From: a virus
Reading direction: 5' to 3' (one strand)
Length of the DNA stretch: 42,277 nucleotides
IMG/VR virus record: IMGVR_UViG_3300034272_001526
Location: 1 to 42,277 of that record
Shown here: piece after piece, positions 1 to 42,277 of the stretch
How the letters are laid out: every line of letters starts with the position of its first letter
How positions within the stretch are numbered: the stretch's first letter is position 1
The notes under the pieces: generated by a model
Told to the model about the DNA's origin: nothing
Seen by the model: the letters and a program-made list of their open reading frames with translations, nothing else
Databases searched by the model: none
Translations under genes and position numbers: made by a program

Positions 1-1
1 C

Positions 2-439
2 GTGGGCATGTCCGCGCATTGGGTGTGGGAAGCCACGGACGCAGCGTGGACGAACGAAAACGCCATCCAGAACGGGCGCTTTATCTACTCGTTCCGTGGC
101 GGCGCGGGTGCGGTGCTGGACCGCTACGACATCGCGGCGAACACATGGGTGAGTGCGCTCACCTACGCCCCGGCGACCGAAGTCTTCGGCGCGGGCACGA
201 AGTACACGTACCGCCACAACTCGATCTACGCACAAAAAGACGCGACGGGCCGATGGATGCGCTTTAACGTCGTGACCAACGCGCAGGACGGATGGTCCAC
301 GATGACGTACACCCAAGGCGCGGCCATCGCGGGCGACACGGCGTTCGACGTGCATTACAAAGACGGAGCCACTGAGATCGACTACGTCTACATGCTGCTC
401 AACACGAGCACGGTGATGCTCCGCGCGATGGTGATCTAA
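2..439 (+). CDS. Tail fibre protein, C-terminal part (5' truncated by window edge)
   Basis: The frame is open from the first bases of the window and ends at TAA 437-439. The 145 residues look like an extracellular beta-rich receptor-binding part. Aromatic-rich strands and a kelch-like stretch (FIYSFRGG followed by LDRYDIAANTW) can be seen. Base 1 completes a codon begun by the last two bases of the window (AG+C, Ser), so this is probably the distal part of the protein that begins at 41928. Joined, the product would be about 262 residues. No internal start with a ribosome site is apparent, which fits a truncated gene. The exact fold and receptor are unknown. Confidence 0.7.
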   Translation: MGMSAHWVWEATDAAWTNENAIQNGRFIYSFRGGAGAVLDRYDIAANTWVSALTYAPATEVFGAGTKYTYRHNSIYAQKDATGRWMRFNVVTNAQDGWSTMTYTQGAAIAGDTAFDVHYKDGATEIDYVYMLLNTSTVMLRAMVI

Positions 440-441
440 CC

Positions 442-603
442 ATGACCATCGCCGCCCTGATTGCCATGCTTGAGCGCAAGGTCGTCCACCTGTCGCAGCT
501 CTCCGCGTCTGCGGCAGCGATTGGTGATGTGGCCGCTGTCGAGCGGCTGACGACCGAGATCGAAGAGACAGACCTGACGCTGGCGCAGCTGCGCTCGCTG
601 TAA
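442..603 (+). CDS. Small helical phage protein (53 aa)
   Basis: The ATG lies two bases after the stop of the tail-fibre frame, and the gene runs to TAA 601-603. The product starts MTIAALIAMLERKVVHLSQL and is almost entirely helical, with heptad-like Leu/Ile/Val spacing and alternating charge (a TTEIEETDLTLAQL segment), so a short coiled coil is likely. Its place behind the fibre gene suggests a small structural or chaperone role, but I do not recognise a family. Tight coupling and the clean helix pattern support it as real despite its size. Confidence 0.6.
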   Translation: MTIAALIAMLERKVVHLSQLSASAAAIGDVAAVERLTTEIEETDLTLAQLRSL

Positions 604-624
604 CCTGATCCGAGCTGCGCCGAT

Positions 625-1773
625 ATGTACTCCCTGCCGATTCTGCACGGCGCAGTCATCGTTGCGGCGCAGCCAGCATCCGGTGTCGCCGTCAGCGCCA
701 CCGCGTCCGGCGCTCTCCGTCGCGGTGGCGCGGCAACCGCAACCCCGCGCGTCGCTGAAGGCACGGCCCGCACGCTGAACGGTCGCCCGCTCAACACGGG
801 CATCCTCGGCGGCGAGCCGGTCGTCAGTGGTGGCAATACAGCCAGCGGGTCGGGCCGGATCCGCCGCACCGGCAGCGCGACTGCGTCGTCCCCCGTCGCG
901 GCGGCTGGCGCGGGAGCCATCGTCCGCACCGGGACGGGCGGCGGGGTTGCCCGTGTGGTCGGCAGCACGACGGGCGCGATCTGCCGCACCGGGACCGCAC
1001 AAGCCGCAACAGTCACATCGGGCAGCGGCAGTGTCAGCGGAGCGATCACGCGTGCCGGTGCGGCGGCAGCAAGTGTCCGAGTCGCAACGTCCGGCAGCGG
1101 AGCGATGACGCGTGCTGGTGCGGCGGCGGCGGGTGTTGCTGTTGCCGCGACGGTCGCTGGCGCGGTCAGCCGCACAGGGACGGCCCAAGCGGCGAGCGTG
1201 GCCGTCGCAGGCGCGACGGCGAGCGGAGCGATTTATCGTGCCGGGTCGGCGGCTGCTACGGGTCGCGTCCAGGCGTCAGCAAGCGGTGCCCTGCGGCGCA
1301 CGGGTGTCGCAGCGGCAGAGGTGCGCGTCACGAGCACGAGCACTGGCGCGGTGCGTCGCACGGGCAGCGGCACGGCGGGCGCGCCGAGCGCGAACACCAC
1401 AGCCTCCGGCGCAATTGGTCGGCGTGGCGCAAGCACAGCCGCCGCGCTGGTGGCGGCAAGCAGCGCAGGAGCCATCAAGCGCACGGGCACCGCTGCCGCC
1501 TCGGCGCGCGTCACCGGTGCGAGCGCGGGCAGCATCCGGCGCACTGGCGCGGCGGTCGTTGCTGTGCAGGTCGTTGCAACCACGGTCGGCGCATTGCGTC
1601 GCACCGGCACGGCAATCGGCTCGCCGTATGCCTCGTTTACGCCAACGTCGCCGCGCGCCGTCGTCGCCACCCGCGCGCGGCACCTCGGGCACCTCGCCCT
1701 TTCCAGTCGGTACAACGCCGCGCTCGCTCTCTCGAGTCGCTACCGCGCCGACGTGACCACAGACGATCCATGA
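625..1773 (+). CDS. Tandem-repeat structural protein, probable tail/surface fibre
   Basis: The 382-residue product consists of about 14 degenerate repeats of 20-22 residues. The core is (A/S)GA(I/L/M/V)xR(T/A)G(T/A)AxA followed by alternating Val/Ala, for example SGAITRAGAAAASVRV and TGAICRTGTAQAATV. The regular Gly and Arg with short hydrophobic strands suggest a repetitive beta fold on the virion surface. A non-repeated tail of about 60 residues contains two LALSSRY copies. The gene sits between the fibre genes and a small coupled gene (ATGA overlap at 1770-1773). All antisense frames here are open as a by-product of the GC-rich repeats. The role is inferred from repeats and position only. 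Confidence 0.7.
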   Translation: MYSLPILHGAVIVAAQPASGVAVSATASGALRRGGAATATPRVAEGTARTLNGRPLNTGILGGEPVVSGGNTASGSGRIRRTGSATASSPVAAAGAGAIVRTGTGGGVARVVGSTTGAICRTGTAQAATVTSGSGSVSGAITRAGAAAASVRVATSGSGAMTRAGAAAAGVAVAATVAGAVSRTGTAQAASVAVAGATASGAIYRAGSAAATGRVQASASGALRRTGVAAAEVRVTSTSTGAVRRTGSGTAGAPSANTTASGAIGRRGASTAAALVAASSAGAIKRTGTAAASARVTGASAGSIRRTGAAVVAVQVVATTVGALRRTGTAIGSPYASFTPTSPRAVVATRARHLGHLALSSRYNAALALSSRYRADVTTDDP

Positions 1774-2132
1774 GCACTGTCAATCGCATTTCCACGTGGG
1801 ACCGACGCACCGGATATGTGCTGCGCATCGCCGCCGGGAAACTGACGGACGCGATCCTCGGCCGCGCCCTCGTTGACGGGGATGCGTTCACGATGTCGGC
1901 TCAAGCGTTCACGGATGACGGCGCGGTGACGCCGACGGCGCTCGCGGGCGCGAGCGCGGTGTCGTTCGCCTGGTCAGCGACGGCGAACCAGTGGGCGGCT
2001 GAACTGCCCTACGTGGCGGGCAGCATGGACGCGCTGGCGACCGTGCGCGTCGTGGCGACGTTGACCGCGAACGGGACCACGCATGATCTGATGGACGCCA
2101 CGGTGACGTTCACCCGCGCGGACGGGCGGTAA
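1770..2132 (+). CDS. Hypothetical beta-rich phage structural protein (120 aa)
   Basis: ATGA overlaps the stop of the repeat-protein gene, so translation is probably coupled. The product looks like a compact beta-sandwich. A central pattern of SFAWSATANQWAAELPYV followed by ATVRVVATLTANGTTHDLMD resembles accessory Ig-like baseplate or fibre domains of phages that begin with polarity-defining strands. There is no signal peptide or membrane segment. The position suggests a minor virion or adaptor protein of the receptor-binding apparatus. No family is recognised with certainty. Confidence 0.6.
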   Translation: MSTVNRISTWDRRTGYVLRIAAGKLTDAILGRALVDGDAFTMSAQAFTDDGAVTPTALAGASAVSFAWSATANQWAAELPYVAGSMDALATVRVVATLTANGTTHDLMDATVTFTRADGR

Positions 2133-3247
2133 TGCCTCGCCAGCGTGCGTACCACATCTGGACACCGGAAGAGAAGCAGCGGCTGGAATCGATGTCGGCA
2201 GAAGGCTTCACCGCTGTCGAGATCGCCGACGCACTGGGGCTGCGGTACGCGCAGATCACCAACATGCGGAAGCAACTGCAGTGCGGGCCAATGATGCTGG
2301 CCCCCGGCTCGCGGGTTGTGGCAGAGTACCGCGAGCCGGATGGGCCACTCGTTGCCACGGTCCTTGCGCCAAACATCACCGAAGACGAGTCAACAGAAGA
2401 GTTTTTGGCGCGCTATCGCAAGCGGGCGGCGAAGTCCGTCGCGGTTGCGCGGGTGCAGCACTACGCCACGGTGAAGATCGCCAGCGACAAGCCGGTCGGA
2501 ATCGTCGTGCAGGGCGACCAGCACATCGACGGCACTGGGACGGACCTCGACTTTCTGGAACACACCGCGAAGTATGTCGGGCGCACGGATGGGCTCTACA
2601 CCATTGACATTGGCGATCTGCTGCAGAACAACATCGTCCACCGCGACAAGGACGTGCGCGCGGTGGCCGATCAGTTGCGGTTCGGTGACATCTACATCGA
2701 ATGGTTTCGCGGCAAGTGGCTCGGCAGCATCAGCGGGAACCACACCGATTGGACGAAAAGTGTCGCGGGGTTTGATCACGTCGCGGCATTCGCGAAGCGG
2801 CACCGCTTTCACTTTGTGCCCGATGAACTGCTCTGGAAAGTGCAGATCGTCAACCCGCACAACGCGGACGAGGTCACGGCTGAGTGGCTCATCGCAACGC
2901 GGCATCAGTTCCGGCGGCACAGCAACATGAACCCAGAGCACGCCTGCTACCGCTGGATGGAAGAGCGTGTCACGAAGTGGGGCGTGGTGCCAGACGTGCT
3001 CGCCATCGCGCACAACCACACCGCGTGCGTCGGGGTGCGCAACTTTGACAACCGCGACGTGTGGGCGGTGCGGCCAGGCTCTGCGCAGGTTGAGAGTGCC
3101 TACGCCCGTGCGAAGGGGTTCCAAGACTTCCGGCCGACCATGCCGACCATCGTCCTGCCGCCGACGCGTGACGAGCGGATCGTCTGCTTCTCGGACCCCG
3201 ACCAGGCGGTGCGGTTTATGCGCGGCTGGCGTGATGTGGCTGCCTGA
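2132..3247 (+). CDS. HTH domain fused to calcineurin-like metallophosphoesterase
   Basis: The product has 371 residues. Residues 8-50 (WTPEEKQRLESMSAEGFTAV onward) form a SANT/resolvase-like helix-turn-helix. A calcineurin-like phosphoesterase core follows from about residue 115: GDQH at 128-131, DIGD at 159-162, GNH at 202-204, a His at 258 and AHNH at 293-296, which together supply the usual two-metal ligands. Such domains cleave phosphodiesters, including nucleic acids (Mre11/SbcD group) or nucleotides. The start overlaps the previous stop (TAATG). Its place among tail-fibre genes rather than replication genes is odd. The substrate is unknown; the added DNA-binding domain suggests DNA. Confidence 0.85.
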   Translation: MPRQRAYHIWTPEEKQRLESMSAEGFTAVEIADALGLRYAQITNMRKQLQCGPMMLAPGSRVVAEYREPDGPLVATVLAPNITEDESTEEFLARYRKRAAKSVAVARVQHYATVKIASDKPVGIVVQGDQHIDGTGTDLDFLEHTAKYVGRTDGLYTIDIGDLLQNNIVHRDKDVRAVADQLRFGDIYIEWFRGKWLGSISGNHTDWTKSVAGFDHVAAFAKRHRFHFVPDELLWKVQIVNPHNADEVTAEWLIATRHQFRRHSNMNPEHACYRWMEERVTKWGVVPDVLAIAHNHTACVGVRNFDNRDVWAVRPGSAQVESAYARAKGFQDFRPTMPTIVLPPTRDERIVCFSDPDQAVRFMRGWRDVAA

Positions 3248-3515
3248 CGGCGACCCGATCCCGCGCGTCGGCGACGACGCCCGCGAGCGATGGCTGATCC
3301 GCGACATACCCCGTGCGGAGCTGGAAGCCTTCATCAACGCGGCGTGCGAACTCGGGTGGGAATTTTCCGAGGCGTTCACGATTCAGGAACCGGAACCGCC
3401 GCTAGTGCCCGAAGTGCTGCGGGTGTGGTGCCACGCCGAACTGCCGAAGCCGCGACGGAAGCGGGGACCGGCGGCAAAAAAAGCCGCGCCTGTCACCGCC
3501 ACAGAATCTGAATGA
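3234..3515 (+). CDS. Hypothetical protein with basic C-terminus (93 aa)
   Basis: The start is ATG 3234 (GTG 3231 is an in-frame alternative), inside the last 14 bases of the phosphoesterase gene. The product begins MWLPDGDPIPRVGDD, continues with a mixed alpha/beta part (aromatic residues around EFSEAFTI and VLRVWCHAEL) and ends in a Lys/Arg/Ala tail (PKPRRKRGPAAKKAAP) typical of nucleic-acid contact. It is the last gene of the leftward structural block; about 150 bases of untranslated DNA follow. No family is recognised. Confidence 0.6.
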   Translation: MWLPDGDPIPRVGDDARERWLIRDIPRAELEAFINAACELGWEFSEAFTIQEPEPPLVPEVLRVWCHAELPKPRRKRGPAAKKAAPVTATESE

Positions 3516-3665
3516 CCCACCGCTGACGGCTCCCCTTGCGGTGTCATGGGGTCGCTGGGCTGTGGGACACTTGACAAGCTGGGTGAAGGTGGACAAGTTC
3601 AGTTTCAAGATGGGCTTCTCATCTGGCACGCGGGGGGGGTATGACCTCGTGCCGCAACCCTCACT
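3516..3665 (+). promoter_or_regulatory. Intergenic control region with TTGACA and a shared GACAAGTYCAGTTT motif
   Basis: There is no gene here. A perfect -35-like TTGACA lies at 3571-3576, but I see no good -10 at 16-18 bases. The motif GACAAGTTCAGTTT at 3592-3605 recurs (one C/T difference) at 9583-9596, where it overlaps a strong sigma70-type promoter. It may be a binding site for a phage regulator. The region precedes the small HTH gene and the whole early-type gene run, so a promoter is expected here; the exact site is uncertain. Confidence 0.4.
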
Positions 3666-3947
3666 ATGCTCACTGTGCTTGTCAACTCATCCACACGAAT
3701 CCGCCCTCTGTCGCGTCGGGCACAGCTCGAGCGCACTCGCGTGCGGGCGCGGCTGCTGATCCGAGGCGTGCGTGTGCGGGACGTGGCGGATCGGGCGGGG
3801 CTGTCACTCAGCCTGACCTGCTACGTGATTTCCCTGCAACGCCCCGCGACCACGCCAGGCGGTCGCCGGATTGTCGCCGCCGCCGAAGAGCTTTCGGGGC
3901 TGACGTGGGACACGCTCATTGCCCCCCTCCCGCGCGGCCAGACATGA
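3666..3947 (+). CDS. Small HTH DNA-binding protein (93 aa)
   Basis: The product carries a helix-turn-helix at about residues 30-60 (VRVRDVADRAGLSLSLTCYV), in the style of short phage regulators with an Nlp/Cro-like fold. A predicted helix ending in LTWDTLIAP follows. The N-terminus is Arg-rich. The start ATG lacks a good ribosome site, and GTG 3675 is an alternative. It is the first gene after the intergenic control region and is followed at once by a strong hairpin (3953-3980), so it may be expressed apart from the operon behind it. A transcriptional control role is inferred from the motif. Confidence 0.65.
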   Translation: MLTVLVNSSTRIRPLSRRAQLERTRVRARLLIRGVRVRDVADRAGLSLSLTCYVISLQRPATTPGGRRIVAAAEELSGLTWDTLIAPLPRGQT

Positions 3948-3952
3948 GGAAA

Positions 3953-3980
3953 CCCCAGAGAGCCGCGTGGCTCTCTGGGG
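3953..3980 (+). terminator. Perfect 12-bp hairpin after the HTH gene
   Basis: CCCCAGAGAGCC and its exact complement flank a GCGT loop, starting 6 bases after the HTH stop. No T run follows, so it is either a factor-assisted terminator/attenuator or an mRNA-stability element between the HTH gene and the Gam operon. Confidence 0.6.
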
Positions 3981-4021
3981 CAGTCCCACCACGCACATCC
4001 CCCACCACAGAGGACGCACGA

Positions 4022-4573
4022 ATGCAAGGTACTGAGACACAGGACGAAGTGCTACCGGCAACGGTTGAAGAGGTCGCGGAGTGGATGGCATCCGCGAGTC
4101 CCGCTGCCGTCGAGGCCCAAGCCAGTTGGTGGATGCGTCAGCAGACCGCGCTGACGGCCGAGGTCTGCGCCATCGATGAGCGCGAGGAAGCCGAACTCGC
4201 GCTGATCCGCAGCCACTACGCCACGCAGCGGACCCCGCGTGCGGATCGGATCGCCGCGCTGGAGCGGTGCGTGCTGGCGATTGCCGAGCGGCTCACGTTC
4301 GCCAAGGGCAAAAAGTCGGTGGCGTTGACGTGGGGCACGATTGGCCGTCGCACGAAGCCGGAAGCCGTCGAGGTCGCGGACGAGGCGCTGGCGCTGGCGT
4401 TTGCGAAGACGCTCGCCGGGGGCGTCAAGGTCACCGAGAAGCCGGTGCTGGCCGTCGTGAAGCCTGCGGTGCTGGCCCGTCTCGCGGATGGGGGAGAAGA
4501 GGTCGAAGGGTTCACCATCGTGCCCGAGCACGATCTGCCGTACCTGAAGCTCACTTCGCGGGAGGATGCATGA
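4022..4573 (+). CDS. gam: Gam-like host-nuclease inhibitor protein
   Basis: This 183-residue protein matches the Mu Gam family, which binds double-stranded DNA ends and blocks host exonucleases such as RecBCD. A central helical hairpin (about 45-100, with EEAELALIRSHYATQRTPR) forms the coiled arm. Then comes the diagnostic GTIGRRTKPEAVEV beta segment (about 108-122) and a C-terminal part with LPYLKL. The longer open frame upstream crosses the hairpin and is not natural; ATG 4022 is chosen after the untranslated leader. It heads a run of at least ten genes with overlapping stops and starts. End protection fits a genome that also encodes annealing and helicase proteins. Confidence 0.85.
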   Translation: MQGTETQDEVLPATVEEVAEWMASASPAAVEAQASWWMRQQTALTAEVCAIDEREEAELALIRSHYATQRTPRADRIAALERCVLAIAERLTFAKGKKSVALTWGTIGRRTKPEAVEVADEALALAFAKTLAGGVKVTEKPVLAVVKPAVLARLADGGEEVEGFTIVPEHDLPYLKLTSREDA

Positions 4574-4740
4574 CCGGATTCTGGGCGGGGACATTGTTGG
4601 GGATCTTCATCGGCTCGTGCGTCGGGGTCATCGTGATGGCATTGGTCAGCGCGGGGGGCGTCGAGGACGCCGCTGAGGACGAGGCACAGCGCCGGGCGCT
4701 GCGGGCTCGCATGACGCGGCGCGAGGAGTGGCCGTCATGA
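4570..4740 (+). CDS. Small membrane protein (56 aa)
   Basis: ATGA overlaps the stop of the gam gene. The product is MTGFWAGTLLGIFIGSCVGV and so on: one strongly hydrophobic helix (residues 4-28) followed by an acidic, then Arg-rich, soluble tail, which predicts a single-pass inner-membrane protein with the tail in the cytoplasm. Early position argues against a holin. It could be a superinfection or host-takeover factor, but no family is recognised. Confidence 0.65.
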   Translation: MTGFWAGTLLGIFIGSCVGVIVMALVSAGGVEDAAEDEAQRRALRARMTRREEWPS

Positions 4741-4997
4741 GCGCCGTTACGGACGCCATCATCCGCACGCGCGGGCACCTGCAGCACGCGCTGTTGCTGT
4801 CCCGACGCCTGGACAAGGCGCTGGTGGACGCGGCGCTGTGCCACGCGGGGGGGTCGCTGGATGACGCAATGGGGAAGGTTGAGTGGGCCGACACTGTCCT
4901 TGACGCACTATGCACGCAAGTGGAACTGTGCCGGATCGCCATCGCCCGTGAGGGGGAGACGCAGCAGCCGGTGCAGTCGGAAGAGGTGGCGGTATGA
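4737..4997 (+). CDS. Hypothetical helical protein (86 aa)
   Basis: The start is ATG 4737 overlapping the previous TGA; an upstream ATG at 4728 gives three more residues but breaks the coupling pattern. The product is nearly all helix, with a MSAVTDAIIRTRGHLQHALL start and Leu/Ala-rich faces, and an acidic C-terminus. The family is unknown. It is one of a chain of small genes (4570-7595) that look like early host-interaction genes. Confidence 0.6.
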   Translation: MSAVTDAIIRTRGHLQHALLLSRRLDKALVDAALCHAGGSLDDAMGKVEWADTVLDALCTQVELCRIAIAREGETQQPVQSEEVAV

Positions 4998-5224
4998 CGC
5001 GCATCCGATTCCCACGGCGCGCGCTGGCCGCGCAATCCATTGACGCCCGCATGGCCGACGGCCTGTCGGCCGCCATCGCCGCCGCGCTCTGCGTGGTCAC
5101 GGCGCGGGCGCAGACGCCGGAGCTGGACCCGGACGGGTGGGATTTGTACGTGGCGAGCAAGCATGCGAAGGCGTGCGGGGCGACGCACGGGCAGGTGACG
5201 GAAGCGATGCGGGGGGAGGGGTGA
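4994..5224 (+). CDS. Hypothetical protein (76 aa)
   Basis: ATGA couples it to the gene before. The N-terminus is basic (MTRIRFPRRALAAQ), followed by an Ala-rich helix with one Cys and a C-terminal WDLYVASKHAKACGATHGQV segment that resembles a short helix-turn-helix. It may bind DNA weakly, but this is a guess from composition. It ends in the GTGA overlap with the next gene. Confidence 0.55.
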   Translation: MTRIRFPRRALAAQSIDARMADGLSAAIAAALCVVTARAQTPELDPDGWDLYVASKHAKACGATHGQVTEAMRGEG

Positions 5225-5565
5225 GCCTCGACGTCTACCTGTACCGAGAGGCGAGCGGCGCACCGGACGACGACGGCGACGAGATGTTCTGGGCCAACAT
5301 CACGCACAACCTCGGCCGCATGGCTGACGAGGCGGGAATCTACCGTGCGCTGTGGCGTCCCGACGAAAACGGCATCACGACGGCGGCGCAGATGATCGAC
5401 CCGCTGCGCGCTGGGCTGTCACGGCTTGAGGCCGAGCCGGAGCACTTCAAGCAGTTCAATGCGTCGAACGGGTGGGGCATGTACGAGCACTTCGTGCCGT
5501 TTGTGCGCCGCGTGTTGGAAGCTTGCCAAGAGTACCCGACAGCCCTCGTGCGGGTGTCACGATGA
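5221..5565 (+). CDS. Conserved hypothetical phage protein (114 aa), GTG start
   Basis: GTG 5221 overlaps the previous TGA. The product begins (M)SLDVYLYREASGAPDDDGDE, and contains FWANITHNLGRMADEAGIYRAL and NGWGMYEHFVPFVRRVLEAC. The SLDVYL start and the HNLGxMAxEAGIY segment are typical of a small protein carried by many phages and prophages; its function is not known to me. It is fully soluble. The conserved aromatic and acidic residues argue strongly that the frame is real. Confidence 0.75.
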   Translation: MSLDVYLYREASGAPDDDGDEMFWANITHNLGRMADEAGIYRALWRPDENGITTAAQMIDPLRAGLSRLEAEPEHFKQFNASNGWGMYEHFVPFVRRVLEACQEYPTALVRVSR

Positions 5566-5696
5566 CCGACCACCCCCGCTGGTACGAGCGCGACTGCCCC
5601 CGCTGCGAGCGGCCCGGCGTCCGCGTGCGGGACGAGGACGGGCGGTGGGTGTGGGTGTGTCCCCAACAGTGCAACCAGGAGACGGACGATGAGTGA
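5562..5696 (+). CDS. Zinc-ribbon mini-protein (44 aa)
   Basis: ATG 5562 overlaps the previous stop. The product is short but has two metal-binding knuckles, CPRC at about 12-15 and CPQQC at about 33-37, around a strand pair, so a single zinc ribbon is expected. Such mini-proteins bind nucleic acid or proteins. Its end overlaps the start of the next gene by eight bases. Confidence 0.65.
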   Translation: MTDHPRWYERDCPRCERPGVRVRDEDGRWVWVCPQQCNQETDDE

Positions 5697-6435
5697 TCGC
5701 ACGATGACGGCGGCAGAGGCGGCAGAGGCGTTCCTCGACCACTTCCCCGAGGACAACTACTTCAGCGCAATGTTTCGCAAGAGCACGTTTAACTGGTTCG
5801 CCGCGCACTGGCCCAGCGTCGGCGGGGCCGCGCCGAGGGTGGTGACGGGGCGGGAGATGTTCGACGCTCTCCATGACGGCGAGTTCGACTGGTACGAATC
5901 CGGCAGGGCGTCTCATGAAACATGGAACGCCGCCGCCGCCCGCCTCACCGCCCGCGCCGGGGCAACTACTAATTCTGCATCGGCTGACAGTTCGGTAGTA
6001 GTTACCGAAACCGCTGCCGGTATTCAGACGGTTCCGGTTGCTATCGTCCGGCGTCCGGTGGAGACGACGACGGCGCTCCCGATGCCGTGGGATCGCGGTG
6101 TGAGCCGCAGTACGATCATCGTGGCGCAGTGCGAGCCGGACATGCCGTGCCGCCTCATCACGGCGGAGCAGTTGTCCACGTACGAAGCGCCCGTACGCTG
6201 GTGCCTCCCCGGTCAGGCGTGGGTGGAACGCACCCCGGTGCAGACGGCGCGGGCGTGGACGGCGGGGGACTGCGAGGCGTGTGTCGGCCAGCGCGTGATG
6301 ACGGTGAGCGACGAGAACGTGACGAACGCCGATCACTGGAAGGAAGGCGAGACGGCAGAGCACATCGCGACGTGTTTCACGGACTGGGGGATCGAGTGGT
6401 ATGTCGTCGTCCCCACGCTGGAGGTGTCGCCGTGA
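5689..6435 (+). CDS. Hypothetical protein (248 aa)
   Basis: This soluble protein has two parts. Residues 1-85 are aromatic-rich (FPEDNYFSAMFRKSTFNWFA, then GREMFDALHDGEFDWY). After a Thr/Ser/Ala-rich linker (about 88-125) comes a Cys-containing part from about 150 (CEPDMPCRLITAEQ, then AGDCEACVGQRVMTV). The linker DNA holds a short inverted repeat (AACTACTA and TAGTAGTT, 5963-6005). No family is recognised. It belongs to the early gene chain. Confidence 0.6.
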   Translation: MSDRTMTAAEAAEAFLDHFPEDNYFSAMFRKSTFNWFAAHWPSVGGAAPRVVTGREMFDALHDGEFDWYESGRASHETWNAAAARLTARAGATTNSASADSSVVVTETAAGIQTVPVAIVRRPVETTTALPMPWDRGVSRSTIIVAQCEPDMPCRLITAEQLSTYEAPVRWCLPGQAWVERTPVQTARAWTAGDCEACVGQRVMTVSDENVTNADHWKEGETAEHIATCFTDWGIEWYVVVPTLEVSP

Positions 6436-6983
6436 GCGCGCCGAGGGAGGTGTGGGTGCTCGTGGATGAGCAGGGCGCTGCCTTCGTGCTTGATGACGGG
6501 CACGATGCCGTGAAGGCTGCGCTGAAGTTCCCGATGGACCGTCGCCCGACCGTCCACCGCTACACCCTCGCCACCCCGCCCGCTGTGCGGGAGGGGGTGG
6601 TGGGGAACGCTCCCGAACGACTGCGCCTCATTCCTGTCACGTACGTGGATGGAGGTTGGGTGTGGGACGACTGCGTGAAGGTCGAGCCAACAACCATCCC
6701 GTATGCGACCGCAGTGGAGTACGTGCGACGGGACATCGCCACCCCGCCCGCCGTGTCCGAACCCTTCGAAAAGATCGAACAGTTGCCCGCTGTTCTGCGC
6801 CGGCAGAACAGCGCGGCGCAGACAGAACAGGACACGGAGGCGGTGGTGTGGGTGGATGGGGAGACGATGGCGGCGCTGCATGGTGCATCCATGCGCGACG
6901 ATGACGGAGAGACTGACTCGGAGACGGGCCGTCTACTTAAGGCCCTCTCGGCCCGCTGCCGCGTCGCACCGGAGGTGGAGTGA
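6432..6983 (+). CDS. Hypothetical protein (183 aa), GTG start
   Basis: GTG 6432 overlaps the previous TGA; the longer open frame upstream is antisense-like filler. The product begins SAPREVWVLVDEQGAAFVLD and is followed by repeated RYTLATPPAV and RRDIATPPAV segments (about 42-52 and 97-107), suggesting an internal duplication, each preceded by a strand-rich unit. The C-terminus is acidic and helical. The domain with VWVLVDxxG resembles small phage proteins of unknown role. Confidence 0.6.
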   Translation: MSAPREVWVLVDEQGAAFVLDDGHDAVKAALKFPMDRRPTVHRYTLATPPAVREGVVGNAPERLRLIPVTYVDGGWVWDDCVKVEPTTIPYATAVEYVRRDIATPPAVSEPFEKIEQLPAVLRRQNSAAQTEQDTEAVVWVDGETMAALHGASMRDDDGETDSETGRLLKALSARCRVAPEVE

Positions 6984-7264
6984 TGGCTGATGCAATCACG
7001 CGGCTGACAGAGTACCTCGCCGCTGCGGGGACGATGCAGGCAACGCACAAGGGGACGCCGCACACGGCGAACGATAAGCCACTGAACTTGTCCGACTTGG
7101 CGCGGGTGCTGGCGGTGGCCACGGTGCCGCCGAATGTCGTGCGAGCTGTGCAGCACTTTCGGACCCTCGCGGACATGCATCTAAACGAAACAATCGTGGC
7201 AGACTGTGACGCATGGCTGGACAACATTGCCGCCCTGCGCGGCGCGACGGAGACGGGGGAGTGA
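6983..7264 (+). CDS. Hypothetical helical protein (93 aa)
   Basis: TGATG joins it to the gene before (GTG 6980 is an alternative start). The product is a helical MADAITRLTEYLAAAG segment, a polar loop (THKGTPHTANDKPLNLSD), then two helices ending in CDAWLDNIAALRG. No family is recognised and no membrane segment is present. Confidence 0.55.
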   Translation: MADAITRLTEYLAAAGTMQATHKGTPHTANDKPLNLSDLARVLAVATVPPNVVRAVQHFRTLADMHLNETIVADCDAWLDNIAALRGATETGE

Positions 7265-7344
7265 TGGCCGCAATCCTGCTGATCCTCCTCGCCGCGCTGA
7301 TCCTTGGCGGCGCATCACACGCAGACCCACAGGGGGGACCATGA
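7264..7344 (+). CDS. Tiny membrane or leader peptide (26 aa)
   Basis: ATG 7264 uses the last base of the previous stop, and its own TGA (7342-7344) overlaps the next start. The peptide begins MAAILLILLAALILGGASHA, one hydrophobic helix with a signal-peptidase-like ASHA end. It may be a true micro-membrane protein or simply a translational bridge between its neighbours. Confidence 0.5.
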   Translation: MAAILLILLAALILGGASHADPQGGP

Positions 7345-7595
7345 CGACGACGCGAGATCGGCTGCGGGATGCCGTGCAATGGGCTGAGGCCCGTGGCTTC
7401 TCGACGCCACGCGACACGCTGACGCTGGACGACGCCCGCCGCCTGGACGCGCTGGTGGAGGCGTGCGTGGAAAAGTGGCATGTGCTGCTCGCCATCCCTG
7501 ACGTGCTGAACACGAGCGAAGGGCAGCGCATCGCGACGATCCTTGATGCCCTCGCCGCCATCACGCAGGACGACGCGGGGGGCAGGGATGGGTGA
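7341..7595 (+). CDS. Hypothetical helical protein (84 aa)
   Basis: ATGA overlaps the tiny membrane ORF. The product, MTTTRDRLRDAVQWAEARGF and onward, is all-helical and acidic, with an LDDARRLDALVEACVEKW helix. It is the last gene of the early rightward chain; its stop lies 30 bases from the stop of the convergent reverse gene. No terminator hairpin is obvious in that gap. Confidence 0.55.
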   Translation: MTTTRDRLRDAVQWAEARGFSTPRDTLTLDDARRLDALVEACVEKWHVLLAIPDVLNTSEGQRIATILDALAAITQDDAGGRDG

Positions 7596-7625
7596 CACGC
7601 ACCCGCGCCCGGACGGCGGCGTGAG

Positions 7626-7802
7626 CTACGGCATCACCCGCGCCACGATCACCCCGCGCTCCGCAGCCGTCAGCGCCGCAAAGGCGTCCACGGCAGCCGC
7701 TGGACCGCGCACCCGCACGACGCGGGTAACCTCCCCGTCTGACAGTTCCTCGACGCCCAGCGTGTTCGGGTTGGGGCGGAGGTGGCGGCGGCGGTCAGGC
7801 AT
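7626..7802 (-). CDS. Small hypothetical protein (58 aa), second gene of a reverse unit
   Basis: The start ATG (7800-7802) overlaps the stop of the upstream reverse gene, and the stop TAG is at 7626-7628. The product is MPDRRRHLRPNPNTLGVEEL, then SDGEVTRVVRVRGPAAAVDA, then a helix ending in ERGVIVARVMP. The alternation of a charged strand and an amphipathic helix looks like a real small fold. It shares the strong reverse promoter at 8027-8055. A forward frame over the same DNA (7588-8076) is judged a shadow. Confidence 0.6.
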   Translation of the reverse strand: MPDRRRHLRPNPNTLGVEELSDGEVTRVVRVRGPAAAVDAFAALTAAERGVIVARVMP

Positions 7803-7983
7803 ACCCGTGCTCGCTGATCTCGAACGCTGCCCGGTGCTGCTCCGGCACCGCAGCCAGCGCCCGCTCGGCAGCGTCGCGCGTCTTGTGGTCGAGCGCCTTC
7901 ACGCCTGCCGCCTTTGCGGCGGCAGCGGCAGCCTTGCGGGCGGACATTGGCAGGGTGCGGAGAGTGAACAGTCCGTAAAGCAT
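7795..7983 (-). CDS. Small Ala-rich hypothetical protein (62 aa)
   Basis: ATG 7981-7983 is preceded by a good ribosome site (GAGGAG, eight bases upstream) and by a CA-rich leader, so it is preferred to the upstream start at 8055, which would lie within the promoter. The product is MLYGLFTLRTLPMSARKAAA followed by an Ala/Lys helix and AVPEQHRAAFEISEHGYA. It is basic and may bind nucleic acid. It is the first gene of a two-gene reverse unit divergent from the Mom-like gene. Confidence 0.65.
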   Translation of the reverse strand: MLYGLFTLRTLPMSARKAAAAAAKAAGVKALDHKTRDAAERALAAVPEQHRAAFEISEHGYA

Positions 7984-8026
7984 TTGCGTGCTCCTCGTGT
8001 GGTGTGTGGTGTGCCCTACACGATGA

Positions 8027-8055
8027 AGTATAGTCAGCGCGTTACGCGCTGTCAA
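8027..8055 (-). promoter_or_regulatory. Consensus sigma70 promoter for the reverse two-gene unit
   Basis: On the reverse strand TTGACA (8050-8055), a 17-base spacer and TATACT (8027-8032) form a near-perfect housekeeping promoter reading into 7983. The forward strand also has TATAGT at 8029-8034, so the divergent Mom-like gene may use the same AT-rich core. Confidence 0.8.
8035..8051. promoter_or_regulatory. Palindromic operator inside the promoter spacer
   Basis: CAGCGCGTTACGCGCTG is a perfect 7+3+7 inverted repeat lying between the -35 and -10 boxes, where a bound dimer would block RNA polymerase. Candidate ligands are the phage HTH proteins at 3666, 9070 or 15515. Confidence 0.65.
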
Positions 8056-8065
8056 GGGGTGGCGC

Positions 8066-8704
8066 GTGGCACTTGAAAGATACGCCGTCCGCCCGGTGTC
8101 GTACCGACACGCGATGGAGGTGGTGGTACGCCATCACTACCTGCACCGCCGGTGCCCGTGCTCGGTTGCGTTCGGCCTGTTCTTGGGTGACGCACTAAAG
8201 GGCGTCGTGTGCTATGGCACGCCGAGCAGCGCCCCTCTTAGGAGTGGACTAGCCGGACCTGAGCACGCAATGAACGTGGTGGAACTGACGCGCCTCTGGG
8301 TCTGTGACAGCGTGCCGCGCAACGGTGAGAGCTTCCTGATCGGGCGCACGTTGAAGCACGCTGGCAAGGAGATCGTGGTGTCGTTCGCTGACGCCTCATT
8401 AGGGCACGTCGGCACGGTCTATCAGGCGTCTAACTTCTTGTATACCGGTCTCTCCGCGAAGCGGAGTAACTGGACGGTCGAGGGAATCGACTCGCACTGC
8501 CAGACGATTGCCGACAAGTACACCGCTGACGAGCTGCGCGCGAAGTTTGGGGAGCGGTTCACGCGCCACCCCCGCCCGCGAAAGCATCGGTATGTGTACC
8601 TCAACGCGCATGGCCGACGCCGCGCGGCGCTGTTGTCTGCGCTGCGGTATCCACTTGAACCATACCCGAAGGTGACAACGCAAATACAGGAGCGTGCCGC
8701 ATGA
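8066..8704 (+). CDS. Mom-like DNA adenine modification protein
   Basis: The 212-residue product matches the family of phage Mu Mom, the acyltransferase-fold (GNAT-like) enzyme that converts adenine in DNA to a carbamoylmethyl form and protects against restriction. Diagnostic segments are HHYLHRRCPCSVAFGLF (23-39), a GxxxYGTPSS turn, NVVELTRLWVCDSVPRNGES (70-89), VVSFADASLGHVGTVYQASN (104-123) and YTGLSAKRSNW. The GTG start at 8066 has an AAGGGG ribosome site about seven bases upstream. The gene opens the second forward block, divergent from a repressed-looking reverse unit. Function is inferred from family; its target motif is unknown. Confidence 0.8.
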   Translation: MALERYAVRPVSYRHAMEVVVRHHYLHRRCPCSVAFGLFLGDALKGVVCYGTPSSAPLRSGLAGPEHAMNVVELTRLWVCDSVPRNGESFLIGRTLKHAGKEIVVSFADASLGHVGTVYQASNFLYTGLSAKRSNWTVEGIDSHCQTIADKYTADELRAKFGERFTRHPRPRKHRYVYLNAHGRRRAALLSALRYPLEPYPKVTTQIQERAA

Positions 8705-8751
8705 CCCCCACCCCCATCGCCGCGCGGCGGCAGGAGCTGACGAGTGAGTGA
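8701..8751 (+). CDS. Tiny bridging ORF (16 aa)
   Basis: ATGA overlaps the stop of the Mom-like gene. It encodes MTPTPIAARRQELTSE and its TGA overlaps the GTG start of the next gene. It probably serves to carry ribosomes from one gene to the next; a function for the peptide is not indicated. Confidence 0.35.
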   Translation: MTPTPIAARRQELTSE

Positions 8752-9073
8752 GACGACGACGCGCACCGAAGCGCGCAAGCTGGCAAAGACGGTCGAGAGC
8801 GTGCTGCAATCCAACGCGGAAGCCGAGCGATACAACGTGCTGACCGACGTGCTGGAGATGGTGCTAGAGGACGCCGAGGCCCGAGGGGCGCAGCGGGAGC
8901 GGGAGCGGTGCGTGGCGGCTGTGCAGGCGCTGTACGACGCGACACCGCACAAGCGCCACGCGGACGGGCGGCTGAACTTCGAGTACGACAGCGGATTCGA
9001 TCAGGGCCGTGAGGATGGGCTTGAAGATGCCATCGAAGCAATCGAGAACCCCACCACAGCGGTGCAGCCGTGA
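8744..9073 (+). CDS. Hypothetical helical protein (109 aa), GTG start
   Basis: The start is GTG 8744 within the tiny bridging ORF. The product has long charged helices (RTEARKLAKTVESVLQSNAE, then LEDAEARGAQRERERCVAAV) and an acidic C-terminus with FDQGREDGLEDAIEAIEN. A coiled coil of about 40 residues is likely. No family is recognised. It ends in a GTGA overlap with the HTH regulator. Confidence 0.6.
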   Translation: MSETTTRTEARKLAKTVESVLQSNAEAERYNVLTDVLEMVLEDAEARGAQRERERCVAAVQALYDATPHKRHADGRLNFEYDSGFDQGREDGLEDAIEAIENPTTAVQP

Positions 9074-9348
9074 GCGCCCCCGACCTCGCCCACCTCGCGC
9101 CCGTCGCGCCGTACATCACGCCGCCGCCGCCGCCGCTGGCGCAACTGCTGCGGGAGTGGCGGGAGTATCGCGGGCTGTCCATGCAGCAGCTGGCCGACCG
9201 CGCGGGCATCAGCAAGCAGTGCGTGTTCAAGCTCGAGCACGGCGTCCACCTCCCCGTGATCAGCACGCTCACGGCCATTGCGACCGCGTTGGATCTCACC
9301 TGTTCCATCACGCTCGAGCCGCACGAGGATTCCGCCGATGTCGCATAA
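9070..9348 (+). CDS. Cro/C1-type HTH transcriptional regulator (92 aa)
   Basis: GTG 9070 overlaps the previous TGA. After a Pro-rich lead (about 18-25), residues 26-85 form a canonical HTH_3 (XRE) domain: LLREWREYRGLSMQQLADRA, then GISKQCVFKLEHGVHLPVIS. There is no catalytic or oligomerisation domain beyond it. It is a good candidate to act at the palindromic operator 8035-8051 or at the promoter at 9581, directly downstream. Whether it represses or activates is unknown. Confidence 0.8.
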   Translation: MSAPDLAHLAPVAPYITPPPPPLAQLLREWREYRGLSMQQLADRAGISKQCVFKLEHGVHLPVISTLTAIATALDLTCSITLEPHEDSADVA

Positions 9349-9577
9349 ACTCGCACCCCAACGCACACGCCACCCGCGCGGCGGCACCAGCTACCCGTGG
9401 CCGAGAATGGCCGTGGGTGACGCTGCGGTGTTCCCGTGCGGCCCCGACGGCCACCTGAAGCTGCAGCGGCACCTGCTGATCCTCATTCGCAACTGGAAGC
9501 GGATGTCCGGCGAAACGCAGCGCAGTTACCGCACATCGCGAACCGGCACCGACATCGTCGTCACCCGCTTTGTGTAA
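9338..9577 (+). CDS. Hypothetical basic protein (79 aa)
   Basis: ATG 9338 lies eleven bases inside the regulator gene. The product starts MSHKLAPQRTRHPRGGTSYP and is rich in Arg and His, then forms strands (VGDAAVFP) and a helix with a run of basic residues (HLLILIRNWKRMSGETQRSY), ending TSRTGTDIVVTRFV. It looks like a small DNA-binding protein; similar short phage proteins have the same WKRxSGxxQRSYRTxRxxxxIVVxR pattern. Function unknown. Confidence 0.6.
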   Translation: MSHKLAPQRTRHPRGGTSYPWPRMAVGDAAVFPCGPDGHLKLQRHLLILIRNWKRMSGETQRSYRTSRTGTDIVVTRFV

Positions 9578-9580
9578 GAG

Positions 9581-9609
9581 TTGACAAGTCCAGTTTGAGG
9601 CAGTACACT
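9581..9609 (+). promoter_or_regulatory. Consensus sigma70 promoter for the replication genes
   Basis: TTGACA (9581-9586), a 17-base spacer and TACACT (9604-9609) lie 66 bases before the Sak4-like gene. The start of the spacer is part of the GACAAGTYCAGTTT motif also found at 3592-3605, which suggests common regulation of the two early units. Confidence 0.75.
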
Positions 9610-9674
9610 GGTCAGACGGACGCTGACCGCAGCGCCGAGGCGCAATCGCCACCACGTTCCACCACGAGGTTCGC

Positions 9675-10442
9675 ATGACCACCACAAGCCGCTGGGCCAC
9701 CAGCGGCATCACACGCCCCCCGAAGCTGCTGATCTACGGCACGCATGGAGTGGGCAAGACCACCACGGCGGCACAGTTCCCCGGCGCGATGGTTCTGCGC
9801 GCCGAGGACGGCGTTGCGGGGCTGAACGTGCCGGTGTCGCCGGTCGTCAGCACGTACACTGAAGCCGTCGGCTGTCTCAGCGACCTGTTCTCGATGCCGC
9901 CTGGCACGCTCGTCGTAGACTCCATCGATGCGCTCGAGTCGATGGTGTGGGCCGAGACGTGCAACCGGCTTGGCGTCGCCAGCATCGAAGCCCCCGGATA
10001 CGGCAAGGGTTACACCGAAGCCGACTTGGTCTGGCTGGAACTGCGGCGTGGCTTGACGCTGCTCAATGAGGCGGGCTGGCTCATCATCCTCATCGCCCAC
10101 GCGCAGATCGTGCAGTTTGATGACCCCGCGACCGAGTCGTACAGCCGTCACGTCATCAAGCTGCACAAGCGCGCCCGTGCGCTGTGGTCCGAGTGGGTGG
10201 ACGTGATCGGCTTTGCGCACTGGGAGAACACCGTCCAGTCGCGCAAGGGCGACGACAAGAAGGTCCGCGCCACCGGCACGGGCCGACGCGCCATCGCGCT
10301 GCAGGAGTCACCGGCCTACGACGCGAAAAACCGCTACGGGATGCCGCCGATCCTCCCGCTTGACGCCACGCATCTCCTGAATGCCCTGCACGCGGGTGGC
10401 TGTCCGCTGCCTGCACCCACTGCTTTCACCTCCGAGGTCTGA
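9675..10442 (+). CDS. RecA-like AAA ATPase, Sak4-type annealing protein
   Basis: This 255-residue AAA_24-type P-loop protein has Walker A at 22-30 (GTHGVGKTT), Walker B at about 79-84 (LVVDSID) and a sensor-like IILIAHAQI strand near residue 140. Phage proteins of this class (Sak4) form a shortened RecA core and help single-strand annealing recombination with the phage SSB. The gene beside it encodes a DUF669 probable SSB, the usual Sak4 pairing. It is preceded by its own strong promoter. The acidic and aromatic C-terminus ends two bases before the next ATG. Confidence 0.8.
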   Translation: MTTTSRWATSGITRPPKLLIYGTHGVGKTTTAAQFPGAMVLRAEDGVAGLNVPVSPVVSTYTEAVGCLSDLFSMPPGTLVVDSIDALESMVWAETCNRLGVASIEAPGYGKGYTEADLVWLELRRGLTLLNEAGWLIILIAHAQIVQFDDPATESYSRHVIKLHKRARALWSEWVDVIGFAHWENTVQSRKGDDKKVRATGTGRRAIALQESPAYDAKNRYGMPPILPLDATHLLNALHAGGCPLPAPTAFTSEV

Positions 10443-10444
10443 TC

Positions 10445-10933
10445 ATGTCGTTCTACACCGCTACCAACGCCGCCCCGCGCCCCGAGCGCGCCTCCGTCCT
10501 CCCGCAGGGCACCTACCGCGCCGTCATCATGCGCGCCGAAATGAAGCCGACCAAGCGGGGCGACGGCGAGTTTCTGGAACTGGAGTTCGTGGTGCTGGAA
10601 GGCGAGCACACGAACCGCAAGTTCTGGGATCGGCTCAACCTGAAGAACCCGAACGAAACTGCCGTGCAGATCGCGCGGGAAGCGATGGACGAGCTCTGCT
10701 TCGTGACTGGCAAGCTGTCGCTCACCAGCGCGCAAGAATTGGTCGGCTCGACCGTCGCGGTGCAGTTGAAGGTCAAGCAGAACAGCCAGACGAAGGAACC
10801 CGAGCAGGCCGTCGTCCGCTTCCTGAAGGACACGGGGCCAGGCACCGTGGCGGCTGCGCCGACGCGGCCCACGCCGACGCCTGTGGCATCGAACGCCGTC
10901 CCGGCATGGGCCCAGCCCCGCCCGGCCGCGTGA
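10445..10933 (+). CDS. ssb: DUF669 protein, probable single-stranded DNA-binding protein
   Basis: The 162-residue product has the DUF669 pattern: an N-terminal LPQGTYRAVIMRAEMKPTKR strand pair, a central GEFLELEFVVLEGEHTNRKF with FWDRLNLKNPNETAVQIARE, then a VGSTVAVQLKVKQN strand and a disordered Pro/Ala-rich tail (about 130-162). DUF669 members are OB-like phage SSB proteins that partner Sak4 ATPases and helicases. The neighbours on both sides fit this. The tail resembles the protein-interaction tip of SSBs but lacks a strongly acidic end. Confidence 0.75.
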   Translation: MSFYTATNAAPRPERASVLPQGTYRAVIMRAEMKPTKRGDGEFLELEFVVLEGEHTNRKFWDRLNLKNPNETAVQIAREAMDELCFVTGKLSLTSAQELVGSTVAVQLKVKQNSQTKEPEQAVVRFLKDTGPGTVAAAPTRPTPTPVASNAVPAWAQPRPAA

Positions 10934-12777
10934 TCTTGCGCGACTACCAGTTGGCAGCGGTGGATGCCGCTGCCAACTGGGCGACCGCCCGCCCATCAGA
11001 TCACGGCGTGATCGTGCTCCCGACCGGAGCCGGAAAAACTGCGGTGATGTCTGGCCTCGTGCAGCGGGTGCGCGAGGCCGATTCGTCTGCACGCCTGCTG
11101 ATCCTCGCACACCGCAAGGAACTGCTGCAGCAGAGCATCCAGACGGCGTGGCGCATGATGCCCGCATCCGATGTGGGCATCTACGCCGCGTCACTGCGGC
11201 GGAAGGATCGGAAGTCCCCGCTCACGGTGGCGAGCATCCAGAGCCTACTGCGCGATCCTTACGCCATCGGGGCGCAGGATGTCGTGCTGATCGATGAGTG
11301 CCACCTCGTGCCGCCCGACGCCGACACCGGCTTCCGCAAGACGCTGGCGGGGCTGCACGCGATGCGGCCCGACGTGCGCGTGATCGGCCTGACCGCGACG
11401 CCGTATCGGCTCGGCAGCGGGCTGCTGCACACGGGCGAGAACTCGCTGTTCAAGGGGATCATCTACGAGGTCGGCATCCCCGAGCTTCTGCAGCAGGGCT
11501 ACCTCTGCCCCGTGCGCCCGAAGGCCACGCACGCGCGGCTCTCGACCGCTGGTGTCGCGGTGCGTGGCGACTTTGTTCCGGCGCAACTCAGCGCCGCCGT
11601 GGACATCGACAGCACCACGCAAGCCATCGTCGCGGAGTGCGTGCAGAACTTTCAGGATCGTCACTGCTGGCTCGTCTTCGGCTGCAGCGTCGAGCACGCC
11701 GAGCATCTTGCCGCCGCATTTAACCAGCGCGGCATTCCGACGGAAGCGGTGCATGGCACCATGACGGATTCTGAGCGCGACATCGCACTCTCGAGATTCC
11801 GCAGCGGCGCGCTGCGCTGCGTCGTGACGTGCGAACTGCTCACCACGGGCTTCGACCATCCGGCCATCGATGCCATCGCGCTTGTGCGGCCCACGAAGTC
11901 GGCAGGGCTGTTCTACCAGATGTGCGGGCGGGGCTTTCGGCCGCACCCGAGCAAGATCGATTGCCTCGTGCTCGACTTTGCGGGGAACACGATGCGCCAC
12001 GGGCCGCTTGACACGATTTCCGAGCGCATCAAGGATCGCGCGCCTGGGGACGGTATGGGTGTCGCGCCTGCGAAGGAGTGCCCGAACTGCGAAGCCATCG
12101 TGCCCGCGAGTGCGCTGGTGTGCCCGCACTGCGAGCACCAGTTCCCCGCACCGAAGCCGAAGCTGGAGCGCGAGGCGAGCACCGCGCCGCTCTTGTCGTC
12201 ACAGGTCGCCGTGAAGATTCCCGAGTGGCATCCGGTGAACGGCGTGGTCGTGCATGAGACCTCCCCGCGTGATGTGACGAAGCGGCCGACGCTGCGCGTG
12301 GACTACCTGAGCGGCCCTCGCACCGTCGCGAGTGAGTGGGTGTGCTTCAGCCACCCGCAGGACGGCTACGCGTACAGCAAGGCGCGGCAGTGGTGGCGTG
12401 AGCGGTTCGGGGATCGAGACTGCCCCGTGAGTGCCTTTGATGCGGCGGTTGACATCGACAGCCTGCCAGAGTTCTACATCCTGCCCTCGGAGATCTGCGT
12501 GGCACAAGATGGGGAGTACCAGCGCGTCGCGGCGGTGCGCTGGCCCGGGGACCGCGCGCGCCGAATCGCGGAAGCGGCGTTTCAGGCAAGCAAGAACACG
12601 GCGCTGCCGAAGGCATGCTGGACGTGCGCGCATCTGGACGGCGACGGGCGCTGCACACTGGCTGCAATGGTGCCGCCGCCCGAGGTGCAAGCCGTGGGCT
12701 GCGAGATGTACGACGTCCAGCACGACGCTGAAGTCTTTGCGATCAATGCGGTCTACCATGATGAGGTGCCGTTCTGA
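10930..12777 (+). CDS. SF2 DNA helicase, RadD/UvsW-like, with zinc ribbon
   Basis: GTG 10930 is chosen because it overlaps the SSB stop, gives the conserved LRDYQLAAVD Q-motif region at once, and follows the GTGA habit of this genome; ATG 10906 is an alternative. The 615-residue protein has Walker A PTGAGKT (31-37), a DECH box (122-125), GLTATP (motif III region), helicase C-terminal motifs with TTGFDHPAIDAI and QMCGRGFRP, then a Cys4 zinc ribbon (CPNC and CPHC, about 384-402) and a second Cys cluster near the end (CWTC then CTL and CEMY). It resembles RadD (YejH), a repair and replication helicase. Confidence 0.85.
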   Translation: MILRDYQLAAVDAAANWATARPSDHGVIVLPTGAGKTAVMSGLVQRVREADSSARLLILAHRKELLQQSIQTAWRMMPASDVGIYAASLRRKDRKSPLTVASIQSLLRDPYAIGAQDVVLIDECHLVPPDADTGFRKTLAGLHAMRPDVRVIGLTATPYRLGSGLLHTGENSLFKGIIYEVGIPELLQQGYLCPVRPKATHARLSTAGVAVRGDFVPAQLSAAVDIDSTTQAIVAECVQNFQDRHCWLVFGCSVEHAEHLAAAFNQRGIPTEAVHGTMTDSERDIALSRFRSGALRCVVTCELLTTGFDHPAIDAIALVRPTKSAGLFYQMCGRGFRPHPSKIDCLVLDFAGNTMRHGPLDTISERIKDRAPGDGMGVAPAKECPNCEAIVPASALVCPHCEHQFPAPKPKLEREASTAPLLSSQVAVKIPEWHPVNGVVVHETSPRDVTKRPTLRVDYLSGPRTVASEWVCFSHPQDGYAYSKARQWWRERFGDRDCPVSAFDAAVDIDSLPEFYILPSEICVAQDGEYQRVAAVRWPGDRARRIAEAAFQASKNTALPKACWTCAHLDGDGRCTLAAMVPPPEVQAVGCEMYDVQHDAEVFAINAVYHDEVPF

Positions 12778-12947
12778 TGACACGCGAGGAGTTCTTCGCC
12801 GCTGGCGGCACGGTGGACGTGATCCATCGCAACCCACCTGAATCGCGCCGCTTGGCGACTGTGACAGTGAACGGGCGCACCGTGCGAGGACGCGGGGCAT
12901 CCATAGACGAAGCCATCGCACGCGCGGTGGCGCAGTTGCGCGCATGA
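12777..12947 (+). CDS. Small hypothetical protein (56 aa)
   Basis: TGATG joins it to the helicase gene, and ATGA joins its end to the primase gene. The product starts MTREEFFAAGGTVDVIHRNP, has a strand pair with VTVNGRTVRGRGASIDEAI and a final helix. The strand-strand-helix arrangement resembles small double-stranded-RNA- or DNA-binding folds; no family is assigned. Its place between helicase and primase suggests a replication accessory role. Confidence 0.6.
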   Translation: MTREEFFAAGGTVDVIHRNPPESRRLATVTVNGRTVRGRGASIDEAIARAVAQLRA

Positions 12948-15154
12948 CCGCCCTCCTCGCCGCCGCCCAAAGCTATGCCCAACGCGGCTGGCCCGTCTTC
13001 CCGCTCGTGTGGTGGGACGGGGACGCGTGTAGCTGCGGCGATCCTGCGTGCCCCTCGCCAGGCAAGCACCCGTACTTCGTGCTCGCTCCGCGTGGGTTCT
13101 ACAACGCCACCACCGATGCGGACACCATCAGCCAGTGGTGGGCGCGTGAGCCGCGCTGCAACATCGGCATCCGCACTGGCGCTGAGTCTGGGCTGCTCGT
13201 CATCGACGTGGACACCCGCGCGACCAAGGATGGCGAGCAGACGCTGCGCGAGATCACGCGGGTGGTGGGGCCGCTGCCGGACACGGTCGAGGCGATCACC
13301 GGCAGCAAGTCGCGGCACCTCTTGTTTCAGTACCCCGGCCACAAGGTCGCCGCCAAGCTGGGCGAGGGCATCGATGTCAAGAGCGACGGCGGCTACATCG
13401 TTGGCGCGCCATCGAACCACATGTCGGGCTTTGACTACGTGTGGAACGCCGACCAGCATCCCGACGACGTGCCGGTCGCCGCGCTGCCTGCGGCATGGCT
13501 CACGCGGTTGCAGCGATCCGAATCGGTCGCGCTGGTCCCAGCGACGGCGGGGGAGGTCTTTTCCCCCTACCTTATCAAGAAGATCCGCTCGGCAACCGGC
13601 GTGCTCTCGCCGGACGATTACGACACCTATGTCGGCGTCGGCATGGCGCTGCACCACGAGAGCCGGGGCCACGATATGGCGTTCGGGCTGTGGTGGGAAT
13701 GGTGCTCGAGCTGGGTGGCCGTCAACCCGCAGACGAAGAAGGCCAGCCTCACCGAGGTGCGCCGCCATTGGTCGGGCTTCGGCAAGACGACGGGCGATCC
13801 ACGCACGTTTGGCTGGCTCTGGCGGTCGGCCGAGGCACAGGGCTGGATCGCGCCCGAGGCTCCGGTGCCCGTGGTGCGCCCCAGCGCCCCGCTGGCGACC
13901 TTCGACGCGCGGTGGGCGACGGACGCTCCCGGCATGCTCGGAACGGTCGTCCGGTGGTCACTGGCGACCGCGCCGGTCCCTGTGCCGGTGTATAGCCTCG
14001 CGGCGGCGCTCGCCCTCGGTTCCGTCGCGAGCGGGCGGCAGTACCAGATGCGCGGGACGTTCAGCCCGCTATTCCTGCTCGTGTCGGGCCGCACGGCGTC
14101 GGGCAAGGATCACGTCAATTCCACGATCAAGGCGGTGCTGAGAGCGGTGGACCGCTCCCTGCTGGGGCCAGGGGAGTTCGCGTCCGAGTCAGCGGTGCTC
14201 TCCACGCTGGCACACCAGCCGCAGATTGTGTCGGTTATGGACGAGTTCGGTCAGCAGTTGAGCGGGGCCAAGGCGCAGGGCATGGCGCACAAGGCTGGGG
14301 CGCTGCGGCAGATGATGGTGTCGTGGAGCTCGGCCTCGTCCTCGATGGAGGGCAAGGCGCTGTCGTCGCTTGGCATGAAGCCCAGCGACGTGCGCCCGCC
14401 TGTGTCGATTGAGCGGCCGTGCCTCGTCCTCGTCGGGCTCACCACGCCTGTCCGGCTGCACAAGGGGCTGGAGAGTGATCACATCGGCGACGGCTTCCTG
14501 AACCGCTGGCTGCTGCTCGAGCATGACGAACCCCGCGAGACGGCTGATGCCAAGACGCTGCCGCCGGTCCCCGAGGGGATCACCGAGTGGATGCGCCGCG
14601 TGGCGGCTCCGCGTGGCGATCTCCCCCGCACGGCTGGCACCGCACCGGCGGCGCTCGAGGTGCCGGTGGACGACGACGCGCTGGCGCTGCTGCGCACCCT
14701 CGCACATGACGCCACGGCCCGCGACAACGCCCTCGACGCCGCGCTGCAGGGGCTCTGGGGGCGGGCTGGTGAGCAAGTGGCGCGCGTGGCGCTGATCGCG
14801 GCGCTGGCCGATGCCGAGACGCCCGTGCTGGCGCGGGTGAGCGTGGCGCATGTGCAGTGGGCCCACCGCGTGGTCTGGTGGAGCGTACATCGGCTGGTCG
14901 CAATGGCGCAGGACCGGCTGGGCGACTCCCCGTTTGAACTGATGCGGTCGAAGGCCTTGGCGGCGGTGCAGGCGTCGGGCACCACGGGGCTTTCGCGGCG
15001 GGAGCTCATGCGAGGCGCGATGCGGTCGCAACCGGCGCACAACGTGGATGCCGTCATGCTGGCCCTGCAAGAAGCCGGGCAGGTGCGTGTGGGCACCAGC
15101 GGGGCGAAGAATCGGGCACACTACTGGGCGGGGGACGACGAGGAGGGGGAGTAG
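12944..15154 (+). CDS. Bifunctional primase-polymerase with DUF3987-like ATPase domain
   Basis: The 736-residue replication protein starts with a PrimPol domain (about 5-185): Cys motif around SCGDPACPSPGKHP (30-43), NIGIRTG (73-79), catalytic VIDVD (86-90), RHLLF near 124 and DGGYIVGAPSNH (148-159). A PriCT-type helical domain follows (about 205-300; YDTYVGVGMALH, TFGWLWRSAEAQGW). The ATPase part carries a P-loop GRTASGKD (382-389). A winged-helix end (SRRELMRGAMRSQ) completes it. It probably primes and unwinds phage DNA. It is the last gene of the forward replication block and precedes a strong terminator. Confidence 0.85.
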   Translation: MTALLAAAQSYAQRGWPVFPLVWWDGDACSCGDPACPSPGKHPYFVLAPRGFYNATTDADTISQWWAREPRCNIGIRTGAESGLLVIDVDTRATKDGEQTLREITRVVGPLPDTVEAITGSKSRHLLFQYPGHKVAAKLGEGIDVKSDGGYIVGAPSNHMSGFDYVWNADQHPDDVPVAALPAAWLTRLQRSESVALVPATAGEVFSPYLIKKIRSATGVLSPDDYDTYVGVGMALHHESRGHDMAFGLWWEWCSSWVAVNPQTKKASLTEVRRHWSGFGKTTGDPRTFGWLWRSAEAQGWIAPEAPVPVVRPSAPLATFDARWATDAPGMLGTVVRWSLATAPVPVPVYSLAAALALGSVASGRQYQMRGTFSPLFLLVSGRTASGKDHVNSTIKAVLRAVDRSLLGPGEFASESAVLSTLAHQPQIVSVMDEFGQQLSGAKAQGMAHKAGALRQMMVSWSSASSSMEGKALSSLGMKPSDVRPPVSIERPCLVLVGLTTPVRLHKGLESDHIGDGFLNRWLLLEHDEPRETADAKTLPPVPEGITEWMRRVAAPRGDLPRTAGTAPAALEVPVDDDALALLRTLAHDATARDNALDAALQGLWGRAGEQVARVALIAALADAETPVLARVSVAHVQWAHRVVWWSVHRLVAMAQDRLGDSPFELMRSKALAAVQASGTTGLSRRELMRGAMRSQPAHNVDAVMLALQEAGQVRVGTSGAKNRAHYWAGDDEEGE

Positions 15155-15180
15155 GGGTGTGCTCCAGTACATGAACGGTG

Positions 15181-15214
15181 AACGGGGCCATGCATTCCAC
15201 TGCATGGCCCCGTT
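15181..15214. terminator. Bidirectional rho-independent terminator between convergent units
   Basis: AACGGGGCCATGCA and its perfect complement enclose a six-base loop (TTCCAC). The stem continues into TTTGTCTGT on the forward strand. It lies between the primase stop (15154) and the stop of the reverse gene at 15234, the right place to end both transcripts. Confidence 0.8.
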
Positions 15215-15233
15215 TGTCTGTCAGACCCCTGTG

Positions 15234-15518
15234 TTACGCCACCTCCGCATGCTCGACCACCCACTGCAGCACGTCGAGGTTGTCGAGGATGTCCCCGATG
15301 CAGGCCCACGGGACCAACTGCTTGGCAATCGTCTCGCAGGCGTACTCCAGACGCCACCGCTCAGCGAACTCCGCAGAGTCTTCGGGGTGTGGCCGCCCAG
15401 ACTGCACCACGGCCTCGTAGCGTGGCATGTGGGCGGCGAGGGCGGCGAGGGCTGCACTCGCCGCGTTGAGGGCGTCCTGCGTGATCGTGAGGCGCGCGGG
15501 GGGGATGTTCAGCGTCAT
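15234..15518 (-). CDS. Hypothetical helical protein (94 aa)
   Basis: ATGA overlaps the stop of the upstream reverse gene. The product is MTLNIPPARLTITQDALNAA followed by an Ala-rich helix, a charged helix (EDSAEFAERWRLEYACETIA) and a C-terminal CIGDILDNLDVLQWVVEHAE. All-helical and acidic; no family recognised. It is the promoter-distal gene of the reverse cluster and ends at the bidirectional terminator. Confidence 0.6.
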   Translation of the reverse strand: MTLNIPPARLTITQDALNAASAALAALAAHMPRYEAVVQSGRPHPEDSAEFAERWRLEYACETIAKQLVPWACIGDILDNLDVLQWVVEHAEVA

Positions 15519-16102
15519 GGCCTGGTCACAGTGATGGTGAGGTGCGTGGGGGAGACATCGATGCCTGCGAGGGAGCGGAGCCAGTTGGCGGTTTCTTGCC
15601 GCAGCGGCGAGCCCGCCAGCCAGCGGCGCAGCGTCCGAGGATCACAGCCCATCACCAAAACGGCGAACTGGGCTTGCGTGAGGCCGGTGAACTGGATGAT
15701 GGCGCGCAGTTCGGCGGGGGTGATGATGGGTGGTGTGTCCATCGTGGTGGTGTGCGTAGGGGGAGGGAGGGGAGGGGGGAGGGGGGGGGAGGGGGGTGTC
15801 CCCTCCTCGACCCGCATCCGCCGGTCGAGGAGGAGGGCGATCTCGCGCGCCGAGATGTCGTTGCACTCCCGCGCGGTGTGTCGGCCCGACCGGCAGCGCA
15901 TGATGTACCACGACGCGTGCTCGGCAGGCTGCAGCACATACCGCTCAGGCTCGGCAATGGTGGAGAGCGTGATCGTCCCGAACCCGTCATAGTCACGCGG
16001 GGCGGTCGTGTACAGCAGCACATACGCCTGTTGGGTGACGATGCTCGAGTCGTCCAGGTCGAGGACAGTGAGGCAGATGCTGGTCGGGGCCGTGGTCGTC
16101 AT
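15515..16102 (-). CDS. Putative two-domain protein with C-terminal XRE-type HTH
   Basis: ATG 16100-16102 is preferred because a CA-rich leader like those of its neighbours lies upstream; a TTG at 16145-16147 would put that leader inside the gene. Residues 1-105 are a beta-rich unit (TVLDLDDSSIVTQQAYVLLY, ARECNDISAREIALLLDRRM). A Pro/Ser linker from the G-tract DNA follows. The last 75 residues form an HTH (TPAELRAIIQFTGLTQAQFA, then DPRTLRRWLAG), which starts at an internal ATG (15740-15742) that has its own CA-rich leader. It may thus be two genes fused by the open C-rich tract, or one gene whose frame depends on tract length. Confidence 0.55.
   Translation of the reverse strand: MTTTAPTSICLTVLDLDDSSIVTQQAYVLLYTTAPRDYDGFGTITLSTIAEPERYVLQPAEHASWYIMRCRSGRHTARECNDISAREIALLLDRRMRVEEGTPPSPPLPPPLPPPTHTTTMDTPPIITPAELRAIIQFTGLTQAQFAVLVMGCDPRTLRRWLAGSPLRQETANWLRSLAGIDVSPTHLTITVTRP
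15759..15796 (+). other. G-run tract (potential G-quadruplex)
   Basis: Six G runs of 5, 3, 4, 6, 9 and 6 bases, each split by a single A, lie on the forward strand, so the reverse-strand mRNA is C-rich here. It has more than the four G runs needed for a quadruplex. The run of nine (15781-15789) is prone to slippage and lies in the linker of the reverse regulator gene. Confidence 0.75.
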
Positions 16103-16146
16103 TGGTCTGTCGGTAGTGGTGTGTGGTGGTGTTGCGTGGTCCGCCA

Positions 16147-16175
16147 AATAGGGCGTAGCGTCCGGAGCCTGTCAA
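16147..16175 (-). promoter_or_regulatory. Candidate promoter for the reverse regulator gene
   Basis: A perfect reverse-strand TTGACA (16170-16175) has a weak CCTATT 17 bases downstream (16147-16152). The surrounding ACCCCTTGACAG is the same as at the strong reverse promoter 8050-8055, which supports it as a true -35 region. Confidence 0.5.
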
Positions 16176-16258
16176 GGGGTTTTTTGGGTTCAGCCCGAAA
16201 TTTTTTCCATTTTCCAAAAAAAAGTTCACTGGGTTTCTGGGGACGCCCTGCGCGCGGT

Positions 16259-16270
16259 TTTCCATGGAAA
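16259..16270. repeat. 12-bp perfect palindrome beside the tandem array
   Basis: TTTCCATGGAAA is fully self-complementary and lies two bases before the 16-bp repeat array, within a stretch that is AT-rich for this genome. It may be a protein-binding site. Confidence 0.5.
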
Positions 16271-16272
16271 TC

Positions 16273-16400
16273 AGAAGCTTCTAACATTAGACGGCTCTCA
16301 CATTAGAAGCTTCTAACATTAGACGGCTCTCACATTAGACGGCTCTAATGTGAGATGGCTCTAACATTAGACGCCTCTAATGTAAGACGGCTTTCACCAC
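16273..16400. repeat. Array of eight 16-bp tandem repeats with alternating palindromes
   Basis: Eight consecutive 16-bp units fill this 128-base stretch. Units 1 and 3 are AGAAGCTTCTAACATT (with a 10-bp palindrome), units 2 and 4 AGACGGCTCTCACATT, and units 5-8 are variants of AGACGGCTCTAACATT in which the last five bases are ACATT or its complement AATGT. This inversion makes perfect stem-loops, such as CACATTAGA with TCTAATGTG around CGGC (16331-16352). No gene overlaps the array. There are no unique spacers, so it is not a CRISPR. Confidence 0.85.
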
Positions 16401-16655
16401 GCGTGGTGCGTGGTCGCCTGATGCGTGCTAGTGCCGACACCACGCGCGCGCGTGCTGGTGACTGGTGCGTGCGTACTAGTGGCTAGTGGCTAGTGCGTGG
16501 TGGCTAGTGGCTAGTCGGTTGCGTTGTGCATGGTTCGTTGCGTTGTGCGTGGTGCGGAAACGACCACGCGCGACACGGTCTATCGACCGGCCGCGCGTGG
16601 TGCGTGTTCCATCATTCCCCCGGTGTGGTGTAGTCTGTCGTGCGTGGTGTCTGCA
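16401..16655. other. Gene-free low-complexity region with a mini-ORF
   Basis: The stretch is dominated by GTG/TGG words on the forward strand, including repeated GGCTAGT (16480-16515) and GTTGCGTTGTGC (16519-16550). Read on the reverse strand it is CA-rich like the leaders of the reverse genes. A reverse start region identical to that of the 16703 gene (GGGGGA before ATGATG, 16610-16615) opens an 11-codon frame that stops at 16580-16582. This could be a leader peptide or the remains of a lost gene. Nothing longer is credible. Confidence 0.5.
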
Positions 16656-16690
16656 CCACAAAAGGGCCCCATACTGGCGGCCGTTTGTGG
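16656..16690 (-). terminator. Intercistronic hairpin, copy 1
   Basis: CCACAAA pairs with TTTGTGG, with further GC pairing inside, just after the stop of the reverse gene at 16703. Sequence and position match the hairpin at 17046-17079. It is likely a terminator or processing site. Confidence 0.55.
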
Positions 16691-16702
16691 TCCTGCAGAC
16701 GG

Positions 16703-16999
16703 TTAGATGTCGTCGTCGTCGTCCGTCGGCAATTCTATTTCGATCACTTCACAGAACCCGTCGTCGCCCCATACACCTTGCGCGCGGTTCTCGGTTTCAA
16801 TGTCGTCAGCGACAGTTTGCGCGTCTTGCTCAGTTTCAAAGGTGCCGAGATGCGTAAACGCCCCGCATGCTTCTCCCCCGTTATCCCAGTTTATCACATA
16901 CCGCCTAGTCGTTGGCGCGTGCCGCGCGTCGAATTCGGCCGCGCGTGCATAGTGTGCGTCCAATTCGTTTGCCGCCTGCAGCTTTTCGTCGTCCGTCAT
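16703..16999 (-). CDS. Acidic hypothetical protein (98 aa)
   Basis: Two ATGs follow a GGGGGA ribosome site directly (17000-17002 and 16997-16999); the second has the better spacing. The product is MTDDEKLQAANELDAHYARA, a RYVINWDNGGEACGAFTHLG strand pair, a helix (FETEQDAQTVADDIETENRA) and an acidic end of five Asp. Its strand-helix-strand order and acidic charge recall small DNA-mimic or inhibitor proteins, but no family is recognised. It is flanked on both sides by copies of the same hairpin and leader. Confidence 0.65.
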   Translation of the reverse strand: MTDDEKLQAANELDAHYARAAEFDARHAPTTRRYVINWDNGGEACGAFTHLGTFETEQDAQTVADDIETENRAQGVWGDDGFCEVIEIELPTDDDDDI

Positions 17000-17002
17000 C
17001 AT

Positions 17003-17045
17003 TCCCCCGGTGTGGTGTGTGGTGTGGTGTGCGTGGTCCCCGCAA
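17003..17045 (-). promoter_or_regulatory. CA-rich leader of the 16703 gene
   Basis: Read on the reverse strand, repeated CACCACA words run up to a GGGGGA ribosome site. The leader should be unstructured. It follows hairpin copy 2 and recurs in shortened form at 16616-16650. Confidence 0.5.
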
Positions 17046-17079
17046 CACAAAATAGCCCCGTACTGGCGGCCGTTTTGTG
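17046..17079 (-). terminator. Intercistronic hairpin, copy 2
   Basis: CACAAAA pairs with TTTTGTG and, after one mismatch, GGCC with GGCT. The G-U pair that forms in the reverse-strand RNA would be a mismatch in the forward RNA, so the reverse transcript is the likely carrier. The hairpin lies 15 bases after the stop of the 17095 gene. Confidence 0.55.
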
Positions 17080-17094
17080 TGTGTGCGTAAGTGC

Positions 17095-17886
17095 TCAGTC
17101 CAGCACGAACCCGGATGTATCACGTTGCGCCTTGCGACCTTTCGCCAACAGACCGACCACGACGCCGCGTGGGTCCAGAAACCGTAGATCGGTCGCGAGT
17201 CCGTCGATCACCTGGCGACCGTTCCACGTCTGTGGCAACGTCTTTCGAAAGACGACCGCTACGTTGTTCCCCGCGTCGCTCTCCGCCCGCGCGTGCGTGT
17301 CGTTATGCTCGGCACGCGAAAACGTGAGCGTGTAGTTCGTCGGCAGATTGCGGCGGTTCGGCAGCTTGGTGTAATCGTAAAACGTGATGCCGGGAAAGGC
17401 TGACATAATGTTGGGGAACGTCACACCATCACGGACGCACGGTTCGTTTTCCCACCGGATATCACTAGTGGCATTCAGGCGGAAGCAGGGAATCAGGCCA
17501 CGACGCGCGGCCGTGCGGATTGCGCGTTCCACGTCCCGGACCAGTGCCAGCATAAACGTGTCGCGGTCGTTGAAAAACCACAACGTGCGGCGCTTGCGAC
17601 ACTCACGCACCGCGTTCGTCGTCTCGCCTTTCTTGATGATGGCGCTGTGGCCTGAGTGTTCCCCGAGACAGACGGCCGTGCAACCAGCCGAGGCCATTGG
17701 ACAGACTTGGAAACCGGATGACCGAGCCGGTGCAAAGTGCAGGAGAAAGGTTTGGTAGCCTGCAGCCTCGCCGAGCAACGCCTTTGGGTTTGACGTTGTG
17801 AGGAGGGAACCGAGGATCCCGTTCTCCCGCGCGGCTCGAGTGGCGCGTGCGGCGGCGCGTGCGGCGGTGTGTGTGGTGCGTGGCAT
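17095..17886 (-). CDS. DUF7227 / gp88-like phage protein of unknown function
   Basis: The 263-residue product matches a protein family frequent in phages and related to mycobacteriophage gp88-type proteins. Conserved blocks are SNPKALLGEAAGYQTFLLHF (32-51), a Cys-rich CPMASAGCTAVCLG (62-75), FFNDRDTFMLALVRDVERAI (104-123), RLNATSDIRWE (about 137), FYDYTKLPNR, AVVFRKTLPQTW and a C-terminal DLRFLDPRGVVVGLLAKGRK ending in SGFVLD. The three close Cys suggest metal binding. The function is unknown; many phages keep it near modification or counter-defence genes. It starts with no Shine-Dalgarno after a long CA repeat leader. Confidence 0.75.
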   Translation of the reverse strand: MPRTTHTAARAAARATRAARENGILGSLLTTSNPKALLGEAAGYQTFLLHFAPARSSGFQVCPMASAGCTAVCLGEHSGHSAIIKKGETTNAVRECRKRRTLWFFNDRDTFMLALVRDVERAIRTAARRGLIPCFRLNATSDIRWENEPCVRDGVTFPNIMSAFPGITFYDYTKLPNRRNLPTNYTLTFSRAEHNDTHARAESDAGNNVAVVFRKTLPQTWNGRQVIDGLATDLRFLDPRGVVVGLLAKGRKAQRDTSGFVLD

Positions 17887-17931
17887 GGTGTGGTGTGGTG
17901 TGTGGTGTGGTGTGTGGTGTGGTGTGGTGGG
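17887..17931 (-). promoter_or_regulatory. CA-repeat leader of the DUF7227 gene
   Basis: The whole 45-base gap between two reverse genes is CACCA/CACACCA repeats when read on the reverse strand, running right up to the ATG. There is no Shine-Dalgarno. An unstructured CA-rich leader could help ribosome binding through S1-like contacts. Confidence 0.6.
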
Positions 17932-18144
17932 TTACAACGTCTCACGCATGTACTGAATTGACACCGGACCAAAAATGTCGGGAGAAAATTCTCGCGACCA
18001 CTCGAGCGCGACACGTCGCGCAACGTGATAGTCGGTAAACACGCGAGATTGCGCGGTGGGCCCATTGCGGTAGGCCATCCGGACCACGTAGTGCGTGGCC
18101 TCCTGTCGCGTGCTGCATGGGACGATACGAAAGGTGGTAGACAT
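17932..18144 (-). CDS. Small hypothetical protein (70 aa)
   Basis: ATG 18142-18144 has an AGGG ribosome site close upstream, behind another CA-rich leader. The product is MSTTFRIVPCSTRQEATHYV, a VRMAYRNGPTAQSRVFTDYH strand-turn part and a helix (VARRVALEWSREFSP). The strand-strand-helix order looks like a compact real fold. It is the promoter-proximal gene of the reverse cluster. A weak reverse -10 (TATAGT, 18207-18212) lies upstream, without a clear -35. Confidence 0.65.
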   Translation of the reverse strand: MSTTFRIVPCSTRQEATHYVVRMAYRNGPTAQSRVFTDYHVARRVALEWSREFSPDIFGPVSIQYMRETL

Positions 18145-18237
18145 TGCCCTGGTGTGTGGTGTGGTAGGTGGTGTGTGACGCTATGCCATATCGCACACCG
18201 CGTGCCACTATAGGACAGTACGGCCTACAGTAGGCAA

Positions 18238-18258
18238 TGTGGATAACTTTGTGGATAA
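18238..18258 (-). promoter_or_regulatory. Two consensus DnaA boxes
   Basis: TGTGGATAA occurs at 18238-18246 and 18250-18258, 12 bases apart in the same direction. Its complement TTATCCACA is the ideal DnaA box. They mark one end of the proposed origin and suggest use of host DnaA. Confidence 0.65.
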
Positions 18259-18280
18259 CTCGGACTAGGACGCTCTACGC

Positions 18281-18493
18281 TATTGCAAAATGCAATACCT
18301 GTGGGTGTAGTAGTGTTGCAAAATGCAAGACAACGCATCGTCCCCGTACTTTTCCACATTTCTGGCGCTCGAGTGTCCGGAAACCGGACGGCAAAACTTG
18401 CCGAGTGTCGCAGCAGCGCCACAACACAATGTTGCGCACGCGCCACACAATCGCCCGGCAAGTCTTGCCGGTTTTGTGCAAGTGGCCGCTTGC
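18281..18493. repeat. Series of short palindromes with 3-base centres
   Basis: Six perfect inverted repeats with arms of 5-7 bases all have exactly three central bases: 18281-18297 (TATTGCA arms), 18316-18328 (TTGCA), 18375-18389 (GTCCGG), 18389-18403 (CGGCAA), 18422-18434 (CAACA) and 18455-18471 (CCGGCAA). A near-palindrome, GCAAGTGGCCGCTTGC, closes the series at about 18478-18493. TTGC/GCAA is common to most, as if one dimeric protein reads variants of a site. Confidence 0.7.
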
Positions 18494-18739
18494 ATTTTGG
18501 TTTACATAACATCCCTTATCGGCTCGGCATGTTTGCGAGCTCGGTCGGTCGGTCGGTCAATTTTGCCGCGTGGTCGATGCCTGGCGCGCGTCTGCGAAAG
18601 CGTGCCAGCGTGCGCAGCCGCTCGAGCTGGCACACTTGGCCCCCCGCCCCGCCCCCCCAAGCCGAGGAGACAGATGGGCCGGGCCCCCTCCGCCCCCGAA
18701 CTTTGCCGGACGGGACGTCGGCCCTAATGGTCGAGCTTG

Positions 18740-18799
18740 CTCTACTGGGCAGCACTGGACTCCACCGGGCAGCACGCGGCTCTACTGGGCAGCACGCGG
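18740..18799. repeat. Three 20-bp tandem iterons
   Basis: Three head-to-tail 20-bp units (18740-18759, 18760-18779, 18780-18799) share CTCTACTGGGCAGCAC; the middle unit differs by two C/T changes and the first ends TGGA instead of GCGG. A period of about two helical turns would place bound proteins on one face of the DNA. Confidence 0.8.
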
Positions 18800-18855
18800 T
18801 GTGTCACGCAGGGGGGCGTCACGCGGGGTGGTGCACGAGCCGTAAACAGATGCTC

Positions 18856-19190
18856 CAACTGTCACATCTTCGTGTGACAGTTGGTGACAGTTGAATGGCT
18901 GAGTCCGGCAAACTGTCACAACTGTCACCCAACTGTCACACCCATCGTGTGACAGTTGAATGGATGAGCTCGGCTGCTCGTAAGTCTATGATCTATATAG
19001 AGATAAAAAAAAATTTGGTTATCATATTATGAGAGAATCCCCCAACTGTCACACTGTCACAGGGGTAATACCCCCTAGATCATTTATTAGAAGGGACTCA
19101 CCGAAACAGTGGGCCTTATAGGACATGGCGGCCCCGGAGAGGGCTGGTTTCTGGGAACGCCAACTTTTCATGTGACAGTTGTGACAGTTG
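18856..19190. repeat. Array of CAACTGTCAC sites in both directions
   Basis: Forward copies start at 18856, 18919, 18930 and 19043, with near copies at 18910 and 19051; reverse copies (GTGACAGTTG) start at 18874, 18884, 18949, 19172 and 19181. Two pairs form perfect hairpins: 11-bp arms at 18856-18883 and 12-bp arms at 18930-18958, both followed by GAATGG(C/A)TGAG, so a block has been duplicated. Neighbouring copies are 9-11 bases apart, about one helical turn. They may be sites for an initiator or repressor. Confidence 0.8.
18981..19037. other. AT-rich block, possible DNA unwinding element
   Basis: This roughly 57-base stretch (with ATCTATATAGAGAT and a nine-A run) stands out in a GC-rich genome. 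It lies inside the CAACTGTCAC array, between its dense part and the late-gene side, as expected of an origin's melting region. Confidence 0.6.
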
Positions 19191-19232
19191 CCCTCGGCGG
19201 GGTCCAGTATTGCACGGGACGCGGGCACCGCG

Positions 19233-19246
19233 TAGCCTTCGGGCTA
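19233..19246 (+). promoter_or_regulatory. Small hairpin at the VRR-NUC start
   Basis: TAGCC and GGCTA enclose a stable TTCG tetraloop, and the stem runs into the A of ATG 19246. It may limit translation from this start or favour the upstream TTG. Confidence 0.4.
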
Positions 19247-19698
19247 TGCCCACTGCCACCACCACGCGCGCCCCCGCGCCCCAGCGCCCTCGCATCGCGG
19301 AGGACGTGATCCAGGCCGAGCTGGTGCGCTGGTGCCGGTCCCATGCGGACGCGCGGCTGCACCGCATTTTCCACATCCCGAACGGCGGGCAGCGCGATGG
19401 CCGCTCGGGTGGGCTGATGGTCGCCCTCGGCGTGCGGCGTGGCATTCCGGACCTGTTCCTGCCGCACATGACCACGCGGCAGGTGGCAGGCATGGCGGTG
19501 CCGGTCGGCGGGCTCTGGCTGGAGATGAAAGCGGCCGACGGCGTGACCAGCCCGCAGCAGAAGACGTGGCTGGCGTACTTCGACGCGGCGGGCTACGCCA
19601 CCGCCGTCGCGTACAGCCTCGAGGAGGCCCAGGCGGCGCTGTGCGGGTATCTGGGCATCCCCACGCGCGGGAACGCGGGGGCCGACACGGGTGACTGA
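19246..19698 (+). CDS. VRR-NUC domain nuclease
   Basis: The 150-residue protein has the VRR-NUC (PD-(D/E)xK-type) pattern: EDVIQAELVRWCRSH (about 19-33), HIPNGGQRDGRSGGLMVALG (about 43-62), the catalytic GVRRGIPDLFLP, then LWLEMKAADGVTSPQQKTWL (the ExK element) and a YATAVAYSLEEA end. Stand-alone phage VRR-NUC proteins are structure-specific nucleases and often lie next to the terminase, helping resolve branched DNA before packaging. ATG 19246 is chosen, but a TTG at 19210 has the better ribosome site; a TAGCC-TTCG-GGCTA hairpin just before the ATG could hide it. Confidence 0.85.
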   Translation: MPTATTTRAPAPQRPRIAEDVIQAELVRWCRSHADARLHRIFHIPNGGQRDGRSGGLMVALGVRRGIPDLFLPHMTTRQVAGMAVPVGGLWLEMKAADGVTSPQQKTWLAYFDAAGYATAVAYSLEEAQAALCGYLGIPTRGNAGADTGD

Positions 19699-20278
19699 GC
19701 CGCCCCTGTCCCCTTTCCTCTCCCGCGTGGAGGAGGCCCGACCCGTCGTGGTGGTCGCCCCCCCGCCGGTGGAGCCCCTGCAGGAGCCGCTGGAGGCGCT
19801 GACGGCCTTGCCGGTAGGGGATGGGCGCAAGGCGCGCGGACGGCCCCGCTCCGACGTGGTGCGGGCGGTCGGCACCTCCCAGCGCGGGGAGATGGTGCGG
19901 AGTGCGGTCACGGCGGCGAAGGGGGTCGAGGCCATGAAGGAGGCGAACCGACTCAAGCGGGAAGCGGCGGCAGCGGTCGGGCAGTCCTTGACGCGCAACG
20001 TCCCGAAGCGGACCCCGCTGGCCGTCAAGGAAGCGTGCCTGCTGGCCTTCGACGAGCGCATCCCGATGCTGATGGAGATCGCTGACACCGCGCCGCTCAT
20101 GGCCGACCGGATCCGCGCCATCGACCTCTTGGCGCGCTACGGCGGGCTGGCGACTGTCGAGCTCACCCTCGACCGGCCCGTGGCGATTGCGATCATGGGG
20201 CTGGACATGGCTCCACCGCTCGCCCCGATGGGGGATGGGCGCGAGATCGGCGTGGTCGAAGCGCCGTTGGCGTCGTGA
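19691..20278 (+). CDS. terS: Putative terminase small subunit
   Basis: GTG 19691 overlaps the VRR-NUC stop. The 195-residue product has a disordered Pro-rich N-terminus, an AT-hook-like RKARGRPRSD (about 46-55) and a helical C-terminal half with PMLMEIADTAPLMADRIRAI and DLLARYGGLATVEL, the pattern of terminase small subunits that bind the packaging site and feed the large subunit. The GTGA junction with the large terminase gene supports this. The match is by pattern and position, not by a full-length family resemblance. Confidence 0.65.
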   Translation: MTEPPLSPFLSRVEEARPVVVVAPPPVEPLQEPLEALTALPVGDGRKARGRPRSDVVRAVGTSQRGEMVRSAVTAAKGVEAMKEANRLKREAAAAVGQSLTRNVPKRTPLAVKEACLLAFDERIPMLMEIADTAPLMADRIRAIDLLARYGGLATVELTLDRPVAIAIMGLDMAPPLAPMGDGREIGVVEAPLAS

Positions 20279-22518
20279 CCCGCGTGCTCAAGCAGCGCGA
20301 GGCGCTGCCGACCACCCTCGACATCCGGCTCTCGCCCCAGCAGCGCGCGGTCCTCGCCAAGCAACGGCAGCACCGCTTCCTCGTGCTGATCGCGGGCCGT
20401 CGCTGGGGCAAGACCCGCTTCGCGATTGCGGTGCTCGCGATTGCCGCCGCCGAGAAGCCGAAGAGTCGGAACTGGTACATCGCGCCAACGCGCGAGATGG
20501 CGAAAGACATCTGCTGGGACGTGCTCCTCGAGGTGATGCGTCCGCTCATCGTCGCGGTGAACGCCACCGAGCTCACGGTGACGCTCGCCAACGGCTCGAC
20601 GATCACCCTCAAATCCGCCGACGAGCCGGATCGCTTGCGAGGCCGCGCGCTCGACCTGGTGGTGCTGGACGAATTCGCGCAGATCGCGCGCGAGACGTGG
20701 GACGCGGTGATCCGACCGGCGCTCGCGACCACGCAGGGGAAGTGCGTCTTCATCGGCACGCCGGACGGGCGGGGGTGGGCGTATGAACTCTTCCGCGCGG
20801 CGCAGCAAGACACGACGGGGTACTGGTGCGCGATTGCCCAGACGACCGCGCAGGGCGGCTTCGTGCCGCAGGAAGAACTGGAAGAGGCGAAAGCCTCGAT
20901 GGATCCGCGCATCTACCGGCAAGAGTTCGAGGCCACGTTTGAGTCGGCGCTCGGGCGCGTGCATGACGCGTTCCTGTGGGCCCCGCACCCAGCGGGCAAT
21001 GTGAGCGCGGACGTGTCAGACGATCCGCTGCTGCCGCTGTTGGTGGGCATGGACTTCAACGTGCATCCCATGTCGGTGTCGCTCGCGGTGAAGCGCGGCA
21101 AGCAGTTGCATGTGTTCGACGCGTGGCAAGTGCCGACCTCGAACACGGAAGAAATCTGCACGATGCTGGTGGACCGCTACCCGAACCGGCTGGTGCGTGT
21201 GTACCCCGACCCGTCGGGCAACGCGCGCAAGTCGAGCGCGCCGGTCGGCCAGACAGACTTCACCATCTTGCGCCGCCACGGCTTCAACGTCCTCGCGCCG
21301 ATGAAAGCGCCAGCGGTCGCGGATCGCATCAACGCGGTGAACGCGCTGCTGTGCAACGCGAAGGGGGAGCGCAACCTGCTGATCCACCCCCGCGCGGTGA
21401 CGCTGCTCAAGTCGTTGGACGGCTTGGCGTACAAGCTGGGCACGAGCCAGCCGGAAAAGGCCGGGGGCTTCGACCACGCGTGCTTTGATGGCGACACGCT
21501 GGTGGAGACACCCGCTGGGGTAGTGCCTATCGCCTCGCTGCCGCCCACGGGCGAGATACGCGGCCCGACCGGCGAGTGGGTGTCGTATGTCGGCGCAGGC
21601 ATCACGAAGCGCAACGCGGAAGTGGTCGAGGTGACGTTCGCGTCAGGCTATCGCGTGATCTGCACGCCTGACCACCAGTGGCTGACGACACAGGGGTGGA
21701 TGCGCGCGGTGGACATGGATGCGACCACCGATTACATTGAGGTATGCGATATACAATCCTCAGTGACACGAAGCAGCAGTTCGACGGCCTCACCTACTAT
21801 CGGTGCGGCACCTACTTCCAGCGCGCTGGCGTGCGGCTGCATCGCGCTGTGTACCTCGCGGTGCATGGGGCAATTCCCGATGGCGCACACGTTCATCACG
21901 TCGATGGCGACCCAGCCAACAACGCACCGGACAATCTCGTCGCCATCCACCCCGCAGCGCACGGCGCGCTTCACGGCAGCGAGCCTGCACGACAAGACAA
22001 CGCCCGACGAGCACTGGGACACGCACGCGACGCCGCTGCCGCATGGCATCGCAGCGATGCCGGTCGCGCATGGCACCGCGAGCACCATGCCCAGCACAGG
22101 GATGCACTCTATCGCACCCTTCGCGCCGTCTGCACCCACTGTGGCGGCGAATACGACACCACCCGCAGAGTCAAGACTGCATTCTGTTCACGCAACTGCA
22201 ACGCAGCCGCACGCCGCGCATCCGGCGTGGACAATACGACCAGAACTTGCACGCATTGCGGCGCAGCGTTCACCTGCAACCGCTACTTCGCCACACAGCA
22301 CTGCAGCAAGCGGTGTAGCGCGTTCACACGGCAGCATCGTCTCCGTTCGTCCGGTTAGCGCGCGGGATGTGTACGACGTGTGTGTGCCCGATGTCGGTGC
22401 GTTCGCACTGGCGTCGGGCATTGTTGTGTCCAACTGTGACGCGCTGGGCTACCTCGTCTGGACCGCGTGCAATCCGTTGCGCGACTATCGCATCGACCTC
22501 GCCTCATTCTCCCGCTGA
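20275..22518 (+). CDS. terL: Terminase large subunit interrupted by an intein
   Basis: The 747-residue precursor starts at GTG 20275 (GTGA overlap). The ATPase has Walker A GRRWGKT (41-47), Walker B VVLDE (129-133) and the GTP coupling motif (161-163). The RNase H-like nuclease has GMDFN (Asp 260) and an Asp at 312 (YPDPSGN). The third nuclease motif is split: GGFDHA (397-402), then a 318-residue intein (403-720), then CDALGYLVW (721 onward). Excision would give a normal 429-residue terminase with an unbroken DHACDALGY motif. The enzyme cuts and packages phage DNA. A different gene lies in another frame across the intein. Confidence 0.95.
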   Translation: MTRVLKQREALPTTLDIRLSPQQRAVLAKQRQHRFLVLIAGRRWGKTRFAIAVLAIAAAEKPKSRNWYIAPTREMAKDICWDVLLEVMRPLIVAVNATELTVTLANGSTITLKSADEPDRLRGRALDLVVLDEFAQIARETWDAVIRPALATTQGKCVFIGTPDGRGWAYELFRAAQQDTTGYWCAIAQTTAQGGFVPQEELEEAKASMDPRIYRQEFEATFESALGRVHDAFLWAPHPAGNVSADVSDDPLLPLLVGMDFNVHPMSVSLAVKRGKQLHVFDAWQVPTSNTEEICTMLVDRYPNRLVRVYPDPSGNARKSSAPVGQTDFTILRRHGFNVLAPMKAPAVADRINAVNALLCNAKGERNLLIHPRAVTLLKSLDGLAYKLGTSQPEKAGGFDHACFDGDTLVETPAGVVPIASLPPTGEIRGPTGEWVSYVGAGITKRNAEVVEVTFASGYRVICTPDHQWLTTQGWMRAVDMDATTDYIEVCDIQSSVTRSSSSTASPTIGAAPTSSALACGCIALCTSRCMGQFPMAHTFITSMATQPTTHRTISSPSTPQRTARFTAASLHDKTTPDEHWDTHATPLPHGIAAMPVAHGTASTMPSTGMHSIAPFAPSAPTVAANTTPPAESRLHSVHATATQPHAAHPAWTIRPELARIAAQRSPATATSPHSTAASGVARSHGSIVSVRPVSARDVYDVCVPDVGAFALASGIVVSNCDALGYLVWTACNPLRDYRIDLASFSR
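21481..22434 (+). other. Intein (mini-intein splicing domain) inside terL
   Basis: The element starts with Cys1 in block A (CFDGDTLVETPAGVVPIASL) and has block B with T62xxH65 (ICTPDHQWLTTQGW). At the end, block F/G reads DVYDVCVPDVGAFALASGI, then VVSN, and is followed by Cys+1. These are the residues for Hint-type protein splicing, though the usual penultimate His is Ser here. Between residue about 90 and 290 the terminase frame is Ser/Thr/Pro/Ala/His-rich filler with no endonuclease motif. The HNH endonuclease occupies exactly this stretch but in the -1 frame. Confidence 0.93.
21744..22358 (+). CDS. HNH homing endonuclease nested out of frame in the intein
   Basis: The 204-residue protein is encoded -1 relative to terL. 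An in-frame TGA (21738-21740) lies one codon before its ATG, and TAG closes it at 22356-22358. The HNH core is LHRAVYLAVHGAIPDGAHV (32-50), HHVDGDPANNAPDNLVAIHP (51-70) and a third His at 73. A charged helical linker follows, then two zinc knuckles: CTHC with CSRNC (130-152) and CTHC with CSKRC (169-191). It would cut intein-free terL genes to spread the element. The GAGG before the ATG is only one base away, so initiation is probably weak or uses another signal. Confidence 0.9.
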   Translation: MRYTILSDTKQQFDGLTYYRCGTYFQRAGVRLHRAVYLAVHGAIPDGAHVHHVDGDPANNAPDNLVAIHPAAHGALHGSEPARQDNARRALGHARDAAAAWHRSDAGRAWHREHHAQHRDALYRTLRAVCTHCGGEYDTTRRVKTAFCSRNCNAAARRASGVDNTTRTCTHCGAAFTCNRYFATQHCSKRCSAFTRQHRLRSSG

Positions 22519-22529
22519 CCCCGCTGACC

Positions 22530-24002
22530 ATGCCGCTCCAAGCGCCGGAATCTTTGCCTGACTTTGTGAAGCCTGTGGTGGCCGCGCTCAGGCCTGCGCG
22601 CCGCCGCTCACTGCTGCTGTGTGGCGGCACCGACGCGGTCCACGCGGCGGGCGAAGAGGTGCTCCCGAAATGGACCGGCGAAGAACCGGCGGCGTACAAA
22701 GTGCGGAGCACGCTGACGGAAGTCTTCGACGGCTACGGGCGCACGCTGGAAGCCGCTGTGGGGCTGTTGTTCGGGGCAGGACTCGACATTGCGGACGACT
22801 TGCCCGACGCGTTGGCGGTGCTGGACACGGACGCCGATGGCGAGGAGACGACGCTTGACACGATTGGGCGACGGCTCGCGACGCATTACGTGCGCGAGGG
22901 GGTGGCGGCGGTGCTGGTGGACTTCCCTCGGGTGGACGCGCCAGGGACGCTGAGTGTCGCTGATGTGCAGGCGCAGGCGCTGCGCCCGTATCTGGTGCCG
23001 ATCAGTGCGATGCAGATTCTGTCGTGGCGCGAGGCGCGGCGTGGCGCGGAGAAGTTCCTCACGCAGTTGGTGATCGCGGAGAACGTCGAGGTGGAAGTCG
23101 ATGCGTTCGGCACGAAGACCGAGACGCACTATCGCATCTTCCGCCACGACCTCGCGAGCGACGAAATCACGGTCGAGGTGGTGAAGCTCGTCGATCAGAA
23201 CAACATGAAAATCATCGTCGTGGTGCAGCCGATGTCGCGGATCCTCGGGCCGGATCGCATCCCGCTGGTGTGCTCGCCGCTGACGAACGGGCCACCGCTC
23301 GACCGGCTGGGCTGGCTTAACATCGGGCACTACCGTGTGAGTGCGGACAACCGCTACCTGATGAGCATCTGCCACGCGCCGACGCTGACGATCACGCACA
23401 GCGACTTTGAAGACAAGACCAAGGTCAGCATCGGGCCGAACGCCGTGATGCGCCTGACGGGCGAGCAGGAAGCCTCGTGGCTGCAGGCGGATCCCAACGC
23501 GTTGCTGTCGTCCGAAACGACGATGCAGCGGATCTCGGATCAGATGGCCGCAATTGGGATGGCGTTCCTGTCGCGGGACAAGGCGTCCAACAAAGAGACA
23601 GCGACAGGCCGCAAGATGGACTCGACGGCCGACCGTGCGACGATTGGCTCGCTGGCGGACGCCGTGAGCGACGTGTTGACGCGGGCGCTTTCGATGGCAG
23701 GCCAGTATGTCGGCGTCACTGGCACGCCCGAAGTGCTGCTGGTGCCGGACTACGATGTCGCGCGGATGGACGCGCCGACGATTTTGGCCCTTTCGACCCT
23801 TGCCACGCAGCACCAGATCACGCTCGAGACGCTGCTGACGACGCTCAAGGCGGGCAACGTGCTGTCTGACGCGCTGGATGTCGAGGCGGAAGTGGCGGGC
23901 GCACTGGTGGCGCGCGCGGATGATCCGGCGCTCGACACCAACATCGACGGGCAGTTGCCAATGGGGTCACCGAAGAAGTCGCCCAGCAAGCCGATCACAT
24001 GA
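22530..24002 (+). CDS. Portal protein, DUF4055 type
   Basis: ATG 22530 is chosen, 11 bases after the terL stop; the longer frame upstream lies within terL. The 490-residue protein has the DUF4055 signature: LPKWTGEEPAAYKVRSTL (about 46-63), VGLLFGAGLDIADDLP, THYVREGVAAVLVDFPRVDA and a C-terminal helical stem with SADNRYLMSICHAP and SWLQADPNALLSSETTMQRI. DUF4055 proteins form the portal ring at the head vertex through which terminase moves DNA. The ATGA overlap at its end joins it to the head-morphogenesis gene. Confidence 0.85.
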   Translation: MPLQAPESLPDFVKPVVAALRPARRRSLLLCGGTDAVHAAGEEVLPKWTGEEPAAYKVRSTLTEVFDGYGRTLEAAVGLLFGAGLDIADDLPDALAVLDTDADGEETTLDTIGRRLATHYVREGVAAVLVDFPRVDAPGTLSVADVQAQALRPYLVPISAMQILSWREARRGAEKFLTQLVIAENVEVEVDAFGTKTETHYRIFRHDLASDEITVEVVKLVDQNNMKIIVVVQPMSRILGPDRIPLVCSPLTNGPPLDRLGWLNIGHYRVSADNRYLMSICHAPTLTITHSDFEDKTKVSIGPNAVMRLTGEQEASWLQADPNALLSSETTMQRISDQMAAIGMAFLSRDKASNKETATGRKMDSTADRATIGSLADAVSDVLTRALSMAGQYVGVTGTPEVLLVPDYDVARMDAPTILALSTLATQHQITLETLLTTLKAGNVLSDALDVEAEVAGALVARADDPALDTNIDGQLPMGSPKKSPSKPIT

Positions 24003-25051
24003 CCCCAGAGCAACTGGAGCGGGTGCTGCGCGGGCTGTCACCGCCCGTGCGCGCCGCGATCTTGGCACAACTCCTCCAATGGAAGCGGTCGGCGTCCACG
24101 GCCGACCGAGACGCGCTGGAAGCGGCTGTGGCCTCGGGCAGTAGCGGGCAGGTGGCACGGCTCGTGCTCGGGCCTGCGCTGCCGCTCGTGGCGCTCACGA
24201 CCTTGCCCAACGTGTCGGCTCCCGGCGCACTGGGCGCGCCCAGTGTGACCACACCGTCAGAGCGGGCGGTAATCCGCACCGTGGCACAGGCGTACACGAC
24301 GGCCGAGCGGGTGGGGGAGCGGTTTTTGCCCAAGCCGCCGGGTGGGGGGTTCCCGAACGTAGTTTCGGGAACCCCCCAAGGTCCGCTGATCATTCTGGAC
24401 GCGCCAGGCTCGCCAGCGGCGGCGGCACGGGCCACCGCCTATGCCAATGACGCCGTGACCTATCTCCGCGCCGAAGCGGTCGCAGGGGTCACGGCAGCGG
24501 TGCAGGCGGGGCTGGAAGCGGGCGTCAACCCGCGTGAGGTCGCGCGAAGCATTCGCGCCGTCGTCGGCCTTGGCGAGGCGCAGGCCGCGTGGGTGGCGAA
24601 CCTCCGCGCGGAACTTGTGGCGGGAAAGCTGGAGCAGGCGCTCGACCGCAAGCTGATCAACGGCACGCTGCGCCAGACCATCGCCGCGCGCCTCCGAAAC
24701 GGGAAGCGGCTCACGCCCGCTGAAATCGACCGGATCGTGATGGGCTACGGCGACAAGTGGCGGGCGTGGCACGCAGAGTCCGTGGCGCGGACCATGACGC
24801 TCGACCTTTTGCGGGGCGGGCAGATCCGCGCGGTGCGCGCGGCCATCGCGCGAGGGGACTACGACGGGCTGCGGGTAACCAAGCAATGGGTGACGCGGCT
24901 TGACGGGCGCGAGCGGGACAGCCACCGCGCGCTGGACGGGACCACCCAGCCGATCAACGGGTTTTGGTACGACGACGGGGTGCTGCGAGACGTGCCTGGC
25001 GGGTGGAACTGCCGGTGCGCGTTCCGGGTGAACCTTGCGTTCTCGGACTGA
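23999..25051 (+). CDS. Phage head morphogenesis protein (SPP1 gp7 / Mu gpF family)
   Basis: The 350-residue product is helical at the front (EQLERVLRGLSPPVRAAILA) and ends in the family's diagnostic block: VTKQWVTRLDGRERDSHRAL, DGTTQPINGFWYDDG and PGGWNCRCAFRVN. Members are minor head proteins bound to the portal in the procapsid and may leave with the DNA. The gene is coupled to the portal by ATGA. A perfect 14-bp hairpin (24344-24377) lies in the coding sequence and yields a GGGFPNVVSGTPQGP loop near residue 115-130. Confidence 0.85.
   Translation: MTPEQLERVLRGLSPPVRAAILAQLLQWKRSASTADRDALEAAVASGSSGQVARLVLGPALPLVALTTLPNVSAPGALGAPSVTTPSERAVIRTVAQAYTTAERVGERFLPKPPGGGFPNVVSGTPQGPLIILDAPGSPAAAARATAYANDAVTYLRAEAVAGVTAAVQAGLEAGVNPREVARSIRAVVGLGEAQAAWVANLRAELVAGKLEQALDRKLINGTLRQTIAARLRNGKRLTPAEIDRIVMGYGDKWRAWHAESVARTMTLDLLRGGQIRAVRAAIARGDYDGLRVTKQWVTRLDGRERDSHRALDGTTQPINGFWYDDGVLRDVPGGWNCRCAFRVNLAFSD
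24344..24377 (+). repeat. Perfect 14-bp stem-loop within the head-morphogenesis gene
   Basis: GGGGGGTTCCCGAA and its exact complement surround the six bases CGTAGT. The reading frame continues through it. Such a stem is very stable and unusual inside a coding region; it may be an mRNA control element or an insertion. Confidence 0.75.
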
Positions 25052-25068
25052 CGTGTCCAGACTGTTCC

Positions 25069-25097
25069 TTGACCCATCCACTCTCCACCACCATATT
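25069..25097 (+). promoter_or_regulatory. Candidate promoter before the scaffold/capsid genes
   Basis: TTGACC (25069-25074) and CATATT (25092-25097) are 17 bases apart in the short gap before the scaffold gene. They differ from consensus by one and two bases. The scaffold ATG follows only ten bases later with a CA-rich leader and no ribosome site. Confidence 0.35.
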
Positions 25098-25106
25098 GAT
25101 ACCACC

Positions 25107-25754
25107 ATGCCTCTCCCTGTTTTCGATTCTCTCGACTTGGTCCCTGAAGCCTTCCGTAGCGAATACGAGATGGTCGATGGCAAGGCGCAGTCCAAGGATG
25201 TCGCGAAGCTGACCTTGACGCTCGCGAAGGTCCGCAGTGACCTCGACGCCGCGACCAAGCTTGCGAAGGACGCCGAGCGCGCCGCGAAAGACGCCGACTT
25301 GAAGAAGTCGGGCATCTCGGACGAGCAGCTCGCGGCACTCCGCGCGGACTTTCAGGCCCAGTTGGAGCCAGAGCGCGAGCGAGCATCAAAGGCAGAGGCC
25401 GCATTGCGTGCGCTTCGTCTGGACGACAAGGCCAAGACGCTGATGGCTTCAAAGGAGGTCGGCGTCCTGCCGCACCGGATCGAGACGCTGTGGAAGCTGG
25501 AAGGCCACCTGCTCGACCTCTCGGACGGCGGGACACTGATGGTGAAGGATGCGCCGCAGGCTGACGTGACGAAGACGCTCGCGGGCTTGGTGACCAAGTA
25601 CCCCGAATTCTTTGCTGCGCCTGTGGCCGCTGGTGGCGGCGCAAAGCCCTCAACCGGGCCGACGGGCGCATCGCAGGTGGATCTGCAGAAGCTGCTCGAG
25701 AGCAATCCGGTGGAACTGCTGCGGTACGCGAACGCGAACCCCAAGGCCGCGTAA
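25107..25754 (+). CDS. Capsid scaffolding protein
   Basis: ATG 25107 is the first after the gap; the longer frame overlaps the previous gene. The 215-residue product is a long helical, charged protein with a heptad-rich middle (about 33-110, KLTLTLAKVRSDLDAATKLA onward), a hydrophobic-polar second part and a Gly/Pro-rich stretch (AAGGGAKPSTGPTGAS), ending in a conserved-type DLQKLLESNPVELLRYANAN helix. Length, helicity and place directly before the major capsid gene fit a scaffolding protein that guides shell assembly and then leaves. Confidence 0.75.
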   Translation: MPLPVFDSLDLVPEAFRSEYEMVDGKAQSKDVAKLTLTLAKVRSDLDAATKLAKDAERAAKDADLKKSGISDEQLAALRADFQAQLEPERERASKAEAALRALRLDDKAKTLMASKEVGVLPHRIETLWKLEGHLLDLSDGGTLMVKDAPQADVTKTLAGLVTKYPEFFAAPVAAGGGAKPSTGPTGASQVDLQKLLESNPVELLRYANANPKAA

Positions 25755-25904
25755 GTCGCACTCGCGCGGTGTGACACCGCGCGCATGATGGTGCAGGGCG
25801 TCGAGTGATTCGACGGAGAGCAAGACGAAGTCGCAGCGTGATGCTGCGCCGCACCACGCACTCGCGTGCGATGCGCTCCGACATCGAATCACTGGACCCC
25901 TTTC
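25755..25904 (+). promoter_or_regulatory. Structured leader of the major capsid gene
   Basis: Three perfect hairpins fill this 150-base gap: 25763-25783 (9-bp stem, TGA loop), 25799-25815 (CGTCGA stem) and 25832-25848 (CGCAGC stem). The last two have the same GTGAT loop. Bases 25884-25893 (TCGAATCACT), just before the capsid start, are exactly complementary to 25804-25813, which includes the second hairpin's loop. The RNA could thus switch between a local hairpin and a 10-bp helix that reaches the capsid initiation region. No clear ribosome site precedes ATG 25905. Confidence 0.65.
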
Positions 25905-26837
25905 ATGGCAATTACGCTCACTGAAGCGGCCAAGCTGGCGCTCGCAGGTGGTGAAGTGAAGAAGGCTGCGGTCATCGCCAACTTCGCTTCTGCCTCGGAA
26001 TGGCTTGCCGCCATGCCGATTGATTCCATCTCTGGCAATGCCTACGCGTACAATCGCGAAGGGCAGTTGCCTGGTGTGGCCTTCCGTGGACTCAACGAGT
26101 CGTACACGGAATCGACCGGCATCATCAACCCGCTGACCGAAGCCCTCAAGATTGCCGGTGGCGATCTCGACGTGGATGTCGCGACGGTGAAGATGATGGG
26201 CCCGAACGTGCGCAGCGCGCACGAAGCCCTCAAGGCCAAGGCGCTCGGTCAGGAACTGAGCCGCGTGATGATCAAGGGTGACTCCGAAGTCAACGCGCGC
26301 GAGTTTGACGGCCTGCAGAAGCGCATCACGGGCGCGCAGTTGATCAGCAACGGTGCCACCTCGGGTGGCGATCCGCTCTCGCTGATCAACCTCGACGCGA
26401 CCATCGACGCGGTCGTCGGCGCAACGCACATCCTCATGTCGAAGGCCATGCGCCGTCGCATGACCGCTGCGGCGCGCTCCACTACGATTGGCGGCAACAT
26501 TCAGTGGGCCGTGAACGAGTTCGGCCGTCGCGTGATGATGTACAACGACCTCCCGATCCTCGTGCCGTATCCCGGCAACGACGGCACGGAGCCGGTGGCG
26601 TTTGACGAAGCCGCTGCCTCGGGCGGTTCGACGGCCACGTCGATCTACGTCGTCAATTTCGGCGAGATGGGCGTGAAGGGCATCCAGAACGGCACGATGG
26701 ACGTGCGCGATCTCGGAGAGCTCCAGACCACGCCGGTCCTCCGCACGCGCGTGGAGTGGCTGATGTCGATGTGCATCGAACAGGGCCGCGCAGCGGCTCG
26801 TCTGTACGGCATCAGCAACGCGGCTGTCGCCGCCTAA
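25905..26837 (+). CDS. Major capsid protein (HK97 fold)
   Basis: The 310-residue product starts MAITLTEAAKLALAGGEVKK at ATG 25905. It has features of an HK97-fold capsid protein of the class without a cleaved delta domain: an N-arm with FRGLNESYTESTGIINPLTE, the long spine helix region (RSAHEALKAKALGQELSRVM), a P-domain with DATIDAVVGATHILMSKAMR, and the A-domain with NDLPILVPYPGND and YVVNFGEMGVKG. It assembles the shell. Position after the scaffold and before a cement-like gene supports this. The long leader suggests specific control. Confidence 0.85.
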   Translation: MAITLTEAAKLALAGGEVKKAAVIANFASASEWLAAMPIDSISGNAYAYNREGQLPGVAFRGLNESYTESTGIINPLTEALKIAGGDLDVDVATVKMMGPNVRSAHEALKAKALGQELSRVMIKGDSEVNAREFDGLQKRITGAQLISNGATSGGDPLSLINLDATIDAVVGATHILMSKAMRRRMTAAARSTTIGGNIQWAVNEFGRRVMMYNDLPILVPYPGNDGTEPVAFDEAAASGGSTATSIYVVNFGEMGVKGIQNGTMDVRDLGELQTTPVLRTRVEWLMSMCIEQGRAAARLYGISNAAVAA

Positions 26838-26852
26838 TCCGAGACTCCTCAG

Positions 26853-27269
26853 ATGCCCATCAATCATAAGTCGTTCACGTATGACCACTCGCTGCTGCTC
26901 AAGGCGAGCGCAGCGGTCACCGCAACAGCGGCGTCAAACATCCTTGACCTCGGCGCGTCACGCACCGACGTGCGGCTCATCGTGGACGTGTCAGCAATTG
27001 ACACGACAAGCGGCGACGAGTCGTATCGACTGCGCGTGCAGGTGTCGAACTCAGCCACCTTCGCCTCGGGCATCTTCTGCCCCGTGACGCTGGAGTTGGG
27101 CGACAGCACGGTGACCGGCAACTCGGCAGACAGTGCCACCGGCCGGTACGAGGTGCCGTTCTCGAATGAAGTAAACGGCGTGACCTACCGCTATGTCCGC
27201 GTCAACCAGGTGATCGCAGGGACGACGCCGTCGTACACGGCCGCGATCTACATCGTCAAGGAGGCGTGA
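26853..27269 (+). CDS. Capsid cement-like protein (Bbp16-like)
   Basis: The 138-residue protein begins MPINHKSFTYDHSLLLKASA and is a beta-sandwich by pattern: RTDVRLIVDVSAIDTTSGDE, YRLRVQVSNSATFASG and a C-terminal RYVRVNQVIAGTTPSYTAAI strand pair. This resembles Bbp16-type capsid-cement (decoration) proteins that stabilise the shell from outside. It directly follows the capsid gene (15-base gap). Family assignment is by pattern, so moderate. Confidence 0.65.
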   Translation: MPINHKSFTYDHSLLLKASAAVTATAASNILDLGASRTDVRLIVDVSAIDTTSGDESYRLRVQVSNSATFASGIFCPVTLELGDSTVTGNSADSATGRYEVPFSNEVNGVTYRYVRVNQVIAGTTPSYTAAIYIVKEA

Positions 27270-27270
27270 C

Positions 27271-27480
27271 GTGAAGTACGCACCTGAGTCATCCCAGGTG
27301 ACGGTGCGTGAACGGGCCACCGGAGCGGAAATGCTTCGGTGGTCAGTGGACGCACGCGAGTTGGTCGCGACGGGGCACTTTGAGTATGTCGTCGCTGATG
27401 CTGCGCCGGTTTTGCCGGTCGTGGAAGAGCCGGTCGTTGTTGCGCCGGTCGTGGAAGAGCCCACGAAGGGCAAGAAGTAG
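27271..27480 (+). CDS. Small head-region protein (69 aa), GTG start
   Basis: GTG 27271 follows the cement gene stop by one base. The product has a short beta part (MKYAPESSQVTVRERATGAE, then LVATGHFEYVVAD) and a repetitive Pro/Val/Glu tail with two VVEEP repeats, ending GKK. Its length and place between decoration and connector genes are typical of small head proteins of unknown role. Confidence 0.65.
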   Translation: MKYAPESSQVTVRERATGAEMLRWSVDARELVATGHFEYVVADAAPVLPVVEEPVVVAPVVEEPTKGKK

Positions 27481-28046
27481 TGCCGTCGGCCATCGTCTCG
27501 ACGGTGGGCGGCTCGGCCAGCAACAGTTACCTGTCGCTGGCCGAACTGCTCGTCCTCTTGGACGATGGCCCCAACGCGGGGCTGGTCAGCAGCACCACAA
27601 CGGCTGACCAGACCCGTGCGCTGTTGCAGGCGACGGCCCGACTCGACTTGGAGTCGTGGACCGGCGTGCGGGTCAACCAGACGCAGAAGCTGGCATGGCC
27701 GCGCAACTACGCAGTCGATCCCGACAAGACGAACACGAACGTCGGGTCTACTTACGCACGGCCATACGATATGGTCGTGTACTTGAATGCCAGCACGATC
27801 CCCGACCGCATCCGCAGCGCGTGTGCCGAGCTTGCGGTGGTGATCTTGCAGGCGGGCAGTGGCGTCGATCCGTTCGCAAACGATCCGTCACGCGACATCT
27901 TGATTGAGCGCATCGGTTCGCTGATGACGCAGTACCGCAACGAGTCCCCGCAGCGAGAAGACGCGTTGAGCAAGTGGCCTCGCGTGTGGCGCGCCATCGA
28001 ACCGCTGCTGGAGTCTTCGCAAGCCAATAAGGTCGAGCGCAAGTGA
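27480..28046 (+). CDS. Head-tail connector / DnaT-like protein
   Basis: GTG 27480 shares a base with the previous stop. The 188-residue product matches a family often labelled DnaT-like in phages: ASNSYLSLAELLVLLDD (12-28), a LLQATARLDLESWTGVRVNQ helix, the conserved QKLAWPRNYAVDPDK, IPDRIRSACAELAVVILQAG and a helical end. In the late gene order this slot belongs to the head-tail adaptor that sits below the portal. The DnaT label is historical; a structural role is the better inference. Confidence 0.75.
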   Translation: MPSAIVSTVGGSASNSYLSLAELLVLLDDGPNAGLVSSTTTADQTRALLQATARLDLESWTGVRVNQTQKLAWPRNYAVDPDKTNTNVGSTYARPYDMVVYLNASTIPDRIRSACAELAVVILQAGSGVDPFANDPSRDILIERIGSLMTQYRNESPQREDALSKWPRVWRAIEPLLESSQANKVERK

Positions 28047-28405
28047 ACGTCCGGTCGATCAACGCGATGCTGAAGCGCAACGATTCCGCCATCGTCGCGG
28101 TGCGCCCCGGCGCGCAGTGGCTAGATTCGGACTCGGGCGAAGTATCGCAGTTGCCCAACGCGGAAGTGCGTGTCGCGGGCGTGGTGCTGACGGCTGATCC
28201 GCCGGACGATATTTCGTCTGCGCAAGGGCTGTCGAAGCGCCGCGCTATCGTGTACCTCGCCGCCATCGACAGCACGGGCGCGGCCTTTGTGCCGACGCTC
28301 GGGATGCAGATCACGACGCTGGGCCAGACGTGGACGCTCAACGCGATCACGCCGCTGACGCAGCGTGGCGTGCCGCTCGTGTACGACGCGCGGGCGGTCG
28401 CATGA
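28043..28405 (+). CDS. Probable head-tail stopper (120 aa)
   Basis: GTGA overlap with the connector gene. The product is a beta-barrel by pattern: DSAIVAVRPGAQWLDSD, AEVRVAGVVLTADPPDD, AIVYLAAIDSTGAAFVPT and MQITTLGQTWTLNAI. Small barrel proteins in this slot seal the connector after packaging. It is assigned by order and fold only. Confidence 0.6.
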   Translation: MNVRSINAMLKRNDSAIVAVRPGAQWLDSDSGEVSQLPNAEVRVAGVVLTADPPDDISSAQGLSKRRAIVYLAAIDSTGAAFVPTLGMQITTLGQTWTLNAITPLTQRGVPLVYDARAVA

Positions 28406-28818
28406 GCTTCGGTGGCGACCTGAAGAAGTTCTCGTCATTGGTTGAGGCGCGTCAGACGGATGTGCTCCGCATGGCCGCGAACGAGGTCTACAACAGCGTG
28501 TCGGTTGGCAGCGACATCGTCGGCAGCGGAAAAGGCACGCCCGTGGACATTGGCAATGCGCAAAACTCGTGGCGTGTGGAAGACGGCGACGCGCCTGCGA
28601 CTGGCCGTTTGGAAAAGAACCACGGCCCTGAGATCGGCCTTGCGGCGCGCGCGAGCCTCGCATCCATGCGCCTCGGCGACATCAAGTCGATCATCGGCGG
28701 CGCGATCTACATCGCAAGGCTAGAAGACGGCCACAGCAAGCAGAACCAAGGATGGGTGGCCCTCACGCGTGCCGCGTGGCCGCGCATCGTGCAGCACTTC
28801 GTCGCGAGCGTCAAGTGA
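28402..28818 (+). CDS. Head-tail joining protein, HK97 gp10-like
   Basis: ATGA overlap with the gene before. The 138-residue product has a front helix (GDLKKFSSLVEARQTDVLRM), conserved VDIGNAQNSWRV near residue 47 and YIARLEDGHSKQNQ near 112, then an aromatic helix. The pattern of a helix, an N/SWR turn and YxxxLExGxSxQxPxG is the hallmark of HK97 gp10-type tail-completion proteins. It probably sits at the head-tail interface. Confidence 0.75.
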   Translation: MSFGGDLKKFSSLVEARQTDVLRMAANEVYNSVSVGSDIVGSGKGTPVDIGNAQNSWRVEDGDAPATGRLEKNHGPEIGLAARASLASMRLGDIKSIIGGAIYIARLEDGHSKQNQGWVALTRAAWPRIVQHFVASVK

Positions 28819-29237
28819 GCATCACGACTACCCGCCGCGTGCTGCGTCGCCTGTTCGATGAGGCGTGCGATGCCGCTGAGATCCTCAAGCAACATCGCCA
28901 ATATCAGTCGCTGCGCTATAACGCGCCGGACCCACTGGTGCTCTGGGCGCGCGAATTGCTGACCCCCGGCGCAAACCAGAGTTCGGGTGGCGGCACGACG
29001 CTTGGCTTTGGCACGTATCGGATTGATCTCTTCGCGCCGACCGGCGCTGGCACGCGGCTCATCGATGATGCCGCACAACTCGTGCGCGCGGCATTTGCGC
29101 CAGGCGCAAAGGGCACGACGGACGGCCTCTGGCTTGCCATCGACTCCGCGTCGGTGCAGGCGCTGTACCAAGACGACCGCACGATCACGCAGGCCATCGC
29201 GGTCGTGTACCGCACTCATACCTTTTCAGGAGCCTGA
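28815..29237 (+). CDS. Tail terminator-like protein (140 aa)
   Basis: GTG 28815 overlaps the previous TGA. The product has a helical front (SITTTRRVLRRLFDEACDAA), strands with TLGFGTYRIDLFAPTGAG and a closing helix, then DGLWLAIDSASVQALYQDDR and AIAVVYRTHTF. Such proteins in this position end tail-tube growth and join the tail to the head. Inference from order and length. Confidence 0.65.
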   Translation: MSITTTRRVLRRLFDEACDAAEILKQHRQYQSLRYNAPDPLVLWARELLTPGANQSSGGGTTLGFGTYRIDLFAPTGAGTRLIDDAAQLVRAAFAPGAKGTTDGLWLAIDSASVQALYQDDRTITQAIAVVYRTHTFSGA

Positions 29238-29240
29238 CCG

Positions 29241-30425
29241 ATGGGCGTTAGCTATCAGATTCAGCCCGATGTGATCACGTCGTACCGTGTTGAGACGACC
29301 TACGGCACGCTCGCGACGAATGATGCCACCGCGCGTCGGTTCCGCACGAATGCGGGCGGCGGCATGGTGCTCACGAAGTCTCCGATCACGCCCAACGAAA
29401 TCCGCAGCGACTTGCAGATGGTGCGCCCGCGTCACGGGCCGAAGTCAGTTGCGGGATCGCTTTCGGGCGACCTGTCGCTGACCAGCTACGATCCGCTGCT
29501 GGAAGCGGCCTTCCGCGCAACGTACAGCGCACCGCTTGTGTCTGCGTCGTTGACATCAAGCTATGTGCAGTCAACCGGCATCTGGACGCGCGCCACCGGC
29601 AGCTTCGTCGGTGAAGGCTACAAGGTCGGCGATGTCGTCACGGTGACAGGTGGGGTAAACGCTGGAGTCCCCGTGATCCTTGTGGCGGTCGGCACGACCA
29701 CCGCGACAATCGGCAACCGGACAGCATGGGCCGACCAGACCTCGGTGGCCGGTGTCGTTGCCACGCGCCCCAAGAAGTTGGTGGCTGGCAGCACGCCTGT
29801 GCTGCGCGGCTTCAGCATCGAGCACTGGGAGTCTGGCGCAACAAACTCGGAGCGGTTTACCGGCTGCCGCGTGTCGTCGTTGGCGTTCAACCAGCCGCCG
29901 GAAGGCACTGTCTCAGTGGACTTCGGGTTCATGGGTCTTGACCGCGTACTAGGGACCGGCCGCTACTTCACCAGCGCGACGGAGTCCACAACCGCGCCGA
30001 TGGCGTCGGTCGATGCCATCGTGTGCTACAACAACGCGCAGGTGCTCACTCTGCAGAACATGTCGCTGTCGCTTGACTTGCAGACGGCGGCTCCGTTTGT
30101 GATCGGTGCAACGACTGCGCCGAACGTGTTCGATGGCGTGCAACAGGTGGCGGCGAAGCTGACGTTCATGAAGACCGCGCAGGCGAACGTCACCGCGTTC
30201 CAGAACGAGTCGGGCCCGTTCTCCATGCAGGTGATGTATCGCGAGCCTGGCACCAACGGGTTCATCGCGCTGAACATCCCGGCGTTTACGCTGGGCAGCG
30301 CCACCCCGCCTGAACGCATCGGCACCTCGGGTCCGCAGTTGGAAGAGATCGACCTGCTCATCGGCGTGGCGTCTGGCTCTGATCGCGACGCCGCGATGAT
30401 CACGCTCTGCACGAGTGCGGCATGA
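29241..30425 (+). CDS. Major tail (tube) protein
   Basis: The 394-residue product begins MGVSYQIQPDVITSYRVETT and is beta-rich, with RSDLQMVRPRHGPKSVAGSL and then LSGDLSLTSYDPLLEAAFRA, and a middle domain (about 115-170) with FVGEGYKVGDVVTVTGGVNA of Ig-like or carbohydrate-type fold. The front matches siphovirus tail tube proteins of the type with an NEIRxDxQ and a GxLxxxLS pattern; the C-terminal half has ERFTGCRVSSLAFNQPPEGT. It should stack in rings around the tape measure. Confidence 0.85.
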   Translation: MGVSYQIQPDVITSYRVETTYGTLATNDATARRFRTNAGGGMVLTKSPITPNEIRSDLQMVRPRHGPKSVAGSLSGDLSLTSYDPLLEAAFRATYSAPLVSASLTSSYVQSTGIWTRATGSFVGEGYKVGDVVTVTGGVNAGVPVILVAVGTTTATIGNRTAWADQTSVAGVVATRPKKLVAGSTPVLRGFSIEHWESGATNSERFTGCRVSSLAFNQPPEGTVSVDFGFMGLDRVLGTGRYFTSATESTTAPMASVDAIVCYNNAQVLTLQNMSLSLDLQTAAPFVIGATTAPNVFDGVQQVAAKLTFMKTAQANVTAFQNESGPFSMQVMYREPGTNGFIALNIPAFTLGSATPPERIGTSGPQLEEIDLLIGVASGSDRDAAMITLCTSAA

Positions 30426-30901
30426 TCTCGGTCCCGTTTGCATTGGGCACAAACGTCACGTCAGACCTCCCGCTTTCGGATGAAGAGCGGGGGATGCGGC
30501 TTACGCATGAAGACGGGTCGGTCGTCACGCTCACGCTGCGCTGGCCGGATCATCCGGCCGTCGCACCGGCACGTCTGCGCATGTTCGCCGCGCAGACGGT
30601 GCTCGAGCGCGACGCGATGCAGCCAGACGGCTCGCAGCGCGAGGATGTTGAGCCAGAGCGGCTGGTGGAACTTGCGCTGCCGCGTGATGCGGCTCTGCGC
30701 GAGTACGCCGCTGCGCTGGTGGTCGGCTGGTCCGTGGCGGATCCCTGCACGCCGGACGCGGTGCTGGCGCTCTTTACCCGCGCGCCGTTTGTGCTGACGC
30801 TGGTGCTCAAGGCCGCGAATGAGGGTGACCGTTTTTTGGCACCGTCGCTGCGGCTCTCCGCGCCAGAGTCGCAGCCGGTGTCCGAGCCAGCCAGCGCATG
30901 A
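30422..30901 (+). CDS. Tail assembly chaperone 1 (159 aa)
   Basis: ATGA overlap with the tail tube gene. The product starts with a short strand part (MISVPFALGTNVTSDLPL), then helices with PARLRMFAAQTVLERDAMQP and RDAALREYAAALVVGWSVAD. The position between tail tube and tape measure is that of the first tail chaperone. Here the second chaperone is a separate coupled gene and no slippery sequence is needed. Confidence 0.7.
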   Translation: MISVPFALGTNVTSDLPLSDEERGMRLTHEDGSVVTLTLRWPDHPAVAPARLRMFAAQTVLERDAMQPDGSQREDVEPERLVELALPRDAALREYAAALVVGWSVADPCTPDAVLALFTRAPFVLTLVLKAANEGDRFLAPSLRLSAPESQPVSEPASA

Positions 30902-31212
30902 AGGATGGCCGCACGGCCGGTGAGCACGTTCGCAGCTACGCGAAACGTGATCCGGTCGGCGGCGCAGCCGCACTGCGCGACGTGACGCCTGGTCCGATTC
31001 CAGCGTGCGCCGTGCTGGCGGTCGAAGCGTTTGAGATGTTGTCCGCCACGCGGGGCGGCGGGATGAGTGGGCCGAAGCCGATCACGCTGTCGGATGTGCA
31101 GAGCTATACCGTGATGCTACAGCAGCCGCTGTCGCCACGCGAGGTGCGCTGGGTGCTCGAGCAGGACGCGGCGTACCTCTCAACGGTTGCGGAGACGATG
31201 GCGAATGTCTGA
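30898..31212 (+). CDS. Tail assembly chaperone 2 (104 aa)
   Basis: ATGA overlap with the first chaperone. The product has GRTAGEHVRSYAKRDPVGGA and, at about 60-95, the diagnostic ITLSDVQSYTVMLQQPLSPR and VRWVLEQDAAYLSTVAE, the pattern of small chaperones that keep the tape measure soluble. It ends inside the tape-measure gene (ATGTCTGA overlap). Confidence 0.7.
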   Translation: MKDGRTAGEHVRSYAKRDPVGGAAALRDVTPGPIPACAVLAVEAFEMLSATRGGGMSGPKPITLSDVQSYTVMLQQPLSPREVRWVLEQDAAYLSTVAETMANV

Positions 31213-33712
31213 CGAGATCGCACGGCTCAAGATTGTCATCGACGGCAGCCAAGCCGGTGCCGCGTCATCGGCGCTGACGACGCTGACGGCGAGCGGGATC
31301 TCGACGGAGAAAACGCTGGCGGCGCTGCTGGCGACGGCACAGGAAAGCGCAACTGCCCAGCGCGGCATGGCGGCAGCGGTGCGGGCCAACGATTCGTCGC
31401 TGCAAGCGATGGCGTCGGCCACGACAACGGCTGCAGCAGATCAGCGAGGGCTGCTGCAGGCGCTGCTCGCGACCGCGCAAGGCGAGGCCGCAGCGGCTAA
31501 GGCGGCGCGTGATCTGGAAGCGACGCTGCGGGCAGGGCGGGTGGCCGCAGCAGCGGCAGCGGCGGAGAAGCGGAAACTCACGCAAGCGGCTCGTGAGGCG
31601 GAAAGGGCCGAAAAGGCGCAAGCGGATGCCGCCGCCGCCGCCGCGCGCACGGTCGCCAAGGAGGCGCGTGACGCGGCGAAGGCGCTCAAAGCCGCGCAGA
31701 GTGCCGCAGGCGACACGAGTGGGTTCGACAGGTTGATCAGCAAGGGCATTGCGCTGGTGGGAGTGTACCAAACGCTTCGCACCGCTGCGAGGTTTATTGG
31801 CGAATCAGCCGAAGTTTACAACCGCGCGGGGCAGCGCCTCGCGCTGTACACGACGAGCGCGGCGCAGTCGGCGGCGGTGCAGAAGGACTTGCTGAACGCC
31901 GCAAACGCGACCGGCACGTCGTTTGCGGCGAACATTGAGTTGTACTCGCGGCTGGCTTCGGTGTCGAAGCAACTTGGCGCAAGCCAACAAACGATGGCGG
32001 TAGCGACGAAGGCTGTCTCGGCGGCGCTCGCGATCAGCGGCGCGACGGCATCGGAAGCCGCATCCGCGAGCACTCAGCTATCACAGGCGCTCGCGTCTGG
32101 GCGGCTCCAAGGTGACGAGCTCCGTGCGCTGACCGAAAACGCGCCACGCCTCACGAAGGCGATTGCGGATGGCCTCGGCGTCAGCACGGACGCGCTCCGG
32201 AAGCTTGGCGCAGAGGGCGAACTCACGTCAAAGAAAGTGTTCGCTGCGCTGCTGTCGCAGACGCAGACGCTGGCGTTGGAGATGGAGAAGCTGCCGAAGA
32301 CGGTGTCGCAGGGGTGGACGATCTTCACCAACTCCGCAGGGGCGGCGGTCGCGGCGCTTGACAAGCAGATCGGCGCGTCACGGTGGCTGGTGAAGTTTTT
32401 GATGCAGGCAGGGGACGTTGTGCTAGGCTTGACGGACCCTGAAGCGTTGATCCAAGAGCGGTCGCGCAGAAAGGCGATGCCGAAGACGGCAACTCAGGCG
32501 GCAGAGCAGATCAACGAAGCCTCGACGGCGCTGGCACAGATCTCTGCGCGTCAGACGGAGAATACCATCGCACTTGCTAAGGCTCGGCAAGACTACCTGA
32601 ACAACGTGCGCGGCTCCACAATCGAACTACGCCGCCTAAAGGAAGAACAGGAAGACCTTGCCAAGTTTTCCGCAGGTTGGCGTGGCACCCGTCAGGCTGG
32701 CTTCGACTTCTTCGCGGCTGGCGGCGGCATCAACCCTGCTTTTGCTGGCAAGGACGCGCCGAAGCCAGCCACGGCATCTGAGACTCGTCGGCAAGCCGCA
32801 GAGGCGCAGGCAGCGGCCAAGGCGGCCGCGCGCGAGGACATCGCGGACCAGCAGGAACGTCTCGACATGTTGAAGGACTATCGCGAGCTCCTTAACAACA
32901 TTCATGATGACGCGACCAAGCGTGGCAAGCGCCCCGGAGAAATGCCTGGCATCAGCGTAGACCTCCCCGACATGGACGAGGTGAAGCGGCTGCAGTCGCA
33001 GGCGGATTCACTGACTGCGCTGGCGAAAGCGGAGACGCGCGCCGAAGCCACGGCACAAGCTCTCGCGAACGGGCTGCAGCGCAGCATTGCGGACGGCATC
33101 ACGAACGGGTTTCTTGATGGCGCAAAAAGCTTTGCCGCGTTCGGCGAAAACCTGAAGCGGACGATTATCAGCGCGATCAGTGAGTCTATCGCCAACGACC
33201 TCGTCGTCAGCATAATGGGCGGCCGAGAAGGTGGTGGGTTGCGCGGGCTCATGAGTGGCCTTGGCGGGCTCTTCGGGAAGAAGGGTGCGGCGGCAGGAGC
33301 GGCACAGGCTGGCGCGGCTTCGACAGCGGCAACGACCGGCGGCGTCGCCTCGTTTGGCGGCATTGGCTTAGGTCTCGCAGGGCTGGGCATTTTTGCTGGG
33401 TCGCAGATCCTCAACTTGTTCAAGCCCGACAAGAATCAGGGCTATGGCACGTTCATGCCGGGGCAGTCGATCACGCCGCAAGCGGAGGTCGCACGCGCAG
33501 GCACGTACAACGCGCCCAGTGGCTTCAATGCGGGCGCATACCGCTTTGAGGCCGGTCGGCCTAGCAATACCAATGTGACGGGGAACACGATTGTCGTGAC
33601 GCTGCCGGAAGGCACGCCTCGAGAGCAGGCGGAAGCAATGCTGCGCGAGTTTGAACGGCTCGCGCGGGCGCAGGGCCTGCCTGCTGGCACTTTGCCCACG
33701 AGCCAAGGATGA
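31205..33712 (+). CDS. Tape measure protein
   Basis: ATG 31205 (MSDEIARLKIVIDGSQAGAA) is preferred to the TTG at 31187. The 835-residue protein has a long Ala-rich coiled coil (about 40-165), a tape-measure N-terminal domain (about 180-380; IELYSRLASVSKQLGASQQT, LSQALASGRLQGDELRALTE, RLTKAIADGLGVSTDALRKL), more helices and a hydrophobic Gly-rich end (about 700-740, GGIGLGLAGLGIFAGSQI). It sets tail length and is ejected during infection. The length suits a tail of roughly 120-130 nm by the usual residue rule. No lytic domain is visible. Confidence 0.9.
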   Translation: MSDEIARLKIVIDGSQAGAASSALTTLTASGISTEKTLAALLATAQESATAQRGMAAAVRANDSSLQAMASATTTAAADQRGLLQALLATAQGEAAAAKAARDLEATLRAGRVAAAAAAAEKRKLTQAAREAERAEKAQADAAAAAARTVAKEARDAAKALKAAQSAAGDTSGFDRLISKGIALVGVYQTLRTAARFIGESAEVYNRAGQRLALYTTSAAQSAAVQKDLLNAANATGTSFAANIELYSRLASVSKQLGASQQTMAVATKAVSAALAISGATASEAASASTQLSQALASGRLQGDELRALTENAPRLTKAIADGLGVSTDALRKLGAEGELTSKKVFAALLSQTQTLALEMEKLPKTVSQGWTIFTNSAGAAVAALDKQIGASRWLVKFLMQAGDVVLGLTDPEALIQERSRRKAMPKTATQAAEQINEASTALAQISARQTENTIALAKARQDYLNNVRGSTIELRRLKEEQEDLAKFSAGWRGTRQAGFDFFAAGGGINPAFAGKDAPKPATASETRRQAAEAQAAAKAAAREDIADQQERLDMLKDYRELLNNIHDDATKRGKRPGEMPGISVDLPDMDEVKRLQSQADSLTALAKAETRAEATAQALANGLQRSIADGITNGFLDGAKSFAAFGENLKRTIISAISESIANDLVVSIMGGREGGGLRGLMSGLGGLFGKKGAAAGAAQAGAASTAATTGGVASFGGIGLGLAGLGIFAGSQILNLFKPDKNQGYGTFMPGQSITPQAEVARAGTYNAPSGFNAGAYRFEAGRPSNTNVTGNTIVVTLPEGTPREQAEAMLREFERLARAQGLPAGTLPTSQG

Positions 33713-34026
33713 TCACTGTCGCGGGTGTCTCTTATGCGATGCAAGCGCCTTTCCGCGAAACGATTGAGCGGATCGGCGAGCAGGACCGCGCGTTTGACGG
33801 CGGACTGTATTCACAGGTCCGCGTTGAGAAGCGGCGCTGGTCTGGCAGCACGTCGTTCCTGACGAACGCACAACTCGCCACACTCAAGTCGAACACCGCG
33901 CTGGATGCGGTTGTCACGGTCGTAGATACCATTCGCAGCATTACGATCAGCGCAATGGTGCGCGTCGAGCCAGAGCTTGGCATTGGCGCGCTCTGGACAG
34001 CGGCGCTCGACATCCGAGAAGTCTGA
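33709..34026 (+). CDS. Minor tail protein (105 aa)
   Basis: ATGA overlap with the tape measure. The product is beta-rich with SYAMQAPFRETIERIGEQDR, YSQVRVEKRRWSGSTSFLTN and ITISAMVRVEPELGIGALWT. Position directly after the tape measure suggests a distal tail protein that links tube and tip. No family match is certain. Confidence 0.65.
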   Translation: MITVAGVSYAMQAPFRETIERIGEQDRAFDGGLYSQVRVEKRRWSGSTSFLTNAQLATLKSNTALDAVVTVVDTIRSITISAMVRVEPELGIGALWTAALDIREV

Positions 34027-36542
34027 TGGCGCGCACACTCAGCGGTGGCGAACGCACAACCCTCGCGGGGCAGCGCGTCGCGCATTTCCTGCGCGTGCAG
34101 GTCGCAAACCATGTCGGCACGCTGGTTGATCTGCGGACAGTCAACAGCGCCGACTACCAACTCAATGCCACCATCGTCAGCGCGGTTGACACGCCTGCGG
34201 ACACGGCGACAGTCGTTGTGCGCGCAGGCCGCAGCACAGGCAGTATTGCGCCGCTGATGGTCACCGGCACGATCAGCAGTGCAGGGAGGCTGCTCGACGT
34301 GGGGCGTCGGATCGTCATCGACGTGGCGACGCTGGCAATCGGCAGCACGCCGTCAGGCGGAGATTGGAAGACGGTCTTTGATGGCACTATCGACACCGTG
34401 TCGCAGGGCGACGGGCAGCGCATCACGCTGTCTTGCCGCAATAAGATGCTGCCGATCCTCGACGCGTCGTTCACTGGGACGACCACGGTGCTCAGTGCAT
34501 CGGCGGAGAGCATGATCGCGTCACTGCTGTCGTTGGGAATGTCTAGCCCCCCGACAGTGGTCACGCCTTCATCGCCTGGCTGGTCGCCAGCCGCGATCAA
34601 AGTCCCGCGCGGGGATTCAATTTGGCAACTAATCTCGCAGATTGCCGATCAGATTGGCTGGCTGATCCGATACCGATGGAACGGCAACACGCCAGAGCTC
34701 CGATTCTACGCGCCCAACCGCTCCCTCGCGTCCGCTGACTGGACGCTGGCCGCGTCTGAAGTTGCGGCAGTGCGTGAGGCGGCGCTTGACCTTGCTTCAG
34801 TGCGGAACGACGTGCAGGTCGGCTATCGCACGTCGCCAACCGGCACGCTGCTGATTGCGTCGGCATCTGACTCCGCGAGCGTCACGGCCTACGGTACGCG
34901 CCGGTTGATCATTGATGAAGAATCTTCATCGCAGATCGATACGCTTGCCGAAGCGCAGGTGATGGCTGACGCGATCTTGAGCGACCTCAAGGTGCCGCCG
35001 TACTCGCACACGCTGACGCACCGCCACGCGTTTTGGGCGGTCGAAGTCGGTGATATCGTCGATGTCGCGGCGAACGGCGTCACGCACGACGCGACGCAGC
35101 GGCTGGCCGTGGTCGGCACGGAGCTGGCACTGAGCAGCGGCGGCGGATCCATGACGCTGCGGCTGCGCGGCGCACCCGCGTCGCGCACGTCGTCGTGGCT
35201 GACGCTGGGCGGGGCAGGCGACCCGCTGCCGCCCGCGCTCGTGGCGCGCGTGCTCACGCAGGGCGACGGGACGCGCACGCGAGTGCAGGTGGACACGGTG
35301 CCAGCGGGCGGCACCGTGCAACTGCTGTCGTCTACGGCGACCCGGCTGGCTGGCCTCACGGCGGGGACATCTGGCAGCGCACCGCAGACGTGGGACTTCG
35401 AGCGGCCAGCATTCGGGGCGGGGCAGCGCAGCGCCGAGTTTCGCGGCGAGGTGGCTGGGCTGTCGGATGACGATGCGGTGGTCATCGAGGAACAAGGCCG
35501 GGACACGGTCGCGATTCTGACACGCGCGCGAGTCATATCCATCGGCAGCACCACGTACACCATTCGGGTGAGCGCGAGCAATCCGATTGCCGACGCCGAT
35601 GGCACAATTACGATTATTAGTCTCGGCGGCATGACCTGCACGATGGGCGGGGCGGCTCGCGTTGAGTCGCCTGCGAGTGTGAGCACCGACACCGTCACGG
35701 TCAGCACGACTGACGGATATTATGGGGCTATCGGTGGTGCTGCTGCTGTGGCGTTCCGCGATTACGTCGTGACGCGGCCTGCCATCGGGGCGCAGCCTGC
35801 GCGGTTTGGCGTGCGCGTCACGGCCTCGGGGATGTCATGGGATGCCGACGCGGTCGATGTCGAGCCGCAACGGCAAGCAACGCCTGGGCGGATTGAACTT
35901 GTTGCGCCAGCACAATCAGGTGCCGATTACGAAGTGCGCTGGCGTCCGGCGCTAGCCGATAACGGGGCGTTCGGGTCGGTGTCTGAACTGTCAGCGCGAG
36001 CCATTCGCACGCCAGCAGGCGGTGGCGCGCCAACGTCAAGTACGTTGAGCGTGAATTACGACGTTCCAAATAATTGGTTCTGGGCGACACTGACTCGCGT
36101 TTCCCGTGACGGATACAGCGTCGTACTCGGAGTTCTGCCTCAAGGCGTGACTGCGCTGACGGAAATGACGTTTGCGATCCCGACCTACTACGCGCCCGGA
36201 ACGGGCGACGACACGCCTCGCATTCAATCAATCAGTGTGACCAACACTGGCACATCAAGCACGGCGGGTGACCTGCGCGTGGTGTTCGGCGGCATCAACC
36301 TGCCGTCCGGCGGCTCGTACCGGCTTTCTGTTGATAACTCGACGTTCGTGTCGGCAAACGTGTTCACTAGCGCATCGTCGCCGGTCACGATTTTGTCAGC
36401 GGAAGCCTACACCGACGGGGTCTCGCCGCCGTCTGGGAAGTCGTCCGACCGCGCGAGGGGGGTGCTTGAGATGCTAGACTCTGGCGGCGCGACGGTCGAT
36501 TCGCGCGCGATCCCTTACAACGAATTCTTCGGCATCATCTGA
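34026..36542 (+). CDS. Tail tip / baseplate hub protein (838 aa)
   Basis: The start shares the last base of the previous stop. The N-terminal part (about 1-350) resembles hub proteins: DLRTVNSADYQLNATIVSAV, DGQRITLSCRNKMLPILDAS, PRGDSIWQLISQIADQIGWL, IRYRWNGNTPELRFY and then VRNDVQVGYRTSPTG. The C-terminal part is made of beta-sandwich modules with fibronectin-like strands (GRIELVAPAQSGADYEVRWR) and ends in a Ser/Thr-rich domain. It should form the tail tip that carries the fibres. No peptidase motif is seen. Confidence 0.75.
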   Translation: MARTLSGGERTTLAGQRVAHFLRVQVANHVGTLVDLRTVNSADYQLNATIVSAVDTPADTATVVVRAGRSTGSIAPLMVTGTISSAGRLLDVGRRIVIDVATLAIGSTPSGGDWKTVFDGTIDTVSQGDGQRITLSCRNKMLPILDASFTGTTTVLSASAESMIASLLSLGMSSPPTVVTPSSPGWSPAAIKVPRGDSIWQLISQIADQIGWLIRYRWNGNTPELRFYAPNRSLASADWTLAASEVAAVREAALDLASVRNDVQVGYRTSPTGTLLIASASDSASVTAYGTRRLIIDEESSSQIDTLAEAQVMADAILSDLKVPPYSHTLTHRHAFWAVEVGDIVDVAANGVTHDATQRLAVVGTELALSSGGGSMTLRLRGAPASRTSSWLTLGGAGDPLPPALVARVLTQGDGTRTRVQVDTVPAGGTVQLLSSTATRLAGLTAGTSGSAPQTWDFERPAFGAGQRSAEFRGEVAGLSDDDAVVIEEQGRDTVAILTRARVISIGSTTYTIRVSASNPIADADGTITIISLGGMTCTMGGAARVESPASVSTDTVTVSTTDGYYGAIGGAAAVAFRDYVVTRPAIGAQPARFGVRVTASGMSWDADAVDVEPQRQATPGRIELVAPAQSGADYEVRWRPALADNGAFGSVSELSARAIRTPAGGGAPTSSTLSVNYDVPNNWFWATLTRVSRDGYSVVLGVLPQGVTALTEMTFAIPTYYAPGTGDDTPRIQSISVTNTGTSSTAGDLRVVFGGINLPSGGSYRLSVDNSTFVSANVFTSASSPVTILSAEAYTDGVSPPSGKSSDRARGVLEMLDSGGATVDSRAIPYNEFFGII

Positions 36543-36841
36543 TGATCCCTGACACCGTATTCGTGGCGACATCCGCTGCGCCTGCCTCGCGCGATTGGGC
36601 CGTGCAGCTCTTGGCCGGGATTGCCATAGCCCTCGCCTCGTGGGCGCTGAGTCGCAGCGTTGAGCACGGGCAGCGGCTGCAGAAGGTCGAGACGTTCACT
36701 GGCTCGGAGAACGGCGAAGGCCTGAGCGCAAAAATCGACAAGATCGAGGCGAGCGTCGAGCGCATTGCGGTCAACACGCAGACGGTCGCTCTCAGCGTCG
36801 CGCGGATGGAAGGGCGCGGCGAATCCCACCCGCACTCGTGA
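36542..36841 (+). CDS. Membrane-anchored coiled-coil protein (99 aa), lysis region
   Basis: TGATG joins it to the tail-tip gene. The product has one transmembrane helix (about 19-36, AVQLLAGIAIALASWALS) and then a heptad-rich soluble helix (KIDKIEASVERIAVNTQTVA). One-helix proteins of this layout lie before endolysins in many phages and are proposed holins or holin partners. Role inferred. Confidence 0.65.
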   Translation: MIPDTVFVATSAAPASRDWAVQLLAGIAIALASWALSRSVEHGQRLQKVETFTGSENGEGLSAKIDKIEASVERIAVNTQTVALSVARMEGRGESHPHS

Positions 36842-36848
36842 GGTTGCC

Positions 36849-37097
36849 ATGCAGATGAACCTGAAGCTGACCCTGAACGCCATCGACGCGGGCACCTACG
36901 ATTGGCAGCGCATCGGCGGCGTGGTGCTCGCGGCGTGCGGCATCATCGAAGGGCTGCACCATGTGCCTGATCGCTTGCCGCCGATGCTGGTCCCGATCAT
37001 CGCGACAGCAGAGCCGTGGACGTTCCTCGTCGGTTTTGTTGCGACGGCGGTGCTCGTCAAGGCGGGCAAGCCGGTGCTGGTGCGGGACGACGCGTGA
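36849..37097 (+). CDS. Putative holin (82 aa)
   Basis: ATG 36849 follows the previous stop by seven bases (GAGGTTGCC leader). The product has two hydrophobic segments, WQRIGGVVLAACGIIEGL (about 20-38) and PWTFLVGFVATAVLVKAG (about 58-75), with a polar loop that contains HHVPDRLPP. Two-segment small proteins next to an endolysin fit class II-type holins. It is coupled to the amidase by GTGA. Confidence 0.65.
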   Translation: MQMNLKLTLNAIDAGTYDWQRIGGVVLAACGIIEGLHHVPDRLPPMLVPIIATAEPWTFLVGFVATAVLVKAGKPVLVRDDA

Positions 37098-37609
37098 CGC
37101 TCGACACGATCCCGACGCCGGTCCCGACGCCGAACCACGGGCCGCAGCGCACGCAGACGGCATTATGCTGCTGGCATAGTACCGCTGGCGGGTCGGCGCT
37201 GTCGTCGGCGCAGTGGATCGCCCGCCCGAACAGCGGCGCGGGCTACCACTACCTGATCGAGCGCGACGGCAGCGTGATCGCCTCGACGCCGCTCGGGGTC
37301 ACGGCCTACCACGCGGGCGTCAGCGCATGGCCCGTGCCGCCCGCTGGCGTCCCCGCTGGCGTGTCGATCAATCGCCGGTCGGTTGGTGTCGCCTTCGCGA
37401 ACAAGAACGACGGCAGCGAGCCGGTGACGCCCGCGCAGATCAACGCGGCGGTGGCGCTGGCGGTGCTCTTGGCGGCACGCTATCCGGCGTTGGCGTCACC
37501 ATCAGCGCACATCCGGCACCGCGACTGCGCGCCGGGTCGCAAGTCAGATCCGCTGCCTGAGGCGCTCCACTGGCCAGCGTTCGTGGCCCGACTCACGGCG
37601 GCGCTGTGA
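37094..37609 (+). CDS. N-acetylmuramoyl-L-alanine amidase endolysin
   Basis: GTG 37094 overlaps the holin stop. The 171-residue protein is a single Amidase_2 (PGRP-like) domain: CCWHSTAGGSALSSAQWIAR with His 28, GAGYHYLIERDGSVIASTPL (48-67), AYHAG, INRRSVGVAFANKNDG and HIRHRDCAPGRKSDPLP (139-155) with His 142 and Asp 152 as likely zinc ligands. It cuts the amide bond between muramic acid and the peptide stem to lyse the cell. There is no separate cell-wall-binding domain and no signal peptide, so it should depend on the holin. Confidence 0.9.
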   Translation: MTLDTIPTPVPTPNHGPQRTQTALCCWHSTAGGSALSSAQWIARPNSGAGYHYLIERDGSVIASTPLGVTAYHAGVSAWPVPPAGVPAGVSINRRSVGVAFANKNDGSEPVTPAQINAAVALAVLLAARYPALASPSAHIRHRDCAPGRKSDPLPEALHWPAFVARLTAAL

Positions 37610-38178
37610 ACCTCCTGCCCATCCTCCGCCACCGCGCCACATGGGGCATTGCCGTCGCGCTCGGCGTGCTCGTGGCGTGTGCGTGGCACGGGCACAACAA
37701 GTACGAGCAAGGTGTGCGGGACACGCGGGCGGACGCGCTGCGGGATGCTGTTGCGGCCCGCGCGGTGGCAGATTCGGTTGCCGATTCGCTGCGCACGGCG
37801 CTGACGGCGGCGCGGGGGCGCATCGATACCGTGCGCGTGGCCGTGACTCGGACCGAGGTGCGGACCCGCGTCGCGGTGACGCGCCTTGACGACGCCATTG
37901 CCACGGCGGACACAACCTGCGAGGCGCTGGCTCAAGCGGCCGCTGATGCCGCAACAGCATGGCGTGACGAGCGGGACACCCTCACCGCGCTCGTGACCGC
38001 CCAGGACCGCGCGCTGATGATCGCGGGCGACCTGCAGGCGACCGAACCAGCACGCCTTGCGGACGCCCTCCGCGTCGCGCTGGCCGAGCAGCGTCGCACG
38101 TTCCGTCCGCCGTCCCGCCTCCGCTGGCTGTCAGTGGGGGCGATTATTGGCACGGCTGTCACCCTCGGGGTGCGGTAG
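37606..38178 (+). CDS. Rz-like spanin candidate (190 aa)
   Basis: GTGA overlap with the endolysin gene. The product has an N-terminal transmembrane segment (about 12-28, TWGIAVALGVLVACAWH), a long charged coiled coil (about 35-155, RADALRDAVAARAVADSVAD onward) and a second hydrophobic stretch at the end (WLSVGAIIGTAVTLGV). The N-terminal anchor and long periplasmic helix are typical of Rz-type inner-membrane spanins. The second membrane segment is unusual. No Rz1-like lipoprotein was found inside it. This would favour a Gram-negative host. Confidence 0.6.
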   Translation: MNLLPILRHRATWGIAVALGVLVACAWHGHNKYEQGVRDTRADALRDAVAARAVADSVADSLRTALTAARGRIDTVRVAVTRTEVRTRVAVTRLDDAIATADTTCEALAQAAADAATAWRDERDTLTALVTAQDRALMIAGDLQATEPARLADALRVALAEQRRTFRPPSRLRWLSVGAIIGTAVTLGVR

Positions 38179-38180
38179 CT

Positions 38181-38372
38181 ATGCACAACGGCCGCTGGGC
38201 ACGCAAGGCGCACGAGGCGCTGACCGCCGCGCTCCAGCGTCCGCACATGATGCCGTCCGAGCCGTTCGACCGCTCGCGGCTGGCGCTGTGGCTGTGTCGC
38301 TGCGGCACCTACGGCGTGTGGAACGCTCCGGCGAACACGGTGTGCCGGACGTGCGGGGCGGCGCGTGCGTAG
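38181..38372 (+). CDS. Zinc-ribbon small protein (63 aa)
   Basis: ATG 38181 lies two bases after the previous stop. The C-terminal half holds a CRC and a CRTC knuckle around GTYGVWNAPANTV, the pattern of a RanBP2-like or small zinc ribbon. The N-terminal half is a basic helix. Its place among lysis genes is typical of moron-like small genes. Function unknown. Confidence 0.6.
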   Translation: MHNGRWARKAHEALTAALQRPHMMPSEPFDRSRLALWLCRCGTYGVWNAPANTVCRTCGAARA

Positions 38373-38868
38373 TCATTGCGTCTTGTGCGGCACTTCGTTT
38401 GACGACGTATTGCGCAGCCCGCAGCCGTGCCAGTACGCCCGTTCTGGGTTTGTCGTTTCACGTCGATCTTGGTGCGTAGTGTGCGACACACTCGACGCGC
38501 CAGTGCGGGCGACGCGAGCGATCTCGCGGCTGCGGGCTGTTGCAGAACGAGAAACGCGGCGCGCCTACCTTCGCGACTACAACGCGCGGCCGGAAGTTCG
38601 TGAGCGAAAGCGGCAACACGACGCAGCGCAACGGTTCGCAACCCGCAAAAGCTTTCGGTGCGCGACATGCCGTGGGCGCTTTGCCGGGAATCGCGAAGCG
38701 TACCGCATTATCGACGGCGTGCGCGTGCGGCTAAACCTGTGCGCGTTTTGTGCAGAGCAGCAGTACGGGCTAGCCAAAGGCAAAGCGCCTCACATTGGAT
38801 GGGCCGCGTACATGCGTGAACGCCGCGCGCGACAAAACGCAATACGAGGAAATGCCGACACGGCATGA
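38365..38868 (+). CDS. Multi-Cys zinc-binding protein (167 aa)
   Basis: GTG 38365 overlaps the previous gene by eight bases. The product has two zinc modules: CVLC with CVVC (about 5-41) and CATC with CAFC (about 97-132), linked by a highly basic helix (RRAYLRDYNARPEVRERKRQ). A C-terminal basic helix follows. This pairing recalls HNH-like or zinc-ribbon proteins that bind nucleic acid, but no catalytic HNH motif is present. It lies between lysis and secreted-protein genes and may be a later insertion. Confidence 0.6.
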   Translation: MRSHCVLCGTSFDDVLRSPQPCQYARSGFVVSRRSWCVVCDTLDAPVRATRAISRLRAVAERETRRAYLRDYNARPEVRERKRQHDAAQRFATRKSFRCATCRGRFAGNREAYRIIDGVRVRLNLCAFCAEQQYGLAKGKAPHIGWAAYMRERRARQNAIRGNADTA

Positions 38869-38938
38869 AGTGCGCAGCGTCGGTCCTTCTCGTGAAGGTT
38901 GCCCGGCAGGTAGGACGTCCCATCCCCGGCGCTGCACT
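38869..38938 (+). promoter_or_regulatory. Possible structured RNA leader
   Basis: The 88-base gap before the secreted-protein gene can fold with outer arms AGTGCGCAGCG (38869-38879) and CGCTGCACT (38930-38938, one GC bulge) and an inner CCTTC-TCGT-GAAGG hairpin (38885-38898). Just before it, ATGCCGACACGGCAT (38852-38866) ends the upstream gene as another palindrome. It could be a terminator or leader control element. Confidence 0.4.
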
Positions 38939-38956
38939 CCCTTTCGCCTCATTGCT

Positions 38957-39298
38957 ATGCGCCTCCTCCTCCTCGCCCTCGTGCTCGCCGCGCCGGTGTC
39001 CGCACAGACCGCCGTGCGTGACCTGCCCAACCCATGCGCGCTGGGGCCGGGCATCGGCCAGTGGCTTGACGCGCCGCAGATCGGCGCCATTGATGTCGAG
39101 CGGCGCGACGAGACACGGTTTGTCGCCGCCGACGGCACCTGCCGCGCGGTGGTCACCCTGCGTCGCACGGATGCAGGCGACCGCTACCTCGTCGCGTGGC
39201 CGCCGTGCCGAGGGGCGCAGTGGCGCATCCACCCAACGCTCTACGTTCACCGCGCGAGTGCGCTCACCCGCGCCGCGCAGCCACCGGCCTGCCCGTGA
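38957..39298 (+). CDS. Secreted/periplasmic hypothetical protein (113 aa)
   Basis: ATG 38957 is chosen because it gives a clean signal peptide, MRLLLLALVLAAPVSAQ with an AXA cleavage site; the longer frame upstream is not natural. The mature part has three or four Cys (NPCALGPGIGQW, GTCRAVVTLRR, PPCRGAQW), which could form disulfides outside the cytoplasm. No lipobox is present, so it is not an outer spanin of the Rz1 type. It may act at the envelope during lysis or exclusion. Confidence 0.65.
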   Translation: MRLLLLALVLAAPVSAQTAVRDLPNPCALGPGIGQWLDAPQIGAIDVERRDETRFVAADGTCRAVVTLRRTDAGDRYLVAWPPCRGAQWRIHPTLYVHRASALTRAAQPPACP

Positions 39299-39738
39299 TC
39301 GCGATTGCGTTCCGCCGCTCCGTCCCGCTGACGTTCTGGTCGCAGGTCGTGCGGTTGTTCGCGGGCGCGCCCGTCCACTGTGCCATTGTGCTGCCGGACG
39401 GCACCGGCTGGGAAGCGCAGCTCGGCGTCGGCGTGCAGCCAGTGTTCGTGCCGCCCGATGACGCCGACTGGGAACGCGTCCCCGTACAGGCAAAGGCGCT
39501 GACCGCGATCCGCTTTGCGCATCGGCGCGCTGGCGCGCGCTACGACCTGCTCGGCGCGGTGCTCTACGGGACGCCGCTCACATCGCGGGACCGCTGGACC
39601 TGCTCGGAGCTGTGCGCGGAGGCGCTCGCAGAAGCGGGCGCACCGCTCTCGATTCTTCCCGCCGGACGCACCCCGCGCCGACTGCGCGCGTGGGCGCTGG
39701 CGCACACACACACGGAGACGCCGCATCATGCCGTATGA
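39295..39738 (+). CDS. Permuted papain-like (NlpC/P60-related) protein
   Basis: GTG 39295 overlaps the previous TGA. The 147-residue product has the order of circularly permuted NlpC/P60 (YiiX/YaeF-like) enzymes: His in PVHCAIVLPDG (28 region) comes first and Cys in RWTCSELCAEAL (Cys 103) later, with ARYDLLGAVLYG between. Such enzymes cut amide bonds in peptidoglycan peptides or lipids. Located between lysis and tail-fibre genes, it may be a second wall-active enzyme or a virion protein. Confidence 0.75.
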   Translation: MIAIAFRRSVPLTFWSQVVRLFAGAPVHCAIVLPDGTGWEAQLGVGVQPVFVPPDDADWERVPVQAKALTAIRFAHRRAGARYDLLGAVLYGTPLTSRDRWTCSELCAEALAEAGAPLSILPAGRTPRRLRAWALAHTHTETPHHAV

Positions 39739-40327
39739 CCTGAATACCGTCGCCCACGGCGACAGCCTCGCGTTCCTGTCCACGACGTTCCCATCGACCG
39801 CTGTCCTCGAGGTCCGCACTGGTGCGCCGCCTGGCGTCGCCAATGCGGCCACGGGCACGCTGCTGTGGACGTTCACCCTTGCGAGCGGCTGGGCCGCCGT
39901 GTCGGGCGTCTCACGCTCGTTGGCCGGGGTGCCGCTGACGGCGAACACGAGCAACGCGGGCACGGCAGGCCACTTCCGGCTGCGGAACGCGGGCGACACG
40001 GCGCGCATCGAGGGCAGCGCGGGCGTGCAGGTTGTGATCGCGACCAATGCGCTGACGGCGGCCAACGGCAACGTGCTGAACTTCGCGGCCACGACGGGCG
40101 TCGTCGTCGGCATGAACGTGTCGGGCACTGGCATCGTGGCCGGGTCGTCTGTCATCGCCGTGACCGGCACGACGGTCACGCTCTCCATGAGCAGCACGGC
40201 GGGCGTGTCGAGCGCAGCGTCGATCACGTTCACGCCCGACCTCGTGCTGGACAACGCCGTGCTCACATCCGGCCAGTCGCTCTCGGTGAACAGCTTCACG
40301 ATCAGCAGCACGGACAACCAGCCGTGA
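39728..40327 (+). CDS. Beta-rich tail fibre-region protein (199 aa)
   Basis: ATG 39728 lies within the end of the previous gene. The product has an N-terminal jelly-roll-like part (LEVRTGAPPGVANAATGTLL) and a repeat common in phage fibres (about 115-175): VVVGMNVSGTGIVAGSSVIA, VTGTTVTLSMSSTAGVSSAA and SITF. It ends SVNSFTISSTDNQP. It should be part of the tail-fibre or receptor apparatus. Confidence 0.7.
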   Translation: MPYDLNTVAHGDSLAFLSTTFPSTAVLEVRTGAPPGVANAATGTLLWTFTLASGWAAVSGVSRSLAGVPLTANTSNAGTAGHFRLRNAGDTARIEGSAGVQVVIATNALTAANGNVLNFAATTGVVVGMNVSGTGIVAGSSVIAVTGTTVTLSMSSTAGVSSAASITFTPDLVLDNAVLTSGQSLSVNSFTISSTDNQP

Positions 40328-40749
40328 TGTTTTACATCGTCTATCGATCCGACACCGGCGCGATGGTGAGCAGCGGGACGGTCATCGCCACTCCGTTGCC
40401 GGACGGCCTCGCCGCCGTGCCGTATGAAAGCGCGCCAGACTTCGCGCTGGTGCAGTGGGACGCGACGCAGCGCATGCTCGTGCCACGTCCTCCGCGCGTC
40501 CGCTCGACCATCTCGCGGCAGACGTTCATGGATCGACTCGGCGACGCGTGCTTGGTCGCGGTCCATCTCGCCGCACAAGGCACGACAGGGCAGGCGGCGG
40601 CGCTCCGCGCGTGGCTGCTGCGCTTTCAGGTGGTGAGCGACATCGACGTGCTCGACCCGCGCACGATTGCGGGGGTCGATGCGCTGATCGCAGCCGGGCT
40701 GCTTGACGCCGCGCGTCGGGACGCGGTGCTCGCGACGGTGCCGATGTGA
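40327..40749 (+). CDS. Tail fibre-region protein with helical end (140 aa)
   Basis: TGATG joins it to the gene before. The product has a beta-rich start (MFYIVYRSDTGAMVSSGTVI) typical of small fibre-associated proteins, then ISRQTFMDRLGDACLVAVHL and a helical part ending DALIAAGLLDAARRDAVLAT. The ISRxxFxxRLxD segment is widely found in phage proteins located just after fibre genes, in lines with tail assembly or chaperone roles. Role inferred. Confidence 0.7.
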   Translation: MFYIVYRSDTGAMVSSGTVIATPLPDGLAAVPYESAPDFALVQWDATQRMLVPRPPRVRSTISRQTFMDRLGDACLVAVHLAAQGTTGQAAALRAWLLRFQVVSDIDVLDPRTIAGVDALIAAGLLDAARRDAVLATVPM

Positions 40750-41543
40750 GTAACTGGCCGCTGGTGCGAGTCGATGCGTCAATGGTGGCCTCGACGTATG
40801 TCGATAACGACAACGTCGATGTCCTGCTGACGCCGTCGGCCACCGCGCACGCGTTGAGCAGTTATGTGCAGCTGACGGCGAATGCGCCGAGTGCGGAGGG
40901 GCTCGTGTTGTCCGTGTCGCCAAACGCGGATACGGGCGGTCGGTATCTCGTGACCATTGCGACCGGCGCGAGTGGGTCCGAGGAGCCGCTCGTGTCGAAT
41001 CTGGCGATGAACATTCTCGGGTATCGCTCGCCCTACGCGCTGCAGGCGTATCTCCCGATCCGGGTCCCGGCGGGTCGCCTCGCCGCCGCATGCCGGTGCA
41101 GCATCGGCGGCGCTCCGAACGTGGCGGTCGCAGTCTCGCTCGTGCGCAGCGGCGCGCTGTACCCGGTCGGATATCACCGATGCGACACGTTCGGCGCGGA
41201 CACGACGACCACGAGCGGCACGACAACGATTACGGGCGCGTATGGCGGCGGTGCGCGAGTGGAGTTCGTCGCCAGCACCGCGCGAGCGTATCGCGCGTGG
41301 GGCGTGAGCTTCGGGTCGGTCAGCGACACGGGTGGTATTGCGCTGATGTCGCTGTACGTCGGCGCGAGCGGGTCTGAAGTGCGGGCGTCCGAGCGCGTCG
41401 GGCTGCCCGGCCAGTGGGGCAACGCGTCTGTCGCGCTGATGTGGGGGCCGTACCCGTGCGCGATCCCGGCGAGCACGCGCGTCTCGCTCGCGTTTGATCG
41501 CAATGTCGCCGTCGCGACACCCATCCTTCACCTGTTCGCCTGA
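40746..41543 (+). CDS. Tail fibre-region beta-sandwich protein (265 aa)
   Basis: GTGA overlap with the gene before. The product is almost entirely beta strands with Ser/Thr/Gly loops: VDNDNVDVLLTPSATAHALS, ISLxxN-type strand pairs, SNLAMNILGYRSPYALQAYL and two parallel half-modules with YPVGYHRCDTFGADTTTTSG and GIALMSLYVGASGSEVRASE. Likely a virion surface or receptor-binding part. Confidence 0.65.
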   Translation: MSNWPLVRVDASMVASTYVDNDNVDVLLTPSATAHALSSYVQLTANAPSAEGLVLSVSPNADTGGRYLVTIATGASGSEEPLVSNLAMNILGYRSPYALQAYLPIRVPAGRLAAACRCSIGGAPNVAVAVSLVRSGALYPVGYHRCDTFGADTTTTSGTTTITGAYGGGARVEFVASTARAYRAWGVSFGSVSDTGGIALMSLYVGASGSEVRASERVGLPGQWGNASVALMWGPYPCAIPASTRVSLAFDRNVAVATPILHLFA

Positions 41544-41890
41544 TGCCTGCCTCAATCGCCAGCGAGAACACGACGACGCCGACGCTCGCCACGGACACCA
41601 CGCTCGTCACACAGGCGGGGCCGACGGGCGGCGGGTGCTACGTGCTGCACGTTGATGCCGTGAACCTGGCGAACGGGGAGACGCTTACGCTCACGCTGCG
41701 GACGCGCGCTCGGCCCGGCGGCACCACCCGAACCGCGTTCAGCGCACCGTATCAGCACACGCAATCCGATCCCGTCAAGATCTCGCCGCTCATCGCCGTG
41801 CCGTCCGGCTCGGAGCTGATCGCCGTGCTGCGACAGGACGGCGGCACCGCCCGCGCGTTCCCGTGGGCGCTCATCCGGATCGACGCATGA
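41543..41890 (+). CDS. Small beta-rich tail-region protein (115 aa)
   Basis: TGATG joins it to the gene before. The product (MPASIASENTTTPTLATDTT) forms a single beta-sandwich: YVLHVDAVNLANGETLTLTL, RTRARPGGTTRTAFSAPYQH, then SDPVKISPLIAVPSGSELIA and VLRQDGGTARAFPWALIRID. The pattern of a GxxYxLxxDxxNLxxGxxLTL start occurs in small phage proteins near fibres. Probably a virion accessory protein. Confidence 0.65.
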   Translation: MPASIASENTTTPTLATDTTLVTQAGPTGGGCYVLHVDAVNLANGETLTLTLRTRARPGGTTRTAFSAPYQHTQSDPVKISPLIAVPSGSELIAVLRQDGGTARAFPWALIRIDA

Positions 41891-41928
41891 GCGACCGCCG
41901 TCCACTCACCCTCCGCCTGAAACCATAA
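41887..41928 (+). CDS. Tiny bridging ORF (13 aa)
   Basis: ATGA overlaps the previous stop and TAATG overlaps the fibre start. The peptide is MSDRRPLTLRLKP. It most likely passes ribosomes to the fibre gene, which has no other ribosome site of note. Confidence 0.35.
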   Translation: MSDRRPLTLRLKP

Positions 41929-42277
41929 TGGCACGTCTGTGGAAGGATGCGGCCGCGAGCACGCTCGCCAGCAGCATCACGACGAGCACCACGTCGCTCA
42001 CGCTGGCGACGGGCGAGGGGGTTCGATTCCCTGCGCCGACGGGCCTCGACTTCTTCATCTTGACGCTCGAAGAGGTGGACGGGAGCAACGTCGTCCTCGG
42101 GCGCGAACAGGTGATGTGTACCGCGCGCGTCGGTGATGTGCTGACCGTCACGCGAGCGCAGGAGGACACGGTCGCCCGCGCGGCGCCAGCGGGCACCCGC
42201 GCCGAGTTGCGTATCACGGCGGCCGCGATGGCGGCGCTCGGTCTGGGGCTGGATGTCTCCAGCACGGCGCTGGCAAG
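41928..42277 (+). CDS. Tail fibre protein, N-terminal part (3' truncated by window edge)
   Basis: The frame runs off the window after 116 full codons. The product starts MARLWKDAAASTLASSITTS and has LTLATGEGVRFPAPTGLDFF, then EQVMCTARVGDVLTVTRAQE, then AELRITAAAMAAL, the standard N-terminal domain by which many phage fibres attach to the tail. It probably continues into the open frame at 2-439: the last two bases plus base 1 make one Ser codon, and the frames match with no stop between. Confidence 0.8.
   Translation, partial: MARLWKDAAASTLASSITTSTTSLTLATGEGVRFPAPTGLDFFILTLEEVDGSNVVLGREQVMCTARVGDVLTVTRAQEDTVARAAPAGTRAELRITAAAMAALGLGLDVSSTALA

Follow-up and report, generated by a model that had tools for sequence, protein, structure and literature searches.

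The window analysed here comprises an entire virus record (42,277 bases, 66% GC), and its main gene-free gap (18238-19190) probably contains the replication origin of the phage. The origin would lie at 18855-19190, where eleven CTGTCAC sites in both orientations surround an AT-rich block. It would belong to the self-loading primase-helicase initiator type and be opened by the PrimPol-DUF3987 protein that the phage encodes. This reading is based on motif counts, structure models and comparison with other replicons: the same layout, and sometimes the same word, adjoins a replication-initiating enzyme in unrelated phages and plasmids. An earlier note on this DNA had proposed a composite origin occupying the gap. 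The comparisons favored an iteron-type origin, of which the working part is probably the array with its AT-rich block and not the whole composite.

Organization of the intergenic region

The gap is flanked by divergent genes (Table 1): a GP88-family gene on the left, and on the right a unit starting at 19210 that comprises the VRR-NUC gene, a 195-aa ORF in the small-terminase (TerS) position, and the genes for the large terminase (TerL) and the portal. The rightward replication genes code for an AAA_24 protein (9675-10442), a ResIII-type helicase (10381-12777) and the PrimPol-DUF3987 protein. The gap had been described as gene-free DNA between divergent units, which agreed with our results: ORFs of up to 203 aa are present in it, and those tested gave no credible family match. 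Comparison of the 1.1-kb region with phage records revealed no nucleotide similarity. GC skew had been suggested as a check, with an inflection elsewhere counting against an origin in the gap. Cumulative skew rose near-steadily, with no inflection at the array, and it is therefore uninformative, neither for nor against. A 262-codon open frame spans the ends of the record (41928-42277 plus 1-439, with its start at 41928 and the join at residue 116), and no end repeats were found in the record. Because this frame runs across the join, it suggests, without proving it, that the record represents the full circular map. Another contig (L009/L038; IMGVR 3300044614_001435) differed from the window only by a single 3-base gap; it starts at 18919, within the CTGTCAC array, probably owing to an assembly break at the repeats.

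Table 1. Position of the proposed origin, the proposed initiator gene and neighboring features in the window.
Feature	Position	Strand	Description
Proposed initiator gene	12944-15154	+	PrimPol (AEP), PriCT-2, predicted DUF3987/MCM-like AAA+ module, predicted C-terminal winged helix
Hairpin cluster	16262-16400	.	16-bp repeats (ATTAGACGGCTCTCAC type) that form strong hairpins; 1.1 kb beyond the 3' end of the PrimPol gene
GP88-family gene	17095-17886	-	Borders the gap on the left
Two perfect DnaA boxes, TTATCCACA	18238-18246, 18250-18258	-	Start-to-start 12 bp
Two TTGCA-AAA-TGCAA hyphenated palindromes	18283-18328	.	Operator-like
One-mismatch DnaA box, TTTTCCACA	18350-18358	+	
Two GGCAA-N3-TTGCC palindromes	18390-18471	.	
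Three 17-nt repeats (GCTCTACTGGGCAGCAC)	18739-18795	+	20-bp spacing; two identical, one 82%
Iteron set A	18855-18958	both	Seven AACTGTCAC: +18857, -18874, -18884, +18911, +18920, +18931, -18949; tandem neighbors 9-11 bp apart
AT-rich block	18981-19030	.	82% AT; candidate DNA-unwinding element between the iteron sets
Iteron set B, first pair	19044-19060	+	AACTGTCAC at 19044, CACTGTCAC at 19052
Iteron set B, second pair	19172-19189	-	AACTGTCAC at 19172 and 19181
VRR-NUC nuclease gene	19210-19698	+	First gene of the rightward unit
One-mismatch DnaA box	19367-19375		

The eleven CTGTCAC sites that had been noted are far above expectation, since 1000 shuffles of the stretch gave a mean of 0.2 sites and a maximum of 3. 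The longer word CAACTGTCAC occurs in nine exact copies, all of them within 18856-19190 and none elsewhere in the 42 kb; AACTGTCAC occurs in ten exact copies in the array, and TGTCAC in 12, one of them at 18802. No other mixed-orientation 7-mer cluster in the genome was as strong as the array in an unbiased k-mer scan (11 sites versus a shuffle maximum of 6). Neighboring tandem sites are spaced by 8-11 bp, approximately one helical turn. The AT-rich block, also noted earlier, corresponds to the AT-richest 50 bases, with seven sites on its left and four on its right.

Since the terminase genes begin about 1 kb to the right of the array, we considered that it might serve in packaging, as a pac/cos site to which the small terminase binds. 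Its location upstream of the VRR-NUC gene, the ORF in TerS position and TerL would fit such a role, and the array of Vibrio phage 13VT501A likewise lies between PrimPol and the terminase operon. However, a small plasmid and integrative elements with no adjoining terminase have the same word and layout next to helicase genes, and an AT-rich block is not expected at a pac/cos site, so that we give packaging very little chance.

The series of palindromes reported earlier was confirmed as four hyphenated palindromes of two types, both unique to the gap in this genome: TTGCA-N3-TGCAA at 18283 and 18316, and GGCAA-N3-TTGCC at 18390 and 18457. The second of the GGCAA type (18455-18471) doubles as a terminator-like stem followed by TTTT. 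Judging from their sequence, the palindromes look like ordinary operators, and this is one of the observations that would favor the array itself being an operator, bound by a phage transcription regulator of the divergent units. Others are the divergent intergenic position of the array, a promoter-like match (19052-19024) that overlaps a GTGACA site, and a weak HTH match in the protein encoded at 2132-3247. Nevertheless, eleven monomeric sites in irregular orientation, spread over 330 bp around an AT-rich block, would be atypical of an operator, and in other elements the array recurs after helicase genes; an operator as the function of the array is accordingly highly improbable. Autoregulation by the initiator could coexist with an origin role of the array. 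The gap also contains what had been described as three 20-bp iterons: the three repeats and their 20-bp spacing were verified, but the copies are 17 nt long and only two of them are identical. Neither these repeats nor the GCAA palindromes were found to be shared with the other replicons checked.

The two DnaA boxes, previously described as ideal, are indeed exact. Exact boxes appeared with a mean of 0.02 in whole-window shuffles, and a close pair in 0 of 200. Such a perfect adjacent pair, very unlikely by chance, might mean that initiation depends mainly on host DnaA, with the iterons in an auxiliary role, and a perfect DnaA box is also present in the middle of the array of locus L207, a relative described below. 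But 600 bp separate the boxes from the array, and over 700 bp separate them from the AT-rich block. None of the other CTGTCAC arrays tested has an exact box nearby, and among the 15 other replicons checked L207 alone showed one within 1 kb of its array. A DnaA-dependent origin is thus very unlikely. Because of their distance from the AT-rich block, and because they are not a shared feature, the boxes may at most be an accessory element of the origin proposed at the array.

The PrimPol-DUF3987 protein as candidate initiator

It had been stated that the phage encodes a PrimPol and no obvious initiator. This was not borne out, since the PrimPol protein continues into a predicted MCM-like AAA+ module and a C-terminal winged helix, which makes it an obvious initiator candidate. 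The protein gave family matches to Prim-Pol, PriCT-2 and DUF3987. In the AlphaFold model of residues 318-736, an AAA+-type core (mean pLDDT 76) is followed by a C-terminal winged helix with the order helix-helix-helix-strand-strand, and the same winged helix was obtained when the last 97 residues were modelled alone. Foldseek searches of the PDB with the 318-736 model returned MCM helicases as the best matches (E 1e-5) and PriRep1 with dsDNA as a lower, weaker one, and the last 97 residues matched winged-helix proteins, weakly by E-value (best 1.8e-3); all these matches are structural, with modest TM-scores (about 0.4-0.6). The models point to a AAA+ helicase core with a predicted C-terminal dsDNA-binding domain, and to a resemblance with the known iteron-binding initiators SCCmec Cch2, SaPI Rep and P4 alpha. 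Neither a Rep_3 domain nor a lambda-O (Phage_rep_O) domain was found.

By analogy with Cch2, the C-terminal winged helix of the PrimPol-DUF3987 protein would bind the CTGTCAC iterons on either side of the AT-rich block. The MCM-like AAA+ module would then assemble at the iterons as hexamers, melt the AT-rich block and unwind the DNA, and the PrimPol domain would prime synthesis on the exposed strands.

Comparison with known replication systems

SCCmec Cch2 uses its C-terminal domain to bind iterons located just 3' of its own gene, and unwinding by Cch2 requires these iterons; the origins of SaPI Rep lie just 3' of rep; and SCCmec Cch and Cch2 are distant homologues of the SaPI Rep helicases, with an unwinding polarity that has been likened to that of MCM (PMC7581432). 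The phage shares with these systems the multiple short iterons and a AAA+ helicase with a C-terminal dsDNA-binding domain, predicted in this case. It differs from them in having its primase as a fused PrimPol domain and a helicase that matches DUF3987, and in its array, which has mixed orientations, is built of the CAACTGTCAC word and lies 3.7 kb from the initiator gene. P4 alpha combines primase, helicase and winged-helix iteron binding in one protein (PMC4234260), an arrangement predicted here as well, although P4 has a bacterial-type (Toprim) primase and the phage an archaeo-eukaryotic PrimPol. Rep_3-type plasmids resemble the gap in that a single non-coding stretch holds iterons, DnaA boxes and an AT-rich region, but the phage genome lacks a Rep_3 initiator and its DnaA boxes are far from the AT-rich block. 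The lambda-type origin, with its O protein and iterons inside the O gene, differs in that no Phage_rep_O protein was found in the phage.

Taken from sequence and models, these comparisons supported SaPI, SCC or P4-type initiator-helicase origins as the closest model, and not the iteron-plus-DnaA plasmids favored in the earlier note, given the lack of Rep_3 and the rarity of exact DnaA boxes near the other arrays. In common with that kind of origin, the window showed a cluster of sites above chance, an AT-rich region between iteron sets and, by prediction, the architecture of the initiator. An origin directly downstream of the initiator gene was found in several relatives and not in the window, where array and gene are non-adjacent. 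Because of this distance, we propose that the array works like the SaPI/SCC kind and do not class it as a SaPI or SCC origin.

ORF904 of pRN1 also unites an AEP primase, a helicase and a C-terminal winged helix in a single protein, as predicted for the phage protein, and pRN1 requires a stem-loop downstream of the AEP-helicase gene, its proposed origin (PMC4234260). The pRN1 origin is a stem-loop without iterons, whereas the phage has iterons and a separate hairpin cluster (16262-16400), which could itself be the origin of a pRN1-type PrimPol replicon, with the CTGTCAC array as a regulatory or partition element. The 16-bp repeats of this cluster fold far better than shuffles (z = -7.7), and they are nearer to the PrimPol gene than the array is. 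Against this, no similar element was found in phage records, the eleven-site array is the stronger mixed-orientation cluster of the same genome, and the relatives carry iteron arrays with AT-rich blocks beside PrimPol. We consider a hairpin origin unlikely. The existence of this cluster, the 3.7 kb between array and initiator gene, and the absence of a clear array in seven INPHARED relatives (see below) are among the points that weigh against an origin at the CTGTCAC array.

Iteron arrays in relatives of the PrimPol

Loci with relatives of the PrimPol were retrieved using an alignment as query (22 fetched), a single-sequence query giving none. An unbiased scan with a shuffle control, in which no motif was named, was applied to 27 loci besides the window: most of these 22, eight INPHARED phages and L066. 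In seven of the 27, whose PrimPol is distantly related to that of the phage, a mixed-orientation array exceeding every shuffle adjoined the PrimPol gene (within about 350 bp). Five were located at the 3' side of the gene: CTGTCAC in L066 (267 bp), CATAATAG in L207 (43 bp), AATTATG in L217 (97 bp), ACGGCGT with GTGAC in L219 (6 bp), and TTGTGTTG in L221 (at the stop codon). In L208, TGTCAAT sites lie 144 bp 5' of the gene, and in Vibrio phage 13VT501A (L199) the array, of CATTTTTC, is on the start side of PrimPol. In addition, L203 has an array 2.2 kb downstream of PrimPol, L218 a weaker one (5 copies versus a shuffle maximum of 4), and L211 a run of CGTCAC sites within the 3' end of the gene that fell below the threshold of the scan. 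TTGTGTT is a further word among the arrays of the relatives.

No array above shuffles was detected in seven INPHARED relatives (C7, H40/1, H188, Serratianator, CASP1, L3 and RSU-F4K5). A search for the same array in related phages had been suggested as a check; it gave equivalent arrays in the seven loci mentioned and no clear one in these seven phages. Many members of the group, but not all, have an iteron array beside the PrimPol gene, and its word drifts. The idea that every DUF3987 PrimPol phage carries TGTCAC was rejected, since such a cluster is missing from the seven INPHARED relatives and the word differs in others.

CTGTCAC arrays in unrelated replicons

Eleven viral stretches contained the 18-mer AACTGTCACAACTGTCAC, and searches of genomes, phages and plasmids brought up related patterns. 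As these elements were found through the motif itself, their number is a count of examples and the association with replication genes is by example, not an unbiased rate. Multi-copy arrays near a recognizable replication gene usually follow that gene. The CTGTCAC array comes directly after a D5-type gene in L035, L036 and L042, after a DUF3987 gene with one ORF between in L037, and after an NrS-1-like PrimPol with D5 domains in L152. In the Geobacillus plasmid pSJEF4-2-2 (L191), 17 TGTCAC sites in 0.5 kb flank ATATATAT stretches and directly follow a DUF927 gene with a Cch helix-turn-helix domain, which recalls SCCmec Cch both in the initiator and in the position of the array. The eight annotated genes of L191 code for CHC2 zinc-finger proteins, this DUF927-Cch protein and hypothetical proteins. 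A replicon-weighted consensus over nine elements gave AACTGTCAC followed mostly by A. No known replication gene was found near the motif at L034, L135 and a set of Bacteroidales chromosomal repeats. In Bacteroidales-type chromosomal loci (L102, L123, L125, L151, L161 and L175), AACTGTCAC forms short tandem arrays accompanied, at about 100-170 bp, by an inverted partner, and no replication gene is nearby.

As control, the reversed 18-mer matched 4 contigs, versus 11 for the 18-mer; this control is not clean because one of its four matches, L224, is a TGTCA-type array with an AT-rich block. In L224, the iteron-like array of TGTCAACAC (1011-1267) surrounds this block, and the neighboring proteins gave no clear replication match. 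The inverted pair CAACTGTCAC-N-GTGACAGTTG was discarded as an array marker, since its matches were mostly an unrelated hairpin in front of a small gene, in contigs of probable cyanophages; in L044-L059, several of them probable cyanophages, the CAACTGTCAC hairpin precedes a small secreted-protein-like gene and is unrelated to the arrays. Some genome-wide matches to triple patterns were ordinary tandem and coding repeats, and were set aside after inspection.

Iterons normally diverge along with their initiators, so that a motif common across phyla would be unusual. It is possible, but doubtful, that one iteron core, (CA)ACTGTCAC built around TGTCA, is common across phyla to origins with differing primase-helicase initiators (PrimPol-DUF3987, NrS-1-like PrimPol-D5, Toprim/CHC2-D5 and DUF927-Cch), either through a conserved winged-helix specificity or because the word, with its GTG/CAC, also serves as a primase start signal. 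In the latter case, one motif would mark both helicase loading and priming. If the motif is indeed common, specificity and priming would be directly testable with short oligonucleotides. No report of AACTGTCAC iterons, or of an iteron core common to unrelated initiators, was found in the open-access literature.

The kind of system described here is already known; its description in PrimPol-DUF3987 phages appears to be new, as does the one iteron core common to unrelated initiators. Origins of PrimPol-helicase phages and mobile elements have rarely been mapped, and the layout of mixed-orientation iterons around an AT-rich block, beside a PrimPol or SF3/DUF3987/DUF927 gene, could be used for predicting origins in metagenomic phages. 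DUF3987 would in turn gain a role as a probable initiator helicase.

Other features of the genome

A Mom-like DNA modification protein (PHROG 1384) is encoded at 8066-8704, and the phage DNA may therefore be modified. The TerL gene (20275-22518) contains an apparent intein, the frame reading ...GGFDHA/CFDGDTLVETPAG... and ...FALASGIVVSN/CDALG..., with a sub-threshold Pfam intein match. Finally, GTGTGGTGTGGTG-rich repeats occupy gaps to the left of the array (16610-16686, 16997-17075 and 17892-17930), in 64-nt copies that are 80% identical.

Follow-up and report, generated by a model that had tools for sequence, protein, structure and literature searches.

The large terminase subunit (terL) gene of virus record IMGVR_UViG_3300034272_001526 encodes an intein that is overlapped, over its linker, by a complete HNH endonuclease gene in the -1 frame. 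The record was analyzed over its whole length of 42,277 bases, referred to below as the window. The favored interpretation, given a probability of roughly 0.85, is a mobile TerL intein (its splicing and homing being inferred) for which an overlapping gene, translated on its own, supplies the homing endonuclease (its translation and activity likewise inferred). All of the evidence is at the sequence level; it comprises the layout itself, its recurrence, constraint acting on both frames, start signals among relatives, and a pair of isolates with and without the insert.

The terL Gene and Its Intein

The window carried an ordinary tailed-phage gene set, including genes for a helicase, primase-polymerase, TerL, portal, Mu-F-like head protein, tail tube and tape measure. 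The terL gene was a single ORF (20275–22518) with a GTG start, encoding 747 aa without interruption, in which the intein ran from Cys1 (21481–21483) to Asn318 (22432–22434), with Cys+1 at 22435–22437 (Table 1). The features that define a Cys-type intein were all present in the host frame, namely the splicing blocks, Cys1, a block B with T..H, a terminal Asn and a C, S or T at +1. The penultimate residue was Ser rather than His, as in 28 of 82 relatives. A Pfam search of terL returned Terminase_6N and a sub-threshold match to Intein_splicing (8e-6). AlphaFold, supplied with relatives, predicted residues 1–88 and 282–318 with high confidence and residues from about 90 to 281 as disordered, while Foldseek matched the N-terminal half to the MchDnaB-1 and gp41-1 inteins; C1 and H65 were invariant among 75 inteins. 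Motifs, AlphaFold and Foldseek thus bore out the proposal of the first-pass annotation that the terL frame contains both splicing blocks, and the spliced terminase was computed at the same length it had given, 429 aa. The window TerL without its intein aligned over the splice junction with the uninterrupted TerLs L027, L028 and L033 (GGLDHIADALGYLCW in L027 vs. GGFDHA/CDALGYLVW), which, like the comparison of two Acinetobacter phages described below, meets the expectation of a precise insertion into an intact host protein.

Table 1. Positions of the terL, intein and nested HNH features in the window.
Feature	Position	Strand	Basis
terL N-extein, 402 codons	20275..21480	+	phrog_2 terminase large subunit, E 2.9e-42 (residues 17–402); Terminase_6N
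Intein N-terminal splicing half, residues 1–88, with Cys1 and block B TPDH	21481..21744	+	AlphaFold pLDDT about 97; Foldseek
TGA in HNH frame	21738..21740	+	Sequence; single codon GGT between TGA and ATG
GAGG, Shine-Dalgarno-like, only 1 nt from ATG	21739..21742	+	Weak in window; strong in many relatives
HNH endonuclease gene, 204 aa, -1 frame relative to terL, ATG to TAG	21744..22358	+	HNH_3; phrog_15471; AlphaFold
Intein linker in terL frame, residues 89–281	21745..22323	+	Disorder predicted, pLDDT about 50; DNA common to HNH gene
HNH catalytic core, residues 49–77, HVHHVDGD...NN...NL...H...H	21888..21974	+	Residues invariant in relatives
First CxxC...C...C zinc-ribbon-like module, C130–C152	22131..22199	+	C130, C133, C148 and C152 invariant
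Second CxxC...C...C module, C169–C191	22248..22316	+	Sequence; widely kept among relatives
Intein C-terminal splicing half, residues 282–318, ...SGIVVSN	22324..22434	+	AlphaFold pLDDT above 90; C-block HMM 46 bits
terL C-extein, Cys+1 plus 26 residues, stop	22435..22518	+	Alignment over splice junction with L027, L028 and L033

The Nested HNH Gene

The nested ORF matched Pfam HNH_3 (E 3.5e-12) and phrog_15471 (E 3.9e-36) and ended in a TAG at 22356–22358. Its coordinates and the HNH_3 match confirmed the complete -1 gene with an ATG at 21744 that had been read from the sequence, and the in-frame TGA reported one codon ahead of this ATG was also found. The AlphaFold model was folded throughout (pLDDT 95.9). 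A profile match to the homing endonuclease I-HmuI (E 2.5e-6) satisfied, with the catalytic motif, the sequence definition of an HNH homing endonuclease (catalytic motif plus homology to a known homing enzyme), and H51, H52, D54, N59, N60, N64 and H73 were invariant in 64 HNH relatives. Foldseek comparison of the model with the PDB gave no strong match, I-HmuI being a weak one (E 0.13). Rows of the HNH structure alignment were limited to the window and related loci, leaving out annotated phage records.

The codon of intein residue 88 ends at nt 21744, so the end of the N-terminal half coincides with the nuclease ATG. At the other end, the last 11 HNH codons overlap the start of the C-terminal half, and both frames consequently encode structured protein there. 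The dual-coded region also contained two tandem copies of a 26-nt repeat (22027–22079; 81% alike, spacing 27), whose unit of 27 preserves both frames.

Phages commonly carry HNH homing enzymes encoded in introns, and I-HmuI, the nearest relative of the nested protein with a solved structure, is one of them, which would suit an RNA-level intron carrying an HNH gene, with the apparent intein incidental. This was tested and rejected with near certainty: both intein halves were intact, continuous with TerL and predicted to fold, and the host frame was maintained without stops, a constraint that does not apply to introns. Rfam searches at gathering scores found no match in the window or in 14 relatives, leaving the criterion for a group I intron unmet.

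Frame Layout in the HNH Family

Scans with the HNH protein and its alignment gathered 25, 80 and 78 loci, and tblastn with the HNH gave 24 phage records. HMMs for both intein ends and for the HNH were run on all loci, followed by deduplication and a score cut. This left 107 HNH loci with both intein ends, of which 84 had a continuous host ORF, with the HNH in -1 (73) or in +1 (11), and 23 were split, i.e., had the intein ends in separate ORFs; in none was the HNH in frame. An HNH that was always in frame in homologues would have refuted the first-pass annotation; comparison of both frames gave the reverse (0 of 107). The core of that annotation, namely that an intein normal in other respects encloses a whole endonuclease gene read in a different frame, holds and recurs in relatives. 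Weak in-frame cases (L022, L171 and L178) involved distant HNH domains only. Since roughly one family member in five is split, the host frame need not be continuous. The split members (including L009, L011, L013, L054, L059–L061, L069, L077, L138, L139, L141 and L142) are possible split inteins with a nuclease gene between the halves.

Individual loci showed further variation. A single ORF of a Clostridium MAG (L158:1331-4732) held two nested-HNH inteins and no recognized extein domain, and the HNH-frame ORF at L020:4719-5492 had an upstream segment similar to another, degenerate half of an HNH, which may reflect a duplication. The closest nested relative of the window was L136, a Methyloceanibacter MAG contig with an HNH 50–54% identical, which is a hint of an alphaproteobacterial host for the phage.

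An open host frame could arise by chance at high GC, and a change of frame by assembly error. In the window alone (locus L001, 64% GC), the host frame stayed open in 33% of synonymous shuffles of the HNH codons, so the window by itself says nothing on selection and the relatives decide. Over the HNH genes of the 84 continuous cases, spanning 28–69% GC, there were 0 host-frame stops vs. 246.8 expected from synonymous shuffling, with 1311 vs. 1388 in the third frame (this set includes L014, whose C-block fell under the HMM cut, and was deduplicated separately from the 107 loci). Since continuity defines the 84 cases, the fair comparison is the open count among all 107 loci: 84 were observed vs. 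about 15 expected (14.6 in -1 and 0.0 in +1). At 19 loci without intein blocks, stops in the same two frames were close to expectation (117 vs. 115 and 358 vs. 358). With the relatives counted in, the open host frame is overwhelmingly beyond chance. As for assembly, the public contig L002 (IMG sample 3300044614) showed 0 mismatches with the window over 6,078 columns and a sole gap of 3 bases, outside the terL gene, an agreement that makes an error unlikely. Chance and misassembly were both tested, and there is almost no room left for either.

Selection on Both Frames and Nuclease Start Signals

In close pairs, HNH third codon positions diverged most, and HNH identity exceeded host-frame identity over the same DNA. 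For L004/L006, divergence was 0.092/0.087/0.399 by HNH codon position, with identities of 0.83 for the HNH vs. 0.58 for the host frame. These two patterns imply selection on the protein sequence of the nuclease and, in the linker, mainly on keeping the frame open, although this is an argument from pattern without a fitted codon model. In 12 of 14 pairs, some of them not independent of one another, HNH third positions diverged less than those of the intein N-terminal half, which agrees with a mild additional constraint from the second frame; the pair L104/L107 has a truncated extein and its TerL value was disregarded. Codons prone to creating host-frame stops in the -1 layout were rarer in nested HNH genes than in TerL at the same loci, both for NTA (0.132 vs. 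0.205, P 5e-5) and for NTG (0.151 vs. 0.257, P 1e-8).

An ATG was found at the expected place in 73 of the 84 nested HNH genes. A Shine-Dalgarno 4-mer at 4–9 nt accompanied 32 of these 73 ATGs, compared with 61 of the 1078 remaining ATGs of these inteins (P 2e-18), and a 5-mer accompanied 17 of 73 vs. 3 of 1078; stops in the HNH frame usually lay a short distance upstream of the start in relatives. Together, these signals favor internal initiation, with translation itself inferred, over programmed frameshifting off the terL frame, from which the nuclease would emerge as a TerL-N/intein-N/HNH fusion. Frameshifting by -1 would suit the fixed frame relation of most relatives (73 in -1), but layouts of both kinds, -1 and +1, exist, and in the window a TGA stands two codons ahead of the HNH ATG; such a fusion is considered very improbable.

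Host Genes, an HNH-Independent Sample and a Second Nuclease Family

The hosts were mostly TerLs of several families (Intein_splicing in 45, Terminase_6N in 20 and Terminase_3 in 15 of 52 scanned), and most inserts occupied one TerL motif, DH/C...N/C-DA-RY. All 82 inteins examined began with Cys and ended with Asn, followed by Cys in 72 and Ser in 10. The nested layout is not limited to TerL, as the portal gene L168:2727-5027 (Phage_portal_3) contained an intein with a nested HNH fragment in -1.

A scan independent of the HNH used a DNA pattern for block B (CTPDHxxLTxxGW) and is biased to window-like inteins. Among its 120 inteins, 72 were full with an HNH in -1, two had it in +1 and one in frame, 12 were mini-inteins without an HNH, and the others were of other type or incomplete. 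L226 was a mini-intein at the TerL site of the window (EDH/C...N/CADATRY). The sample also included in-frame LAGLIDADG-type inteins (L230 and L232, by eye), and several other inteins with a DUF559 (Vsr-like) nuclease out of frame, in +1.

A DUF559 scan gave 68 deduplicated loci, with the nuclease nested in +1 in 53 and in frame in none; one was split and 14 were partial or without blocks. Host-frame stops numbered 0 vs. 477 expected, compared with 719 vs. 680 in the third frame. The hosts tested were helicases, with most inserts after a DE motif (DE/C...N/C); other proteins with this motif also served as hosts. Nested examples were L216:1638-2306, L309:1214-1960 and L328:1841-2572, in addition to the 53 loci among L334–L412. 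DUF559 is unrelated to HNH and has the same layout, which implies that the architecture arose with two unrelated nucleases.

The out-of-frame nuclease within an intein is, as far as sequences can tell, a stable and widespread architecture and not a one-off, the double use of DNA being present in well over 100 further viral sequences. The first-pass annotation had offered it as a step in an invasion; its spread over 28–69% GC and the second nuclease family speak against a one-off or fleeting step.

Occupied and Empty Sites, and the Origin of the Layout

Acinetobacter phage Highwayman (L043) carried a -1 nested-HNH intein in TerL, and Acba_21 (L414) lacked the insert. The left flank (to L043:2197) was 99.6% identical between the two phages, and the right flank (from L043:3193) 100%. 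The Highwayman insert followed YIDA at the predicted splice boundaries, with the next residue changed from Leu to Cys within a short changed tract, and the spliced Highwayman TerL and the empty Acba_21 TerL were both 434 aa. The pair fits what would be expected after recent homing of the whole unit, an inferred event, with a precise loss not excluded. Acba_21 came from a DNA search; Acinetobacter phage BP10, with a free-standing HNH beside terS, was rejected as the empty twin of Highwayman, its TerL being only 27% identical over the aligned part. No empty TerL nearly identical to that of the window was found.

Many phage terminase genes have an HNH gene as a neighbor, and some of the encoded HNH proteins assist TerL in cutting DNA. 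The nested HNH might likewise be a packaging accessory instead of a homing enzyme, the overlap coupling its production to that of TerL. Its free-standing relatives adjoin terminase genes, and HNH proteins acting with the terminase have been described (cited in PMC10448857). However, 42 Acinetobacter records matched the Highwayman TerL, 41 of them other phages, and among the matches listed, these extended to the intein boundary only, which marks the insert as dispensable. The same layout also occurred with DUF559 in helicases and with an HNH in the portal gene L168. A packaging role was accordingly judged unlikely, and homing remains the preferred function.

The first-pass annotation had further suggested that a free-standing homing gene invaded a mini-intein. 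This is plausible, given the terminase-adjacent HNH relatives in isolates and the mini-intein L226 at the same site, but it has not been shown. The HNH tree was weakly resolved (62 of 126 inner branches open), so gain and loss could not be told apart and the direction was not fixed. Free-standing relatives had about 6 host-frame stops for the -1 layout and about 19 for the +1 layout; having fewer stops to lose in -1 would match, by inference, the 73:11 bias of -1 over +1.

Comparison with Known Systems

The window intein shares with canonical full-length inteins the Hint fold, Cys1, the terminal Asn and Cys+1, the usual insertion point of the nuclease between block B and the C-terminal blocks, and a site in a conserved active-site motif of an essential protein (PMC6801210; PMC5050341). 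In canonical inteins, however, the nuclease is an in-frame domain, a criterion not met here: the HNH is a separate ORF in -1 (in +1 in some relatives) and the in-frame linker is predicted to be disordered.

Among published cases the ShiLan domain comes closest, with an HNH read out of frame in a phage methylase; splicing domains are lacking, and the insertion was judged neither intein nor intron. The same paper describes intein endonucleases as intein domains (PMC11855218). An out-of-frame HNH in a methylase was also reported for phage Applejack (PMC12613952). ShiLan and the window have in common a complete HNH gene with zinc-finger motifs, in another frame of an insertion that leaves the host frame open, and a patchy, homing-like distribution. 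The defining absence of splicing domains does not apply to the window, as ShiLan has no intein splicing motifs or fold, whereas the window HNH sits in an intein with both splicing halves. The 24 phage records matched by tblastn with the window HNH included no Mycobacterium phage.

The free-standing HNH genes beside terL (PAE1, SN1, FBPa53, EauM-23 and CL2) belong to the same family, at about 38–44% identity to the window HNH, but lie outside inteins and have other-frame stops at a normal level. In 2009, Dassa and colleagues reportedly described fractured genes and split inteins whose halves are separated by a free-standing endonuclease gene. A separate nuclease ORF between intein halves is common to that arrangement and to the 23 split HNH-family members, and Vibrio phage 1.238.A resembles it. 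In fractured genes the host is broken, whereas the terL ORF of the window runs unbroken through the HNH gene, which lies wholly within it, so that the window does not meet the definition of a fractured gene or split intein.

Proposed Mechanism and Significance

Ribosomes starting at the terL start would make TerL-intein-TerL, from which the intein, folding from both ends, would excise itself and its linker be discarded. Other ribosomes on the same mRNA would start at the nuclease ATG and release free HNH, which may cut intein-less terL genes, with the intein and its nuclease then copied as one unit into the break during repair. Selection on the linker frame would be for openness, its amino acids having little weight, and on the nuclease frame for the protein. 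A free-standing gene placed in frame would bring its own stop and truncate TerL, and out-of-frame copies would persist for this inferred reason. They need only lose host-frame stops, possibly through synonymous changes, and would do so mostly in the frame with few of them.

No account of an endonuclease read out of frame within an intein turned up in a literature search, although coverage was incomplete and priority is uncertain. On balance, the layout is probably a third general architecture of mobile inteins, besides the in-frame and fractured ones, in which an endonuclease gene lies over a disposable linker in another frame. It would be widespread in phages of many hosts, have arisen with two or more unrelated nuclease families (HNH for the most part in -1, DUF559 exclusively in +1), and owe its stability to the fact that a gene placed in frame, bringing its own stop, would destroy the host protein, an out-of-frame one needing only to stay clear of host-frame stops.

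An overlapping-gene form would thus be added to the two accepted ways of joining intein and endonuclease, and it suggests how an essential protein can harbor a homing gene in its active site without damage. In the records of TJE1, Highwayman and LS06-2018-MD07, only TerL is annotated at the nested locus, implying that deposited phage genomes probably conceal many nucleases of this kind. For studies of overprinting, these loci offer a large natural collection of overlapping genes, fully nested and with one of the two frames close to free filler, and the Highwayman/Acba_21 pair makes homing directly testable. The nested layout may also be a possible route to fractured genes and split inteins.
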